64,000 nt of DNA from an uncultured Saprospiraceae bacterium (GTDB lineage: Bacteria > Bacteroidota > Bacteroidia > Chitinophagales > Saprospiraceae), in assembly GCA_937942435.1 (NCBI GenBank), contig CALDEM010000014.1, positions 1-64,000 on the forward strand. Reading direction: 5' to 3'. The position numbers and the translations under genes were made by a program. Positions 1 through 64,000 of this stretch are shown here, one piece after another (within the stretch, counting starts at the first letter, position 1; every line of letters starts with the position of its first letter). The notes below the pieces were generated by a model. It had not been told where the DNA came from, ran no database searches, and saw only the letters and a program-made list of their open reading frames with translations.

Positions 1-1227
1 GCTGCTCAAAGAAATTTGTATCGTTCAGATGGTCAGATACGTATCATAGATTCTAAATACAAAAACACACCCTTTTCTTTTTTCAACAATCTTTTTCTTT
101 CCGCGAAGCAAATAGAAGAAGGACTGCCAGAAGAGGTATTATCTCATGAATTATGTCATATCAATCACTATCATAGTATAGATCGGGTCGTGGTAGAGTT
201 GATCTTGTTGATACAATGGTGGAATCCTTTTGCTCACTTGTTGATTAAATCTCTAAAAGAGAATCATGAGTTTACTGCTGATGACTATGCACTTAGATCG
301 AATGGAACTTCTAACGAGTTGATTGATCAAATTCTTAGCTATAGCACACGTGTTAATTCTAATCAATTGTTTCAGATTGGGTTTGCTCGGCATGCAGTGG
401 TACAGCGAATTAGGATGATAAGAATAAGAAGTAGAGTCGCTTCACCCTTTTTAGTAGCCCTTTCTGTGTTGGCAATGTTTGCCATTGCTATCTCTTGCAC
501 TGATTCGGTTGGAGACAGAAAAAAAGGAGAGCCAAAGAATATAGAATTAGTAACTGTAGTTGACGATAGGACAAATATTGAATTTGTCTACCCAAAGAGC
601 CTTATAGATAGAGCTTCTATCTCGGGAGATTTGTTGAATTTGCCGGAGTATAGATCCCCTAATCGAGAGCTGTTTAAAAAGTTTATCACAAACCCAGCTT
701 TTGAGATTTATTTGGATCAAAAAATCTTAAAAAGAGAGAACTACAAAACTTTAAAATATGAATCAGTGAAGTCTTTTGATGTTAAGGGTGTTTCATCTGT
801 AGACGGGAATACTGATTTTAGGGCTAATTTGTATACGCATGATGGATACTTTAAGATGATGAATACCATAATAACTCAAAGAAATGAGGATATGGATGCT
901 CTTATAAAAGAACACTTAAAAGTGGATTTACTCTGGAGTTCGTTAGAGCAGTATAAATTACAAGGTGGCGCGCCAGAGTCTGAGATACCAAAGCCAAAAA
1001 TAATTACTGAGGAGCTCTTTCTCAAGTTCAAGGATCCAAGGAAATTTAGAATTAAAATTGATAATAGAATAGCGAACCATTTAGATTTGAATCAAATGGA
1101 ACCGTCTGATTTTGGCTACTATGCCATTGATAATATTTCTGCGGGAAGAGGATGTAAAGCTCATTTAATTACAAAGGGTCAATTTGCTCTGTACATTGAT
1201 CAGTTGAGAAATGGATCGAAAAAATAG
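1..1227 (+). CDS. M56 (BlaR1-type) family metallopeptidase, 5' end truncated by window edge
   Basis: HExxH-type motif SHELCHINHYHS, NHEFTADDYAL, TM segment; frame stays open to base 1 (the listed M is an internal TTG). Confidence 0.8.
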   Translation, partial: AAQRNLYRSDGQIRIIDSKYKNTPFSFFNNLFLSAKQIEEGLPEEVLSHELCHINHYHSIDRVVVELILLIQWWNPFAHLLIKSLKENHEFTADDYALRSNGTSNELIDQILSYSTRVNSNQLFQIGFARHAVVQRIRMIRIRSRVASPFLVALSVLAMFAIAISCTDSVGDRKKGEPKNIELVTVVDDRTNIEFVYPKSLIDRASISGDLLNLPEYRSPNRELFKKFITNPAFEIYLDQKILKRENYKTLKYESVKSFDVKGVSSVDGNTDFRANLYTHDGYFKMMNTIITQRNEDMDALIKEHLKVDLLWSSLEQYKLQGGAPESEIPKPKIITEELFLKFKDPRKFRIKIDNRIANHLDLNQMEPSDFGYYAIDNISAGRGCKAHLITKGQFALYIDQLRNGSKK

Positions 1228-1245
1228 AATAGAAAGGACTGCAAA

Positions 1246-2277
1246 TCACAAACCCCCTCGTGCAGCCTTATACCGTCCTTTGCCAAACTTAGTGCCATTG
1301 AACTCTTCTGTCTTTCTTTTTTCAGCACGCTCTTCTTCTGGCAGTTGATTGAAGTCGCTACACTTTTGTGAGCAGCAACCTTGATATTGATCTTTACAAT
1401 TGTCACACTGGATAAAGAGGATGTGACAAGCATCATTAGCACAGTTGGTGTGGTTATCACATGATGAGCCGCATTGATGACACTTTGCGATCACATCTTC
1501 GCTGATGCGTTCTCCTAAGCGATCATCAAAAACAAAGTTCTTGCCGATGTACTTGTTTTCTAATCCTTGTTGTTTTGCTTGACGGGCATATTCTATGATG
1601 CCGCCGTCTAACTGGTAAAGATTGTCAAAACCACGATGCTTAAAGTAAGCTGTAGCTTTCTCACAGCGTATGCCACCTGTGCAGTACATGATGACTTTCT
1701 TTTCAGCATTTTCCGTAAGGATATCTTCTACTATCGGTAACGTCTCTCTGAAAGTCTCCACATCAGGTCTGATGGCTCCCTTGAAGTGGCCCACTTCACT
1801 TTCGTAATGATTACGCATATCGATAACGATCGAATCATCCTCCGCGGTGATGGCGTTATATTCTTCAGCAGAGATGTGTCTGGCATTGTCGGTTACATCA
1901 AATGACTCATCTTCTATCCCATCTGCCACAATCTTACTTTTGATCTTGATGATAAGCTTATAGAAAGACTTGCCGTCATCCTCCACGGCAATGTTTAGTC
2001 TGCAACCTTCGAGAAAGGTGATCTCGTTCATAAGCGCTCTAAAATGCTTCATCTCTGGTGATGGCACACTCACTTGGCCATTGATGCCTTCATGAGCTAC
2101 ATAGATGCGGCCAAAGGTGTTGACTTGGGATAGTAAGAGGTAGAGATGATCTCTGAACAGCTTTACATTGCCAATTTTGGCGTATTTGTAGAAAGAAAGC
2201 GTTGTTCTGGGTGTCTTAGTGGTTTCTAGTTGCTCCTTGAGGAGGCGTTTGTCCACGCGATTGTGTAGGCTACTCAT
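1246..2277 (-). CDS. trhO: Rhodanese-domain tRNA uridine(34) hydroxylase (TrhO/YceA-like)
   Basis: Rhodanese active-site loop MYCTGGIRCEKA; N-terminal acylphosphatase-like domain; Cys-rich C-terminus. Confidence 0.9.
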   Translation of the reverse strand: MSSLHNRVDKRLLKEQLETTKTPRTTLSFYKYAKIGNVKLFRDHLYLLLSQVNTFGRIYVAHEGINGQVSVPSPEMKHFRALMNEITFLEGCRLNIAVEDDGKSFYKLIIKIKSKIVADGIEDESFDVTDNARHISAEEYNAITAEDDSIVIDMRNHYESEVGHFKGAIRPDVETFRETLPIVEDILTENAEKKVIMYCTGGIRCEKATAYFKHRGFDNLYQLDGGIIEYARQAKQQGLENKYIGKNFVFDDRLGERISEDVIAKCHQCGSSCDNHTNCANDACHILFIQCDNCKDQYQGCCSQKCSDFNQLPEEERAEKRKTEEFNGTKFGKGRYKAARGGL

Positions 2278-2444
2278 AAGATGTTATTTAGTCCTAATGG
2301 CAGGTTAGGCAAATAGTCTCGCAAAGGTAAGTCATGATTATGTGATGAATCAAGCGGAACTTTTTAGCGATTCTGAGTATTAATTATTCTACTTGGGCTT
2401 TTTGGCTAAGTATTTGAAGTTATTTAAAGTGAAAACAACTTATC

Positions 2445-2819
2445 ATGGCTGCTAAATCTAATGAACTTACGAGATACTCAGATGAAGATCTCGCCGTATT
2501 TGAAACGCTCATCAATGAGAAACTTGTCGTTGCTCAAGAACAACTGAGCTCATATGAAGGGCAAATCTTAGAACTAGGACAAAGCGAAGAGGCTAAGTTC
2601 AAAAGCTTAGGGGAGTCTACCTCTCAGGCAGATAACGAGCGTTTGTTTGACATGGTGAGACGGCAGAAAAAATTAATGCATCACCTAGAGAATGCCAAAC
2701 TAAGGATCCAGAACAAAGTTTATGGAGTCTGCAGAGAGTCTGGCAAGCTGATATCTAAGGAGCGATTGATGGCTGTGCCGCATGCAACATTAAGCATAGA
2801 AGCAAAGCAAAGAAAATAG
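2445..2819 (+). CDS. TraR/DksA family protein with degenerate zinc finger
   Basis: Helical N-terminus and YGVCRESGKLISKERLMAVPHAT; only one Cys remains. Confidence 0.8.
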   Translation: MAAKSNELTRYSDEDLAVFETLINEKLVVAQEQLSSYEGQILELGQSEEAKFKSLGESTSQADNERLFDMVRRQKKLMHHLENAKLRIQNKVYGVCRESGKLISKERLMAVPHATLSIEAKQRK

Positions 2820-2872
2820 TAATTTTGGCGCACCAAGAAAGAAAGCATCTTTCAAGATTTAAATAGCGTCAT

Positions 2873-3661
2873 TTGAAGAAGTCTCACATACTTATACTGA
2901 TCGTACTGGGTGTCTTGCTCATAGATCAGGCGCTTAAGATTTACATAAAGACACATTATAGCATCGGTCAAGGCTTTGATATCCTTGGTTTGAGCTGGGC
3001 AAAGATCTTATTCATCGAGAATGATGGGATGGCCTTTGGTATTACTTTTGGCGAAAAGTGCCTCGGCGTTACACAAGAAGATGGATCTTGTACTGGCATC
3101 ATGCTGACCAAAGAATCTGGTAAATTGATACTTAGTCTCTTTAGGATCATCATGGTGGGATTTCTCTTTTACTTCATCAGAGAGCTGCTCAAGGCAAAAG
3201 AGTCCATGGGGCTCTTGATCTGCTTATCATTGATTTTAGCAGGAGCGATAGGCAATATCTTAGATAGTGCATTCTACGGATTGATGTTTAACGAGCCGTT
3301 GCACCATGGTGGAGTTGCAGAGTTATTCTCGGATCAACCGCGGTATGCACCTTTTCTCTTTGGTCGTGTTGTGGATATGTTTTACTTCCCGATGATCAAT
3401 ACCAACTTCCCTGATTGGTTTCCATTTTGGGGAGGAGATAGGTTTCAGTTTTTCAGACCTGTCTTCAATGTTGCGGATGCATCTATCTCAATCGGGGTAG
3501 CTTGCATATTGATCTTTCATCGGAGTTTTCTACAGAAGAAGAAAGAAGACCCTAAGGCAGAGGGAAGTGCTCAAACAGCGAGTACGGAGCCAGTTGAAAC
3601 TAACACTTCCGAGTCTAATGATTCAAGCCCTGAAGTATCCGAATCTCCAGCGGCCGAATAG
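2873..3661 (+). CDS. lspA: Lipoprotein signal peptidase II
   Basis: Catalytic motifs GAIGNILDS and FNVADASISIG; TM segments; TTG start with in-frame TAG just upstream. Confidence 0.92.
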   Translation: MKKSHILILIVLGVLLIDQALKIYIKTHYSIGQGFDILGLSWAKILFIENDGMAFGITFGEKCLGVTQEDGSCTGIMLTKESGKLILSLFRIIMVGFLFYFIRELLKAKESMGLLICLSLILAGAIGNILDSAFYGLMFNEPLHHGGVAELFSDQPRYAPFLFGRVVDMFYFPMINTNFPDWFPFWGGDRFQFFRPVFNVADASISIGVACILIFHRSFLQKKKEDPKAEGSAQTASTEPVETNTSESNDSSPEVSESPAAE

Positions 3662-5983
3662 CTACCGAAGTACCATAATCTTAGTAACAAAAGAGTCAGG
3701 CCGATCAAAAGCCCTTTGATCTGCACTAAAGACTAAGTAAATACCAGAGTTTACCCTGCGGCCCTCTAAATCATTGCCATCCCAGATGGCTTGTCCTCCA
3801 AGCGCCGTCATCTCGGAGACTAAGAGCCCATTGATATCTGTTATCTTGACATTGGCGTCGGTTACTAATCCCTTTATCGCGATAGGACCAGAATATGATG
3901 GCTCCACAGGGTTAGGATAAGCGTATACTTCGTTGGATCTATGAAAGACGGCCCCTTCGGTAGTCTCTGTGCGATAGGTGATGACACCTTTATCAGTCCC
4001 GATCCACATAACACCTTGTTCACCATCAAAAGCAAGAGCGTTGATGACATCATCGGGTATCGGGCTATTGTCAGTCGTAAAGTGAGCGATCTGGTTATCC
4101 CCTTGAGGAGATTGCACAAAGAGACCATTGCGCGTACCTAACCACTTACGATTAGCGCCATCCACTGCCATGGTATTGATCTGTTGATCTGCCAGCAAGA
4201 AGGCTCCGATACTATCTTGAAGAACTCTTCTCCTAACTCCGGCACACCGACTTACGTCAAATACATCTCCACCACAATCAAATATCACGGGTCCCTCATT
4301 AGTCCCTACCCAGACAGCACCATCGAGATCGATTACTACACTCAGTACAGTGTTAGTGGTAAGTTCACTTTCTGTGCTGGTTATCAATCTGGTTTGATCA
4401 TCCGCTATACTTTGTGCAGATGGGCCTGGATCATAGACTAGGACACCTGCGTTATTACCGTCGACGGGCATCCATAGATATCCATCAAGATCTATCTCAA
4501 GATCTGTGATAGCTCCAGTGCCAGGCACGCTGATGCTCTGCCACTGACCATCTGCGCGTAGGATGTTGAGCGGTTCAGGCGCATCATATGTAGACACCCA
4601 AAGATTTTCTTCTTCATCAAATGCTAATCCAGATACTCTTTCTCTTGCTGGATCTCCGATAGTGCCTCTTAGAGAAGAGTTAGTTTTGTTGTACAAAGTA
4701 TAATTATCGGCCTCCTGATCATATTCTAAAAGACCAGCCCAGTAGCTGCCAGCATATATCTTAGGTAGAGATGGATGATATGCAACCCGATACACATTGA
4801 GCAGATCCAATGCCGCGATCTGTGCATTGTCTATCTCGTTGAAGTTTTGCCAACTACCATCATTTTGCAAATAGAATCCTTCTCTTGCAAATAGGAAAGT
4901 GAAGTTCTCTGCTACACCTCCCGAGGCAATTAAAGCAGAGCCATCTTTCAAAACAATATCGCTCACATTTTCTGAAAAAGGAGCGTCGTATGAAGTGAAT
5001 GTACAAGTAGCTTGATAACTTTCTGCCATTCTAATTTTAGAAAACAGATCAGCATACCATACACGTCCTGACTCATCGAGTATGGCTTCTACAGGTATAC
5101 CTGCACAACTGCCACCTCGTCTTAAAGAGTTGTCGTCTTCATCAAAGAATAAAATCTGATTTGAAAAGTTAGGCCCTCTCCATCCTGCGATCAACCTGTC
5201 TTGCGTGGCTTGCAAAAACTGCAAATCAAGACCTCGTTCATCATGTATCTCAGACCAAGAAAAAGCGCTATCAGCTGATTTATAAACTGCACTTTCTACA
5301 CCTATGTAGATAAGGTTTTTATGGTTGACGATACTAGTTGATTTGTAAAGAGGGGGCAACCCTTCTTCTGTTCCTAAAAACAACCACTGGCTAAAGTCTG
5401 CTATGTTATTTTCTAATTGTGTATCGATGTAGTAGACGCCTTCTTGGCTGGCAGCGTAGATGATATCATCTTTGACAGTGATCTGATTGATACCTACACC
5501 CGTTAGGATGGTTGCTCCAAAATTATAATCTTGATTATCAAAGGCCACAATACCAAAATCGGTTGCAAAAAACGACGACCTATCATTGAGAAAGAATATG
5601 TCGTTAACTGTTTTGTTACCGATGATGGTTGTGTTAGATTCTATATTGGAGATGTTAGTAACATCATCGCCATTGACTATGTCGATATTGCTATTAGTAT
5701 AGATGATAAACAGTTGATTGTTGAAGGGATCCCATCTCACTTTTTCAATACCTATATCTGACAGACCATTTACTTTAGAAAGAAAGTTTACGCTGCCATC
5801 GCTTTTATCAATTGAAAAAACGCTGAGGGGCGTGCTATATATGATTTTCTCGTCGCTTTGTGTAACAGAAGTACCCTGCTGGTAGGGTAGAAAGTCTCTC
5901 CAAGTACCGATAGCTAAATCGCTTTGACCCTGTAGAGTAGTGGTTATAACAAGGAGAACATATATGAGTGCAAGTCTGAGCAT
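3662..5983 (-). CDS. porZ: PorZ-like type IX secretion protein (two-component-regulator-type beta-propellers plus T9SS C-terminal domain)
   Basis: N-terminal WRDFLPYQQGTSVTQSDEKIIYSTPLSVFSID, propeller repeats, C-terminal YPNPV...VKITDINGLLV...GIYLV. Confidence 0.8.
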   Translation of the reverse strand: MLRLALIYVLLVITTTLQGQSDLAIGTWRDFLPYQQGTSVTQSDEKIIYSTPLSVFSIDKSDGSVNFLSKVNGLSDIGIEKVRWDPFNNQLFIIYTNSNIDIVNGDDVTNISNIESNTTIIGNKTVNDIFFLNDRSSFFATDFGIVAFDNQDYNFGATILTGVGINQITVKDDIIYAASQEGVYYIDTQLENNIADFSQWLFLGTEEGLPPLYKSTSIVNHKNLIYIGVESAVYKSADSAFSWSEIHDERGLDLQFLQATQDRLIAGWRGPNFSNQILFFDEDDNSLRRGGSCAGIPVEAILDESGRVWYADLFSKIRMAESYQATCTFTSYDAPFSENVSDIVLKDGSALIASGGVAENFTFLFAREGFYLQNDGSWQNFNEIDNAQIAALDLLNVYRVAYHPSLPKIYAGSYWAGLLEYDQEADNYTLYNKTNSSLRGTIGDPARERVSGLAFDEEENLWVSTYDAPEPLNILRADGQWQSISVPGTGAITDLEIDLDGYLWMPVDGNNAGVLVYDPGPSAQSIADDQTRLITSTESELTTNTVLSVVIDLDGAVWVGTNEGPVIFDCGGDVFDVSRCAGVRRRVLQDSIGAFLLADQQINTMAVDGANRKWLGTRNGLFVQSPQGDNQIAHFTTDNSPIPDDVINALAFDGEQGVMWIGTDKGVITYRTETTEGAVFHRSNEVYAYPNPVEPSYSGPIAIKGLVTDANVKITDINGLLVSEMTALGGQAIWDGNDLEGRRVNSGIYLVFSADQRAFDRPDSFVTKIMVLR

Positions 5984-5985
5984 TA

Positions 5986-6588
5986 TTATTTGTACAGATG
6001 ACTGGTGTATAGATATTGGTAAACTTCATCAGGAACCAGATATTGTACAGACTTACCGTCTTTGATGGCTTTTCTTATAAATGTCGCAGAGATATTAAGA
6101 AGTGGTGCTTCTACTATTTTGACACGTGGATGATCTTGAAATTGATGCTCTTGGCTACCACTTCTCTTATAAACAAAGATATCGTGATGTTCTAATATCT
6201 GTTCGTAGTTTTTCCACTTATGAAACGACTTTAGATTATCACCACCCATGATCAGTGCAAATTCTTGTTTTTCGTATTTCTCCTTGAGATAAGTTAAGGT
6301 ATCTATCGTATAAGAAGGTGTGGGTAAGTCAAACTCTATCTTACTGGGACGGATGCGATCATTGTCCCCTACTGCAAGAGTCACTAAGTGATAGCGATCA
6401 TAATTAGAAGCAAGAGATTGTTTTTTCTTAAATGGACTTTGTGGAGAAACAACCATCCAGATTTTATCTATCTCTGTGTACTCGACCATGTGATTGGCTA
6501 TAATCATGTGCCCGATATGCACAGGATTAAAAGACCCAAAGAATAGTCCAATTTTCATCTTTTCATTTTTTGCTCCGCAAACATTCAC
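5986..6588 (-). CDS. nadD: Nicotinate-nucleotide adenylyltransferase
   Basis: GLFFGSFNPVHIGHMIIANHM nucleotidyltransferase motif; ISATFIRKAI. Confidence 0.92.
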   Translation of the reverse strand: MNVCGAKNEKMKIGLFFGSFNPVHIGHMIIANHMVEYTEIDKIWMVVSPQSPFKKKQSLASNYDRYHLVTLAVGDNDRIRPSKIEFDLPTPSYTIDTLTYLKEKYEKQEFALIMGGDNLKSFHKWKNYEQILEHHDIFVYKRSGSQEHQFQDHPRVKIVEAPLLNISATFIRKAIKDGKSVQYLVPDEVYQYLYTSHLYK

Positions 6589-6703
6589 AATGGAATCTCC
6601 ATTGCCTAAAAATGATCATCGCCCCTGTGTGTCGAAAATCAGTTTTCGTCATGTTCGGTTTCATAAGTAAGAGATTAGATGATTAACTCTTCTGATGTGT
6701 CTG

Positions 6704-7819
6704 CTAGCTACCCATCATCACCGGCATTACGAGCATGATTAGTTCCTCTTCGACTGGTTGATCAGAAGGAATCAATATGCCTGCACGATTAGGTGTAGAC
6801 AGTTTGATATTGATCTGATCTGTTGTTAATACACCTAACATCTCAATTAGAAACTTGGCATTGAAACCGATATTCATCGGATCACCTGTATACTCACATG
6901 ATAACTGCTCTGTTGCTTCATTACTAAAGTCAAGATCTTGAGCCGATATAGTCAAGCTGGCATCAGTTATGTTAAGCACAACTTGATTAGTTGATTTGTT
7001 AGCATAGATGGCTATACGTCTGAGTGAGTTAAGGAAGTCAACTCGATCAAGCGTCAGCTTATTAGCGTTATCGTAAGGGATCACTGCGTTATAATCAGGA
7101 TATTTTGCATCGATTAATCTGATGATCACTTGTGTATCTCCGAGGATAAAGAAGCAGTTGTTCTTATTGTATGATATTTCGACTGGGTCATCAGACTTAA
7201 GGGCATTCTTAAGTAAGACGAGTCCTTTCTTAGGTATGATAAAAGTTGTCGGATTAGCATGATCTTCTGTCTTAAAAGTATACTTAACCAACTTATGAGC
7301 ATCGGTGGCTACAAAGATGATACTCGACTCTTCGATCTGCACATAGACTCCTTGCATAGCCATACGCAACTCATCATTGCTGGTCGCAAATAAGGTCTTG
7401 TCCAAAGCACTCTTTACCAGATCTCCGCCCAAGTGGATCGTCTGTGTATCTTCTAACGCTGGCAGATCAGGAAAATCATCTGGACTGTCTCCAGCTAACT
7501 TATACTTACCATATGCGGAAGTGATCGTCACTGCCTTAACATTGTCATCTACATGAAATGTCACCGGCTGTTCTGGAAGCGCCTTAAGTGTATCGAGTAA
7601 TATCTTTGCAGTGATGGCGATCTGACCATCTTCTTCTCCATTAACTTCAACAGAAGTGATAATCGTAGTCTCAAGATTAGAGGCTGTTATAGTCAGCATA
7701 TTTCCCTTGAGGTTAAACAAATAGTCCTCAAGTATAGGCAGTACTGTGTTCGCTCCTACTACACCGTTGGCTAAGGATAACTTTTTCTGTAAGTCAGAAG
7801 AAGAGACGCTAAATTTCAT
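6704..7819 (-). CDS. dnaN: DNA polymerase III subunit beta
   Basis: Full-length sliding-clamp pattern, MKFSVSSSDLQKKLSLANGVV...ending LVMPVMM. Confidence 0.93.
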   Translation of the reverse strand: MKFSVSSSDLQKKLSLANGVVGANTVLPILEDYLFNLKGNMLTITASNLETTIITSVEVNGEEDGQIAITAKILLDTLKALPEQPVTFHVDDNVKAVTITSAYGKYKLAGDSPDDFPDLPALEDTQTIHLGGDLVKSALDKTLFATSNDELRMAMQGVYVQIEESSIIFVATDAHKLVKYTFKTEDHANPTTFIIPKKGLVLLKNALKSDDPVEISYNKNNCFFILGDTQVIIRLIDAKYPDYNAVIPYDNANKLTLDRVDFLNSLRRIAIYANKSTNQVVLNITDASLTISAQDLDFSNEATEQLSCEYTGDPMNIGFNAKFLIEMLGVLTTDQINIKLSTPNRAGILIPSDQPVEEELIMLVMPVMMGS

Positions 7820-7953
7820 TGGTTATGTTTTCGATAAATGACATGAGTCATGATAGCAATATGCTATAAACCATAGCCCGCAAAAATAGAAGATTGTAAG
7901 GACATGGTTATCTCGATCATAAATATACTTTTACATCCGTTATTAACGACCCT

Positions 7954-9243
7954 ATGAGTCAACTAGATTATCTATCCAAACCTCCAGAGATCCTCCCGAT
8001 CAGGAAGATCATAACACCTGAGGTAATTAATTATCACTCGGAGCAGGATGTCCCTGTATACGAAATCAGAAAAGAAGGATGCGGCATTGTTACCATAGAA
8101 CTTGTTTTTAATGCGGGCCGACCATTAGAGTCTACAAAGCTTGTCTCTGGAGTATGTGCCGCTTTGCTAAGAGAAGGAGCAGGCTCTTATAGCAGTGAAG
8201 TGATCTCAGAAGAACTAGACTTTATGGGTGCCACTCTGTCCATCCAATCGAGTATGGACTTTATAACTGTCAAGGGTGTTTGCTTGAAGCAGCATTTAGC
8301 TAAGTTTTTAGATATGGTCGGTGTGATCATCAGCGAACCACACTTTAAAAAAGAAGAGTGGCTGCTACACAAGAAGAAGAGCATAGAGCGACTAAAGGTC
8401 CAGTTGGCTAAAACAGACATCCTCTCTTATCGAGCAGTTACTGAGGCAATGTATGGTTCTGATCATCCATATGGATATAACAGTGCACCCGAGTATTATG
8501 ACTTAGTAACTGTTGACTTGCTTCATGACCATCATCAGCAACATATCGTAGCAGACAACTGTCAAGTCTTTGTTGCTGGCGATATCTCTGATATAGATCG
8601 CAAGAAGATAGATCAACTCTGTCTCAATATCCTGAAGGGAGAAAGGCAAGATCGCCATTATACTACTCCAAGTGTGGGTAGCGCTCCACGGCAAATATCT
8701 TTATCAGGAGGAACACATCAGTCATCGATTAGGATCGCTCGAAAGGCATTCAATAGAAAACATAAAGATTTTATTGGACTCAATTATGTTTGTAATCTTT
8801 TAGGTGGATATTTTGGTTCGCGTCTGGTGTCAGAATTAAGAGAGAATAAAGGGCTGACTTATGGCATATACAGTTCGATGGATAGTCACCTACACGACGG
8901 AGATTTTATGATATCTACCGAAGTAGCCAATGAAAACTTAAGCGAAACTTTAGATGGCATCTATCAGGAGATGGAAAGACTTAGATCAGATCTTGTTTCT
9001 GACGAAGAACTTGAGTTAGTCAACAACTATATGATGGGTAACTACTTAAACCTATTTGATGGTCCATTCAATAGTATTAGGGCAATAAAATCATTAGCTT
9101 TGTCGAGCATTCCCTTGGACGAATTAGACACCCTTATTAAGTCATCTCTATCATTTGATGCTAATCAAATACGTGATATAGCAATCAAGTATCTAGATAG
9201 GAATGATTTTTGGGAAGTAATTGTAGGTCACCACAAAGAGTGA
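7954..9243 (+). CDS. M16 family zinc peptidase-like protein
   Basis: Insulinase-type fold pattern (VTIELVFNAGRPLE; GLTYGIYSSMDSH); inverse HxxEH not evident, so possibly the non-catalytic type. Confidence 0.8.
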   Translation: MSQLDYLSKPPEILPIRKIITPEVINYHSEQDVPVYEIRKEGCGIVTIELVFNAGRPLESTKLVSGVCAALLREGAGSYSSEVISEELDFMGATLSIQSSMDFITVKGVCLKQHLAKFLDMVGVIISEPHFKKEEWLLHKKKSIERLKVQLAKTDILSYRAVTEAMYGSDHPYGYNSAPEYYDLVTVDLLHDHHQQHIVADNCQVFVAGDISDIDRKKIDQLCLNILKGERQDRHYTTPSVGSAPRQISLSGGTHQSSIRIARKAFNRKHKDFIGLNYVCNLLGGYFGSRLVSELRENKGLTYGIYSSMDSHLHDGDFMISTEVANENLSETLDGIYQEMERLRSDLVSDEELELVNNYMMGNYLNLFDGPFNSIRAIKSLALSSIPLDELDTLIKSSLSFDANQIRDIAIKYLDRNDFWEVIVGHHKE

Positions 9244-9254
9244 GGTTAAAGTAA

Positions 9255-10286
9255 ATGGGTCTATTTAGTTTTTTTAAACAGGAGTTGGCGATTGATTTGG
9301 GTACAGCAAATACCTTGATCGTTTATGAAGAGAAGGTTGTCGTAGATGAGCCATCTATAGTTGCTATGGATCGCAACACAAGAGAGCTTCTTGCAGTGGG
9401 CATCAAAGCTATGCACATGCATGAGAAGACCCACGCCAATATCATGACTGTCAGACCACTGAAAGATGGTGTAATCGCCGACTTCCAAGCTGCAGAGAAT
9501 ATGATCCAAGGAATGATCAATATGGTTGAAGGAAGACGTAAGTTTTTCACGCACCTAAAGATGGTCATTTGTATCCCATCAGGTATAACAGAAGTAGAAA
9601 AGCGGGCTGTATTTGATAGTGCAGACCATGTAGACTCTAAGGAGACCTATCTGATCCATGAGCCAATGGCGGCAGCACTTGGTATCGGGATCAACGTGAT
9701 GGAGCCTATGGGCAACATGATTATAGATATAGGGGGAGGGACTACTGAGATCGCAGTTATCGCACTTGCAGGTATCGTAACGGATCAATCTATCAGAACA
9801 GCAGGAGATGAACTCAACGATGACATCGTTGAGTATGTGAAGAGGATGCATAACCTCTTGATAGGAGAGAGAACTGCAGAAAGAATCAAAAAAGAAGTGG
9901 GCTCAGCGATTGTTGATTTAGAGAATCCACCGGAGAAGATAGCCGTCAATGGTAGAGACTTGCTTACTGGTATACCTAAGCAGATTTTTGTAGGACACGA
10001 AGAGGTAGCAGAATCTATAGACAAGTCAATCGCGAAGATCGAAGACGCCATCATTAGAGCTCTTGAAGAAACACCTCCAGAGCTTTCTTCAGATATATAT
10101 CGCACGGGTATATTTTTAACAGGAGGAGGCGCACTACTTAGAGGTCTTGATAAGCGTATAGCTGAGAAGACTAAGCTGAAAGTATTTGTTGCTGATGATC
10201 CGCTCAGAGCAGTTGTAAGAGGTACTGGCAAAGCACTAAAGCATACAAAGGAATATACTTTCCTCATGGACCGTAGAAGTATGTAA
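9255..10286 (+). CDS. mreB: Rod shape-determining protein MreB
   Basis: LAIDLGTANTLIVY, DIGGGTTEIAVI, LTGGGALLRGLDKRI. Confidence 0.96.
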   Translation: MGLFSFFKQELAIDLGTANTLIVYEEKVVVDEPSIVAMDRNTRELLAVGIKAMHMHEKTHANIMTVRPLKDGVIADFQAAENMIQGMINMVEGRRKFFTHLKMVICIPSGITEVEKRAVFDSADHVDSKETYLIHEPMAAALGIGINVMEPMGNMIIDIGGGTTEIAVIALAGIVTDQSIRTAGDELNDDIVEYVKRMHNLLIGERTAERIKKEVGSAIVDLENPPEKIAVNGRDLLTGIPKQIFVGHEEVAESIDKSIAKIEDAIIRALEETPPELSSDIYRTGIFLTGGGALLRGLDKRIAEKTKLKVFVADDPLRAVVRGTGKALKHTKEYTFLMDRRSM

Positions 10287-10288
10287 GT

Positions 10289-11095
10289 ATGTCTTTTTTG
10301 GCATCACTTGCACAGCGGTTTTCTCATATAGCACTATTCATCCTGTGCGAACTCATCGCATTTATCTTGATTATTAATTTTAATCAGAAGCAAAGAGATA
10401 TCTTTTTGCATTCGTCATCACTGATGTCGGGAAGTTTATTGAAGAAGACTTCTGAGCTCAAAGATTACATGTCACTACAGCAGTCCAATGCTGACTTACT
10501 TAAAGAAAACGCTCGCTTGCTACAAGAGATCATCAGTATGCCAAGATCAGAAGTGCCTACTCCTGACAGTAACCAACTTGCGTATGATGTCATCCCAGCA
10601 CATGTGATTAACAATAGTATATTATCTATTCGAAATCACTTTACAATTGACAAAGGAAGTATAGATGGTGTACAACCGTCCATGGGCGTTGTAACCCTAG
10701 GAGGTATAGCAGGTATCGTCAAAAGCGTCAATGAAAGATATGCAACAGTTATATCACTTGTTAATGTTGATGTAAGAGTGAGTGCGAGTATTGCTGACAA
10801 AGATTACTTTGGAACCGTGTCTTGGAATGGGCAAGCATATTCTTCTCTTATCCTCAATGCTATACCAACTCATGCAGACATAAACATCGGAGATAAGATC
10901 GTAACCAATGGTTACTCCACTATATTTCCGCCGGGCTTGGATGTAGGCGAAGTCTTATCATTTGATATCAACAAAAATGGAGCATTTTATGATGTTGCGA
11001 TCAAACCACATGTCGATTTTTCAAGTTTGGACTATGTATATGTTTTAAAAGGTAACTTTGCCAAAGAACTTATCTCTCTTATAGAAGATGAATAG
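10289..11095 (+). CDS. mreC: Rod shape-determining protein MreC
   Basis: Position after mreB; TM, coiled coil and MreC beta domain (GVVTLGGIAGIVKSV, IGDKIVTNGYSTIFPPGLDVGEV). Confidence 0.93.
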   Translation: MSFLASLAQRFSHIALFILCELIAFILIINFNQKQRDIFLHSSSLMSGSLLKKTSELKDYMSLQQSNADLLKENARLLQEIISMPRSEVPTPDSNQLAYDVIPAHVINNSILSIRNHFTIDKGSIDGVQPSMGVVTLGGIAGIVKSVNERYATVISLVNVDVRVSASIADKDYFGTVSWNGQAYSSLILNAIPTHADINIGDKIVTNGYSTIFPPGLDVGEVLSFDINKNGAFYDVAIKPHVDFSSLDYVYVLKGNFAKELISLIEDE

Positions 11096-11597
11096 GCTAC
11101 ACATAGGCCACATCGTCACATCAGTTATCATTGTCCTTGTTCAGATTCTGCTGCTCAAGAATATTCAAATCGTAGTATTTGATAGGTTTACTCTTTCTGT
11201 ATTGATCTATCCTGTTGTTGTGATATTTCTCCCCGTGGAGATGAGGAGGTCCGCTGTTGTTCTGATTGCTTTTTTCTTAGGTCTGTTTATAGATTCATTT
11301 TATGACTCACCAGGGGTTCATACTGCTGCGTTGGTATTGACGGGATTTTTTAGAGGTACTATATTAAGATTGCTTGAGCCCAGACAAGGTTATCGCAACA
11401 ACGTATCTATCGGCCCAAAGGCTTATGGACTTAGTTGGTTTCTTTACTATCTGGGAGTCTTACTCTTCGTTCATATTTTTGCTTATTTTTCTCTAGACGC
11501 ATTTACATTTGTATATATCATTAAGATCTTAGTCAATACTTTGATGAGCTTTATCGTTTCATATTTGATCATTACTCTTTATAAAATGATCTTCTGA
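11088..11597 (+). CDS. mreD: Rod shape-determining protein MreD
   Basis: Position and multi-TM composition; FFLGLFIDSFYDSPGVHTAA. Confidence 0.85.
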   Translation: MNRLHIGHIVTSVIIVLVQILLLKNIQIVVFDRFTLSVLIYPVVVIFLPVEMRRSAVVLIAFFLGLFIDSFYDSPGVHTAALVLTGFFRGTILRLLEPRQGYRNNVSIGPKAYGLSWFLYYLGVLLFVHIFAYFSLDAFTFVYIIKILVNTLMSFIVSYLIITLYKMIF

Positions 11598-11600
11598 TAT

Positions 11601-13451
11601 ATGGATAACAATTCGAGATATCGTGTTATTGTATTGATTATAATCGTAGGAAGTATCCTTTTGCTCGCTCATCTTTTTAATCATCAGATATTAGATAAAA
11701 AGTATAGAGATCAAGCTCGTAGCAGGACGCTTATCAAAAGAAATATCACTGCTCCCCGGGGGATCATCTATGATCGTAATCAAGAACTCTTGGTGGTCAA
11801 TGAACCTACTTATGAGTTAGAGATGATATATCAAGAAGTAGCAGAAGACATGGATGTAGGCCTCTTTTGTGATCTTCTAAGCATAAGTGAAGAGGACTAT
11901 GCTGAGCTTATAAAAACAGCTACAACCAGGAGGTATTTTAAGAAGTATATACCGATCACTTTTTTATCTAACATAGAGCCCGTAGATTTTGCAAAATTTC
12001 AGGAACACCTTTTTCGATTTCCAGGTTTTTATGCAAAGCTTAAAAACAAACGTAATTACCCAAGTCCACATGCTGCTCACGTCCTTGGATATATCAGCGA
12101 AGTCAATAATGATGACCTAGAACAACAACCCGATGTCTATGCAATCGGAGATATCAAAGGAACAAGTGGGATAGAAAGAGTCTATGAGGATCAACTAAGA
12201 GGAAGTAAAGGCGTAGAGTATATCTTAAAAGATAACGTCGGTCGAGAAGTTGAGGAATACAACAGCGGGCAACTAGACAATGATGCAACGTCTGGAGAGG
12301 ATATTCTAACAACATTAGATATAGACCTCCAAGCTTATGGAGAATCGTTGATGGAAAACAAACGAGGTTCTATAGTTGCTATCGAACCAAGCACTGGAGA
12401 GATACTTAGCATCATTAGTGCACCATCCTATGATCCTAACAAGTTGTCTTTAGGTAAGTCCAGAAGTAATACTTTTTTAGAAATGTTATCTGACTCTATC
12501 AATGAACCACTCTTGGATCGCCCTCTTCAAGCGGCATATCCACCTGGTTCAATATTTAAACCCATCCTATCATTGATAGCACTTCAAGAGGGAGTCTGGT
12601 ATGCAAGGAAGCCAATGGTTTGTACCGGCGAATATCATGTGAATAAAAGGAAAGGATTTAGCCAAGGCTGTAGAGTTCATCCAACTCCTAAAAACCTCCA
12701 AACTGCACTACAATATTCTTGTAATACTTACTACTACCAGATGGTAAGAGATTATATAGATCGATATGGTTATAACAACCCTGGTGAAGGCTTAGATGAG
12801 TTGATGGGCTACTTGAAACAATTTGGAATAGGAGAAAAATTAGGAGTTGATCTTTTGAATGAGCGAGAAGGCTTTAGGCCAAGTGCATTGTACTATGACA
12901 AAAGGATAAACACGAGAGAGTATTCGTGGAAGTCGACCTATATACTCTCTCTTGGTATCGGTCAAGGAGAGCTTCAGCTAACAACTCTTCAGATGGCTAA
13001 TCTTGCTGCCATCATTGCTAATCGAGGATATTATTACCCACCGCATATTCTAAAATCATTTGCATCTAACAATCCTATCGGTCTGCAGTACACACAGAAG
13101 CAAACTGTAGCTATAGACAGTCAACACTTTGAAACGGTCATAGAAGGGATGGAAATGGTAGTGCGAGGAGGAAGTGGGGGTCGAGCCTATGTATCGGGCT
13201 TAGACATCTGTGGAAAAACAGGAACTTCGCAGAATGCAGGGCAGGATCATTCAGTTTTTTTTGCATTCGCCCCAAAGGATGATCCTAAGATTGCAATTGC
13301 GGTATATGTAGAAAATGCAGGTGGAGGAAGTGCTGTAGCGGCTCCCATAGCTGGCTTAGTAATTGAAAAGTATCTTAAAGATAGTATCGCTCCCAACCGA
13401 CTTAGCGTTGAAGAAAGGATCAAGCAACTCAACTTTACAGACCTTCCATAG
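11601..13451 (+). CDS. mrdA: Penicillin-binding protein 2 (transpeptidase)
   Basis: SxxK in PPGSIFKP, SxN in YSCNTYY, KTGT in CGKTGTSQN. Confidence 0.95.
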   Translation: MDNNSRYRVIVLIIIVGSILLLAHLFNHQILDKKYRDQARSRTLIKRNITAPRGIIYDRNQELLVVNEPTYELEMIYQEVAEDMDVGLFCDLLSISEEDYAELIKTATTRRYFKKYIPITFLSNIEPVDFAKFQEHLFRFPGFYAKLKNKRNYPSPHAAHVLGYISEVNNDDLEQQPDVYAIGDIKGTSGIERVYEDQLRGSKGVEYILKDNVGREVEEYNSGQLDNDATSGEDILTTLDIDLQAYGESLMENKRGSIVAIEPSTGEILSIISAPSYDPNKLSLGKSRSNTFLEMLSDSINEPLLDRPLQAAYPPGSIFKPILSLIALQEGVWYARKPMVCTGEYHVNKRKGFSQGCRVHPTPKNLQTALQYSCNTYYYQMVRDYIDRYGYNNPGEGLDELMGYLKQFGIGEKLGVDLLNEREGFRPSALYYDKRINTREYSWKSTYILSLGIGQGELQLTTLQMANLAAIIANRGYYYPPHILKSFASNNPIGLQYTQKQTVAIDSQHFETVIEGMEMVVRGGSGGRAYVSGLDICGKTGTSQNAGQDHSVFFAFAPKDDPKIAIAVYVENAGGGSAVAAPIAGLVIEKYLKDSIAPNRLSVEERIKQLNFTDLP

Positions 13452-13499
13452 AACCTTCTGTGCTTAATTGCACTTAATAGAAACATACTTTAGAAGATT

Positions 13500-13994
13500 A
13501 TGATAATATCCGCGATCGTCGCAAGAGCAGAAAATAGAATCATTGGGAAAGACAACGACTTGCCGTGGAGACTTCCAGGAGATCTAAAATGGTTTAAACA
13601 AAAGACACTGAATCGACATATCATCATGGGTAGAAAGTCATTTGAGTCTATCCCTAATCCACTATCTAAAAGAGTAAATATTGTTGTCACTAGAGATAAG
13701 TCTTACTATCATTCTGGAGCCATCATAACTCACTCCATAGACGAAGCGTTAGCTTATGCTCATCAGGAAGGAGAAGACGAAGCTTTCATATTGGGTGGCG
13801 GCAACATCTACAAGCAAACCCTTGATATCTGGGATCGACTTTATCTTACTGAAGTTCATGCGAGTCCAGAAGGCGATACTTACTTTCCAGAAGTAAATGT
13901 TGACTTATTTGATCTCTCATTTGAAGAACGTCACGAAGCTGATGAGCGTAATCAGTATAGTTACACTTTTAAAATATTGAATCGGAAGAAGTAA
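13500..13994 (+). CDS. folA: Dihydrofolate reductase
   Basis: ENRIIGKDNDLPWRLPGDLKWFK...HIIMGRKSFESI...FILGGGNIYKQ. Confidence 0.95.
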   Translation: MIISAIVARAENRIIGKDNDLPWRLPGDLKWFKQKTLNRHIIMGRKSFESIPNPLSKRVNIVVTRDKSYYHSGAIITHSIDEALAYAHQEGEDEAFILGGGNIYKQTLDIWDRLYLTEVHASPEGDTYFPEVNVDLFDLSFEERHEADERNQYSYTFKILNRKK

Positions 13995-14009
13995 TAAGGC
14001 GATTGAGAT

Positions 14010-15371
14010 TTAGTTTTCTATCCCCCCAACTATCTCTATATCCGGATAATCAATTCTTGCTTGAGCCAATGCATCGGATGTGATATCTGATTGCCATACA
14101 TAGAGACTCTTGAGCTTAGGCATCTTATCGAGCAGCTCAAAAAAACTATCGTCCACCTTTGTATTTATGAGATTGATCGTTTCTAAGTTAGATAAATTTT
14201 CTAATTGTGATATCCCTGCAGACGTGATAGGGTTACCTTGTATTTTTAACTTTGTAAGATTAGAAAGTGCTTTGAAGTTAGAAAGCATATCATCAGTTAA
14301 ACCGCTATTTGGCAGTTGTAGCCATGTGATTTGATCTGACGCCGCAGATAAACTGCTGAGCTGTTCTGATGTAACTTCCGATCCGATGTGATTGCTTATT
14401 TCAACCCATCCATTGCTATTGGATATAGCATTGATCTTTATACCTGTAGCTGATATGTCGGCGAAAGTAGCAGAGTCGGGTAAAGATATTTTGGTTTTTT
14501 CAATCCAAGGGCGAGGGGTTAGATCAAGGTTGTATCTACTCATTAAGATGGCCTTTATACTTTCGTCAGCAGTAAGCGTACTGACTGATGAGTTATAATC
14601 TGCACCTTCTGTGATCCACCATTCTAAAAGTCTTACTTCACGATAAGTCATATGTGTCCCGCTGGTCGGCATAAACTTCGCACTGCTCGTAGGAAGTGTA
14701 ACTCTTCTTAGGACTTCACTAGTTATGTCTCCGCTTATGATGACTGCTCCTCCATCGCCTCCTAACTTTATAGAATCTATAGAAGCCATATTGAGCCCTC
14801 CATTTTGAGTGTTGTCATTATGACAACCGAGACACTTCTTTTCAAATGTCGGAAATATAATATCTCTATATGTCATTACACTGTCAGGATCTGTAAACTG
14901 TGGCAGGTCATTTCCAGTTTTGCCATAACCCATTAATTTTTGAATGGGTGTCGGCGCATACTCAAGTAGATAATCCGAACCATGCGTCATGTTGCCGCCG
15001 AGATGACCCGTTACAGCAAGCATGGCAATTGAAACAACATTTGTTATTTTTTTTGATCGCGCGTTAGGATTTGGATCCCTCCGCACATACCAAGCATATA
15101 AACTGACAACGGCTATGAGAATGCCCAACCACCTATGAGCAAACAAGGTCCAATTGGCATAACTCCCATCATTAGCTAAGAACCAACCACAGAGGCTTGC
15201 AACACCAGCAGTGATGGCACTTAAGAACCAGAGATAAGAGATGGCCTTCTGATATCGTCCATCTTTGAGTCGCCACTCTAAGAGCACCGCCGCAATTATA
15301 AAACCAATAGGTAGATGGACAAAAAGTGGGTGAAATCTGCCGATGAATCCTGTTATGTCAAGTAAGAGCAT
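14010..15371 (-). CDS. DUF2231-like membrane domain, planctomycete-type cytochrome c (CxxCH) and leucine-rich repeats
   Basis: N-terminal TMs, KKCLGCHNDNTQNGGLNM, C-terminal LRR-like repeats (LSNLTKLKIQGNPITSAGISQLENLSNLETINL). Confidence 0.8.
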   Translation of the reverse strand: MLLLDITGFIGRFHPLFVHLPIGFIIAAVLLEWRLKDGRYQKAISYLWFLSAITAGVASLCGWFLANDGSYANWTLFAHRWLGILIAVVSLYAWYVRRDPNPNARSKKITNVVSIAMLAVTGHLGGNMTHGSDYLLEYAPTPIQKLMGYGKTGNDLPQFTDPDSVMTYRDIIFPTFEKKCLGCHNDNTQNGGLNMASIDSIKLGGDGGAVIISGDITSEVLRRVTLPTSSAKFMPTSGTHMTYREVRLLEWWITEGADYNSSVSTLTADESIKAILMSRYNLDLTPRPWIEKTKISLPDSATFADISATGIKINAISNSNGWVEISNHIGSEVTSEQLSSLSAASDQITWLQLPNSGLTDDMLSNFKALSNLTKLKIQGNPITSAGISQLENLSNLETINLINTKVDDSFFELLDKMPKLKSLYVWQSDITSDALAQARIDYPDIEIVGGIEN

Positions 15372-15399
15372 TTGTGTCTATTGCTTTTGAAAGTCCGAA

Positions 15400-16473
15400 T
15401 TAAACTCTTTTTAGTCTAACAGGATAAGTTTTCCCAGAATACCACTGAGGCACATATATATTTTCGTCATTGTCTATGCAGACATCGTGAGGATTAAGGA
15501 AGGTTTTTCCATCATACTCTGGTATCTGAAGTATATCGTCAGTATACGTTGGACTAGAACCTCCAGGGAAGGAGACTACTTTATTGTTTTTGTCCAAGAT
15601 AGCGACCATGCCATCATAGTCCCACCAACTCTTGGTTACGATAACTGCGAAGTATAAATTATCTCCTTTGATAACAGGTCGACAGATAGAGCAGCCAGGC
15701 AACTTTATAGTTTCCAAGTGCTTACCATCCATCGAAAATCTTTTAAACTCTTGCTTGCTGCGAGAAGTTATCAGTAACTCTGGTGTACTCGATCTATTAT
15801 CGATACAGATGCCATGCGCCGTTTGAAATTGGTCTTCACCATCACCTGTGCCGCCAAAGTGTCTGATATATTTGCCTTGAGCGTCATATTGGGTGATGAT
15901 GTTTTGGCCATAGCCATCTGTTATATAAATATCACCATTGTCAGCTACTGCGGTCTCTGTAGGTTGATATTGAGCTGCACTGCCATAGACACTTACCTCT
16001 TTGGGATAATCCCATGTCATGACCTTACGACCATCTATGGTTAGTTTGTAAACTTGATTTTTAATGGTGTCAGTTAAGTATAAAAACTCTTCTCCACCTT
16101 CATCGCTAAGCGTTAGGCCATGAGCTCCAGGATATTCTTTTCCCCAGCTCTTCACAACATCGCCATCCTTATTGTAAAAGATAATGTTGTTATTCACATG
16201 TGTTGTACACATGATGATATGACCTTGCTTATCCATCACCATCTCATGACAATGCTCAACCGGAGTCTTCTTTCTATCCTGTATACCCCAACCCTTATCT
16301 ACTTCATAGACAAAGTCACCGTGCCCTACTTTATAAGTTGCTTTTGAAGCCTCAGAAACAGGACTAGAAGGAGTTGACTCTTTGCAACTACTTAATCCAA
16401 TGATGGCACCAGCAGACGCAGCTACGCCTCCGTACTTTAAAAACTTCCTTCTTTCTATTTTTTGATTTTCCAT
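15400..16473 (-). CDS. NHL-repeat six-bladed beta-propeller protein with Tat-like lipoprotein leader
   Basis: ERRKFLKYGGVAASAGAIIGLSSCKE leader; repeated HGLTLSD.., YITDGYGQN, HDVCIDNDENIYV. Confidence 0.8.
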   Translation of the reverse strand: MENQKIERRKFLKYGGVAASAGAIIGLSSCKESTPSSPVSEASKATYKVGHGDFVYEVDKGWGIQDRKKTPVEHCHEMVMDKQGHIIMCTTHVNNNIIFYNKDGDVVKSWGKEYPGAHGLTLSDEGGEEFLYLTDTIKNQVYKLTIDGRKVMTWDYPKEVSVYGSAAQYQPTETAVADNGDIYITDGYGQNIITQYDAQGKYIRHFGGTGDGEDQFQTAHGICIDNRSSTPELLITSRSKQEFKRFSMDGKHLETIKLPGCSICRPVIKGDNLYFAVIVTKSWWDYDGMVAILDKNNKVVSFPGGSSPTYTDDILQIPEYDGKTFLNPHDVCIDNDENIYVPQWYSGKTYPVRLKRV

Positions 16474-16476
16474 TTT

Positions 16477-17940
16477 CTAAGTTAATAGGTCCTTTACAAC
16501 ATGACCATGCACATCTGTTAATCTGTATCGTCTCCCTTGATGTTTGAAAGTAAGTGCTTCATGATCCACTCCAAGTAAATGCATGATGGTTGCTTGAAAG
16601 TCATGGACATGTACAGGATCTTTGATGATGTTGTATCCGAACTCATCCGTCATACCATGGCTATAACCTTTTTTAACGCCAGCTCCTGCCATAAACATGG
16701 TGAAGCACTTAGGATGATGGTCTCGACCATAATTTGCATCTGTTAGTTTTCCTTGCGAATATGACGTTCTCCCAAACTCTCCGCCCCAGATGACGAGCGT
16801 ATCATCCAGAAGCCCTCGTTGTTTTAAGTCTGTGATGAGTGCAGCAGTTGCTTGATCAGTGTCTTTACATTGTTCTTTCATTTTGTTAGGCAAGTTACCA
16901 TGAGCATCCCAGCCTTGATGATAGAGTTGTATAAACTTAACATCTCTTTCTGCAAGCCTTCTAGCCAAGAGGCAGTTAGCTGCAAATGTTCCTGGGATCT
17001 TGCTATCTGGTCCATATAGATCGTAGATGTGATCTGGTTCTTTTTCTACATCCATGATTTCTGGGACGGACGTCTGCATACGATAAGCCATCTCATATTG
17101 TTGCATCCTTGCAAGTATCTCTGGGTCACCATTTTTCTGATGATTGAGCGCTTCTAATTCTTGCAGATAGTCCAATTGATTTCTTCTTCCAGCTGATGAT
17201 ATGCCAGGTGGATTTTCTAAATATAATACGGCATCTTTACCTCCTCTAAACTGAGTGCCCTGATGATGTGATGGCAGAAATCCGTTGCCCCATAGTCGCG
17301 CATATAGCGGTTGTCCGCCGACTTTTCCTTTTGTAATTAGCACCACAAAAGATGGGAGATTGTTGTTATCAGAACCCAGTCCATAACTCAGCCAAGAACC
17401 TATAGAAGGCCTGCCAGGAAGTTCTGAACCCGTCTGCATAAATGTAATCGCAGGATCATGGTTGATGGCATCAGTATGCATGGATTTTATAAAGCAGAGT
17501 TCATCAACTATCTTAGCAGTATGTGGCATGAGGTCACTTACCCAAGCCCCACTATCACCATGTTGTTTAAAATCAAACACACTCCCAGCCAATGGAAAAG
17601 AAGCTTGGCCAGCACTCATACCTGTAAGCCTCTGTCCACCAAATACACTGTCAGGCATGTCTTGCCCTACCATTTTGTTGAGCATCGGCTTTGGATCAAA
17701 GAGCTCCATCTGCGAAGGACCACCACTTTGAAATAAGTAGATGACTCTTTTAGCCTTTGGCGTAAAATGAGGCCCTCCTAGTATACCTCCTCCTGTGGAA
17801 GTAAGATTAGAAATTGTACTTGCAAACGACTTTTGCGGTGCGATCATCGAACTAAGTGCAGCAGCACCTAACCCTAGGGTCGTCCTACCTAAAAAATCTC
17901 GACGACTATAATTTTTATTTTCATTGTGACATCCACACAT
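16477..17940 (-). CDS. DUF1501 domain-containing protein (Tat-exported)
   Basis: NYSRRDFLGRTTLGLGAAAL Tat signal; VIYLFQSGGPSQMELFDPKP; VIWGGEFGRTSYSQG. Confidence 0.92.
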   Translation of the reverse strand: MCGCHNENKNYSRRDFLGRTTLGLGAAALSSMIAPQKSFASTISNLTSTGGGILGGPHFTPKAKRVIYLFQSGGPSQMELFDPKPMLNKMVGQDMPDSVFGGQRLTGMSAGQASFPLAGSVFDFKQHGDSGAWVSDLMPHTAKIVDELCFIKSMHTDAINHDPAITFMQTGSELPGRPSIGSWLSYGLGSDNNNLPSFVVLITKGKVGGQPLYARLWGNGFLPSHHQGTQFRGGKDAVLYLENPPGISSAGRRNQLDYLQELEALNHQKNGDPEILARMQQYEMAYRMQTSVPEIMDVEKEPDHIYDLYGPDSKIPGTFAANCLLARRLAERDVKFIQLYHQGWDAHGNLPNKMKEQCKDTDQATAALITDLKQRGLLDDTLVIWGGEFGRTSYSQGKLTDANYGRDHHPKCFTMFMAGAGVKKGYSHGMTDEFGYNIIKDPVHVHDFQATIMHLLGVDHEALTFKHQGRRYRLTDVHGHVVKDLLT

Positions 17941-17951
17941 AGTCTATTAGT

Positions 17952-20900
17952 TTATCGCTTCATGTAAGCTTCATCATGATTTAACATTGTACTCGTAACC
18001 ATAGCTAGTGCCGCCGTTTGAGATTTGTCAAGTGATCGATCGGCTATCGTTTCTCCAACATTGAGTAAACCATCAGAGGCCTGTTGGTCTTTTTTAAATA
18101 TTTCATATTGATCCTGATATATTTTTTCAAATATGACTAACTCTTCTTTGCTTACTGATCGGCCTGTTGCCAATCTAAAAGCATATTGTATCTGAGATGA
18201 TATGTCTTGGCCGATTTCTAATTGTATCCGCTCTGCCAATACTCTTGATGCCTCTACAAACTGTGGATCATTCATCAATACGAGGGCTTGAAGAGGGGTG
18301 CTTGTGTTTTCTCTTTTTATCGTACAAACTTCTCGATTGGGTTGATCAAAGATGGTCATCGCTGGAGGAGGTGCAGTTCTTCTAATGAAGGTATACATGC
18401 TTCTCTTATACAGATCTTCACCTTTGTCTTGCTTATAATTAAGCAAGATCTTGCTAAAGAATGATTTTTCAATCCAGAGCCCTTCAGGTTGATATGGCCG
18501 CACGCTGGCGCCTCCTGTTTCTTTTACAAGTAAGCCACTTGCTGCCAGGGCATTATCTCTTATCATCTCAGCAGGTAGACGATAAGTACTACCTCTTGCC
18601 AACCACTTGTTTTCAGGATCTATCTCAAGATCATCTTTTCTAATTATGGATGATTGTCGGTATGTGGACGACATAACTAATTGTCTGAGTAATCGCTTGA
18701 CATCCCAGCCATTTTCTTTGAAGTCTACTGCTAACCAATCTAAAAGATCGGGATGTGATGGAAGTGCTCCTTGGATTCCAAAGTCTCCAGGTGTTGTTAC
18801 GATACCTTTGCCAAATATCATTTGCCAATATCGATTGACTGTTACCCTGGCTGTTAAAGGATTATCATCTTGAAACAACCACTTGGCTAATCCCAACCTA
18901 TTCTTTGGAAGCTCCTCAGAAAATGCGGGTAGCACTTCTGGTATTTCTGCACTGACTTCGTCTGTTGGCTGTGTATAGTCTCCACGATTATAGATATACA
19001 TCGGCCGCGGTTGAGATAACTCGGACATCACCATGACTTCTGGTATGCTTTCAATAAGTTCTTGCTTTTGAGCTCTGGCCTTTGTAAGTTTTCTTTTTAA
19101 ATTATTGCTTTTATAATCTTGATTAACTGCGTGATTCTTTTGCCATTCAGTAGAGAGATCTATGTTGTTGTCTTCGACAGCTCGACTAACTACCGCCATC
19201 TCTGCTATGGATAACTCTTCATCAAATATTCTAATTTCATCTATAGCACCCTTGAATACTCCATACTCTCCCGTGTATGCTCTATAGCTTTTGGCTACTT
19301 TGACAGGACGACGGATTTGCTTATATGCGAGCTCCATGTCGTCAAAAGCTTTTGTGTTGATCTGCTTTGTAAAGTCAGCTGCAGGAACACCCGCTATCGG
19401 TTTTATACTTTTATATAGATGGTCATAAGGTGTGATTGTTTCTATTGGAAGACCATTAATAAATATTTTGATTCCTCCTCCTTTTTCAGATCCGTCATAA
19501 GTAAAACCAACATGCGTCCACTGATTTATATGTACGCTTTCTAAAGATTGCACATGAAAGTAGTTGTGCGGTAGAGAATGTATCAGTCTTACATTAAGTC
19601 TATTTTGCCCGTCTAGGTCAAACTCCCATCCTCTCCAATAATTATTCTTTTCACCAGAAGTACAAAGCAGCATTTGTGTTTTAGCGGAGTCTTGTTTGGT
19701 TGTATTGATCCAGAGGCTGGTTGAAAAGGATTCGTTTTTTTCAAAGTTAGGTACAGATTGTAAAAAAACCTCGTCATACTCTCCAGTGAATTTTAGGGCC
19801 TTACCAAATTTTCCTTCAACAGATTCTGTTAGTGCAGCGCTGGTGATGTCGGCGTTATTATCGATGATGTGACTGTTAAGATATTCTCCATAATCCGTAA
19901 CTCTTTTCTTCTTAGCGTCTGAGGAACGCCTCTCTCTTATATGCTCAAAGGGTGCGTATAGTACCTCTTTGTTTTTAACATTGACATCTGAGAGGGAGCT
20001 TATAAAATCAGCCTTGGCGATGACTTCTTGTTCGGTCATGCTCAGCTCTTCTTCTTGTTCCTTTATAGATTGTTGGATGCGTTCTAACTTCATTTGCTGT
20101 TCGACGCTTGGCAAGGCTAACATAGGGCCATAGTTGCCATCATCTCCTGTCATGCCCAGCTCCTTGACATTGTTGAAAAAGGCGTTCATCTGATAGTATT
20201 CTTTCTGCGAGATGGGGTCAAACTTGTGATCATGGCATCGTGCACAGTTCATCGTCAATCCTTGAAAAGCAGTGGCTACTGTTTCAGTTCTGTCAAATAC
20301 ATAGGCTAATCGGAACTCCTCATCTATAGCGCCACCTTCGGCTGTCATGGTGTGATTACGATTGAACGCTGTTGCTAGCTCTTGCTCTTTTGTTGCATTT
20401 GGCAGTAGGTCGCCAGCTATTTGCCATAAGGCAAACTCATCATAAGGCATGTTCTTATCAAATGCGTCTATCACCCAATCTCTCCATGGCCACATAAGTC
20501 GATATCCATCGGCATGCAACCCGTGAGAATCAGCATATCGACTCACATCTAACCACTCCATCGTGAGCCGCTCTGCTGCTTCTTTAGATGCAAGCAGTCT
20601 ATCTACAACCTTCTGATAAGCGTCTATAGCATCATCCGCCAGGAAAGCATCGATCTCTTCAATTGTAGGAGGTAGACCTGTTAGGTCCATAGTAACTCTT
20701 CTTAATAATCTCTCTTTATCAGCCTCTTTACTGGGCTCTAATCCTGCTTCTCTAATCTTGTTATGTACAAAGTGATCTATCTCATTGATCGCAGTCCATC
20801 CATCGATGGCTTCGGGCAGTTCAGACTTAGCTGGCGCGTCAAATGCCCAATGATCTTTCCACTCTGCGCCTTGATCTATCCACTTATAAAGGATTGCTTT

Positions 20901-21263
20901 TTCTTTGTTATCGAGTGTCAGATGAGACTCGGGCGTAGGCATTATGATCTCCGGATCACTACTGAGTATGCGCTGTATCAACTCGCTACGTCCTGGACTG
21001 CCGCTAACGATTGCTTTACCGTTTCCCGAAGCAAGTGAAGAGAATGCCTCTTCTTCAATATCCAACCTCAACTCACCCTGTCTGGCATCATCATCCGGCC
21101 CGTGACAACTAAAGCATCGATCTGATAAGATGGGTCGGACATGATAATTAAAGTCGATCTCATCTGGCAAAGAAGTCAAAGCGATCTGTACCTCTTCTGG
21201 AAGAGGCTTTGAGCAACCGAAGCACATCAGGAGCAATATCACTAAGTAAGCGTACATCTTCAT
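17952..21263 (-). CDS. Planctomycete-type cytochrome c / DUF1549 / LamG-like / DUF1553 protein
   Basis: RCFSCHGPDDDARQGELRLD, DLTGLPPTIEEIDAFL, NPLTARVTVNRYWQMIFGKGIV, NREVCTIKRENTSTPLQALVLMNDP; central LamG-like segment. Confidence 0.93.
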   Translation of the reverse strand: MKMYAYLVILLLMCFGCSKPLPEEVQIALTSLPDEIDFNYHVRPILSDRCFSCHGPDDDARQGELRLDIEEEAFSSLASGNGKAIVSGSPGRSELIQRILSSDPEIIMPTPESHLTLDNKEKAILYKWIDQGAEWKDHWAFDAPAKSELPEAIDGWTAINEIDHFVHNKIREAGLEPSKEADKERLLRRVTMDLTGLPPTIEEIDAFLADDAIDAYQKVVDRLLASKEAAERLTMEWLDVSRYADSHGLHADGYRLMWPWRDWVIDAFDKNMPYDEFALWQIAGDLLPNATKEQELATAFNRNHTMTAEGGAIDEEFRLAYVFDRTETVATAFQGLTMNCARCHDHKFDPISQKEYYQMNAFFNNVKELGMTGDDGNYGPMLALPSVEQQMKLERIQQSIKEQEEELSMTEQEVIAKADFISSLSDVNVKNKEVLYAPFEHIRERRSSDAKKKRVTDYGEYLNSHIIDNNADITSAALTESVEGKFGKALKFTGEYDEVFLQSVPNFEKNESFSTSLWINTTKQDSAKTQMLLCTSGEKNNYWRGWEFDLDGQNRLNVRLIHSLPHNYFHVQSLESVHINQWTHVGFTYDGSEKGGGIKIFINGLPIETITPYDHLYKSIKPIAGVPAADFTKQINTKAFDDMELAYKQIRRPVKVAKSYRAYTGEYGVFKGAIDEIRIFDEELSIAEMAVVSRAVEDNNIDLSTEWQKNHAVNQDYKSNNLKRKLTKARAQKQELIESIPEVMVMSELSQPRPMYIYNRGDYTQPTDEVSAEIPEVLPAFSEELPKNRLGLAKWLFQDDNPLTARVTVNRYWQMIFGKGIVTTPGDFGIQGALPSHPDLLDWLAVDFKENGWDVKRLLRQLVMSSTYRQSSIIRKDDLEIDPENKWLARGSTYRLPAEMIRDNALAASGLLVKETGGASVRPYQPEGLWIEKSFFSKILLNYKQDKGEDLYKRSMYTFIRRTAPPPAMTIFDQPNREVCTIKRENTSTPLQALVLMNDPQFVEASRVLAERIQLEIGQDISSQIQYAFRLATGRSVSKEELVIFEKIYQDQYEIFKKDQQASDGLLNVGETIADRSLDKSQTAALAMVTSTMLNHDEAYMKR

Positions 21264-21399
21264 ACCTTAGATTATTAGAAGGTGAGTTAAGATAGACAAT
21301 TATCCGAAGGTTAATTATCAGTCCACCTCTCTTTAATATCAAGAAGATGCAATTGCTTTGCACGAAGATCTCGTAATTGCACTTACGTAAATATGTTAT

Positions 21400-24300
21400 A
21401 TGCAACCTAGCTTATTTGAAAAGCGGAATATCAAGAAGAAGTACGAGGAGGTTTTTGAGGCGGCCTACAAAAAGCTGAACACTGAGCAGAACTTAGCAGT
21501 CGATCATATCGAGGGTCCAGTGATGGTCATCGCAGGCCCTGGTACTGGGAAGACACAGATACTTGCTGTTCGCATTGGGAAGATCTTAAAAGATACAGAT
21601 ACACAAGCGCATAACATCTTGTGTCTTACTTATACAGACGCTGCTACCATCTCAATGCGTAATCGCCTTGTGGAGATCATCGGGCCTGATGCACATAGGG
21701 TGCACATTTATACATTTCACGGATTTTGCAATCAGGTTATCCAGGAGAACCTTGGTTACTTTGGAGACTATCGACAACTAGAGCCTATCACTGATCTGGA
21801 GCGAGTCGATGTCTATAAAAAGATCATGGATGAACTTCCTCCAGATCATCCTTTAAAAAAGCTAAAAGGAGATGTCAACAATATCACTTCTAATCGGCTG
21901 CGTAATCTCTTCTCTCTTATGAAGAAGGAAAACTATGATGCAGCATATGTGGATAATGCGATCGATACTAGGATAAAAGAGCTGCCAGAAGACGAAGCGT
22001 TTATTTATAAAAGAAAGTACAAACAGTTTAATGCCGGGGACCTAAAGCAAAAAGACTACGATAAAGAAGTCGGAAGACTTGAGGAATTACGGGCAGGGGC
22101 ACATCTCTTTGAGCACTTCTTATCCATCATGAAAGATATCGGGAGATATGATTATGATGACATGATCCTCTGGGTGATGAGGGCTTTTGAAAGTTCTGAA
22201 GATCTGCTATTACAATATCAAGAACGCTACCAGTACTTTTTAGTGGATGAGTTTCAAGATACCAATGGATCTCAGAAGCGACTACTGGACTTGTTGATCA
22301 GCTTTTGGTCTGATGCGCCCAACGTATTTGTAGTAGGAGATGATGACCAAGCGATCTATAAGTTTCAAGGGGCCAATATGGGCAACATCACGGATTTTAA
22401 GAAAGACTATGATCCATCTCGAGTTGTCTTAGTTCAAAACTATAGATCAAGCCAACGGATACTCAATGCTGCGATGGCCATGATTGATTTTAATCAAGAA
22501 CGCATCGTTAAAGATGAAAGTTTTGATCTCGATAAAACTTTAATTGCGAAGTCCGCCCATAAAGATCTTGATCGAGAAGTAGCTATAAACAGTTATGCTA
22601 ATCTTGTACATGAACAAGCAGCTATAGCTGCCAAATTAGAAAGTGAATATAGGGCTGGACGTGATCTAAGTGAGATCGCTATCATATATAGAAACCATAG
22701 ACAAGTTGAAAAACTCGTTGAGGTCTTAGAAAAAAAAGGAGTCCCTTTGAATATCAAAAGAAGAGTGGATATCCTAAAGATGCCACTGGTGCGCAATGTG
22801 CTCAACATCTTAACCTTTATCAATGAGCAATATCTAAACAAGGGCTATACTGATAAGATGCTCTTTGAGATGATGCATTATAACTTCTTTAGTATCAGAT
22901 CTCAAGATGTAGCAACGCTCATATGGGAGACTCGCAATAGAGAATATGATCAAGAAGGACAGGACACTGGAAGAACACCACTTGGAGAGTTGATCGGAGA
23001 TAATGAAAGATTAAAGAGTCTTAAACTATCATCTACAAGAGAAATATCTCACCTCAATGACTTGCTGGACAAGTGGGTTGCTGATGTCAATGATGTTACG
23101 CTTCAAGTATTATTTCAAAATGTGATCAATGAAGGACATATACTCAACTATGTGTTACAGCACCCTGACAAGAGTTGGCTATTGCAGGTGTTGGGGACAT
23201 TATTTGACTTGATCAAAGAAGAGTCTACTAAAAAATCAGACTTATCTATCAGCGAGTTTTTGGAGATGATCCAAAAGATGAATGAGAACAAACTGCCACT
23301 TGCTATCAATAAAATCATGTCTTCAGAAAAAGGGGCACAATTTATCACCGCGCATAGCTCTAAGGGATTAGAATATAATGAGGTCATAGTCATCGGAGCA
23401 ACTAAAGATGTCTGGGATAAGAGAAGAGGAGGCAACAATTATTTTAAATATCCACCATTGATGAATGGAGACAATGATGTCAATGTAGAAGACGAACGAA
23501 GACTAATGTTTGTCGCCATGACAAGGGCAGAGAAAGCACTGGACATCAGTTATAGTCTATCGAAGGAAAATGGAAAAGCGCTGGGCGCAAGTCAATTTGT
23601 AGACGAGTTGAGATCCGCTACAGATCTACAAGTGAGTCAACAGCAGGTGCCGTCTGATACAATTGATGACTTTCAATATAACGTCTTGTTCAAACAAGAA
23701 AAGAAAGTCGAACTTATAGATCACGACCTGATCGATCGCATGCTACAAGGGTATAAGCTCAGTGTAACAGGGTTGAATAAATATCTAAAATGTCCAGTCA
23801 CTTTTTATTTTGAAGCTGTGCTGCGCGTACCCATGGCGAGGACAAAGTATCTAGGATATGGAAGAGCGATACACTATGCATTGGAGTATTATCATCGCGA
23901 TCTCAATGAAGGCAAAGAACCGACACAAGAGTCATTGCTGAAGTATTATAGAGTAGGGATGAAGCATCATCGTGCTCACTTTACTTCTAAAGAGTACAAA
24001 GACATGATAGCACTTGGAGAGCAGATCTTACCCAAGTACTTTGACAAATATCTTGCTGTGGCGGAAGTAGATGTAAAGGAGTATGGGTTAGAAATTAAAA
24101 TTGATAATGCTGAGTACGAAGGTGTCCCCATCAAAGGTGTCTTAGATCGCGTCGCAGTTAAAAAGGATGAAGTCATCGTCACTGATTATAAAACGGGTAA
24201 TGCGCTTGGTGCACATACAAAACCTAAACTTAGTACGCCTTCTGATAGAAAACCAGAAGGAGGAGATTACTGGAGGCAGATTGTATTTTATAAAATACTC

Positions 24301-24588
24301 TTAGATAGTGATCGAAAGTATAATTGGAATATGATCACAGGCATCATGGACTTTGTAGAGCCTGATAAAAAGACAGGCGAATTCACTCAAAAATCATATG
24401 CTGTCTCTCCGGCTCATGTAAAAAAAGTGGGAGAACAAATCACCCAGACATGGGCTGATATAAAAGCCCATAAGTTTGACAAAGGATGTGGCGAAGATGA
24501 TTGCCAATGGTGCAACTTCGTGCAAAACGATTACGTCATGGATGTAACTCTGATAGATGAAGACGACGAATCATTTGGCGAAAGCTAA
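21400..24588 (+). CDS. UvrD/PcrA-like superfamily 1 helicase fused to a C-terminal PD-(D/E)XK nuclease
   Basis: Walker A GPGTGKT, LVDEFQDTN, GDDDQAIYKFQGA, C-terminal GVLDRVAV...VTDYKTG nuclease motif with Cys cluster CGEDDCQWC. Confidence 0.92.
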   Translation: MQPSLFEKRNIKKKYEEVFEAAYKKLNTEQNLAVDHIEGPVMVIAGPGTGKTQILAVRIGKILKDTDTQAHNILCLTYTDAATISMRNRLVEIIGPDAHRVHIYTFHGFCNQVIQENLGYFGDYRQLEPITDLERVDVYKKIMDELPPDHPLKKLKGDVNNITSNRLRNLFSLMKKENYDAAYVDNAIDTRIKELPEDEAFIYKRKYKQFNAGDLKQKDYDKEVGRLEELRAGAHLFEHFLSIMKDIGRYDYDDMILWVMRAFESSEDLLLQYQERYQYFLVDEFQDTNGSQKRLLDLLISFWSDAPNVFVVGDDDQAIYKFQGANMGNITDFKKDYDPSRVVLVQNYRSSQRILNAAMAMIDFNQERIVKDESFDLDKTLIAKSAHKDLDREVAINSYANLVHEQAAIAAKLESEYRAGRDLSEIAIIYRNHRQVEKLVEVLEKKGVPLNIKRRVDILKMPLVRNVLNILTFINEQYLNKGYTDKMLFEMMHYNFFSIRSQDVATLIWETRNREYDQEGQDTGRTPLGELIGDNERLKSLKLSSTREISHLNDLLDKWVADVNDVTLQVLFQNVINEGHILNYVLQHPDKSWLLQVLGTLFDLIKEESTKKSDLSISEFLEMIQKMNENKLPLAINKIMSSEKGAQFITAHSSKGLEYNEVIVIGATKDVWDKRRGGNNYFKYPPLMNGDNDVNVEDERRLMFVAMTRAEKALDISYSLSKENGKALGASQFVDELRSATDLQVSQQQVPSDTIDDFQYNVLFKQEKKVELIDHDLIDRMLQGYKLSVTGLNKYLKCPVTFYFEAVLRVPMARTKYLGYGRAIHYALEYYHRDLNEGKEPTQESLLKYYRVGMKHHRAHFTSKEYKDMIALGEQILPKYFDKYLAVAEVDVKEYGLEIKIDNAEYEGVPIKGVLDRVAVKKDEVIVTDYKTGNALGAHTKPKLSTPSDRKPEGGDYWRQIVFYKILLDSDRKYNWNMITGIMDFVEPDKKTGEFTQKSYAVSPAHVKKVGEQITQTWADIKAHKFDKGCGEDDCQWCNFVQNDYVMDVTLIDEDDESFGES

Positions 24589-24618
24589 GCCCCAACCAAG
24601 CACTCTATCATCTAATCT

Positions 24619-24819
24619 CTAAGCATCCTTTTCAAAGTATAGGTATATATATACCGCAGCACCAAATGAAGTTGCATCTGTTGATGATAGCTGCCAACCA
24701 TCCTCGACATAGTTATCAATGATGTCTTGTATCTCGTCAGATGACTTGTCTGCTATGTGTTCCTTATTTAAAGTCATCTTAGAGTAGTAAGTTCTGACCT
24801 CTACTTTATACTTCTTCAT
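24619..24819 (-). CDS. Small DUF4177-like protein (start at MKKYKV, internal to listed ORF)
   Basis: MKKYKVEVRTYY...DIIDNYVEDGWQLSSTDATSFGAAVYIYLYFEK. Confidence 0.5.
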   Translation of the reverse strand: MKKYKVEVRTYYSKMTLNKEHIADKSSDEIQDIIDNYVEDGWQLSSTDATSFGAAVYIYLYFEKDA

Positions 24820-24915
24820 GTGGTTCATTTGTCGAGGATGAAAGACCAAGATAAGTGAAAACTGGTGTTCATAAAGTAGTTTGGAGACCTTCTTTATCTT
24901 ATTTTTGCGCGAATT

Positions 24916-25701
24916 ATGATGAATACTGTGAGTGATGACAACAATATACCTGAAGAAGGTCAAGATGCATCTTTGGAGTCTATAAAAGAAGTTACAGCAA
25001 CAGATTTGGATGCTTCTGAAGCGATAGAAGAATCACAAAACGTCGAAGTTAATGAGGATGCAGAGCAGGCTGATATATCTGAAGAGCATGTTGAGGACGA
25101 AGTCGTAGTAGCTGATGATAAGTCTGAAGGCTCAGAAGAACTACGACTCGATCTCTATATAGAAGCTTTGATATTTGCAGCAGAGTATGCGCTCAATGTT
25201 GAAGAAATCAGAAAAACGGTCAATCTTACTTTCGATCAGAAGTTTAAGAAGCAGCATATCCAAGAGTTGATAGACAACATCAGAGATAAGTATGAAGACC
25301 CGAACCTCGCTATACAACTGACCGGCATTGCAGGAGGGTTTCTCTTTATGACAAAGGCCAAGTACCATAGGATTATAGGCGATTTCTTAAAGCACAACTC
25401 CAAGAAGAAGCTATCTAAAGCAGCTCTTGAGACCTTATCGATCATAGCATATAAGCAACCTATCTCTAAGTCTGAGATAGAAAGTATAAGAGGTGTTAAC
25501 GCTGACTACGCGGTTCAGAAGTTGTTAGAGAAAGAACTGGTAGAGATAACAGGTCGTGCAGAAGGCCCAGGTAGACCACTTTTGTATGGTACTTCTACTA
25601 AGTTTTTAAATCACTTTGGTATCACGGGGACTGGAGATTTGCCGAAACTTAAAGAATTCGAAACCCCTGAGGACACTATTGGTGTTAATGAAGAAGAATA
25701 A
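24916..25701 (+). CDS. scpB: SMC-Scp complex subunit ScpB with acidic N-terminal extension
   Basis: LYIEALIFAAEYALNVEEI; KLSKAALETLSIIAYKQPISKSEIESIRGVNADYAVQKLLEKELVEITGRAEGPGRPLLYGTS. Confidence 0.92.
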   Translation: MMNTVSDDNNIPEEGQDASLESIKEVTATDLDASEAIEESQNVEVNEDAEQADISEEHVEDEVVVADDKSEGSEELRLDLYIEALIFAAEYALNVEEIRKTVNLTFDQKFKKQHIQELIDNIRDKYEDPNLAIQLTGIAGGFLFMTKAKYHRIIGDFLKHNSKKKLSKAALETLSIIAYKQPISKSEIESIRGVNADYAVQKLLEKELVEITGRAEGPGRPLLYGTSTKFLNHFGITGTGDLPKLKEFETPEDTIGVNEEE

Positions 25702-25709
25702 CACATCTT

Positions 25710-26231
25710 ATGGAAGCACCATTGGTCAATCGTATAGCAGAAAGTGGACTCATCACACTCAACCTTGAGGAGTACTATCCAAAGCATGAAATAGCCGTCT
25801 TGGATATCAAAGACTACTTGTTTCAAGGTCTGATTCTAAAGGAAAAGGACTTTAGATTGGCACTTAAAGAGCATGATTGGTCGCAGTATGAAAGCAAAGT
25901 CTTATGTGTCTACTGTTCTACAGATGCCATCATACCAGTTTGGGCTTTTATGCTGGTGTCATCCTATGCTGGACCAGTTAGTGCAGAGGTATATGTTGGC
26001 AGTAAGGCAGAATATCTAAAGCATCATTATTATAAAACACTTAACGAGCTTGAGCCAGATCAATACCAAGATGCGCGCATCGTAATCAAAGGTTGTAGCC
26101 ATCAACCAGTACCGCCAGCGGCGTATGCATACCTGACTGAGTTGCTCAAACCTGTCGCTAAGAGTATCATGTATGGTGAACCTTGTTCTACAGTTCCTAT
26201 CTATAAGCGACCTCTGAAAAGAGTGAGATAA
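25710..26231 (+). CDS. DUF2480 family protein
   Basis: NRIAESGLITLNLEEYYP, FQGLILKEKDFR, VYCSTDAIIPVWAFMLV. Confidence 0.75.
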   Translation: MEAPLVNRIAESGLITLNLEEYYPKHEIAVLDIKDYLFQGLILKEKDFRLALKEHDWSQYESKVLCVYCSTDAIIPVWAFMLVSSYAGPVSAEVYVGSKAEYLKHHYYKTLNELEPDQYQDARIVIKGCSHQPVPPAAYAYLTELLKPVAKSIMYGEPCSTVPIYKRPLKRVR

Positions 26232-26268
26232 GGCATCAATCCAATTTTAAGGATAACTACTCGTTTTA

Positions 26269-26297
26269 CCAATGTTGTGAGCATTGGCCTCTTTTTT
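26269..26297 (+). terminator. Rho-independent-like terminator downstream of DUF2480 gene
   Basis: CCAATG-loop-CATTGG hairpin followed by a T run. Confidence 0.6.
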
Positions 26298-26346
26298 GAT
26301 ATATATATAATATTACCATATTTTAACCTCCTAATGCATAAAGATT

Positions 26347-27252
26347 ATGGATAGACTTATCGTTCGTTTTGGACTCTTTGCAAGTGTACTTGCGATGTTT
26401 TTAATCTTCATCTCGTCATATGCAGGAGATGCAGTTGAGAACGAGGAGATATCAGGACCGCTTCCGCAAATAGTCAAAGCACCTAATCTTAACAAGCAGT
26501 TTAATTGGGCAGGGGAGCAAGTCCCGCAGACTCCTGATGCCAAGGAGAGATTGGACACTGAGTTATTATCTAACTCATACTATCACTCGAGTACACTACA
26601 GTATATCAAAAGAGCTAATCGATACTTCCCAACGATCGAGCGCATCTTAGCTGAGCATGGTATACCCAATGATTTCAAATATCTTGCTGTTGCAGAGAGT
26701 GGACTACTCAATGTAGCCAGTCATGCTTCTGCAAAAGGATTCTGGCAGTTTATGAAGCTGGCAGGTAAAGAGTATGGATTAGAGATCAACGATGAGGTCG
26801 ATGAGCGCTACCATGTAGAAAAAGCAACAGTGGCTGCATGCAAATATCTCAATTGGTTATATAAAAAGTTTGGCACATGGACAGATGCTTCGGCAGCTTA
26901 CAATGTTGGCCCAACTGCTTATAAAAGACAAATGAAAGCTCAGAATGAAACAAGTTTTTATGATCTCAACTTGAACCAAGAGACTTCTAAATATGTCTTC
27001 AGACTGATAGCCATTAAAGAGATCATGAGTCAGCCAGAGCAGTTTGGTTTTTACATTGATCCAGAAGAAAAGTACCCTCCGATGGACAACTACTATGAAG
27101 TAGAAGTCGCTGAGTCAGTTAAGAACTGGGGAGATTTTGCCCATCAATATGGCACCACTTACAGAGAGCTCAAGAGATACAACCCTTGGCTAAGAGATAA
27201 CCATCTGACGGTTATTAAGAATAGATATCTTGTTAAGATACCTAGAAGCTAG
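26347..27252 (+). CDS. Membrane-bound lytic murein transglycosylase (SLT domain, MltD-like)
   Basis: AVAESGLLNVASHASAKGFWQFMKLAGKEYGL; SAAYNVGPTAYKRQ; LysM-like C-terminus. Confidence 0.88.
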   Translation: MDRLIVRFGLFASVLAMFLIFISSYAGDAVENEEISGPLPQIVKAPNLNKQFNWAGEQVPQTPDAKERLDTELLSNSYYHSSTLQYIKRANRYFPTIERILAEHGIPNDFKYLAVAESGLLNVASHASAKGFWQFMKLAGKEYGLEINDEVDERYHVEKATVAACKYLNWLYKKFGTWTDASAAYNVGPTAYKRQMKAQNETSFYDLNLNQETSKYVFRLIAIKEIMSQPEQFGFYIDPEEKYPPMDNYYEVEVAESVKNWGDFAHQYGTTYRELKRYNPWLRDNHLTVIKNRYLVKIPRS

Positions 27253-27526
27253 GTATTAACACTTTGAGGTATAATTCAAGATTCTCTTACGCCACTAAGC
27301 TACTTCTATAAAGAATGTGAGGATTGAAAAACATGAGTTGTTTTTGGTTTTCAAGGTTGTGGAGTGATTCGTTTTCAGTACCCAATAGTTCTTTTCTATA
27401 TGTTTCCATATAGAGATATGATTTAATCTATATGAAGTTCTATATTTTTTCTCAGTCGTAAATAGGTGTTCTTGCATTCAGAAATGAGGCTTAAAAAAGC
27501 CCGATTGTTGATACAACATTCTGAAC

Positions 27527-27705
27527 ATGCAACGACCTTTCATTCTTTGTGGACTCTTCTTTCTATTCTCTCTTTTATATAGTTGTCATAAGCCACAAGA
27601 TGGTTCTTCGATTAAAAAACTTCCTTTGGCACAAAGGATAGATGAGCGGTTCAACCAAGAGCGAGCTAAGACAATGGATCCACATACTGGAGACGTACCA
27701 TACAC
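27527..27705 (+). pseudogene. N-terminal fragment of an exported lipoprotein (VPS10/BNR-type leader), truncated at a chimeric junction
   Basis: Lipobox LLYSC then ERFNQERAKTMDPHTGDVPY; after ~27705 the frame reads the antisense of the opposing BNR gene. Confidence 0.55.
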
Positions 27706-28665
27706 CTTATTAGGATTATTAGGACTTATAGATAATTCTACTCTACCTAAAATTGATATGCTCGGTAGTCCTCCTAAACCAGCACGATCACTATTAAAGA
27801 AAATGATGTCATTAGAAGACTCATAAGAAAATACAACTACACCAAAAGCCGTCCCAACAATTAGTGAGTCCTTTCCAGCAGGCCATTCTACATCGATGAA
27901 ACCTCCTCTATTCAATGATATGAAATCAGAGCCTACTGAAGCTCCAAAATCAGTCAAGTAATGAAGCGTTCCTCCAAAAGGTTCTAATTCGACACCGTCT
28001 TTATCTTGATAATGACCCACAGCAACAATTTTTGAAGGATCATTGGGATTAAAGATGATTTTATTGACCCAGTAAAACTCTTGCATATTGTCCGGAGTAA
28101 TTGCAGGAATCAAATCCCAAGTATTTCCACCATCAAAAGAACGGAATATGCCTGTACCAGGCATTGTTCTTTCTAATTCGCCGATTTCACCTCCTTGGTG
28201 AACTCCTTCTCCTGTACTTAAAAACATGGTGTCAGGATTATTGGGATGAATAATAATACTCGTCACTGCGAGACTTGGAAGTAAATCTCCTTTGGGTATC
28301 CATGAAGACCCTCGATCGTTACTTTTCCATATACCACCACTTGCACCACCGACATAAAGAATATCAGGATTAGTTGGATGAGTAGCAATCGCTCTTACTC
28401 GACCTCCTACTTCACCAGGCCCTAATGAAGTCCATTTTTTTAAACCTGCATCTTTCTCTTTTTTCTTGATTTTTTCAAGTTTAGATCGGACTTCTTTTCT
28501 TGCTTGAATCACTTTATCTGGACTATGATTGTTATTTCGCATCATAGACCGCCATTCATCACGGCCAAAAGGAGAAGGTGAAGACTCAATCTCTTTCTGT
28601 AAACAACTAATCAGTAAGCAAGAGAATATTACTGCAAGTACACCTAATGTTATTTTAGTCTTCAT
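27586..28665 (-). pseudogene. BNR/VPS10-type sortilin-like repeat lipoprotein, 3'-truncated (native part ~27697-28665)
   Basis: Lipobox LLISC; WTSLGPGEVGGRVRAIATHPTNPDILYVGGASGGIWKSNDRGSSW; native sequence stops at SISPNNPNKVYG. Confidence 0.65.
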
Positions 28666-28666
28666 C

Positions 28667-29431
28667 TTACTGCAAGTTGACTAATACTAAAATGAATCCT
28701 TCTCCGTCTTCGAGCTCCGGCATTGCCTTACCGATAACAGCTCCACGAGACTTTCTTTTACTTGTTGCTTTCATCGCTTCACCCGCTATTGCAGAAGTGG
28801 TGATCATATCTCCTATGCTGATAGAACCATTAGAAGTGTTAGCTCTAACATAAGTACGACCAGATAGAGTGACTAGATCATCACCAGTAGCCATGGTATT
28901 ATCTTGTCCCATGAGGATGCCTGGCTTTATACCATTTGCCCCTGAGACAATACCTGCTACTTTTTTATCATAAGGTTCATTAGATATTTTTAATTTTCCT
29001 GGAGCAGCGGGGTCGAGAGAAACCAGATAGCCTGCCTCCACTTCTTCCTCATGATTAGTAATTTCAAATAATTCTGCGAGATCCGAGCCTCCTGTGATTT
29101 CTACTTCATCTGTAATGATTCGTGCATCTCCTGAGTTGTTAAAATTAGTTACTAACCTCAATGCTGCCGTACCATTGTCTTGCACAAATTCAATTCCAGG
29201 ATTTTCATTTATTCCTCCCACCTTTGACCTGATACTGATGTAAGAAGATTCTCCGCTTTCTTGAACGCGAAGATTGAACTGTGTTAGAAGCCTGCCCGTA
29301 GTTGTGTGAAGAACAGTGTCCTTAGCTCTAGTAATAGACATAAAATTAGGGTCAAACTCATATTCTAATTGACTATGTAAAGAAGAGGCCATCATGAAAA
29401 AGATTCCGAAAAGAAGAAATAGATGTTTCAT
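28667..29431 (-). CDS. Exported protein with C-terminal domain resembling peptidase-G2/tail-spike-associated domains
   Basis: Signal peptide; VAGIVSGANGIKPGILMGQ...VTLSGRTYVRANTSNGSISIGDMITTSAIAGEAMKAT...GAVIGKAMPELEDGEGFILVLVNLQ. Confidence 0.55.
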   Translation of the reverse strand: MKHLFLLFGIFFMMASSLHSQLEYEFDPNFMSITRAKDTVLHTTTGRLLTQFNLRVQESGESSYISIRSKVGGINENPGIEFVQDNGTAALRLVTNFNNSGDARIITDEVEITGGSDLAELFEITNHEEEVEAGYLVSLDPAAPGKLKISNEPYDKKVAGIVSGANGIKPGILMGQDNTMATGDDLVTLSGRTYVRANTSNGSISIGDMITTSAIAGEAMKATSKRKSRGAVIGKAMPELEDGEGFILVLVNLQ

Positions 29432-29482
29432 TATATATTTATTTCATAATATTTAAAATGTATTACAGCCGCATTTAATTTA

Positions 29483-30823
29483 TTACCTTCTAAATATGAA
29501 AATCCCATTACGCCATGATGCCGAAGCAATTTTTCTATTGGTCATAGCAATATTCCGAAAACCCAAAAATGTGCCATCTTCTGACGCAGTCAAAATGATT
29601 TGTTGGCCCCATTCGGCACCATTATTATGAAACACAAATAATAAACCTGAATTACAAATATTGCTATAGCTAGTGCAAAATGAATCTCCAATCACAACAT
29701 AATCCTTACTCATAGTTGCAGAGATGATCTGTGTTCTAGTTGTGCCATCAACAATAGGAGTTAAGATAGATTCACTCCAACCACTGTCAGTTTGGGTAAA
29801 TAAATAATAGTTGCCACTGTCCTGATCACAGCCTAAAACGCGATTATCAAATATTGAAAGTGTACTGGCATTTATTGAATCACCAGTGGAAGGAACGAGA
29901 TAAGCGATTTGTCTCCATGATGCTTGATCGTGTTCAAACACATAGAATCCAGAACCTCTTCTATCATCATCCGTTGCTAGTAATCTGTCATTGTGTAGTC
30001 GTGGCCGCACTAGATCTGCTCCATTAGAGGCGGATATAGATGAAAATTGCTGACTCCATATACCATTATTTTTCACGTAAGATTTTAAGTCTGTTGTAGA
30101 AGTCTCTGCTACGATGTGTCGTCCATGTACATCCGCGTAAGCTTCAAGGTCTCCTCCTGTTGCGCTTGTTAATTTTTCTAGGAGTTCCCATGTACCATTG
30201 GGATTTCTTTCAAAAACAAAAAGCTCGTCATTGAACGTTCCAACGGTTGCGGTTATACTGTCTATAGAGACATGTTCGCCAAATCCAGGAACATTTGGCC
30301 TAGATCTAGTCTGAACATTGCCATTATTAGAGTTCACAAAGTGTACCTTCCTGTTATTGTCGTCTCCAACTACAATCCATCGTCCTAGACTACCCATATC
30401 TATGATTTTTCCAAATTCATTAATAGTGTCGTTGTTTATTCTTTCGGTTTCACTAGTGTAATCAAAAATGGGTTTACCCCAACCACCAGGCTCGTTGAGG
30501 TCAACCCAGATATTACCAATATATCCTTGAAATGTTTGTTTTGTACTATTCCATCTAATAGTTCCTGTTTGTGGTGTCTCTGAAATTGATTCTGATATTG
30601 TTATACCGCTTTCAACTTCTAAAAGCTCTTGAGCATACATGTCAATTTGCAATATCCCTATAGCGCAGACAATGAATAATGCCATGCGAATGCATGATGA
30701 TTTTATATTTCTATATTTTATCCAATTAATTTTCCACTGTTGACTTTCCATGGTTATTTTTTTAATCATTGATTGAAATAATTTGTTAAGCGACATTAAG
30801 AATTTGTAATAGCCCCTGCTCAA
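29483..30823 (-). CDS. Exported beta-propeller-like hypothetical protein (start uncertain)
   Basis: Hydrophobic segment MALFIVCAIGILQIDMYAQ; repeated ~45-50 aa units of FNDELFVFERNPNGTWELLEKL type. Confidence 0.55.
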   Translation of the reverse strand: MSRGYYKFLMSLNKLFQSMIKKITMESQQWKINWIKYRNIKSSCIRMALFIVCAIGILQIDMYAQELLEVESGITISESISETPQTGTIRWNSTKQTFQGYIGNIWVDLNEPGGWGKPIFDYTSETERINNDTINEFGKIIDMGSLGRWIVVGDDNNRKVHFVNSNNGNVQTRSRPNVPGFGEHVSIDSITATVGTFNDELFVFERNPNGTWELLEKLTSATGGDLEAYADVHGRHIVAETSTTDLKSYVKNNGIWSQQFSSISASNGADLVRPRLHNDRLLATDDDRRGSGFYVFEHDQASWRQIAYLVPSTGDSINASTLSIFDNRVLGCDQDSGNYYLFTQTDSGWSESILTPIVDGTTRTQIISATMSKDYVVIGDSFCTSYSNICNSGLLFVFHNNGAEWGQQIILTASEDGTFLGFRNIAMTNRKIASASWRNGIFIFRR

Positions 30824-31007
30824 ATCCCCTTCTTACCAACCCTGCTGTATTCTTCGCGTCCATCTTAAGTAAGAGATTCTTACGATGCGTGATAACAGTG
30901 TGTTCGCTGATGTAGAGCTCTTTTGCAATTTCTTTGGTGCTATGTTCATAAGCCACCAGATGTAGAACTTGCAGCTCTCGATTAGATATCGATGTGTTAT
31001 TGATCAT
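30786..31007 (-). CDS. Stand-alone LuxR/GerE-type HTH protein (73 aa)
   Basis: ISNRELQVLHLVAYEHSTKEIAKELYISEHTVITHRKNLLLKMDAKNTAGLVRRGFEQG. Confidence 0.8.
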   Translation of the reverse strand: MINNTSISNRELQVLHLVAYEHSTKEIAKELYISEHTVITHRKNLLLKMDAKNTAGLVRRGFEQGLLQILNVA

Positions 31008-31173
31008 AGTTCTGTTGTTGTATTTTTTTAGAATGATTTTCTAATAATTGGTCCATCTCAGAAAGTCCGATTGAAAGTGAACTGATAGATTGAACTAGTT
31101 CTTGATTTTTGGTTTCGGCAACGGTTACAGAATCTTCTGCTTGTGATATTAGTTTGAGTAGATAATTGATCAT
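30997..31173 (-). CDS. Small (58 aa) predicted coiled-coil protein, translationally coupled to the LuxR HTH gene
   Basis: Hand translation MINYLLKLISQAEDSVTVAETKNQELVQSISSLSIGLSEMDQLLENHSKKIQQQNYDQ; its stop overlaps the next gene's start; below the ORF-track size cut-off. Confidence 0.5.
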   Translation of the reverse strand: MINYLLKLISQAEDSVTVAETKNQELVQSISSLSIGLSEMDQLLENHSKKIQQQNYDQ

Positions 31174-31186
31174 TTAAGATTTTAAT

Positions 31187-31579
31187 TTATTGAGGTGTAA
31201 AAGTTATGTTGCAAGAGACCTGGATAGACCCAGCGTGTACAACAGTTGCCATCTGTATGTTTCCATTGTCTTGCAATGTTCCAGATCCTGACATGTCTAT
31301 GCCGCCTCCTATACTTTGTTGATTTATTGTAATCGTATTGCCTGATACAGTGCCTATGAGATCATCCTCTGTGCCATCTTCGCCAGCGGCATTGGCCCAG
31401 ATGACGTCGGTGCCCAAAGCGCCTGGCATGATCTGACTGACAAATAAGTCTTCATCGTTGCAAAACTTTTGTGCTGTGTAACTTCCTAAGAAGATTTCAT
31501 TGGGTTCGGCATCGTCACTACATGCGCCAATAAAGAGGCTGATGATGATCAGTCATACATAAAGATTAAAAGACTGCAT
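31187..31579 (-). pseudogene. Lipoprotein gene with in-frame TGA inside the signal peptide
   Basis: Hand translation MQSFNLYV*LIIISLFIGACSDDAEPNEIFLGSYTAQKFCNDEDLFVSQIMPGALG...; TGA at 31553-31555; same frame as listed ORF 31187..31429. Confidence 0.65.
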
Positions 31580-31632
31580 TTTTTATTTTTCGATTGATAT
31601 TGTAAAGGTGAGATATGATTTGGTTCCATTTC

Positions 31633-31648
31633 CTACCCATATGGGTAG
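31633..31648. promoter_or_regulatory. 16-bp perfect palindrome CTACCCATATGGGTAG, candidate NarL/LuxR-type operator
   Basis: Self-complementary; contains two TACCCAT heptamers tail to tail; ~54 bp upstream of the lipoprotein ATG. Confidence 0.45.
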
Positions 31649-31697
31649 TATTTTGGCAAATCGAAAATTTTACAATAGCCAGCCTGATGTCGCTGCA

Positions 31698-32306
31698 CTA
31701 GATGAGCTTCGCAGCAAGCTCTGCTCTTCCTGAGATGTCACACTTAGAGTAGATGTTGCCAGCATGGTACTTAACTGTGTTGGCACTGATAAAACATTTT
31801 TCGGCAATTTGCCTGTAGGATAAACCTTCAATTAGTAAAGTAATGATGTTAAATTCTTGATTTGTAAATTTTTGATTGACATGGGTTTCTATCGCCTCTT
31901 TAGAGACCTCGTGTGTCTTCTTAGTGGACTCATAATTGGTCTGAGCAATCTTAATTGTAGTGAGCAACGTTCGATCTTGAAAAGGCTTAACCAGATAACC
32001 ATAAGGCCCATGTGCTTGTGCGGCATTGAGCGTCTCTTCGTCATCAAAAGAAGAAAGAAATATATAAGGGATGTGATACTTGTTGTGGATCACCTCAGCA
32101 ACATCGATGCCTGTCATACCTGACCCAAGGTTGATATCAAGTATGGCAAAGTCTGGTTGTTTATTGGCTAAGGCGTCAATGGCATCGGTGCCATTGTGAG
32201 CAACATACGCCACCTTACAGTCATGCATCATCAATAAAGAATAGAGATCCTCTGCAATGATTGGATCATCTTCTACGATTAGAATGTTTAATGGTTGATG
32301 TGCCAT
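31698..32306 (-). CDS. LuxR/NarL-family response regulator (REC + HTH)
   Basis: ILIVEDDPIIAEDL, DFAILDINLGSGMTGIDVA, FLSSFDD, YLVKPF; HTH LSYRQIAEKCFISANTVKYHAGNIYSK. Confidence 0.92.
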   Translation of the reverse strand: MAHQPLNILIVEDDPIIAEDLYSLLMMHDCKVAYVAHNGTDAIDALANKQPDFAILDINLGSGMTGIDVAEVIHNKYHIPYIFLSSFDDEETLNAAQAHGPYGYLVKPFQDRTLLTTIKIAQTNYESTKKTHEVSKEAIETHVNQKFTNQEFNIITLLIEGLSYRQIAEKCFISANTVKYHAGNIYSKCDISGRAELAAKLI

Positions 32307-32383
32307 TGGAGGTGTTGACTGCAGATCTACTAATTAGAGATCTTGATAACTTAATATAAAGGACGTTTTTACAAATAAGAAAA

Positions 32384-32405
32384 AAACTACCCGATCGGGT
32401 AGTTT
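32384..32405 (-). terminator. 22-bp perfect palindrome AAACTACCCGATCGGGTAGTTT with T run on the minus strand; terminator of the DCC gene and/or operator
   Basis: Perfect self-complementarity; minus strand continues into TTTT after the palindrome. Confidence 0.65.
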
Positions 32406-32826
32406 ATAAAAACCTATTACTTACCTCTGGAGTAGGCGCGATGCATTGATCAGTGTGACCAAACCACTTGTATCTATTGCGTGCGACCCACCTGTATATC
32501 ACATCTCTAAACCCTTTGGGTAAGACATAAAGTGGCTTGAGCAGGAGCCATTTGCCTCTGAGCGTATCAATCACCATCTTTAAGACATCAGAATGTGTAT
32601 ATATCTTACCCTCCTTGATGCCTATCGTTGTATCGAGATAGTTGGGGATAGAAAGTTCTTGAGTGATCAGTTGTCCGGCTTCATGTTGTAGCATACAAAA
32701 CCTGATAAGAGCTTGATCGTCGTGTTTTATAACAGTATTGACAAAACCATTGCAAAGCATGCAAACCCCATCATAAAAGAGGATAGGGTGTTGATGCGAC
32801 AATGATCTGAGCTCATCGATAGTCAT
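32404..32826 (-). CDS. DCC family thiol-disulfide oxidoreductase-like protein (DUF393)
   Basis: ILFYDGVCMLCNGFVNTVIKHD...RFCMLQHEAGQ. Confidence 0.85.
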   Translation of the reverse strand: MTIDELRSLSHQHPILFYDGVCMLCNGFVNTVIKHDDQALIRFCMLQHEAGQLITQELSIPNYLDTTIGIKEGKIYTHSDVLKMVIDTLRGKWLLLKPLYVLPKGFRDVIYRWVARNRYKWFGHTDQCIAPTPEVSNRFL

Positions 32827-32832
32827 AACTCT

Positions 32833-34191
32833 CTAAGTGAATATCAGTTCTATTAGTTCACTTAGTTTGCCAATCATTTTAATCTCGATATTCAAATCTT
32901 TAGGTATCCCTTTCTTGTGATACTTTGATATGAATATTTGGTGAAAACCCAATCTGTCTGCCTCTATGATACGTTGCTCTATGCGATTAACTGCGCGCAC
33001 CTCGCCAGAAAGTCCTATCTCACCAGCAAAGCATATCTTTTTATCGATCGGTATATCATGGAGTGAAGAGATAAGAGATGCGACGATCGAGAGATCTATA
33101 GCTGGATCAGTCACCCTTATACCGCCAGCGAGATTAAGAAACACATCGTGCTGACTAAAAAATAAGTTACACTTCTTCTCAAGCACAGCAAGCAACATGC
33201 TCAATCGTCGATTGTCAAATCCCGTAGCTGACCGTTGTGGGTGACCAAACACGCTCTGACTGACCAAAGCTTGTGTCTCGATCAAAAGGGGCCTCGCTCC
33301 TTCAAGAGTGGATGCGATTGATGTCCCACTTAACTTTTCATCGCCTGGAGATATCAAGAGTTCTGATGGGTTAGACACTGGGCGGAGACCATAACTCTCC
33401 ATCTCATATATGCCGATCTCATCGGTCGAGCCAAATCTGTTTTTTATGGTGCGTAGTATCCTATAGATATAATTACGATCTCCCTCAAACTGTAGCACCA
33501 CGTCAACTATATGTTCTAAAAGCTTTGGCCCTGCAAGAGATCCTTCTTTTGTGATATGTCCGATGATAAAGACGGGTGTATCTGTACTCTTGGCATATTG
33601 TTGTAGTTCAGAGGTACACTCTCTGATCTGAGAGACCGAGCCAGCGGGACTTTCTACTTTTATGCTTTGTATGGTCTGTATAGAGTCTATCAAGAGCATC
33701 TCAGGTTGCTGCTCTTCGGCATGGCGTATGATCTGCTCGAGTTGGGTCTCACAGAGTATGAAGCAGTTATCTGACTTTTTGGCGATCCTATCTGCTCTCA
33801 TCTTGATCTGGTAGGCACTTTCTTCTCCAGAGACATAGAGTACTTTATTGGGTAGTTGGCAAGCAAGCTGTAGCATCAAGGTTGACTTGCCGATACCCGG
33901 TTGTCCACCGATCAAGGTGATGGCACCTGGGACGATACCACCGCCCAGCACTCTGGTCAGCTCCGGATCATTCTGTATGGCAACTCGACTTTGTTGGGTA
34001 GATATGATATCAGATAAGTTGATTGGACTTTTGCCAGTCGACCTATCACTGGGCAGTGCCTTAGATGGTGTTTTATCGATGACCTCCTCTACTAGGGTGT
34101 CCCACTCTTTACATGAAGGGCATCTGCCTTCCCATCTGATGATCGCTGTGCCACAATTGGTACAGACGTATCTACTTCTTGCCTTGGCCAT
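32833..34191 (-). CDS. radA: DNA repair protein RadA/Sms
   Basis: CTNCGTAIIRWEGRCPSC zinc finger, GGQPGIGKST Walker A, KNRFG motif. Confidence 0.95.
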   Translation of the reverse strand: MAKARSRYVCTNCGTAIIRWEGRCPSCKEWDTLVEEVIDKTPSKALPSDRSTGKSPINLSDIISTQQSRVAIQNDPELTRVLGGGIVPGAITLIGGQPGIGKSTLMLQLACQLPNKVLYVSGEESAYQIKMRADRIAKKSDNCFILCETQLEQIIRHAEEQQPEMLLIDSIQTIQSIKVESPAGSVSQIRECTSELQQYAKSTDTPVFIIGHITKEGSLAGPKLLEHIVDVVLQFEGDRNYIYRILRTIKNRFGSTDEIGIYEMESYGLRPVSNPSELLISPGDEKLSGTSIASTLEGARPLLIETQALVSQSVFGHPQRSATGFDNRRLSMLLAVLEKKCNLFFSQHDVFLNLAGGIRVTDPAIDLSIVASLISSLHDIPIDKKICFAGEIGLSGEVRAVNRIEQRIIEADRLGFHQIFISKYHKKGIPKDLNIEIKMIGKLSELIELIFT

Positions 34192-34401
34192 GGGTCATAT
34201 TAAAAATTTTATGATAGAAATAAAAAATATGTGTTTTATTTGTAGCAGAAAAATGTGGGTATTGAAATGTACGCCGTCCTATCTATGTTGTTTCGAAGGA
34301 AATAATTACATTTATAATAAGAAAGCAAGAAGACTGGTCTTTGGACTTGTCTCTAAAAATATACTTTAAAGATTGTTTTCAATTGGTTTTTTGGGGTTAT
34401 G

Positions 34402-34430
34402 CAGGGTACTTATGGTACCCTGTTTTTTTT
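34402..34430 (+). terminator. Strong + strand intrinsic terminator with no + strand gene upstream
   Basis: CAGGGTAC-TTATG-GTACCCTG followed by eight T. Confidence 0.7.
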
Positions 34431-34445
34431 CTCCCTCTTGACATA

Positions 34446-34799
34446 TTAGGCACATTTCACACATTTATCACTCTGAGGCATAAGCATTAGCCTCTTAGGA
34501 TTGATGGTTTTCTTGCAGGATACGCAGGAGCCAAATCCCGGCTGATAAACTTTAGATAGTGAGAGTTGAAGCTTGGATAATTTCTTTTTTCTATTCCTTA
34601 GACTGGCTTCTACGACACTTTTATTGTTTATGGCATCCATCCTGCTGATCCTCCCGATTGAGTTTTCGGGTGCTACAGGTGCCGCACTTTCTTCAAGAGA
34701 AGCAATTTCCAATTTTAACTGGATGATCATTTCTTTGATCTCTTTCTCTAATTTTTTTAGTTCTTCTTGTGTCATTCGATATAAAAACCTAATTTTCAA
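34446..34799 (-). CDS. TraR/DksA family protein with intact C4 zinc finger
   Basis: GSCVSCKKTINPKRLMLMPQSDKCVKC; a start at MTQEEL (~34775) is likely. Confidence 0.75.
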   Translation of the reverse strand: MKIRFLYRMTQEELKKLEKEIKEMIIQLKLEIASLEESAAPVAPENSIGRISRMDAINNKSVVEASLRNRKKKLSKLQLSLSKVYQPGFGSCVSCKKTINPKRLMLMPQSDKCVKCA

Positions 34800-34822
34800 C
34801 TACTTATAACCAACCAAACCCT

Positions 34823-35134
34823 ATGAGCGAGTTTAGATGTACATACTACGACCCCTCACAAGGTACTCAGACCCTTGGACTATATCACGGACAGGATTCA
34901 GGGAATGTTGTGATTTATCACAACTCCAGTGTTCTCATTATCGATTTTATGGTACATCAGGCGAAGTCGTACTCTTTTATGGTCAATGAGAACTTAGTTA
35001 AACTAAATGTTGTCAAAGAGAATGGTCAATACGACTATAAGTTTGAGGCAAGGAGTATACATGAACGACAGGAGTTATCTACTGCAGAACGAGTTATGTC
35101 ATTCTTCAAGTGGCCTTTCGCCTATGCAAGCTGA
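34823..35134 (+). CDS. Hypothetical protein
   Basis: 103-aa ORF in a gap on +; followed by a hairpin. Confidence 0.5.
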   Translation: MSEFRCTYYDPSQGTQTLGLYHGQDSGNVVIYHNSSVLIIDFMVHQAKSYSFMVNENLVKLNVVKENGQYDYKFEARSIHERQELSTAERVMSFFKWPFAYAS

Positions 35135-35168
35135 TAAGAAGAAGTTCAGGATCTGATCTTCTTCTTAT
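35134..35168. terminator. Hairpin between convergent genes
   Basis: Perfect 11-bp arms ATAAGAAGAAG / CTTCTTCTTAT. Confidence 0.5.
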
Positions 35169-35187
35169 ATACTTTACCATTGGGTTA

Positions 35188-36240
35188 TTAAAGCCCTAAG
35201 ATCTTCTTATTAACCTTCTCGCTTCCTCCGCCTCCAGCGAAGTCGTCAAATGTCTTTTTAGTAACATCAATTATATGATTAGATATAAATGGTGCACCCT
35301 CTGCAGCTCCTTGTTCTGGAGATTTGATGCAGCACTCCCACTCTAAGACAGCCCAACCATCAAAGCCATACTGCGACAACTTACTAAAGATCCCTGCGAA
35401 ATCAATGTGTCCATCACCTAATGATCTAAATCTACCTGCCCTGTTGATCCAGTCTTGATAGCCACCGTAGACACCAGACTTACCTGTTGGGTTAAACTCT
35501 GCATCCTTCACATGAAACATCCTGATGCGTTCATGATAAAAGTCAATGAACTGTAGGTAATCTAACTGCTGTAACTCAAAGTGTGATGGATCATAAAGAA
35601 GACAAGCTCTTTTGTGATTCTTTGTATGCTTCAAGAACATCTCATATGTATGACCATCATGAAGATCTTCTCCCGGATGTATCTCATAACACACATCAAC
35701 ACCGCACTTATCGAAGTGATCCAATATGGGCAACCATCTTTTAGCTAACTCATCAAAGCCAGCTTTCACCAAGCCTCCTGGTCTTTGTGGCCAAGGATAG
35801 ACAGTATGCCAAAGCAAAGCACCAGAGAATGTAGCATGCGCATTCAGTCCGAGATTTTTACTTGCAGTCGCTGCATATTTTAATTGTCTAACAGCCCATC
35901 TTGTACGAGCTTTAGGATTGCCTTGTACTTCCGCTGGCGCAAATCCGTCAAACATGACATCATAAGCTGGATTGACAGCTACAAGCTGACCTTGTAGATG
36001 AGTCGATAGTTCTGTGATCTTAAGACCATGGCTTTCTACAGTGCCTTTGATCTCTTCACAATATCTCTTACTCTTAGCGGCTTTTTCTAAATCAATACAT
36101 CTTGCGTCCCAAGTAGGTATCTGAACCCCTTTATAACCTAAGCTGGCTACCCACTTACATATAGAATCAAGTGAGTTATATGGAGCTTTATCATCCATAA
36201 ACTGAGCTAAGAATATAGCTGGCCCTTTAATCGTCTTCAT
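35188..36240 (-). CDS. Sugar phosphate isomerase/epimerase (AP endonuclease-2-type TIM barrel)
   Basis: VQIPTWDARCIDL, CYEIHPGEDLHDG, LLYDPSHFELQ, FHVKDAEF, WAVLEWE. Confidence 0.85.
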   Translation of the reverse strand: MKTIKGPAIFLAQFMDDKAPYNSLDSICKWVASLGYKGVQIPTWDARCIDLEKAAKSKRYCEEIKGTVESHGLKITELSTHLQGQLVAVNPAYDVMFDGFAPAEVQGNPKARTRWAVRQLKYAATASKNLGLNAHATFSGALLWHTVYPWPQRPGGLVKAGFDELAKRWLPILDHFDKCGVDVCYEIHPGEDLHDGHTYEMFLKHTKNHKRACLLYDPSHFELQQLDYLQFIDFYHERIRMFHVKDAEFNPTGKSGVYGGYQDWINRAGRFRSLGDGHIDFAGIFSKLSQYGFDGWAVLEWECCIKSPEQGAAEGAPFISNHIIDVTKKTFDDFAGGGGSEKVNKKILGL

Positions 36241-36425
36241 AGTCTATCTTTTTTAATTCGTCAACAGCAACAAGATAAAACCCTCATCCTTCTTATCAAA
36301 CTAAATCTACCAAGTTGAGGATAAGAAGAGTCTGGAAATTTTTTTTTGAATCCAAGGCAACCATTTGGACTGAACCGCTCTATAACGTGATGACAACTTA
36401 TTACATCAGCTTTAAAATCACACAA

Positions 36426-36643
36426 ATGAAAAGATTAGTTGCTTTATCGATATTCTTAGTTTACATATCCACACAATTGAGTGAAGACGCGGCTAACTTT
36501 CGTTTTGATATAGAAGCAGAGATCTTTAGAGGTGGTCCATTTGACCCACTACCAGCTAATTGCAAATTAATATTACAGGAGGAGCACTTGGATTTTTTAT
36601 AATGTCAGGTGCTCAACAAGTGGAGATTTTGATAGAGAAGGGA
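36426..36643 (+). pseudogene. Possible remnant of a small secreted protein gene (frameshifted)
   Basis: MKRLVALSIFLVYISTQLSEDAANFRFDIEAEIFRGGPFDPLPANCK continued in another frame as INITGGALGFFIMSGAQQVEILIEKG. Confidence 0.3.
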
Positions 36644-38272
36644 CTACTTTACCACTCCGTTAACTCGGATGCGATCATCCCTATTAGCAAGATCCCATAC
36701 TGTATGAAATATCTGCTTAGCTCTATGCTCCATCAGATTAAGATCGATCTTTTCGACGGTATCGGTTAGTCTGTGATAGTCATCATGGACACCATTAAAA
36801 AAGAAGATAGCGGGAACACCATGCTTTGCAAAGTTGTAATGATCTGATCTAAAGTAGAATCGATTAGGATCTTCTTCGCTGTTGTACTTATAATCTAATA
36901 GGAGCTGACTATACTTTTGATTGTTCTTTTCATTGATGTCATGTAAGTCTTGACTTAATCGATCTGATCCTATGACATATATGTACGGTTCTGCTTCACT
37001 ATTATATTCTTTACCCCATCTGCCGACCATATCTATGTTGACATCTACGACTGTATTTTCGATTGGAAAAACTGGGTTGCTGGCATAATATTCTGATCCT
37101 AACAAACCTTTTTCTTCTCCTGTCACCAAGAGACAGAGCACACTTCGCTTCGGTCCGTTTTTCATTTTTTTAGCGGTAGCAAGTGCCTCGGCGATCTCAA
37201 GCACTGTTGTTGTCCCAGAGGCATTATCATCTGCGCCGTTATAGACTTCATCTCCTTTCATACCGACATGATCATAGTGGGCCGATACAACTATGACTTC
37301 ATCTTTCTTGCTGGTGCCTTCTATAAAGCCCATCACATTTTGGCCTTCTAGGACTCGCCTATTAAGATCAAAAGAGGATTGTACGGATAAAGGAAGCTGA
37401 GTAAGTAAAGAAATCTCTTCACCAGCTATGAGTTTATCTCTGCGCATGATAAGATCATCTCTTTGAGCGCCGATGATGTCTTCTGCTACTTTAGATGATA
37501 GAAAGATTGTATTTGCACCTGCTTGTGCGACACCTTCAAAATTACCAAGTTGAGTCACTCTATTTACAAGTTGTCTTCTATTCTCATTGATCATTGTTTT
37601 TAGATCATTAGAGACGATGAATAACATCTTTGCACCGTTCTGCTTTGCAGCTTTACTCTTGTTCGTCCAGTCTGTTGCCCACTTGCTTTTGTCTTGTGAC
37701 TTTGTGATTTTGGACACACCACTTGCATCAGTTGGTTCGCCGTCAAAAACCATAATCACCTTACCTGCTACATTGACATTTTTATAATCGTTGTAATCTT
37801 CATCTTCTATACCGTAACCTAAGAATAAAATCTCATCGGCATCAACCTCTCCAGGTGTACTATATTGAGGAAACGATATAAAATCTCTTAATAATTTGTA
37901 AGACATATCACCTATGTCAAGGGTTAACTTCTCCCATGAGGTAAATGTAAAAGCGACGGGTTGAAAGTATCCGTTGTTATCGCCGATGGTTGGTAATCCA
38001 AGTTTTTCAAATTCATTAGCGATATAGTGAGCAGCTTTTGTATTACCATCAGTGCCGGTCTCACGACCTTCATAAGCGTCAGAGGCCAGCGTATATATGT
38101 GATCCTTTAGGTCTTTTTTAGAGATCGTTGTAGATAATTTATAAGACCAATCATTAAAGTCTGTAACGACCGCCTTACTCTTATCAGGCATCATCTTGTG
38201 GCTTGCATATTGACCTATGAGGCCTTGCCCAACAAGGATGTTGATCACAAAAACTAAAAAATACTTCATCAT
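36644..38272 (-). CDS. M28 family zinc peptidase
   Basis: VVSAHYDHVGMKGDEVYNGADDNASGTTTVLEIAEAL, LLVTGEEKGLLGSEYYA, RSDHYNFAKHGVPAIFFF. Confidence 0.93.
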   Translation of the reverse strand: MMKYFLVFVINILVGQGLIGQYASHKMMPDKSKAVVTDFNDWSYKLSTTISKKDLKDHIYTLASDAYEGRETGTDGNTKAAHYIANEFEKLGLPTIGDNNGYFQPVAFTFTSWEKLTLDIGDMSYKLLRDFISFPQYSTPGEVDADEILFLGYGIEDEDYNDYKNVNVAGKVIMVFDGEPTDASGVSKITKSQDKSKWATDWTNKSKAAKQNGAKMLFIVSNDLKTMINENRRQLVNRVTQLGNFEGVAQAGANTIFLSSKVAEDIIGAQRDDLIMRRDKLIAGEEISLLTQLPLSVQSSFDLNRRVLEGQNVMGFIEGTSKKDEVIVVSAHYDHVGMKGDEVYNGADDNASGTTTVLEIAEALATAKKMKNGPKRSVLCLLVTGEEKGLLGSEYYASNPVFPIENTVVDVNIDMVGRWGKEYNSEAEPYIYVIGSDRLSQDLHDINEKNNQKYSQLLLDYKYNSEEDPNRFYFRSDHYNFAKHGVPAIFFFNGVHDDYHRLTDTVEKIDLNLMEHRAKQIFHTVWDLANRDDRIRVNGVVK

Positions 38273-38287
38273 GTTATTCTCTTCTTG

Positions 38288-38743
38288 TTAGCAAAGGAAA
38301 GAGACGTCTGGCGTGATTTTGTCTACCCGTCTCTTGTGTCTTCCTCCTTCAAAGGTGCTATTTATAAACGCACCAACAACTTCAATTGCTATATCCTCAT
38401 TGATAAATCTTGCAGGTATAGCTAACGCATTAGCATTGTTATGTTGTCTAGTAAGTGCCGCTAACTCTGGTGTCCAACATAGGCCACATCGTATCCCGCT
38501 GTATTTGTTAGCGGTGATAGCAACACCATTGCCGCTTCCGCAAATTAGGATCCCATAATCAGCTTTACCATCGACAACATCGTTACAGACAGGATGTGCA
38601 AAGTCTGGATAGTCTACAGAGTCCGCACTGTATGGCCCATGATCTACAACAATGATGTCTTGATCTTTGAGAAACTTTATAACTTTCTCTTTGAGGTCAA
38701 AGCCAGCGTGATCTCCTCCTATTGCTATTTTGGATATCGACAT
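38288..38743 (-). CDS. rpiB: Ribose 5-phosphate isomerase B
   Basis: MSISKIAIGGDHAGFDLKEKV, DYPDFAHPVC, GILICGSGNGVAITANKYSGIRCGLC; start moved to MSISK. Confidence 0.93.
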   Translation of the reverse strand: MSISKIAIGGDHAGFDLKEKVIKFLKDQDIIVVDHGPYSADSVDYPDFAHPVCNDVVDGKADYGILICGSGNGVAITANKYSGIRCGLCWTPELAALTRQHNNANALAIPARFINEDIAIEVVGAFINSTFEGGRHKRRVDKITPDVSFLC

Positions 38744-38744
38744 T

Positions 38745-41700
38745 CTAATTAGGTACTCTTGAAGTTCTATACTGACCCAATAACGCTTGCATCTCTTGAG
38801 AGAAGGCATCATCTCCTATGCTGTTGGCCAGATTAAACACATTGGCCAGAGCATTGTCTCTTCGCGCTTTGTCTTGAGCAAAACTTGATGCGACAATGTC
38901 AGGATCTATGCTGTCATAAAAAGACATATAATCTGCCGTTTCATTTGCCAATATTCTCAGGTGATGGATCGCTTTTTCTTTTTGACTAGTTCTTACATAA
39001 ACTGTAATCAATGGTATAATCGAAGCATCATAAGGGAAGTTCATATGAGGAAATCCTTCAAAGAACTTATCTGTTATGTCGACTGCTTTTTGAGCTTTAT
39101 TCTCATCTATGAAGGACTCAGCTGTTCTAATCATGACCATCCTATGTGCTTGTACTGCAGCCCCATAAGAGTCGTTGACAAACAAATCTTTTTTATCAAA
39201 ATTACCCCACTCCCATTTGTTCATGATATTGTCATAGACCTTCTCAGTTGCCACTCTACCACTACCATAGATAGACATACTTCTATCGCTGGCTGTTTTA
39301 ATGGGTACCAACCTTAGAGCTAGCCCTTCATATTGCATGTAGTCGTTAAGACCCATCAACTTGCTGTTCTGACAAGTGGTTGCAAAGTAGATAGGACGCT
39401 CATTGATATTAGAAGCTATGATATCGAGCACTGCCAGTTCATCTTTTGTCATCCAAGATTTGCTTTCTGCAAATGTTACCCTAATATCAGATGATAAGGC
39501 AGTTGTGTCTCCAGCGTATCTCACGTTTAGTCTTTGGACTGCTTGAGGATCCGTAGGTATGACAAATTGTCTAGCAGGGACATAGGATTCAAACTTGTAT
39601 GTGTCGCCAACAGGGTGACTATCACCGACAAACTTAAGTGCATCCGTAAGCTTCATTGCAGCATTGGGATTTTGAACGACAAAAGGTATCTGGTTTCTCT
39701 TATTACCGCGATATGAAGAGGCAGGCACGGTCAACTTTAAAGCTTCCGCGTCATTGACTTTGCTTCTCAACTTATTGATATACCAATCAACGGTGATCAG
39801 ACTTAGATTAACGATTCTAACATCGCGTCTGACATCCTCTACCTCTTGTACATACCATAACGGATAAGTATCATTGTCACCATAGGTAAATATGACGGCA
39901 TTTGGATCAAGAGAATTTAGAAAGTTCTTTGCATAGTCACGAGAGGCATATTGGTCCTTGCGACTATGATCATCAAAGTTTTCAAATCCCATAATCAACG
40001 GCGCCGTTAGCGCGAGTGCGCCAAAAAGTGCAAGGGACCCAATCCCTTTAAACGAAAGCCGTTCTGCAGCCATCCTATATAGAGCAGGTACGGACATACC
40101 TATCCACATACAGAAAGTGAAAAAGCTACCGACCAAGACATAATCCCGTTCTCGGGGTTCATTAGGAGGCTGATTGGTATAGACTATAATCCCTATACCA
40201 GTGATTATAAAAAGGGCAAAGAGACCTGCAAACTCCTGAGGCCTTTTGAAGGCGTGAAAGAACAATCCTATCAAACCAAATATCAATGGCAAAAAGTAGT
40301 AGTTGTTATTAGCCTTATTATTTTTCATTGTATCAGGCTCCTGATCGAGATTAAAGAGTTTCATCTCGTCTATAAAGCCGATACCGGATCTCCAGTTTCC
40401 TTGTGATTTGTCCCAAGAGTAGTACCCTTGATCTCCGTTTTGCTTCCCAACGAAGTTCCACATGAAATATCGGGTATACATCCAGTCGATCTGATACTTC
40501 ATAAAGAAGGCTAGGTTAAAAGCAAATGATGGCTTGGCGTTTCCCGAAAGGATCATCTGATGCCATTGCTTGTAGAGATTTGGGCGTCCCATCTCCGCAT
40601 GACTGATCCGAGGGAAAAAGATCTTATCTGATGATTTGTACTGGGGTGTGATCTTCTCATCCACCGCTACATACTTAGACTTTGCAGACTTATCATGATA
40701 CGGAGGAAAGTCCATCTGACCTTTTCGCGCTTCTCTATCGTAACTTGTTGGAGAGGCCTCATAACTTGGACCGAACACCAATGCTCGTTCGCCATATTGC
40801 TCTCTGTTGATATAAGGAAGCAGCCTTGATGGGTCACTCGGTACATTCATATTTACGGGAGTGTCAGCATTAGCTCTGATAACCACAAGGCCGATCATAG
40901 AGTAACCAATCGTAATCATCAAAGTAGCCATAGTCGCCACTTGCAACCAATACTTACCATGCTTTTTGGCATATCTAAATGCTGCATAGAATAGCCCACC
41001 AACGATTAGTAAGGTGGGTATAATCCCAGAATTGACCGGAGCACCAAAAGAGTTAACCATCATGATGTCAAGATTCTTCCAAAGAGCAGGGATACCTACG
41101 ATGACACCTTTCTGAATAAAAGGGATCGACAAGGCACCAATAATGGTACTTAAGATCATGCCTTTCCAGTTTTTAGTCTTTGACTTCTTGAAATAAACAA
41201 GAAGCGCCAAAGCTGGAAATGTCAAAAGACTCAATAGGTGAACACCTATTGAAAGACCCGCACTATACGCAGCAAAAACAAGCCATTTGTCATGTTTTGA
41301 TTCATTAGGTAGACAGTACCACTTGATGATGGCCCATGCTGTCAATGCGGTAAAGAATGTGCTCATCGCATAGACCTCGCCCTCTACTGCAGAAAACCAT
41401 ATAGAAGAACAAAACGCCGTAGCTAAACCTGCAACAACTCCACCCACAGCTGCTACATTGTCGGCATCGATATCTTCTTTTGTGAACATTAACTTAGAGA
41501 GCAACATAGTCGCATTACCTACCAGTGCAGCTGTGACTGCTGTAAATAAGCCCGACATGAGGTTTACCGCAAACGCTATATCTGAAGGGTTAGAAGAAAA
41601 AATCTCCCCAAACCAAGCGAATATGCGACCGATCAGTAAGAATAGTGGTGCCCCTGGTGGGTGAACTACTTGCAGTTTGTAAGCGCCCAATATAAACTCA

Positions 41701-41810
41701 CCACAATCCCATAAGCTTCCAGTTCGCTCTGCAGACATAAAATAGACTACAGTCGCTATCACGAAGACGATCCCTGAGGCTATATTAAATTTTCTATTGG
41801 TCGAAGTCAT
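38745..41810 (-). CDS. DUF2723 family membrane protein (GT-C/O-mannosyltransferase-like)
   Basis: SLWDCGEFILGAYKLQVVHPPGAPLFLLIGRIFAWF; many TMs; TPR-like C-terminus. Confidence 0.88.
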   Translation of the reverse strand: MTSTNRKFNIASGIVFVIATVVYFMSAERTGSLWDCGEFILGAYKLQVVHPPGAPLFLLIGRIFAWFGEIFSSNPSDIAFAVNLMSGLFTAVTAALVGNATMLLSKLMFTKEDIDADNVAAVGGVVAGLATAFCSSIWFSAVEGEVYAMSTFFTALTAWAIIKWYCLPNESKHDKWLVFAAYSAGLSIGVHLLSLLTFPALALLVYFKKSKTKNWKGMILSTIIGALSIPFIQKGVIVGIPALWKNLDIMMVNSFGAPVNSGIIPTLLIVGGLFYAAFRYAKKHGKYWLQVATMATLMITIGYSMIGLVVIRANADTPVNMNVPSDPSRLLPYINREQYGERALVFGPSYEASPTSYDREARKGQMDFPPYHDKSAKSKYVAVDEKITPQYKSSDKIFFPRISHAEMGRPNLYKQWHQMILSGNAKPSFAFNLAFFMKYQIDWMYTRYFMWNFVGKQNGDQGYYSWDKSQGNWRSGIGFIDEMKLFNLDQEPDTMKNNKANNNYYFLPLIFGLIGLFFHAFKRPQEFAGLFALFIITGIGIIVYTNQPPNEPRERDYVLVGSFFTFCMWIGMSVPALYRMAAERLSFKGIGSLALFGALALTAPLIMGFENFDDHSRKDQYASRDYAKNFLNSLDPNAVIFTYGDNDTYPLWYVQEVEDVRRDVRIVNLSLITVDWYINKLRSKVNDAEALKLTVPASSYRGNKRNQIPFVVQNPNAAMKLTDALKFVGDSHPVGDTYKFESYVPARQFVIPTDPQAVQRLNVRYAGDTTALSSDIRVTFAESKSWMTKDELAVLDIIASNINERPIYFATTCQNSKLMGLNDYMQYEGLALRLVPIKTASDRSMSIYGSGRVATEKVYDNIMNKWEWGNFDKKDLFVNDSYGAAVQAHRMVMIRTAESFIDENKAQKAVDITDKFFEGFPHMNFPYDASIIPLITVYVRTSQKEKAIHHLRILANETADYMSFYDSIDPDIVASSFAQDKARRDNALANVFNLANSIGDDAFSQEMQALLGQYRTSRVPN

Positions 41811-41904
41811 AAAATAGATATTGTATGTGAAGAAAGTTCAGCGTTGAAAAGTAAGTGATATGCTGACTTTAGATGTTTTTCCATTAAAGAAATCAGTAAT
41901 ATGA

Positions 41905-41912
41905 TATCTTTG
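41905..41912 (+). promoter_or_regulatory. Bacteroidota-type -7 box TATCTTTG
   Basis: Matches TAnnTTTG in the divergent intergenic region; no clear -33 TTG. Confidence 0.3.
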
Positions 41913-42033
41913 CAAAAGTATTAAAAACATATACTTTAATGGACTAATGTGTATGGCATTAGGATTTAGTTATCAAATACCTACTCAGAATTATTTCTCA
42001 CCTATATTTTATTCGTTTAAATAGGCGCTCAAT

Positions 42034-42915
42034 ATGATAGAGACCTGTATCGTCTGCGGATCAGATAAGAATAAGGAAGCCATTAGGGTTCATGACCACC
42101 TAGTGAGTCATAAGTTGTTTATCATCTCAGCATGTGAAGACTGTGGCTTTCAGTTTGTTAAGAACCCTCCCAGTGAAGACCAGGCCATGTCTTTTTATGA
42201 GACAGAAGAGTATATAGAGCACTCTGATTCATCAGAAGGATTGATCAACGGCATATACCACAAAGCTCGCTCTTGGATGCTTCCTTACAAGTATAGGATG
42301 TTACATAAGCTGGGTAGAAAGCCTAAGATCCTCGATGTAGGTACGGGCACTGGATACTTTCTCAATTATATGAAGTCCAGATCATATGAAGTGAGAGGTG
42401 TTGAGATCAGTGAGCAGGCTAGGGAGTTTGGTATTAAGACATTTGGATTGGATATCAAAAGCCCAGAGGATTTACTTAATGAGGATTTCCCTGGAGGATA
42501 TGGCTATGCGAGTTTCTGGCATGTATTGGAACACATTTATAATCCGAGAGAAGTATTAAAAAAGATACATCAACTTCTCGATGAGACAGGTGTACTCGTA
42601 GTGGCACTGCCTAACAATAAGAGTCTTGATGCTAAGATATATAAGGAGTATTGGGCGGCATACGACGTGCCGAGACATCTGTGGCACTGGGATAAATCGA
42701 GCTTTACAAAGTTTGCAGAGACTTGCGGTTTTAAGTTGGTGAAAACCAAAATGTTGCCTCTTGATCCGTTCTACAATATCTTAATGAGTGAGACTTATCG
42801 AAAAAATAGATGGGCTTATATTTTGATACCATTCATAGGTGCGCTATCCTTAATCCAAGGTTGGTTTAAGAATAGTAAAGCCAGCTCGATTGTATATTTT
42901 TTAGAGAAAGTCTAA
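42034..42915 (+). CDS. Class I SAM-dependent methyltransferase with N-terminal zinc-finger-like motif
   Basis: CIVCGS...CEDCGF; ILDVGTGTGYFLNYMKSRSYEVRGVEIS; SFWHVLEHIYNP. Confidence 0.88.
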   Translation: MIETCIVCGSDKNKEAIRVHDHLVSHKLFIISACEDCGFQFVKNPPSEDQAMSFYETEEYIEHSDSSEGLINGIYHKARSWMLPYKYRMLHKLGRKPKILDVGTGTGYFLNYMKSRSYEVRGVEISEQAREFGIKTFGLDIKSPEDLLNEDFPGGYGYASFWHVLEHIYNPREVLKKIHQLLDETGVLVVALPNNKSLDAKIYKEYWAAYDVPRHLWHWDKSSFTKFAETCGFKLVKTKMLPLDPFYNILMSETYRKNRWAYILIPFIGALSLIQGWFKNSKASSIVYFLEKV

Positions 42916-42923
42916 AGGAAAAA

Positions 42924-43055
42924 ATGTTTAAAGTTATTGTCATCGGAGGATTGCTATACACTTTGTATAGATTGATGTTTGGCCCTAAGACTATAAAAGG
43001 TGCTGAAGAATCTAATGATGACACAGTTGATATAGATTATGAAGAAGTGGACTGA
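42924..43055 (+). CDS. Small (43 aa) single-TM hypothetical protein
   Basis: Hand translation MFKVIVIGGLLYTLYRLMFGPKTIKGAEESNDDTVDIDYEEVD; overlaps the next start by 17 nt. Confidence 0.55.
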   Translation: MFKVIVIGGLLYTLYRLMFGPKTIKGAEESNDDTVDIDYEEVD

Positions 43056-43707
43056 TATTTATACTTCTTCAGATCTAATCGTCCATGAGGACTCACAGTT
43101 TATAGTACTCAACAAGCCAGCAGGTGTAGGATCTCAAGATGATCAAACTGGTGATACAAGTATATTCTCATGGGCAGAGAAGTATGCCAAGCAGAAACTA
43201 CACCTGGTTAATCGCATAGACCGGCCTGTTAGTGGACTTATCCTATGCACTAAGACCAAGAAAGCAGGTCAGTTAATTCTGGATAGTAAATCTATAAAGA
43301 AGGAATATGTCGCTCTTGTCCCTCCGATAGAACCGGCCTCCGCTACGCTTAGTCACTTCATTAAAAAAGATGGAAAGACTAAAAAAGCATATATCTCTGA
43401 TGTAGAAAAAGCCGGATATAAAGCTTGCACACTCTCTTATGATACTCGGCATATCTTGGACAATTATCATGTGATTAATATCAATACAGAGACGGGTCGT
43501 TTCCATCAGATAAGAGCTCAACTAGCGCATGTGGGCAACGCTATAAAAGGAGATGTAAAGTATGGAGCTCGTCGTTCTAATAAAGATCGTAGTGTAGATC
43601 TCCATGCTTATATCATGGACGTTGTGCCTGCACAATTAAAGTTGACTGCTCAACCGCTGGGTAGAGAACCGGTTTGGAAGTTTCTACAATCGGAAAATAT
43701 CATATAG
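43039..43707 (+). CDS. RluA-family pseudouridine synthase
   Basis: LVNRIDRPVSGLILCTKTKKA; TGRFHQIRAQLAHVGNAIKGDVKYG. Confidence 0.9.
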   Translation: MKKWTDIYTSSDLIVHEDSQFIVLNKPAGVGSQDDQTGDTSIFSWAEKYAKQKLHLVNRIDRPVSGLILCTKTKKAGQLILDSKSIKKEYVALVPPIEPASATLSHFIKKDGKTKKAYISDVEKAGYKACTLSYDTRHILDNYHVININTETGRFHQIRAQLAHVGNAIKGDVKYGARRSNKDRSVDLHAYIMDVVPAQLKLTAQPLGREPVWKFLQSENII

Positions 43708-44463
43708 ATGCGGTTGTTGATTTTCGTTGTTGCTTATAACGCGCAGCAACATATCACAAAGACCTTAGATCGTATACCTCGAGATTGGCTCGCAACTACA
43801 GATTATAAAATTCTAATCATCAATGATGCTTCTGTTGACAAGACAGATCAGTTGGTTGCAAGCTACATCACAGCTCATCCTGACATCGACATCACCTCAC
43901 TTGACAATGATGTAAACCTTGGATATGGAGGCAATCAAAAAAGAGGATACGAGTATGCGATCCAGAATCAATACGCTATCGTAGTACTACTACATGGTGA
44001 TGGACAGTATGCTCCTGAATACCTACCTCAGATGATAAGCCCCATAAAAGAAGGTCATGCAGAACTCGTTTTGGGTTCGCGCATGTTAGACAGAATGAAG
44101 GCCCTTGAAGGCAATATGCCTCTCTATAAATGGATAGGAAATCAGACTTTGACTTTTTTACAAAACAGGTTTCTTGGTACTAATTTGTCGGAGTTTCATA
44201 CAGGATATCGTGCTTTTAAGGTTGATGCGTTAAAGAGAATTCCATTCGCAAACAATTCTAATTACTTTGACTTTGACACGGAGATTATCATTCAATTATA
44301 TGATACAGCAGCAAGAATAACTGAGATTAGTATACCTACTTTCTATGGTGATGAGATATCTTATGTCAATGGATTGAAGTATGCATGGCTTATTATAAAA
44401 ACAACTGTCAAATCAAGACTGGTAAAGAAGAAATGGATCAAGGACGGTCGGTTTTTATACTAG
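43708..44463 (+). CDS. Family 2 glycosyltransferase (DPM1-like)
   Basis: ILIINDASVDKTDQLV, NLGYGGNQKRGYEYAI, VLLHGDGQYAPEYLPQM. Confidence 0.9.
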   Translation: MRLLIFVVAYNAQQHITKTLDRIPRDWLATTDYKILIINDASVDKTDQLVASYITAHPDIDITSLDNDVNLGYGGNQKRGYEYAIQNQYAIVVLLHGDGQYAPEYLPQMISPIKEGHAELVLGSRMLDRMKALEGNMPLYKWIGNQTLTFLQNRFLGTNLSEFHTGYRAFKVDALKRIPFANNSNYFDFDTEIIIQLYDTAARITEISIPTFYGDEISYVNGLKYAWLIIKTTVKSRLVKKKWIKDGRFLY

Positions 44464-44598
44464 TACTTTTCATCGCCTTTGATAAGGTACTTTGGCCCTG
44501 CATTTTACATCTGCCAACATTCAACAAACTGTCACCTAGGACATGGTAAAAACTGACATACTCTTTCGTAGATCGATCAACTGCGATCTAATTAATAC

Positions 44599-44606
44599 TA
44601 CCTTTG
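44599..44606 (+). promoter_or_regulatory. Bacteroidota-type -7 box TACCTTTG upstream of thiL
   Basis: Matches TAnnTTTG, 23 bp before ATG. Confidence 0.35.
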
Positions 44607-44628
44607 AACAAACAAATTCTGCCTTCTG

Positions 44629-45657
44629 ATGAGCAAAGTGACTGATGTAAATGAATATGGAGAATTTGGTCTCATAGATCACTTAACAAAGTCTATCGAG
44701 CCTAGGTTGGGGTCTACGATTAAAGGAATCGGAGACGATGCCGCAGTGGTTAAAAATGCACGTGACTATAGTGTCATCTCTACAGATATGCTCGTAGAAG
44801 GGATACACTTCGATGTCAGATATAGTCCGCTAAAGCATCTAGGCTATAAGTCCATAGTGGTTAACCTCTCAGATATATATGCGATGAATGTTGTCCCTCA
44901 ACATGTTACCGTATCGATCGCCATATCGAGTAAGTATAGTGTCGAAGCACTTGAAGAGCTCTATGAAGGAATTGAGACAGCTTGTAAGTTTTATAATGTT
45001 GATCTGATCGGTGGTGATACTACCTCTAACCTTAAGGGTATGGCGATGAGCGTCACTGCGGTTGGGACCACTCCCGACAAGCAGTCTATATCATATCGCA
45101 GTGGTGCCAAGATGGGTGATATACTTTGTGTTACGGGTAGCCTCGGTGCAGCATATCTTGGCTTACAGATCTTAGAAAGAGAGAAGCAGCTCTTTCTTTC
45201 TGACGAGACTATAGCTCCAGAGCTATCCAAGCACACCTATCTTATAGAAAGACAACTCAAGCCTGAAGCCAACAAGGCAGCTATCGAATATTTTAAAAAG
45301 ATATCGCTCATACCAACATCTATGATCGATGTATCAGACGGACTGAGCTCTGACCTTATGCATATATGTAAGCAGTCCGATGTCGGCGCATATATAGAAG
45401 AGGCTAAGGTGCCGATGATAGAAGAAGCCAAAGCAGCTGCTCTTGAGTTTAATATGGATCCGATCACATGTGCGCTTAATGGAGGAGAAGATTATGAGCT
45501 TTTGTTCACATTAGATCCTATGGATATCGAAAAGATTAAGTTCATGCCTGATGTACATATCATCGGAGAGATCGTAGACAAAAAAGACAAGCTAACCCTC
45601 CATACCCCAGGAGGTAATATACATCCACTGAGGGCTCAAGGGTGGAATCATTTTTAG
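44629..45657 (+). CDS. thiL: Thiamine-monophosphate kinase
   Basis: GIGDDAAVVKNARDYSVISTDMLVEGIHFD, GGDTTSN, DVSDGLSSDLMHICKQS, NGGEDYELLFT. Confidence 0.94.
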   Translation: MSKVTDVNEYGEFGLIDHLTKSIEPRLGSTIKGIGDDAAVVKNARDYSVISTDMLVEGIHFDVRYSPLKHLGYKSIVVNLSDIYAMNVVPQHVTVSIAISSKYSVEALEELYEGIETACKFYNVDLIGGDTTSNLKGMAMSVTAVGTTPDKQSISYRSGAKMGDILCVTGSLGAAYLGLQILEREKQLFLSDETIAPELSKHTYLIERQLKPEANKAAIEYFKKISLIPTSMIDVSDGLSSDLMHICKQSDVGAYIEEAKVPMIEEAKAAALEFNMDPITCALNGGEDYELLFTLDPMDIEKIKFMPDVHIIGEIVDKKDKLTLHTPGGNIHPLRAQGWNHF

Positions 45658-45704
45658 CACCGGGTTAGGATTTATAGATTCCGACATCTTTCCAACTGAT
45701 ATGT

Positions 45705-45712
45705 TAGTTTTG
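45705..45712 (+). promoter_or_regulatory. Bacteroidota-type -7 box TAGTTTTG upstream of the ABC-F gene
   Basis: Matches TAnnTTTG, 32 bp before ATG. Confidence 0.35.
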
Positions 45713-45743
45713 CACTCGTTTTCATAAAAAGCAAAAGGTAGAG

Positions 45744-47375
45744 ATGATTACAGTTTCTAATATCAGTCTTCAGTACGGAAAGAGAATATTATTTGATGAT
45801 GTAAATCTCAAGTTTACTAATGGCAACTGCTATGGTGTCATCGGAGCCAATGGTGCAGGTAAGTCCACCTTCTTAAAGATACTCTCAGGAGAGATTGATG
45901 CATCTGGAGGTAAGGTCAACATAGAACCAGGCAAGAGGATGGCAGTGCTTAAGCAGGACCACTTTGAGTACGAAGAAGAGACTGTACTCAACACTGTGAT
46001 GATGGGCCATAAAGAGATGTACGACATCATGGTTGAAAAGAACGCCATCTACATGGATCCTGATGCATCAGAGGCCGATGGACTTAAGGCGGCAGAATTA
46101 GAAAACACATACGGTGAGATGGGTGGCTGGGAAGCAGAGAGCAATGCTGCAGAGCTACTTAGTAATATGGGTGTTGCTGAGATGCACCACTACAAGACAC
46201 TGAAAGAGCTCAATGGTCCACAGAAAGTTAAGGTACTTTTGGCGCAAGCATTATTTGGGGAACCGGATATCTTACTACTTGATGAACCTACCAATGATCT
46301 CGATGCTGAGACTGCAACGTGGCTGTCTGACTTTTTAGCTGGCTTTAAAAATCTTGTCATCGTTGTATCTCACGATAGATATTTTTTGGATATGGTGTGT
46401 ACCCATATGGTAGACGTCGACTTTAAGCAGATCAACATCTTCTCAGGTAACTACACATTCTGGTATGAGTCCAGTCAGTTGATGGCACAGCAGATGGCCA
46501 ACAAGAATAAAAAGATGGAGCAAAAGCGTGCGGAGATGATGGAGTTTATCCAACGCTTTTCGGCTAATGCTTCTAAATCAAAACAAGCAACGAGTAGAAA
46601 GAAAGCACTTGAGAAGCTAAGCTTAGAAGATATCAAGCCATCGACGAGAAAGTATCCATTTATACATTTTCAGCCAGAGAGAAGTATCGGAGATCAGATC
46701 CTAAAAGTCGACAAACTGACTGCTAAGGATGAGGCTGGCCAGATCTTATTTGCTGATGTGAGTTTTACAATGAACAAGGGTGATAAGATTGCCTTGCTTT
46801 CTAAAGAATCTGCTGCGATTACAAGTTTTTATGAGATCCTTTCGGGAAATGCAAAGCAGGATGCAGGAACGATCGAGTGGGGTCAGACGATCACTAAAGA
46901 TTATCTGCCAAATGAAAACTCCGCTTTCTTTACTGAAGGTCAGAATCTGGAATTAATGGATTGGTTGCGCCAATATTCTGACGATAAAGACGAGCAGTTT
47001 GTTAGAGGCTTCTTGGGTAGAATGTTGTTTTCAGGAGAAGAAGTTTATAAAAAGTCAGGAGTGCTCTCTGGAGGAGAGAAGGTAAGATGCATGCTTTCTA
47101 AAATCATGCTTAACAACCCTAACTTCTTATTGCTAGATGAGCCTACTAACCACTTAGACTTGGAGTCTATCACAGCGCTTAACAATGCACTTAGAGACTT
47201 TCCAGGTAGCTTGATTATGACATCCCATGATCATCAACTCTTGGATACTGCGTGTAATAGAATTGTAGAGATCTCTCCAAATGGCACGATTGATCAGTTA
47301 ATGATATTTGACGAATACATAAGATCAGACAAGGTTAAAGGATTGAAAGAAGAGTTATATGGCGTTCCAGCTTAA
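45744..47375 (+). CDS. ABC-F family ATP-binding protein
   Basis: Two ABC domains: GANGAGKSTFLKIL, LLLDEPTNDLD, SGGEKVRCMLSKIML, LLLDEPTNHLD. Confidence 0.93.
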   Translation: MITVSNISLQYGKRILFDDVNLKFTNGNCYGVIGANGAGKSTFLKILSGEIDASGGKVNIEPGKRMAVLKQDHFEYEEETVLNTVMMGHKEMYDIMVEKNAIYMDPDASEADGLKAAELENTYGEMGGWEAESNAAELLSNMGVAEMHHYKTLKELNGPQKVKVLLAQALFGEPDILLLDEPTNDLDAETATWLSDFLAGFKNLVIVVSHDRYFLDMVCTHMVDVDFKQINIFSGNYTFWYESSQLMAQQMANKNKKMEQKRAEMMEFIQRFSANASKSKQATSRKKALEKLSLEDIKPSTRKYPFIHFQPERSIGDQILKVDKLTAKDEAGQILFADVSFTMNKGDKIALLSKESAAITSFYEILSGNAKQDAGTIEWGQTITKDYLPNENSAFFTEGQNLELMDWLRQYSDDKDEQFVRGFLGRMLFSGEEVYKKSGVLSGGEKVRCMLSKIMLNNPNFLLLDEPTNHLDLESITALNNALRDFPGSLIMTSHDHQLLDTACNRIVEISPNGTIDQLMIFDEYIRSDKVKGLKEELYGVPA

Positions 47376-47437
47376 TAGCCTTCTATAGAGTATGTCAGAA
47401 GAGAAAATTATAATCTGCGGAACAAAAGTATACGCTC

Positions 47438-48058
47438 ATGTGGTTCTTTAATATTTGGAAGAAACGCAATCAGCAACAACAGGAAATAGTAGATCCAGAC
47501 ATGAAGTATCTAATCGTAGGCCTTGGTAATATAGGTGGTGAGTATAACAACACTCGGCACAATATCGGTTTTGAGGTAGTAGATTACATGGCTGAAGAGA
47601 AGGGCGTCACTTTCAAATCAGCCACTCAAGCATCTATAGCAACTATAAAGCACAAAGGCCGAACGCTAATCTTGCTGAAGCCAAGTACCTATATGAATCT
47701 CAGCGGTAAAGCAGTCAACTACTGGATGCAGAAGGAGAAAATTAAACAAGAGAATCTTCTAATTATTGTTGATGATCTCAATTTAGAATTTGGGAGAATA
47801 AGACTGAGAGGGAAGGGTAGTGATGGTGGACACAATGGCATCAAAGATATCAATGCGACCATAGGTCAAAAGTATGCACGTGTAAGAGTAGGTATCGGAG
47901 ATGACTTTAGAAAAGGACAGCAAGTAGATTTTGTCTTGGGCAAGTGGTCGTCTGAAGAGAAAGATAAGTTGCCGGAAATCATAAAGCTAGCATCTGATAT
48001 GTCTAAGAGTTATACAGCCATCGGGCTTGCTCACACTATGAGTGCGTTTAACTCATAG
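47438..48058 (+). CDS. pth: Aminoacyl-tRNA hydrolase
   Basis: YLIVGLGNIGGEYNNTRHNIGFEVVD, KPSTYMNLSGKAV, VDDLNLEFGRIRLRGKGSDGGHNGIKDI. Confidence 0.95.
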   Translation: MWFFNIWKKRNQQQQEIVDPDMKYLIVGLGNIGGEYNNTRHNIGFEVVDYMAEEKGVTFKSATQASIATIKHKGRTLILLKPSTYMNLSGKAVNYWMQKEKIKQENLLIIVDDLNLEFGRIRLRGKGSDGGHNGIKDINATIGQKYARVRVGIGDDFRKGQQVDFVLGKWSSEEKDKLPEIIKLASDMSKSYTAIGLAHTMSAFNS

Positions 48059-48169
48059 GAAAATGAAAGACAAAACTACCCTACATTAACTCCTGCTATC
48101 GAAAAGTTAGACGGTATCCTAACAATACTTCCTACGCTTAATGCATTATTGTAGGGTATAAAGTAAAAT

Positions 48170-48499
48170 ATGAAAGTCATGAAAAAAAGAACAATCTTAA
48201 TATCTCTTCTATTTGTTGGTCTGTTATACTCGTGTGGAGGAGATGACGCGGTCGACTGTATGGATACTACTGCCTTAGTAAATCAAGTTAACACAGCTGT
48301 AGACATTTCAAACGATGCTGCAACAGCATATAATAATGATCCGTCAGATGCTAATTGTAATAATTTTAAAGATGCTTTAGATGATCTCATAGATGCCCTT
48401 GAGTCTTTTGAGGATTGTGCAAATCAGACGGGACAAGGTCAACAGGTAGCTAATGATATTACCCAGTCACGAGATGCTCGGTCTCAACTTCCGTGCTGA
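48170..48499 (+). CDS. Small lipoprotein, hypothetical
   Basis: Signal peptide and lipobox LLYSCGGDD. Confidence 0.65.
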   Translation: MKVMKKRTILISLLFVGLLYSCGGDDAVDCMDTTALVNQVNTAVDISNDAATAYNNDPSDANCNNFKDALDDLIDALESFEDCANQTGQGQQVANDITQSRDARSQLPC

Positions 48500-48633
48500 T
48501 AAAAATCTAACGTAAGCTTAAAAAATTAGAACGGATCAGGTACATCAGAAGGATGGGTTTAGATACCTATATCTGCTCATTGTTTGGTTGATCTGATTCG
48601 TCATAATCAAGACTAAATCGAGAAGAATCTTAA

Positions 48634-48672
48634 AAAAAGAAGAAGAACGTTGAAATCGTTCTTCTTCTTTTT
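48634..48672. terminator. Bidirectional terminator between convergent genes
   Basis: Perfect 16-bp arms AAAAAGAAGAAGAACG / CGTTCTTCTTCTTTTT, 7-nt loop. Confidence 0.8.
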
Positions 48673-48703
48673 AACGCCTTATTCTGATATGAATGATGTT
48701 TAA

Positions 48704-49747
48704 CTATCTGTAGCTATCAGGTCTAGTGCCAAGTGTCATTTTGATCATCTTTTGTTTCCCATCTCTGATGACGTCTAGTTCAACTGTATCATTAGGATCA
48801 AAATAGGTAAGGATACCTAAGAGGCTATCCATATTTTTAGCGCGTGCGCCATTTACTTTTTGGACGATATCGCCGCTTCGTAATCCTGCTTTGTCAGCAG
48901 GACTATCCTTCATGACATCTAAGATCTTTGCGCCATTGTCAGTCGATTCTATCTGAGCACCCATATAGGCGTCTGATAGATGTGCATCATCTTCATCGGC
49001 TATAAACATCATTCTCCGAGTAGCATGTCCTCCTCCATCGTCAAATTTGAAAACGTTAATCTCCCCATCTAACTCTTTCATTTCTTTAGGCATCTCTCCA
49101 TTACCATTCCATTCGATGACTTTTTCATTACCATCTTCGTCTTTGGTGATGATCTTATATTGCTCCCTTTGTGATTTGTTGACAGAGCGTCCATCAGCTC
49201 GTGCCTTTCTACCCATTTGCTTTCGCTTCTCTTTGGATATGCGCATTTTCTTTTTTCTTGGATGGTCTCCATGTTCTGTATGAAGTTCATCAAGATCTAT
49301 GTCATGCTCTTCGAGTAGTTTCTTAATATCTTCTGGCATCTCACCTGTGCCATCCCATTCCATTTGTTCTACTTCACCATTGTCATTTTTCTTGATCATT
49401 ACTCTTCTCCCTTTCATAGAGGGTTCCTCAACCTCAACTTCATTTTCTACTTCTATGACTATCTTATCGCCGTCACCTCCTTCTAAAAAAGAGATATCAA
49501 TGCTTTCTGCTGCAAGCTTCTTTTTGATTTCTTCAGGTATTATACCGTTATCTGTCCATTCGATGATTTTTTCATCACCATCTTCTTCAGTAGTTATGGT
49601 CACTGTTCGTTCGCCATTATCTGTCTTATTGACATTGACGCTAACTGTTTTTTCTTTTTCAACAGCTGACGTGACAACGACAGCTTGTTGAGCAAAAAGG
49701 CAAGTTGCAAGTGATATCCATATAAGCACAAGTGTTAGACTTTTCAT
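48704..49747 (-). CDS. Secreted PDZ-domain protein with three N-terminal repeats
   Basis: Signal peptide; C-terminal YMGAQIESTDNGAKILDVMKDSPADKAGLRSGDIVQKVNG PDZ. Confidence 0.85.
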   Translation of the reverse strand: MKSLTLVLIWISLATCLFAQQAVVVTSAVEKEKTVSVNVNKTDNGERTVTITTEEDGDEKIIEWTDNGIIPEEIKKKLAAESIDISFLEGGDGDKIVIEVENEVEVEEPSMKGRRVMIKKNDNGEVEQMEWDGTGEMPEDIKKLLEEHDIDLDELHTEHGDHPRKKKMRISKEKRKQMGRKARADGRSVNKSQREQYKIITKDEDGNEKVIEWNGNGEMPKEMKELDGEINVFKFDDGGGHATRRMMFIADEDDAHLSDAYMGAQIESTDNGAKILDVMKDSPADKAGLRSGDIVQKVNGARAKNMDSLLGILTYFDPNDTVELDVIRDGKQKMIKMTLGTRPDSYR

Positions 49748-49850
49748 ATCGTAATGTTATTCGATGTCGTTATAAGTATGTTTAAGCTACAAATCTAATG
49801 AGCTATCTTTATAGTAAACCTTAAGAAAGCGCAAAAATCTCGATTCTATA

Positions 49851-50300
49851 ATGCAACGCGAACGAAAACCTAAAAATTTCCTTCCCAAAGCCACTTTTAG
49901 GGGTGGCCCTAAGGCTATGCGTAAGTTCTTAGGAGAAAACCTTAAGTATCCACCTCAGGCTATCAAAGAAAAAGTAGAAGGTACTGTAGTGCTGCGCTTA
50001 GCAATTGATTATAAAGGAAAAGTTATCAAGTCTAAGGTGAAAAGCGGACTTGGAAGTGGGTGTGATGAAGAGGCACAAAGAGTAGTCTCGCTTCTGGAGT
50101 TTGATGTAGATACAAGGGTGCGCAAAGGAAAGATCTTGTTTCACAAGAATCTTAACATACACTTTAGACTACCTAAAAAGCCGCCTGCACCAAAGAAAAA
50201 AGCTGAGCCCCAAAGGACTCAGCTTTCATATACGATCACTACTAAAAAGGACTCTGGATCAAGCCCTTCATATAGCTATACTATCAAGATAGGTGATTGA
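49851..50300 (+). CDS. TonB C-terminal-domain protein lacking a TM anchor
   Basis: FLGENLKYPPQAIKEKVEGTVVLRLAIDYKGKVIKSKVKSGLGSGCDEEAQRVV. Confidence 0.8.
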   Translation: MQRERKPKNFLPKATFRGGPKAMRKFLGENLKYPPQAIKEKVEGTVVLRLAIDYKGKVIKSKVKSGLGSGCDEEAQRVVSLLEFDVDTRVRKGKILFHKNLNIHFRLPKKPPAPKKKAEPQRTQLSYTITTKKDSGSSPSYSYTIKIGD

Positions 50301-50951
50301 TTAAAAGCTAATCAACTCCACATCAAATATTAAAGTCGAATAAGGAGGGATCGCTCCTCCTGCACCACGGCTCCCGTATGCAAGATCTTCAGGGATGAAG
50401 AATCTATACTTAGCTCCTGTACTCATCAATTGAAGCCCTTCAGTCCATCCAGGTATCACTCTATTAAGTGGAAAACTGATCGGCTCACCTCTGTCTACGC
50501 TGCTATCAAACATATCTCCATTGAGCAGCTTGCCAACATAGTGTACTGTTACAGATGTTGTTGCAGTTGGTTTTGGACCTTCTGCAGCTGTTAGTATTTC
50601 ATACTGTAGTCCACTAGCAGTAGTTGTAACTTCTGGTCTTTTGCCATTTTCAAGTAGGAAGTCAGCTCCTTCTTTCTTTACATTTTCGAACATGTCGTTT
50701 CTTTGATTTTGAAAATAATCATAGTTTAAGCTGTCGCTAAAATTGCGATCTAGCCTTACATCACGCTTCTCGAGTACATCCTTGATGCCTTCTAAGAGAC
50801 TTGAATATTCTAATGAGCTTGCCCCTTGACTGATTAGTCTTTGGCCCAGACTCATACCGATACTATAACTTGTTGTGTCGATAGTTACTTGACTGTATCC
50901 AGAAGCAGTTAGAAGGCTCATCATCATGAGCAGATATACTTTGATATGCAT
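50301..50951 (-). CDS. FKBP-type peptidyl-prolyl cis-trans isomerase
   Basis: TSVTVHYVGKLLNGDMFDSSVDRGEPISFPLNRVIPGWTEGLQLM...YGSRGAGGAIPPYSTLIFDVELI. Confidence 0.94.
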   Translation of the reverse strand: MHIKVYLLMMMSLLTASGYSQVTIDTTSYSIGMSLGQRLISQGASSLEYSSLLEGIKDVLEKRDVRLDRNFSDSLNYDYFQNQRNDMFENVKKEGADFLLENGKRPEVTTTASGLQYEILTAAEGPKPTATTSVTVHYVGKLLNGDMFDSSVDRGEPISFPLNRVIPGWTEGLQLMSTGAKYRFFIPEDLAYGSRGAGGAIPPYSTLIFDVELISF

Positions 50952-51062
50952 ATTGTAAAATTAGATCGCGAAAATATGTCTTATTACTCAGCTGTGCATA
51001 CTGATGATAAAGAGAAGACACCAAAAAGTTTGGGTTTTCTTTACATAGGATTGAAAAAAGTA

Positions 51063-51070
51063 TAATTTTG
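51063..51070 (+). promoter_or_regulatory. -7 box TAATTTTG upstream of tRNA-Gln
   Basis: Matches TAnnTTTG, 27 bp before the tRNA. Confidence 0.4.
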
Positions 51071-51097
51071 CGCTTCTTCTCGAAATAGAGGAGATTT

Positions 51098-51168
51098 TGA
51101 CCCATGGTGTAATGGTAACACTACGGTTTTTGGTACCGTCATTCAAGGTTCGAGTCCTTGTGGGTCAA
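51098..51168 (+). tRNA. tRNA-Gln (anticodon TTG)
   Basis: Acceptor TGACCCA/TGGGTCA, D arm GTGT..ACAC, anticodon stem ACGGT/ACCGT with loop TTTTGGT, T arm CAAGGTTCGAGTCCTTG. Confidence 0.95.
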
Positions 51169-51173
51169 CAAAG

Positions 51174-51200
51174 AGCTCTCACACTTGTGAGGGCTTTTTT
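51174..51200 (+). terminator. Intrinsic terminator of tRNA-Gln
   Basis: AGCTCTCAC-ACTT-GTGAGGGCT hairpin then T run. Confidence 0.85.
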
Positions 51201-51201
51201 G

Positions 51202-51843
51202 TTATAGGTCAGGTGTGAGACGGCCAGCCGTGTTTTTTGATTTATAGAGAAGGAAGATCACAATCATCAATATGAAGATTGATAGACCACCCAACAGGAC
51301 ATAGTTGCCTTTCAGCAATGATCCCTGTCCATATGAGGTCTTTTGCCCTTTTACAGCGATATCTATGATGTTAGTAAGCACTTCTTGATCCCCATATCTT
51401 ACTGATCCTTGATTTTCAATACTGATATTATCGGCTTGGTCGGGTGAGAAAGTAACTTCATACTCCGATGAGATATCTACCTTTTCACCAACCTTAGTGA
51501 TTGATATGGCATGTATATCGACTGTCGCATCATCAGTAGTCACAATTACCCCATGAGAAGTCTTCGTGGTATTGGGCACTAATGACAGATGTGGACTCCT
51601 TTTTGAATTATGAAAAGTCAAGTTGTGGCTTAAAGAGTCATAAGATGATATTTGCGTAGAGATGAGCACTCTATCTCCTGAATCTACCCAACCATCTAAT
51701 TGATTATCGAGGGAGAGCTCCCAAGTTTGTGTAGTAAATACGTCTTGCGCTACCATTTGCTCATAAGCAAATAGTATAAATAGGTACGTTATATATAATG
51801 CTCTCACGGCAGGCAATAGGTGATTAACATATCCAACCAGCAA
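51202..51843 (-). CDS. Exported DUF11-like single-domain protein with C-terminal TM, paralog of 52750..53376
   Basis: TWELSLDNQLDGWVDSGDRVLISTQI...; C-terminal TM YVLLGGLSIFILMIVIFLLYKSKN. Confidence 0.6.
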   Translation of the reverse strand: MLVGYVNHLLPAVRALYITYLFILFAYEQMVAQDVFTTQTWELSLDNQLDGWVDSGDRVLISTQISSYDSLSHNLTFHNSKRSPHLSLVPNTTKTSHGVIVTTDDATVDIHAISITKVGEKVDISSEYEVTFSPDQADNISIENQGSVRYGDQEVLTNIIDIAVKGQKTSYGQGSLLKGNYVLLGGLSIFILMIVIFLLYKSKNTAGRLTPDL

Positions 51844-52227
51844 GATGGGTTTTGTAATTTACTAAATCTAGCCTTAAGTCTTTAAACATTAACATATAAA
51901 TCGATCGAATATCCTGAAAATTGGGGATGTATTTGACCCAAATTCTTACTTGTAGGGGTAAATAAATCGTGTTTTATTATTCACAAGTGGATAGCCCTTC
52001 TACTCTCATTATTGGTTGACAAGGGTCTTGCCGAACCACATATCTGAACATATTATTAAATTCAATTATATTAATTAATTTAATATAATACGTAGATATT
52101 ATTCGTTTAACTTATATACTATTAATAATTGTTAAAAATACAAGGCTTTTTTAGTAAAATCTATTGATAGAATAGTCAATTTTGTCCTGTAACCTGAAGT
52201 AGACTTATATATTAAAACTAACCTGTC

Positions 52228-52722
52228 ATGAGTAAAGCTTTATACAGCGCATTCTCCTTAACCTTATTGTTTTTGTTCACGAGCTTAAGTGTTCAAGCTC
52301 AATCTCCAACAGTCATATCCATATCTACCATACCAGATCAAGCTGATTTTATAGCAAACATTGGCCCTTCAACTTGTACTACAATTAGACTTGGAGAGAC
52401 CATAAGGTTTGAAGCTTCAGGAGCATGTGGAGAAACCTTTTCATTGTCTAATGATCGCGGAATAACAACGCTAATGTCAGCGACAAATCCTGACCTTTCA
52501 TTTGATTTTACTTTTACAGAAACGGGTGAGTATACACTTTTTTGTAATGGCTCAACAGACCCAGCGTTACCTACAGCCAGCTCTGTGGCGCTATGTATAA
52601 TAGTATCAGATCCCGTACCAACAGTCGGAGAATGGGGCGTAATTACGCTGGGACTACTTATGTTGATCTTTATGGTAGCGGCTTATAAGACGCAAAGTCA
52701 TTCGACTACTGTTCTATCTTAA
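52228..52722 (+). CDS. Secreted protein with IPTL-CTERM-like sorting signal
   Basis: Signal peptide; C-terminus PVPTVGEWGVITLGLLMLIFMVAAYKTQ. Confidence 0.7.
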   Translation: MSKALYSAFSLTLLFLFTSLSVQAQSPTVISISTIPDQADFIANIGPSTCTTIRLGETIRFEASGACGETFSLSNDRGITTLMSATNPDLSFDFTFTETGEYTLFCNGSTDPALPTASSVALCIIVSDPVPTVGEWGVITLGLLMLIFMVAAYKTQSHSTTVLS

Positions 52723-52749
52723 GTCCTCAATAGGGAGTGATTGCTGTTC

Positions 52750-53361
52750 TTAGGAATGTTGACTACTTAATCTTCTAACCTTTAGACGATTGCTTATGAA
52801 GCCAAAGAGCATCCCAGTCAATAGTATCAATAATAGTGAAAGTGCATTGTCAAATAGGCCTGCTTTATCGCTTGTTGCCAAATAGGTTGATTTGACAGGG
52901 ATACTTATTTCGTTGGTCTCGACTGTTTGAGTTGGACTCGATAACTGTGTCTTATTGTATATGTGGGTTACGTGATTAGCATCAAAGTTGGCAATGGCAT
53001 CAAATGTAATGGTAGCCTCATCCCAACTTGCCTGAAGTTGGAGACCTTCAATGAGCATAATTTTATCTACTCCTTCATTACCAGAAGAAATGGTACCCAT
53101 ACTAGTTGATACTGAACCCTCAACAAGGGAAAAATGTGGATCGGCAAAAGCGTTTTGTACAGCTATAGTCTGAGACGATCGATCGTTATATGTGATGACT
53201 ATGGTATTAGAAATTATGTCACCGTTGTCTACCCAACCATTATTGTTGAGATCAGAAGTGAGCTCCCATGATTGTTCTCCATATAATTCTTGGCTAATAG
53301 AGGCTTGTGCACATAGCAGTGTTGCTAGGACAATTAATAGTATCGTTTTCATAGTTTTCAT
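52750..53361 (-). CDS. Exported DUF11-like single-domain protein with C-terminal TM, paralog of 51202..51843
   Basis: QSWELTSDLNNNGWVDNGDIISNTIVITYNDRS...; C-terminal TM; likely start MKTMKTILL, the listed ORF start is TTG. Confidence 0.6.
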   Translation of the reverse strand: MKTMKTILLIVLATLLCAQASISQELYGEQSWELTSDLNNNGWVDNGDIISNTIVITYNDRSSQTIAVQNAFADPHFSLVEGSVSTSMGTISSGNEGVDKIMLIEGLQLQASWDEATITFDAIANFDANHVTHIYNKTQLSSPTQTVETNEISIPVKSTYLATSDKAGLFDNALSLLLILLTGMLFGFISNRLKVRRLSSQHS

Positions 53362-53377
53362 CGTAAGGATAGTCAAA

Positions 53378-53409
53378 TTTACATATTAAAATATTATTTA
53401 ATATGTAAA
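53378..53409. repeat. 13-bp perfect inverted repeat (6-nt spacer) upstream of the DUF11-like gene
   Basis: TTTACATATTAAA-ATATTA-TTTAATATGTAAA. Confidence 0.7.
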
Positions 53410-53500
53410 ACGCTAATAGAAATAATTAAAATATCTAAAAACCACGGATACAGTGTTTGATTTACGACTTGTTATCCGATAAGTTTTTACTTTTAGAACA

Positions 53501-54382
53501 GTGAATTTTATCCTTTCCAACATATCTACGATCCTTCAGGTATTGCTGTTTTTAATCATGTTGGGTATGGGGATGACACTTACTGTAGGTGACTTTAAGA
53601 GGGTCGCCTTTTATCCAAAGGCTGCTATCGTAGGCCTTTTTAATCAACTTATCCTATTGCCTATTATTGGTTTTGCGATTGCGGTTGCGCTACCGATAGA
53701 ACCTGTTTTTGCCGTGGGATTGATGGTAGTAGCTGCTTGCCCAGGAGGTGCGACATCTAATCTCATCTCTCACTTGTCCAAAGGAGATACGGCACTTTCT
53801 ATTTCGATGACTGCAGTGTCTAGTATTATCACCATAGTGACGATTCCTTTCATCATTAATTTTGCTTTGGGTTATTTTTTAGAAGGAGATGCAGTAGCGA
53901 TTCAGCTACCGGTTATCCCTACTATTATTAATATCCTAAAGCTCACAGCACTACCTGTTTTGATGGGTATGATGATCAATCACTACCTGCCTAAGTTTGT
54001 ATTGTGGGCCAAAAAGCCAGTGGCGATTGGGTCTGGTGTAATTATTATAATAGCTCTTGGGGTCATGGTCTTGAAATTAGATCAGATCGGTGATGTCTGG
54101 GATTTTATAAAGGCGGTTTTTTGGAGTGTCCTTGTATTAAATCTTGTAACACTGGCAGTGGGCTTTTTCTCCGCGAGAATCCTAAAACTCAGCGCACCTC
54201 AGGCTGCGACTATATCTATAGAAAGTAGCATGCAGAACAATGTTTTAGGTATGGCCATAGCTACTTCTGCAACGATGCTTGATAACCCGCTCATGGCAGC
54301 TCCTGCGGGTGTGTATGGTATCGTGATGTGTACATCAGGTGTCATACTCATTTACATATTTAGAAGTATCATCCATGATTAG
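53501..54382 (+). CDS. Bile acid:sodium symporter (BASS) family transporter
   Basis: MLGMGMTLTVGDFKRV, AACPGGATSNLISHLSKGDTALSISMTA, IESSMQNNVLGMAIA; GTG start. Confidence 0.92.
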   Translation: MNFILSNISTILQVLLFLIMLGMGMTLTVGDFKRVAFYPKAAIVGLFNQLILLPIIGFAIAVALPIEPVFAVGLMVVAACPGGATSNLISHLSKGDTALSISMTAVSSIITIVTIPFIINFALGYFLEGDAVAIQLPVIPTIINILKLTALPVLMGMMINHYLPKFVLWAKKPVAIGSGVIIIIALGVMVLKLDQIGDVWDFIKAVFWSVLVLNLVTLAVGFFSARILKLSAPQAATISIESSMQNNVLGMAIATSATMLDNPLMAAPAGVYGIVMCTSGVILIYIFRSIIHD

Positions 54383-55112
54383 ACCTAATTATAATACTAG
54401 CGATACTACAGTCATGATAGTTGGAGGAAACAGCGGGATAGGCGTTGCACTTTCTAAGTTGCTTCTATCTATAGATGCAAGCGTCATTAGTATTGATATC
54501 CAATCGGATGCAACAGTAACTCATGAGCAGTTGATATATTATAAAGCTGATCCAAAGGCCAAGGCCGAATTAGAAAAGATAAAAGAGCAACTTGTCCAAA
54601 GTCAAGTGAGACTATATGGTCTGGTTAATCTTTCAGGAGCTATCAAATATTTTGGCCCTATTGAGACGGCTAGTGATCAAGATTGGGCGCTCACATATGA
54701 TATCAGCTTTCAGAGTTGTCTCAACAGTTGTCAAGTGTTTACAACTCTTTTGGATAAGAACGCTAAGAGCTCTATTGTTAACATGTCATCTGGATTAGCT
54801 TTTATAGGTCAGAAGAATTATGGCCCGTACTCGGCGGCTAAAGCTGCCATAGTAAGTCTAACCAAGACATTAGCGGCAGAGCTTGCACCTGATATAAGAG
54901 TTAATAGTGTTGCTCCCGGAGCTGTTGATACTGCGTTTTTAAAAAAAGAAGATGGGACTACAAGAGTTGATTTAGAAAAGTATAAACATCTAGTACCACT
55001 GGGTGAAATAGGTAAGCCAGAAGAAATTGCAAATGTGATTCTATATTTACTAAGTGAAGGGGCTTCTCATATCACTGGTGAGTGCATACATGTCAATGGA
55101 GGAGCTTCCTAA
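54375..55112 (+). CDS. Short-chain dehydrogenase/reductase
   Basis: VMIVGGNSGIGVALS, YGPYSAAKAAIVSLTKTLAAELAPDIRVNSVAPGAVDT. Confidence 0.92.
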   Translation: MIRPNYNTSDTTVMIVGGNSGIGVALSKLLLSIDASVISIDIQSDATVTHEQLIYYKADPKAKAELEKIKEQLVQSQVRLYGLVNLSGAIKYFGPIETASDQDWALTYDISFQSCLNSCQVFTTLLDKNAKSSIVNMSSGLAFIGQKNYGPYSAAKAAIVSLTKTLAAELAPDIRVNSVAPGAVDTAFLKKEDGTTRVDLEKYKHLVPLGEIGKPEEIANVILYLLSEGASHITGECIHVNGGAS

Positions 55113-55143
55113 GGCTTTAGCTGAGCGAGAAGTCCAGCTTAAT

Positions 55144-55560
55144 TTACTTTTGCAACCAATCTCCGATACCGTAAGGATCTTCTAATGGCGCTGAGACGTG
55201 TTCATGTTTGATTTTCCAATCGTCTTCTACATGAGACATCACAAAGGTGCATCTAAATCGAGTTGTAAATTTTTTTTCGTCGACCAGTATAGCTATGTCA
55301 GTGATACCACCGACCCAGCCCATCGACCCACTTATCTCTTCAAATGGACCTTCAACCCAAGTCATACTCAGTAAGCTTATAGGAGAAGAGCTAAAGTCCT
55401 TCCAACCTTTAAAGATCTGACTACAACCTAAAGTAGAAAATCGAGGTCCTTCGAGTATAACATAAGTTTCTTCAGATAGAACATAAGCATCCTTGATGCC
55501 AACCATGTCTTTCTTCTTAACGGCGTCCCAGAATTTTTCTATTCTATTAGCTAACACCAT
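55144..55560 (-). CDS. SnoaL/NTF2-like protein
   Basis: RIEKFWDAVKKKDMVGIKDAY...TRFRCTFVMSHVEDDWKIKHEHVSAPL. Confidence 0.75.
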   Translation of the reverse strand: MVLANRIEKFWDAVKKKDMVGIKDAYVLSEETYVILEGPRFSTLGCSQIFKGWKDFSSSPISLLSMTWVEGPFEEISGSMGWVGGITDIAILVDEKKFTTRFRCTFVMSHVEDDWKIKHEHVSAPLEDPYGIGDWLQK

Positions 55561-55931
55561 TACATTTTATCTATATCATCAGCAATATCTTGTAGCGTCT
55601 TATCAGGATTTTCCAGTTCTTCCATTTCTTGTTGGACTATTCTTAGGATTCTACTGATGTATTCGCTATGCCATTGTTGGCGTTCATCCGCTATGTCTTT
55701 ATTTGCTGGTACATAGTTTTCTAATTCTTCACGAGTCATGATACCCTTCGCTTCAAGTATACGCTCTAGACTATCCACTCTTTCTCTTACAACTGCTAAC
55801 TCCATCCCTATAGCCATTGTGATATTGAGCACTCTTTCTATAGCCGGATCCTTAAAGAAGTATGGGCGTTTACCTTTAGGTTTATTGGAAGCGATGGAGA
55901 TATAATCTATTTCGGGATTTTCTTTACTCAC
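55560..55931 (-). CDS. Hypothetical helical protein in catabolic cluster
   Basis: Translationally coupled to the SnoaL-like gene; no recognised domain. Confidence 0.6.
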   Translation of the reverse strand: MSKENPEIDYISIASNKPKGKRPYFFKDPAIERVLNITMAIGMELAVVRERVDSLERILEAKGIMTREELENYVPANKDIADERQQWHSEYISRILRIVQQEMEELENPDKTLQDIADDIDKM

Positions 55932-55991
55932 AGTTGTTTCTAATTATTATGTGATATAATATCTTGAAGTTTATATTGGCAATACACTCGT

Positions 55992-57179
55992 CTATCTTTT
56001 CCAAGCACCAAATACATTCCAGATCGGGGACCTGCCATGATCTTCTGGCTCGTCTGCTTTCTGAGTGCCATCATCGAGGTCATTGATAGCTTTTGCTCCT
56101 ATTTGCATGTATTCATTTCGGTCAAAACCGCAGTCCTCCATCAGATCTTTAGGATCTATGTCATGCATCTTTGACCAGTAAGGCTCGCTGTTATTATAAG
56201 CATCCCAATCTCTGATCCACTGCTCGTAGAAGCTCATGTCATCAGTATACTGTGGTTGTTCTATATGCATAGTGATACCGTCTTTTTTTAAAGTACGATA
56301 CACTTCCTTCATGATATTGTAAATAGATTTGCCTCCTGTCTCATGCAAAAACATCGTAGTCTGTATCCAATCAAATGATTCAGCTTCAAATGGAAGATTA
56401 GAAGCCTCCGCTTGCATAAATGTTACATTTTCTATGCCTAGTGCAACCATGCGTGCATGACCATATTTTAACATCGGCCGCCCAGTGTCTATGGCTATAA
56501 TCTCAGCGTCTGGATATCTTCTTGCAATTGGAATAACGTTATGACCCATACCACATCCGATATCTAATATCCTCTTCGGCTGAAAATCAGGATAAGTAGT
56601 AGTCATCCAATCTGCCATCGCTTTTCCACCGCCATCACTGTACTTACCCAACAGGCCTGCTGTCGTTACAAATAGTCCTCCATCATAGTTTGCAGCATTT
56701 GAGACATCGCCCTCAAAAAGTTCTGTATGATAGCTCCCTGGCATGAGGTGATTGTCTACTGCAAGGAGGTATGGCGGAACCTTAACATCATCATTTAGGA
56801 TGAGCGAATTGGGTTTTTGTGCATTGAGTTTTTCAACTTTCTCTTTTAGCTTAAGCCCTTGTCTATACGTCAGAGACCGACCAGCTTGTTGTCTCATCTC
56901 CATGGTTGATCGTCGCATAGCTGACCATATCTGATAATGAGGATCATCTGACATAGCATCATCAACCTCATTCTTAGATTGAAAAGTTCTGCCTTTCTCT
57001 TTTTCAAATTTTGGCTTGACCCGATTCTCGTATGCGATCTTATTTCCTTGCGAGACATGGGCTAAGTGTTTGTTCAGGCTGGCTAGAAAATTGTAGCGCG
57101 CTTTCTCATCACTAGTGGTTTCTGGAAATACTTCGTGCTTCGCAATCTTATCATACGTAGGTGGTAGATTCTTTGCCAT
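55992..57179 (-). CDS. Class I SAM-dependent methyltransferase with ~180-aa N-terminal extension
   Basis: RILDIGCGMGHNVIPIARRYPDAEIIAIDTGRPML...FDWIQTTMFLHET. Confidence 0.88.
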   Translation of the reverse strand: MAKNLPPTYDKIAKHEVFPETTSDEKARYNFLASLNKHLAHVSQGNKIAYENRVKPKFEKEKGRTFQSKNEVDDAMSDDPHYQIWSAMRRSTMEMRQQAGRSLTYRQGLKLKEKVEKLNAQKPNSLILNDDVKVPPYLLAVDNHLMPGSYHTELFEGDVSNAANYDGGLFVTTAGLLGKYSDGGGKAMADWMTTTYPDFQPKRILDIGCGMGHNVIPIARRYPDAEIIAIDTGRPMLKYGHARMVALGIENVTFMQAEASNLPFEAESFDWIQTTMFLHETGGKSIYNIMKEVYRTLKKDGITMHIEQPQYTDDMSFYEQWIRDWDAYNNSEPYWSKMHDIDPKDLMEDCGFDRNEYMQIGAKAINDLDDGTQKADEPEDHGRSPIWNVFGAWKR

Positions 57180-57232
57180 ACTTCTTTTGTTATGTGTATT
57201 ACGTTAATGTAATTATATCAATTGTGATTGTC

Positions 57233-58852
57233 TTAACTGACGTAACCAAGTTTTTTATCCATCTGGATCGCGCTCTGTTTTCGTTTAGAGACTGGGCCAT
57301 AACCAGCACCACCAGGGAGAGTAAGTATAAGCTCTTCTCCAGGATGAAGTTTATCAAGTCCCTTTGCAGGAAATGTTCTTTCTGGAATAATTTGATATCC
57401 TCCCATTGCTCCGTTCTCTCCTTGCAAGAGACCTTGTGCAGCCGTAACTGTTTTCTCTGTTAAGAGTGATATATTGATGCTTTCTTCACCTATATTCTTA
57501 AATCCAAATCGTTGCCCTAGTCCCCCTCTGTATTGTCCTTGACCGGCAGTATCAGGTAGTAAGCATTTTTGTGTAACCATGACAGGCACGTCATTTTCTA
57601 GAACTTCTATAGGTACGTTGGCAACATTTGTAGGGAAGCTTAAGACATGTTCGCCATCAAGACCTGGCCTAGCACCATATCCTCCATTTAAGAAGAAGTA
57701 CTCAACGTATTCTTCACCTTTATGAGTACCATTGAGTACAACACACCAACATGCGCTACCACAGTCGGCTTGTACTTTATCCGGTATGGCTTGAGCCAAG
57801 GCACCGAAGACAACAGAATGAAGCATGTTGCCAGTGATATTACGTGCGCCTAATGGCGCGGGTTTCTGAGCATTGAGCAAACTGCCTTCTGGGGCCCAGA
57901 CTTTGATGGGTTTGAAAGCACCATCATTGTTAGGAACCTCTGGACTAAACGCACACTTGATCGGATAGGCTGTATATGCATATGTATAGTTGAGGACAGC
58001 ATTGATACTCAATGGATGCTGACCAGATGTGCCAGTATAGTCGACGCTGATATTGCTCCCTTTTATTTCTACATCTATCTCAAAGTGACAGCCGGTACCA
58101 AGTCCATCACCATCAGTCTCATAGGTGTATTTGTAATTACCGTCTGGTGCCTTTGTTATTGCTTCTCTCATAGCTTTTTCGGAAGCATTAATGATGAGAT
58201 CAGAAACTTCTTCGAGATCCGTCATATCATTTTCGTGCATGAGATTCTTGAGGGATTTAATCCCTTGAGTATTTGCGGCTACTTGCGCTTTTATATCACC
58301 TAGAGTCTGCCGTGAAGCTCTAACATTGTGATCTATGATGTTAAATAAAGTCTCGTTGGGCACACCCTTGATATAGAGTTTTGTCGGTGGCACCATGAGT
58401 CCTTCTTCATACAGATCTCTTGCTCCAGCGCCCCAAAGTACTCCTCCCATATCAGGAGAATGAGCGATGGTGCCTATAAAGCCGATGATACTGTCATTAT
58501 GAAATATCGGAGATACGATGCCAATATCTGGCTTGTGACCGGCACAAAGCCATGGGTTATTGGTCATCACTACATCTCCCTCTTCCCATTGGTCTAATGG
58601 GAAATAATCCTTTATCAATGCCTTGGTTAACATAGGTATCACGCCTAAAAACGACGGAACGGAGATACTTGATTGGGCAATAGCTCTTCCATGAGCATCC
58701 ATCAGTACTACAGCAAAGTCATTAGACTCTCTTGTCACCGTTGAAAACGATGTCCTCTGAAGAGTTGTGCCCGCTTCGTCAACTATGCTGATCAGTCTCG
58801 ACCATAGTATGCTCAGAGAGATGGAATCAATTTTTTGATCTATTAATGACAT
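57233..58852 (-). CDS. hyuB: Hydantoinase B/oxoprolinase family protein
   Basis: TSFSTVTRESNDFAVVLMDAHGRAIAQS, NNPWLCAGHKPDIGIVSPIF, GGLGQRFGF, LPGGAGYGP. Confidence 0.92.
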   Translation of the reverse strand: MSLIDQKIDSISLSILWSRLISIVDEAGTTLQRTSFSTVTRESNDFAVVLMDAHGRAIAQSSISVPSFLGVIPMLTKALIKDYFPLDQWEEGDVVMTNNPWLCAGHKPDIGIVSPIFHNDSIIGFIGTIAHSPDMGGVLWGAGARDLYEEGLMVPPTKLYIKGVPNETLFNIIDHNVRASRQTLGDIKAQVAANTQGIKSLKNLMHENDMTDLEEVSDLIINASEKAMREAITKAPDGNYKYTYETDGDGLGTGCHFEIDVEIKGSNISVDYTGTSGQHPLSINAVLNYTYAYTAYPIKCAFSPEVPNNDGAFKPIKVWAPEGSLLNAQKPAPLGARNITGNMLHSVVFGALAQAIPDKVQADCGSACWCVVLNGTHKGEEYVEYFFLNGGYGARPGLDGEHVLSFPTNVANVPIEVLENDVPVMVTQKCLLPDTAGQGQYRGGLGQRFGFKNIGEESINISLLTEKTVTAAQGLLQGENGAMGGYQIIPERTFPAKGLDKLHPGEELILTLPGGAGYGPVSKRKQSAIQMDKKLGYVS

Positions 58853-58865
58853 ATAGGATTCACCT

Positions 58866-58892
58866 AAATTAGTTAATAAAGTTAACTAATTT
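58866..58892. promoter_or_regulatory. 27-bp perfect inverted repeat upstream of hyuB
   Basis: AAATTAGTTAA-TAAAG-TTAACTAATTT. Confidence 0.7.
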
Positions 58893-58966
58893 TTTTGATT
58901 GCGTTTTCTTTTATATCTGTTAACGTTTGGTCCACTCTAACCACGTATATAGATATCTATTGATCC

Positions 58967-61039
58967 TTACATCTCGATGATGATATTCTTATCCTTATCT
59001 AGATAAAAGGTGCCATTTAACCCTACGATGACGGTACTCTCTTTTTCCTCAATTATAGCAGGCCCATTGATTTTTTCATTTGCCCTCAAACTGTAGCGAT
59101 CATAGACATTGCAGTTGAGGTAACCAGTTTCTTTAAAATATGCTTTACGCTGTCCTTTTATAGCGATTGTCTTATCTACAGCATCTGATTTTTGAACTAT
59201 CTCAATAGAAGGTGTTGGTCCTTTTACTTGGACCCTCCAAGTGACCATCTCAAGTGGGACTTCAGAGATGATCCGACTGTATCTAAGTGTATATTCTTTT
59301 TCAAATCTACTTTTTATTTCTTCTTTTAGATCAGCTGATAAAACACCATCTGGTACTTCAATTGTGATCTCATGTCCTTGACCCTCATATCGCATATCCA
59401 CTACTCTGGATATCTCATGATTTTTTTCCTTGCTGTTGTCTGTGACAAATCGATTGCCCAGTTGAGTCATCTCCGCAAGAAAATCATTAACATAGTTCCA
59501 ATCGAGGTCATCCAAGAGCTTTATATGACTATGAATCTTTTCAAATGCAACAGGTGATACTAAAAATCCAAGTGCGGAAGCAACACCTGCCCCAACAGGT
59601 ATAATCATAGATGGAGCATTGAGCAGTCTTGCAACGCCAAAGGCGTGTACCGGCCCCGCTCCTCCAAAAGCCATCATACTAAAATGTCGGGGGTCCATAC
59701 CTTTTTCGAGTATATGGACTCTTGCAGCATTGGCCATGTTTTCATTGACGATGCGGTGGACTCCCATCGCTGCTTCTTCTACTGATATGCCTAGCGGCTT
59801 TGCTATGGTATTTCTAATCGCTTCAACTGCTTTTTGACGACTCAGTTGCATGGTGCCACCAAGGAAGTATGATTCGTTGAGATAGCCGAGCACAAGGTCT
59901 GCATCTGTGACGGTCGCTTCAGTGCCTCCCAAATTATAACATGCTGGTCCTGGAGTTGATGACGCACTATCTGGTCCAACTGTTAATAGACCAAGTTCAT
60001 TGACACGAGCGATACTTCCACCTCCAGCTCCGATTTCAATCATATCTATCACAGGGATTCTTACAGGAAGTCCACTTCCTTTTTTGAATCTTTTGACTCT
60101 TCCAGCTTCAAAGTGATGAGTGATTTCGGGTTTGCCTTCATGTATTAATGAAGCTTTGGCTGTGGTGCCTCCCATGTCAAAGCATAAGAGGTTTTTGTAT
60201 TTTAATTTGTTACCAATAAAAACGCCAGCCATCGACCCTCCAGCAGGCCCAGATTCTAATAGGTGAATAGGAATCTTTATTGCTCCTTCTAATGTAGTCA
60301 AGCTACCATTAGAAATCATAATGAGCAGCTGACCCGTAAAGTTTTTATGATTTAGTTTTTGTTTCAGTCGATCGAGATATTGATCAGTTAGAGGTTGTAC
60401 ATATGCATTCATAGCTGTAGCAGACGAGCGTTCATACTCTCTTATCTCCGGCATGATATTAGACGAGAGAGATATACTTACTTCTGGGTGATGCTTGGCT
60501 AAGTATTTTCCAATTGTTTGTTCGTGCTCTACATTGGCAAATGAGTTGAGCAAACAAACCGCAACGGCCTGAACATCTTCTTTTTCAATGAGTTGACTTA
60601 TTGAGGCCAGTTCGCTTTTCCGTAAAGGTGTTACCACATTGCCATGAGTGTCAACTCTTTCTGTTATACCTATCCTAAGATCTCTTGAGATAAGTGGTTT
60701 TGGCATAGTGAGAAATAAATCGTAGATATCATATCGCAATTCTCTTCCTATTTCTAATACGTCTTCAAACCCCCTTGTAGACACAAGTGCTGTCTTTGCT
60801 CCCTTTCTTTCTATAATAGCGTTAGTGACCAAAGTTGTTCCATGAACTATAGTTTCTACTTTTGAAATGTCTAAACCAAATCTTTTTTCTAATTCTTCTA
60901 TTCCATTAAATATACCGTTAGTCGGATCGGGATAAGTGGTCAAAGATTTGGCAAAGAAAATACCCTCACTCTTCTCATCGTATAAAACGAAGTCTGTAAA
61001 GGTGCCGCCTATATCAATTCCTAGTTTCAATTTTGACAA
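58967..61039 (-). CDS. hyuA: Hydantoinase A/oxoprolinase family protein (TTG start)
   Basis: KLGIDIGGTFTDFVLYDE, VHGTTLVTNAIIERKGAKTALVSTRGFED, LESGPAGGSMAG, CFDMGGTTAKA, AFGGAGPVHAFGVA. Confidence 0.94.
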   Translation of the reverse strand: MSKLKLGIDIGGTFTDFVLYDEKSEGIFFAKSLTTYPDPTNGIFNGIEELEKRFGLDISKVETIVHGTTLVTNAIIERKGAKTALVSTRGFEDVLEIGRELRYDIYDLFLTMPKPLISRDLRIGITERVDTHGNVVTPLRKSELASISQLIEKEDVQAVAVCLLNSFANVEHEQTIGKYLAKHHPEVSISLSSNIMPEIREYERSSATAMNAYVQPLTDQYLDRLKQKLNHKNFTGQLLIMISNGSLTTLEGAIKIPIHLLESGPAGGSMAGVFIGNKLKYKNLLCFDMGGTTAKASLIHEGKPEITHHFEAGRVKRFKKGSGLPVRIPVIDMIEIGAGGGSIARVNELGLLTVGPDSASSTPGPACYNLGGTEATVTDADLVLGYLNESYFLGGTMQLSRQKAVEAIRNTIAKPLGISVEEAAMGVHRIVNENMANAARVHILEKGMDPRHFSMMAFGGAGPVHAFGVARLLNAPSMIIPVGAGVASALGFLVSPVAFEKIHSHIKLLDDLDWNYVNDFLAEMTQLGNRFVTDNSKEKNHEISRVVDMRYEGQGHEITIEVPDGVLSADLKEEIKSRFEKEYTLRYSRIISEVPLEMVTWRVQVKGPTPSIEIVQKSDAVDKTIAIKGQRKAYFKETGYLNCNVYDRYSLRANEKINGPAIIEEKESTVIVGLNGTFYLDKDKNIIIEM

Positions 61040-61060
61040 TTAGTTTATTAGTTAATTAGC
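61038..61060. promoter_or_regulatory. Imperfect copy of the hyuB inverted repeat abutting the hyuA start codon
   Basis: AATTAGTTTATTAGTTAATTAGC compared with AATTAGTTAATAAAGTTAACTAATT. Confidence 0.45.
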
Positions 61061-61479
61061 TGATGTGTTGATTGTGCAAAATGCGATAAAATGTTTCACC
61101 TCTATTACAAATTTCTGTTTCACTAGAGGCTATTATTTTTGATAGTACTTTCTGAATGGAGAGTAATTCGCTAATTAGAGTTTTACCCTCAGGTTATCCT
61201 TCACTTCTATGACATAAAGTCAATCAGTACTCTGTTTCATTTGCTTCTTTATCTGCTATTTTTAATTTGTGTATAAAATCTTTATTGCTTTACGCTTTTT
61301 GAGCTTCTCTTACATTGGGCCCTATTGACGTTCCTGATTTAAGAAGTTATCTGGCTATCATATATTTTTTCTTGCTCTCTTATTCTTCACAAAATGTAGT
61401 AATCCTTAGCACAAACTCAAGGGTTAGATCGATAATCAGATTTTTCTTTTCATTAGTCATAAGCTCAATAATCACCTAA

Positions 61480-62310
61480 TCAATGATACTCCTCTCCTCC
61501 ACTAACATTCATGGCTTCTCCAGTGATGTATGCTGCTTGATCGGATGCTAAGAAAGCAACTGCTTTAGCTATATCTTCTACCATGCCTGTGCGGCCCAAT
61601 GGGTTTTTATCTTTTATGGCTTGTAAGTAGGTGTCATAGTCTTGACCGAGTTTTTCACTAAAGAACTTGTTTTGCCAATGACCGAGACCTGTTGTTATGT
61701 GGTTAGGGCATACTGCGTTGACCCTTATGCCAAAGGTGCCAAGTTCTACCGCGTTGGATCTAGTCAGTCCGACCATGCCGTGCTTGGAAGCAGTATATGC
61801 TGCCGCAAATGGAAAACCTGATTTGGCTGCTTGGCTTGCGATATTGATAATAGAACCACCGCCATTATCTTTCATTTGGATGGCAGCATGTTTAGAGCAT
61901 AAGAAAGCCCCTTTCAAATTGACATCTAAAACGGCATCCCAACTTTCAGATTTAAATTCTGTAAATGGTTCCATGATGTATCCTACACCGGCGTTGTTGA
62001 CCATGATGTCGAGTCCACCCATTGTCCTTACAGTGTGTTGAACCAATTGACTTACTTGATCTTCAAATCTTACATCGCAAACAACGGCTATTGCTTTAAC
62101 ACCAAGTAACTTAGCAGCGTCAACTATGTCGCTCATATCTGAAGATATACCGATGTGTTCTTTTGAAAAGTTGTCCCCCTTAGGAGCACCGATATCTGTT
62201 ACTACAACATTGCAACCTTCTTGAGCAAGAAGCATGATGATCGCTTCTCCTATACCTCCTTTTCTTCCAGATCCAGTTACAATGGCCGTCTTTCCCTTGA
62301 GCTGATACAT
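61480..62310 (-). CDS. Short-chain dehydrogenase/reductase
   Basis: TAIVTGSGRKGGIGEAI, NNAGVGYIMEP, YTASKHGMVGLTRSNAVELGTFGIRVNAVCPNHITT. Confidence 0.94.
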   Translation of the reverse strand: MYQLKGKTAIVTGSGRKGGIGEAIIMLLAQEGCNVVVTDIGAPKGDNFSKEHIGISSDMSDIVDAAKLLGVKAIAVVCDVRFEDQVSQLVQHTVRTMGGLDIMVNNAGVGYIMEPFTEFKSESWDAVLDVNLKGAFLCSKHAAIQMKDNGGGSIINIASQAAKSGFPFAAAYTASKHGMVGLTRSNAVELGTFGIRVNAVCPNHITTGLGHWQNKFFSEKLGQDYDTYLQAIKDKNPLGRTGMVEDIAKAVAFLASDQAAYITGEAMNVSGGEEYH

Positions 62311-62322
62311 CTTCTATTCTAT

Positions 62323-62634
62323 TTACGCGAATTGTTCAGAAACAATGAATGTCGGATTGTCAGTGAATTCTTGAAACTCTGCAGCAATCTTTTGCATGTG
62401 ATCGGTAGATACTTCTTCTCCAAGCTTGGCCATGTCATTGACTTCTATAACTTCGCAATATTGATATGGAGATTTTTCTTCAGTACCCATAATGTTGCCG
62501 AGTCGATAGACCTTAAAGTTGTCTACAGAAACTAACCCTTTTACAGTTGGGACATCAGTAGTTTGCGCCCACTTCTCATATGCTTCTTTAGAAGCCTCAT
62601 CCTTTAAATTGAATAATACAATTAGTGCTGCCAT
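62323..62634 (-). CDS. HapK/REDY-like small ferredoxin-fold protein
   Basis: LIVLFNLKDEASKEAYEKWAQTTDVPTVKGLVSVDNFKVYRL. Confidence 0.5.
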   Translation of the reverse strand: MAALIVLFNLKDEASKEAYEKWAQTTDVPTVKGLVSVDNFKVYRLGNIMGTEEKSPYQYCEVIEVNDMAKLGEEVSTDHMQKIAAEFQEFTDNPTFIVSEQFA

Positions 62635-62665
62635 GTTAAACGATTGTAACTTTGATTATAATAAA

Positions 62666-63427
62666 TTATGTTCTTGCTGATAAGAACTCTTTGCTTCTGA
62701 CTTTTATAAGCCCTTGTACTGAGTTAAGAATAAATCTTGCTCCTTTATCCATAAGCACCTGAGCTTGCTCACTTGTGCCAGCTACAGTACCGAACCACTT
62801 GCCTGCATCAAGGATTGTTGCAAAAATATCATCGAGCATCTTCTTTACTTCATCATGTCCAGGTCCGTCATAGAAACCCATAGACATAGCGAGATCACGT
62901 GGACCAATTATAAAACCATCGACACCTTCAAGAGCACACATGGCTTTGAGGTTCTTAACACAGTCTAATGTTTCTATCTGTGGCATAACTAATGTTTGCT
63001 CGTTGGCAAATTGCACATATTCTAATTGTGACATCTCACCCTGCATATAATCGGACGCTCTAACAGGGCCTAGACCTCTCCTTCCGAGAGGGGGATATTT
63101 GATGGCATCTATTAAGATTTTTACATCCTCTACAGTATCTATAGTTGGCATCATTACACCCATGACTCCTGCATCCATGTACTGTAAGATTAACTTGGGA
63201 TCTACGCTTCGTATCCGAGCAAGTGGTGTACAGTCTCTTAACTCACATGCGCGAACCATATTGGTTACATCAGATATAGATATACCACCATGTTCTCCAT
63301 CGATCATATAAAAGTCATAATTGTTAAGACCGATGTACTCGCAGATGACTGGGTCGGTTGTTGGAGATATAACACCAAAACCAACTTTTTCTGATTCGAT
63401 TCTTTTTTTCAGTTTGTTTTCCCTCAT
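62666..63427 (-). CDS. HpcH/HpaI aldolase/citrate lyase family protein
   Basis: DFYMIDGEHGG, GVMGVMMPTIDTVEDVK, YPPLGRRGLGP, VMPQIET, GVDGFIIGPRDLAMSMGF. Confidence 0.92.
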   Translation of the reverse strand: MRENKLKKRIESEKVGFGVISPTTDPVICEYIGLNNYDFYMIDGEHGGISISDVTNMVRACELRDCTPLARIRSVDPKLILQYMDAGVMGVMMPTIDTVEDVKILIDAIKYPPLGRRGLGPVRASDYMQGEMSQLEYVQFANEQTLVMPQIETLDCVKNLKAMCALEGVDGFIIGPRDLAMSMGFYDGPGHDEVKKMLDDIFATILDAGKWFGTVAGTSEQAQVLMDKGARFILNSVQGLIKVRSKEFLSART

Positions 63428-63444
63428 AAGTCCTATTCTTCTAA

Positions 63445-63969
63445 TTATCCTATGGGTTGGCCTTTTGCAATTTTGTCTCTTACAAAGTTCATCAGCCCAC
63501 CCGCACTTTCTACTTCTGCGACAAAAGGTGCAGCTGGCACAGAATTAAATGATTTGTTGGTTGTGAGATTGGTGATGTTGCCAGTAGAAGGATCATATTC
63601 TAATTCATCTCCTGTGTTACATCCCTTTGCTATGTCTTTGCTGGTTACGAATGGTAATCCATAGTTTATAGCATTGCGAAATTGTAAACGAGCAAAACTA
63701 TCTGCAAACACGGCTTTGATGCCTGCACCCATAAGTCCAGTGATTACATGCTCTATACTTTTGCCGCCTCCGGCGAAATTATGCGCAGCTACAATAAAGG
63801 TGTATCCTCCATCCTTGAACCCATTCTCCTTATTAAACTCTTCTTTAACTCCTGCCATTACCCACTTACTATTTTCTTCAGGATTAATAGGAGATATCCA
63901 ATATTCTTGAATAATGATATTGTAAGCCATCACGTAGTCATCTGCCACCCAACATTTTCCTCTTATCAT
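63445..63969 (-). CDS. LeuD/aconitase small-subunit-like (swivel domain) protein
   Basis: IVAAHNFAGGGKSIEHVITGLMGAGIKAVFADSFARLQFRNAINYGLPFVT. Confidence 0.8.
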   Translation of the reverse strand: MIRGKCWVADDYVMAYNIIIQEYWISPINPEENSKWVMAGVKEEFNKENGFKDGGYTFIVAAHNFAGGGKSIEHVITGLMGAGIKAVFADSFARLQFRNAINYGLPFVTSKDIAKGCNTGDELEYDPSTGNITNLTTNKSFNSVPAAPFVAEVESAGGLMNFVRDKIAKGQPIG

Positions 63970-64000
63970 AATTATAACTTTTTAAATATTCAATTCTTTG

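Follow-up and report, generated by a model that had tools for sequence, protein, structure and literature searches.

The two-subunit HyuA/HyuB layout is known from the ATP-dependent caprolactamase CapAB of Pseudomonas jessenii, 5-oxoprolinase and N-methylhydantoinase, and a two-subunit layout is likewise found in isopropylmalate isomerase/homoaconitase LeuCD (including small subunits of LeuD/DmdB type). In aconitases, the Ser and Arg of the GSSRE motif are catalytic; the usual substrates of the HpaI family are 4-hydroxy-2-oxo acids, a simple alkylmalate belonging to another class. Other described systems that bear comparison are allantoinase PuuE with the cyclic amide hydrolases of its family, the itaconate RipA-RipB-RipC (mesaconyl- and citramalyl-CoA) route, and the HapK/REDY proteins of prodigiosin-type clusters. 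Here we describe an operon that shares protein families with these systems and that, on balance, probably encodes the catabolism of a nitrogen-containing ring compound with a methyl (or alkyl) branch.

The window, i.e. the whole stretch analysed, comprises positions 1-64000 of a 128,918-base contig. All nine minus-strand genes proposed in the first-pass annotation were recovered as ORFs at 55144-63969, and their families were confirmed using Pfam profiles; NCBIfam equivalogs were also scored. The features, from beyond base 64000 downwards, are as follows.

Contig 66728-67237, after LeuC: DUF3598-like lipocalin (PF12204)
Contig 65343-66608, after FAO1: LeuC (NCBIfam matches)
Contig 63982-65328, minus strand, 3' end in the window at 63982..64000: Tat-signal flavin amine oxidase, FAO1 (PF01593, E 1.9e-46)
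63445..63969, minus strand: LeuD-like small subunit, non-canonical subfamily (Aconitase_C, PF00694, E 7e-7)
62666..63427, minus strand: HpcH/HpaI class II aldolase/lyase (Pfam HpcH_HpaI, E 4e-31)
62323..62634, minus strand: HapK/REDY-like small alpha/beta-barrel protein (HapK, PF11639, E 2e-10)
61480..62310, minus strand: SDR dehydrogenase (Pfam adh_short_C2, E 9e-59)
61060..61463, minus strand: broken four-helix-bundle frame, S23-type by eye (five in-frame stops)
58967..61039, minus strand: HyuA, ATP-binding subunit of hydantoinase/oxoprolinase/caprolactamase type (Hydantoinase_A, E 7e-86)
57233..58852, minus strand: HyuB, metal-binding hydrolase subunit (Hydantoinase_B, E 4e-141)
55992..57179, minus strand: SAM methyltransferase (MT) with a conserved N-terminal helical domain of ~180 residues (Methyltransf_25, E 1e-19)
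55560..55931, minus strand: small helical protein of ~120 aa, without known family
55144..55560, minus strand: SnoaL_3/NTF2-like protein (SnoaL_3, E 1e-8)
~54378..55112, plus strand: second SDR, SDR2 (ORF)
53501..54382, plus strand: BASS-type transporter (ORF; family by eye and from the first-pass annotation)

Intergenic gaps are 12-114 bases, and the SnoaL gene shares one base with the end of the upstream small helical protein gene. The exception is the 440-base gap between SDR and HyuA (median 75 bases in relatives), which holds the four-helix-bundle frame; this frame, in which no obvious frameshift was seen, is a disrupted gene that sits inside the operon but does not belong to the conserved set. 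A LeuC had been predicted past base 64000 and is present there, but FAO1 separates it from LeuD. The BASS transporter and SDR2 do converge on the operon, as had been noted, but their linkage to it is weak (6/80 and 3/80 loci within 10 kb, respectively); the transporter recurs beside the operon in some Saprospiraceae and in Maribacter.

Relatives were collected with the methyltransferase as query, giving 80 named loci that encode MT. The eight-gene set of LeuD, HpaI, HapK, SDR, HyuA, HyuB, MT and the small helical protein lies on one strand in 33 of the 80, in loci spanning Saprospiraceae, Flavobacteriaceae and Chitinophagales, with the shared order LeuC-(FAO)-LeuD-HpaI-HapK-SDR-HyuA-(flavoprotein)-HyuB-MT-small helical protein-SnoaL. 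This near-identical order across many Bacteroidota, far above chance, supports the proposal of a single uncharacterised catabolic operon. Alphaproteobacteria, including sphingomonad plasmids, have a reduced core only, consisting of SDR-HapK and MT with its small helical neighbour, and cyanobacteria have a smaller set, MT-small helical protein-SnoaL. Nitrilase, dihydropyrimidinase and isochorismatase-type genes recur near operon loci; further neighbours encode a TonB-type receptor, MFS, CaiB, LeuCD, HMGL, RipB/RipC and aldehyde dehydrogenase. Our literature search found no paper on this gene combination, on HapK with a hydantoinase or on plasmid pJE1, and did not find the breakdown pathway described.

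Like CapAB, the operon HyuAB has the phosphate motifs DxGGTxTD and DxGGT (DIGGTFTD at 9 and DMGGT at 288 in HyuA; conserved in 37/39 and 39/39 HyuA copies, respectively) and CapB-type Asp, His, Asp, His ligands. The latter lie in the HyuB motifs RESNDF, GHKPD and AHSPDMGG, with the ligand motifs kept in 51/51 copies; the ligands (Asp, His-x-x-Asp, His) and lactamase motifs were assigned after the CapAB work (PMC8453981). There are also clear differences from CapAB, in that the adenosine motif GxxPGP is altered to SSTPGP at 360 (S or A replaces the first G in the commonest HyuA copies), the surrounding gene set is entirely other, and the scores against the caprolactamase profiles of NCBIfam, i.e. 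534 (533.9) bits for HyuA and 202 (201.7) bits for HyuB, are far under the equivalog cut-off of 1000 bits for each subunit. HyuA follows SDR in 36 loci, every one bacteroidotal, and in ten alphaproteobacterial loci this position is taken by a PuuE/allantoinase-family hydrolase (PuuE1), which differs from PuuE itself in scoring 244 bits against a cut-off of 424.6; HyuA and a PuuE-type hydrolase occur together in 0/82 loci. The displacement is mostly confounded with phylum; the three alphaproteobacterial loci that do have HyuA are without PuuE1. Given that the ATP- and metal-binding residues are nearly all kept, and given the PuuE-type displacement after SDR, the best-supported assignment, as judged from sequence, is that HyuAB is a predicted ATP-dependent cyclic amide/imide hydrolase rather than a carboxylase.

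The operon LeuCD shares its fold family with isopropylmalate isomerase/homoaconitase, and LeuC1 has the three cluster cysteines C301, C361 and C364 (motifs CTNGR and CASC). LeuD differs in lacking both the GSSRE and DTD motifs: AGGGKSIEH replaces GCGSSREH and DYVMAY replaces DxVDTD, with GKSIEH present and the DTD motif missing in 43/43 copies. GSSRE is kept in 8/8 LeuD2 copies and in 4/4 outside comparators, and the operon LeuD scores under every cut-off of the LeuD equivalogs (isopropylmalate/homoaconitase). The isomerisation step proposed earlier is not supported as worded, since the catalytic Ser/Arg motif of the aconitase/isopropylmalate-isomerase type is absent throughout. HpaI retains its active-site His and metal Glu/Asp motifs and scores 158.5 bits against the 4-hydroxy-2-oxoheptanedioate aldolase equivalog (cut-off 368.8). 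Seven alphaproteobacterial loci, in which HpaI is missing, have RipB/Ich- and RipC/Ccl-like proteins near the MT core, a likeness to the itaconate route, although these proteins fall under the equivalog cut-offs (231/340 and 207/375); no RipB/RipC-like genes were found in the bacteroidotal loci examined. The alternation of LeuCD-HpaI with RipB/RipC is confounded with phylum. Hydration and cleavage of the opened product probably fall to LeuCD-HpaI, with enzymes of RipB/RipC type taking this part in some alphaproteobacteria. A second branch, LeuCD2-HMGL-CaiB, accompanies LeuCD1-HpaI in the same region.

Motif I of the methyltransferase (ILDIGCGMGH) was seen in 76/78 copies, and its AlphaFold model (pLDDT 85.8) has a Rossmann MTase fold, with Foldseek matches to methyltransferases at partial coverage only; MT is thus a predicted class I SAM methyltransferase. 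The small helical protein, for which no Pfam/NCBIfam family or solved relative was found, had been regarded as an orphan, a description that does not fit its conservation with MT in 60/80 loci, just downstream of it at a median gap of 10 bases and alignment as a conserved protein; it is likely a partner subunit of MT. SnoaL was found in 48/80 loci. HapK exceeds the PF11639 cut-off (41.7 bits versus 25) and matches PDB 2jdj (E 5e-7), as expected of a HapK/REDY protein, but its context is catabolic, and genes for making prodigiosin were not recognised in its vicinity. VOC proteins were considered as extradiol dioxygenases and set aside, the second His being missing from the domain by eye.

In the scheme that we favour, oxidoreductases (a Tat-type FAO, SDR and a fumarate/urocanate-reductase-like flavoprotein) and small barrel proteins (HapK, SnoaL, DUF3598-like, DUF1838 and VOC) would prepare or bind the ring. 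HyuAB would then spend ATP to open the ring of a cyclic amide, imide or ureide, as its motifs and displacement suggest. From family membership and the RipB/RipC parallel, the non-canonical LeuCD may hydrate the opened, deaminated, unsaturated dicarboxylate-like product, and the HpaI-type lyase may cleave the hydrated product to pyruvate and a second fragment; MT and its small helical partner would act as one enzyme. The scheme is favoured by the conserved gene order, the HyuAB motifs and profile scores, the PuuE displacement and the RipB/RipC parallel, and also by the nitrilase/dihydropyrimidinase/isochorismatase-type neighbours and by DUF1838, which tracks MT perfectly among 299 genomes of the order (9/9 MT genomes versus 0/290 others). 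It is weakened by the altered SSTPGP motif, by confounding with phylum, by alkylmalate not being a usual HpaI substrate and by MT, the most conserved member, having no explained role in it.

A special case of this scheme, which we consider rather unlikely, is that breakdown of bilins or chlorophyll supplies the ring as an oxidised pyrrole, i.e. hematinic acid, methylvinylmaleimide or methylethylmaleimide, with HyuAB or PuuE opening the imide, and LeuCD1-HpaI and LeuCD2-HMGL-CaiB handling two kinds of methyl-alkylmaleate. Two parallel LeuCD branches and methyl-branched-acid lyases do share one region, pigment-binding-type folds (CpeT, HapK and DUF3598) occur in the cluster, and the operon is present in algae-associated and cyanobacterial genomes. 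DUF1838, for which our literature search gave a single paper and whose model has a beta-rich fold with no informative relative, is located in two cyanobacteria within a region of phycobiliprotein genes, in one Nostoc that for phycoerythrin. Against this, linkage to bilin/tetrapyrrole genes, seen as the phycobiliprotein neighbourhood, is not conserved (2/15 cyanobacterial loci of the same DUF1838 type and 0/20 other DUF1838 loci), so we retain it only as a lead. CpeT fails as an operon marker, being common without the operon (69/299 genomes of the order), and heme oxygenase fails as a pathway start, with one clear and two marginal matches in 18 non-cyanobacterial operon genomes and none recognised near the operon in these. 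That the operon is a missing bacterial mineralisation route for oxidised pyrroles, in which periplasmic flavoenzymes and pigment-binding barrels would dismantle the tetrapyrrole, HyuAB or PuuE would open the maleimides, and a new type of aconitase-fold hydratase, with lysine for the catalytic serine, would hydrate the alkylmaleate ahead of lyase cleavage, is doubtful.

We regard as unlikely, too, a ureide version, with a larger natural product supplying the ring (a hydantoin, dihydropyrimidine or other ureide), HyuAB or a PuuE- or dihydropyrimidinase-type enzyme opening it, and nitrilase/isochorismatase-type enzymes finishing by decarbamoylation. Allantoinases are the nearest matches of the displacing enzymes (PuuE at 244 and AllB at 230 bits, both under the equivalog cut-off) and the best solved-structure relative of HyuA is N-methylhydantoinase; however, imide and lactam hydrolases belong to these families too, and the neighbouring methyl-branched dicarboxylate enzymes are atypical for ureide catabolism.

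The first-pass annotation had allowed HyuAB either ring opening, which stands as a plausible step, or a carboxylase-type role. The latter, with HyuAB activating an enolisable ketone by carboxylation or phosphorylation, as in acetone and acetophenone carboxylase, and the other genes serving ketone-acid catabolism without nitrogen chemistry, is very unlikely. Acetophenone carboxylase gamma (347 bits) and acetone carboxylase beta are homologues of HyuA, but the acetophenone carboxylase scores (HyuA 347, HyuB 96 bits) are below those for caprolactamase, the acetone/acetophenone carboxylase equivalogs give 347 bits (cut-off 1500) and 233 bits (cut-off 1250), the third carboxylase subunit is absent among the operon genes by Pfam and NCBIfam, and a PuuE-type hydrolase replaces HyuA at the same position. 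A biosynthetic or pigment-modifying cluster is more improbable still: MT, HapK, SnoaL and SDR families are frequent in secondary metabolism, and in one cyanobacterium (Nostoc) genes that by eye are DDG-synthase-like and O-methyltransferase-like stand ~6 kb from the MT-small helical protein-SnoaL set, but such mycosporine-type adjacency, on which a mycosporine amino acid cluster was considered and rejected, occurs in only 1/3 cyanobacterial loci, and the transport, CaiB, LeuCD, HMGL, RipB/RipC and aldehyde dehydrogenase neighbours speak against it.

If the operon encodes catabolism of a branched nitrogen-containing ring, one pathway would tie together DUF1838, the N-terminal domain of MT, its small helical partner, the DUF3598-like lipocalins and HapK. 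The replacement of the catalytic Ser and Arg in LeuD suggests new chemistry, and the occurrence of the genes in Bacteroidota and Alphaproteobacteria, with part of them in cyanobacteria as well, together with their large conserved surroundings, points to an abundant natural substrate.

All nine minus-strand reading frames that the first-pass annotation had placed at 55144-63969 were found there, eight of them matching the families it named; the ninth, a helical protein of ~120 residues (the orphan), matches no family. The LeuC-like gene predicted past base 64000 came to light on extending beyond the window, which covers the first 64,000 of the 128,918 bases of contig C14 (from an incomplete genome, 76% complete). 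There the operon continues with:

63982-65328 of the contig, Tat-type flavin amine oxidase (FAO), its last bases within the window
65343-66608 of the contig, LeuC
66728-67237 of the contig, DUF3598-like lipocalin

Divergent or further genes in the next ~35 kb, some named by eye, encode a cytochrome c, a second FAO, CpeT-family proteins, many VOC proteins, E1/E2 2-oxoacid dehydrogenase-like proteins, a fumarate/urocanate-reductase-like flavoprotein, a quinone oxidoreductase, a TonB-type receptor, two DUF1838 proteins, MFS transporters, an aldehyde dehydrogenase and a second LeuCD pair accompanied by an HMG-CoA-lyase-like protein. Within the operon, a broken four-helix-bundle frame between SDR and HyuA (window 61060-61463, minus strand) has five in-frame stops and no obvious frameshift; a distant second copy, 32% identical and with a single TGA, is at 20920-21204 of contig C98. 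Outside it, the secreted protein at 52228-52722 (plus strand) ends in PTVGEWG, a transmembrane segment and a basic tail, like an IPTL-type sorting signal, and two related secreted proteins at 51202-51843 and 52750-53376 (both minus strand) have in common the N-terminal-region pattern WEL..D.N.NGWVD.GD.

A methyltransferase (MT) profile run against ~85,000 species genomes found 246 relatives, and the 80 best were retained; locus counts are conditional on MT because it was the query. The closest MTs among named relatives are from Saprospiraceae MAGs (up to 82% identity). Gene maps reveal the order LeuC-(FAO)-LeuD-HpaI-HapK-SDR-HyuA-(flavoprotein)-HyuB-MT-orphan-SnoaL in Saprospiraceae, Flavobacteriaceae (Maribacter, Aquimarina, Croceitalea) and Chitinophagales. 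The conserved order in other Bacteroidota that had been proposed as a check was seen, with an eight-gene set on a single strand in 33 of the best 80 loci and median gaps mostly <110 bases. SDR-HapK and MT-orphan are kept in Alphaproteobacteria (Hyphomonas, Hirschia, Brevundimonas, Marinicaulis and others, and plasmids of Sphingomonas, Sphingobium and Novosphingobium), and MT-orphan-SnoaL in cyanobacteria, with lipocalin, aldehyde dehydrogenase, dihydropyrimidinase-like or nitrilase genes.

The originally outlined pathway is partly supported, and ring opening, as predicted from HyuAB motifs and PuuE displacement, is its best-supported part. Of the motifs defined for caprolactamase, CapAB (PMC8453981), nearly every HyuA copy preserves those for ATP phosphate and 51/51 HyuB copies those of the metal site, whereas the HyuA adenosine motif is altered. 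HyuAB scores higher against caprolactamase than acetophenone carboxylase, the closest solved relative of HyuA is N-methylhydantoinase, and the carboxylase third subunit is absent among the operon genes. The strongest functional clue to HyuAB is its displacement: the place after SDR, held by HyuA in Bacteroidota, is taken in ten alphaproteobacterial loci by a PuuE/allantoinase-family hydrolase, and no locus among 82 contains the two together. Phylum partly confounds this pattern, and the three alphaproteobacterial loci that have HyuA, all without the PuuE-family hydrolase, relieve the problem only in part. In Maribacter vaceletii (locus L110, 1146-3668) and Hirschia (L116), two tandem PuuE-type genes of these regions adjoin a gene of the isochorismatase family, apparently another unit for hydrolysing cyclic amides.

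The proposed isomerisation fares less well. LeuC retains its cluster cysteines, as in the aconitase type, but GSSRE, a motif whose serine and arginine have established roles in aconitases, is GKSIE in 43/43 operon LeuD copies, and the N-terminal DTD motif is VMA or VMS; GSSRE is retained in the other LeuD family encoded in these regions (8/8) and in plasmid comparators (4/4). With both motifs replaced, LeuCD is unlikely to catalyse an ordinary isomerisation; the suggested alternative is hydration or dehydration at an active site that contains a lysine. For the predicted aldol-type cleavage, HpaI retains its active-site and metal motifs. In seven alphaproteobacterial loci HpaI is missing and genes resembling RipB/Ich and RipC/Ccl, of the itaconate/citramalyl-CoA type, are present, and a second module, CaiB-LeuCD-HMGL, is common to Bacteroidota and Alphaproteobacteria; together they suggest that the intermediate is a methyl-branched unsaturated dicarboxylate. 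A CaiB-LeuC-LeuD-HMG-CoA lyase unit also stands alone, in unrelated context, on a Peribacillus frigoritolerans plasmid (L197, 6252-10420), beside LLM flavin monooxygenase and riboflavin kinase genes.

The orphan, recognised directly 3' of MT in 60 of the best 80 loci (median gap 10 bases), has 22 invariant residues across 23 diverse sequences; it is a new conserved family and probably the partner subunit of MT. The N-terminal helical domain of MT is conserved, and a search for a clear solved relative of it found none. In a Nostoc locus (L079, 10114-12184), DDG-synthase-like and O-methyltransferase-like genes, by eye of the mycosporine biosynthesis type, lie ~6 kb from MT.

Among 299 sampled genomes of the order, DUF1838 is above cut-off in exactly the nine that hold MT, and it occurs in 14/14 MT-bearing genomes of other groups; CpeT has no such specificity of occurrence. 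The window's own contig holds:

~86.2-90.6 kb of contig C14, two DUF1838 genes (3224-4108 and 6625-7590 of locus L004)

In Nostoc sp. LEGE 12450 (L125, 9642-10508) and a second cyanobacterium (L164), a DUF1838 gene also lies within a region of phycobiliprotein genes that includes HEAT-repeat genes and genes for CpeS-type lyases; this neighbourhood is not conserved in the 13 further loci that were inspected.

Opening of a nitrogen ring and methyl-branched acid chemistry would fit tetrapyrrole maleimides, other imides or lactams, or ureides. A tetrapyrrole (maleimide) origin is the most interesting candidate, if a tentative one: support from phycobiliprotein neighbourhood, heme oxygenase and CpeT was weak or negative. 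We found no description of this operon, which is real, widespread and probably catabolic; its enzyme families are known ones, though at least one of the members is unusual.
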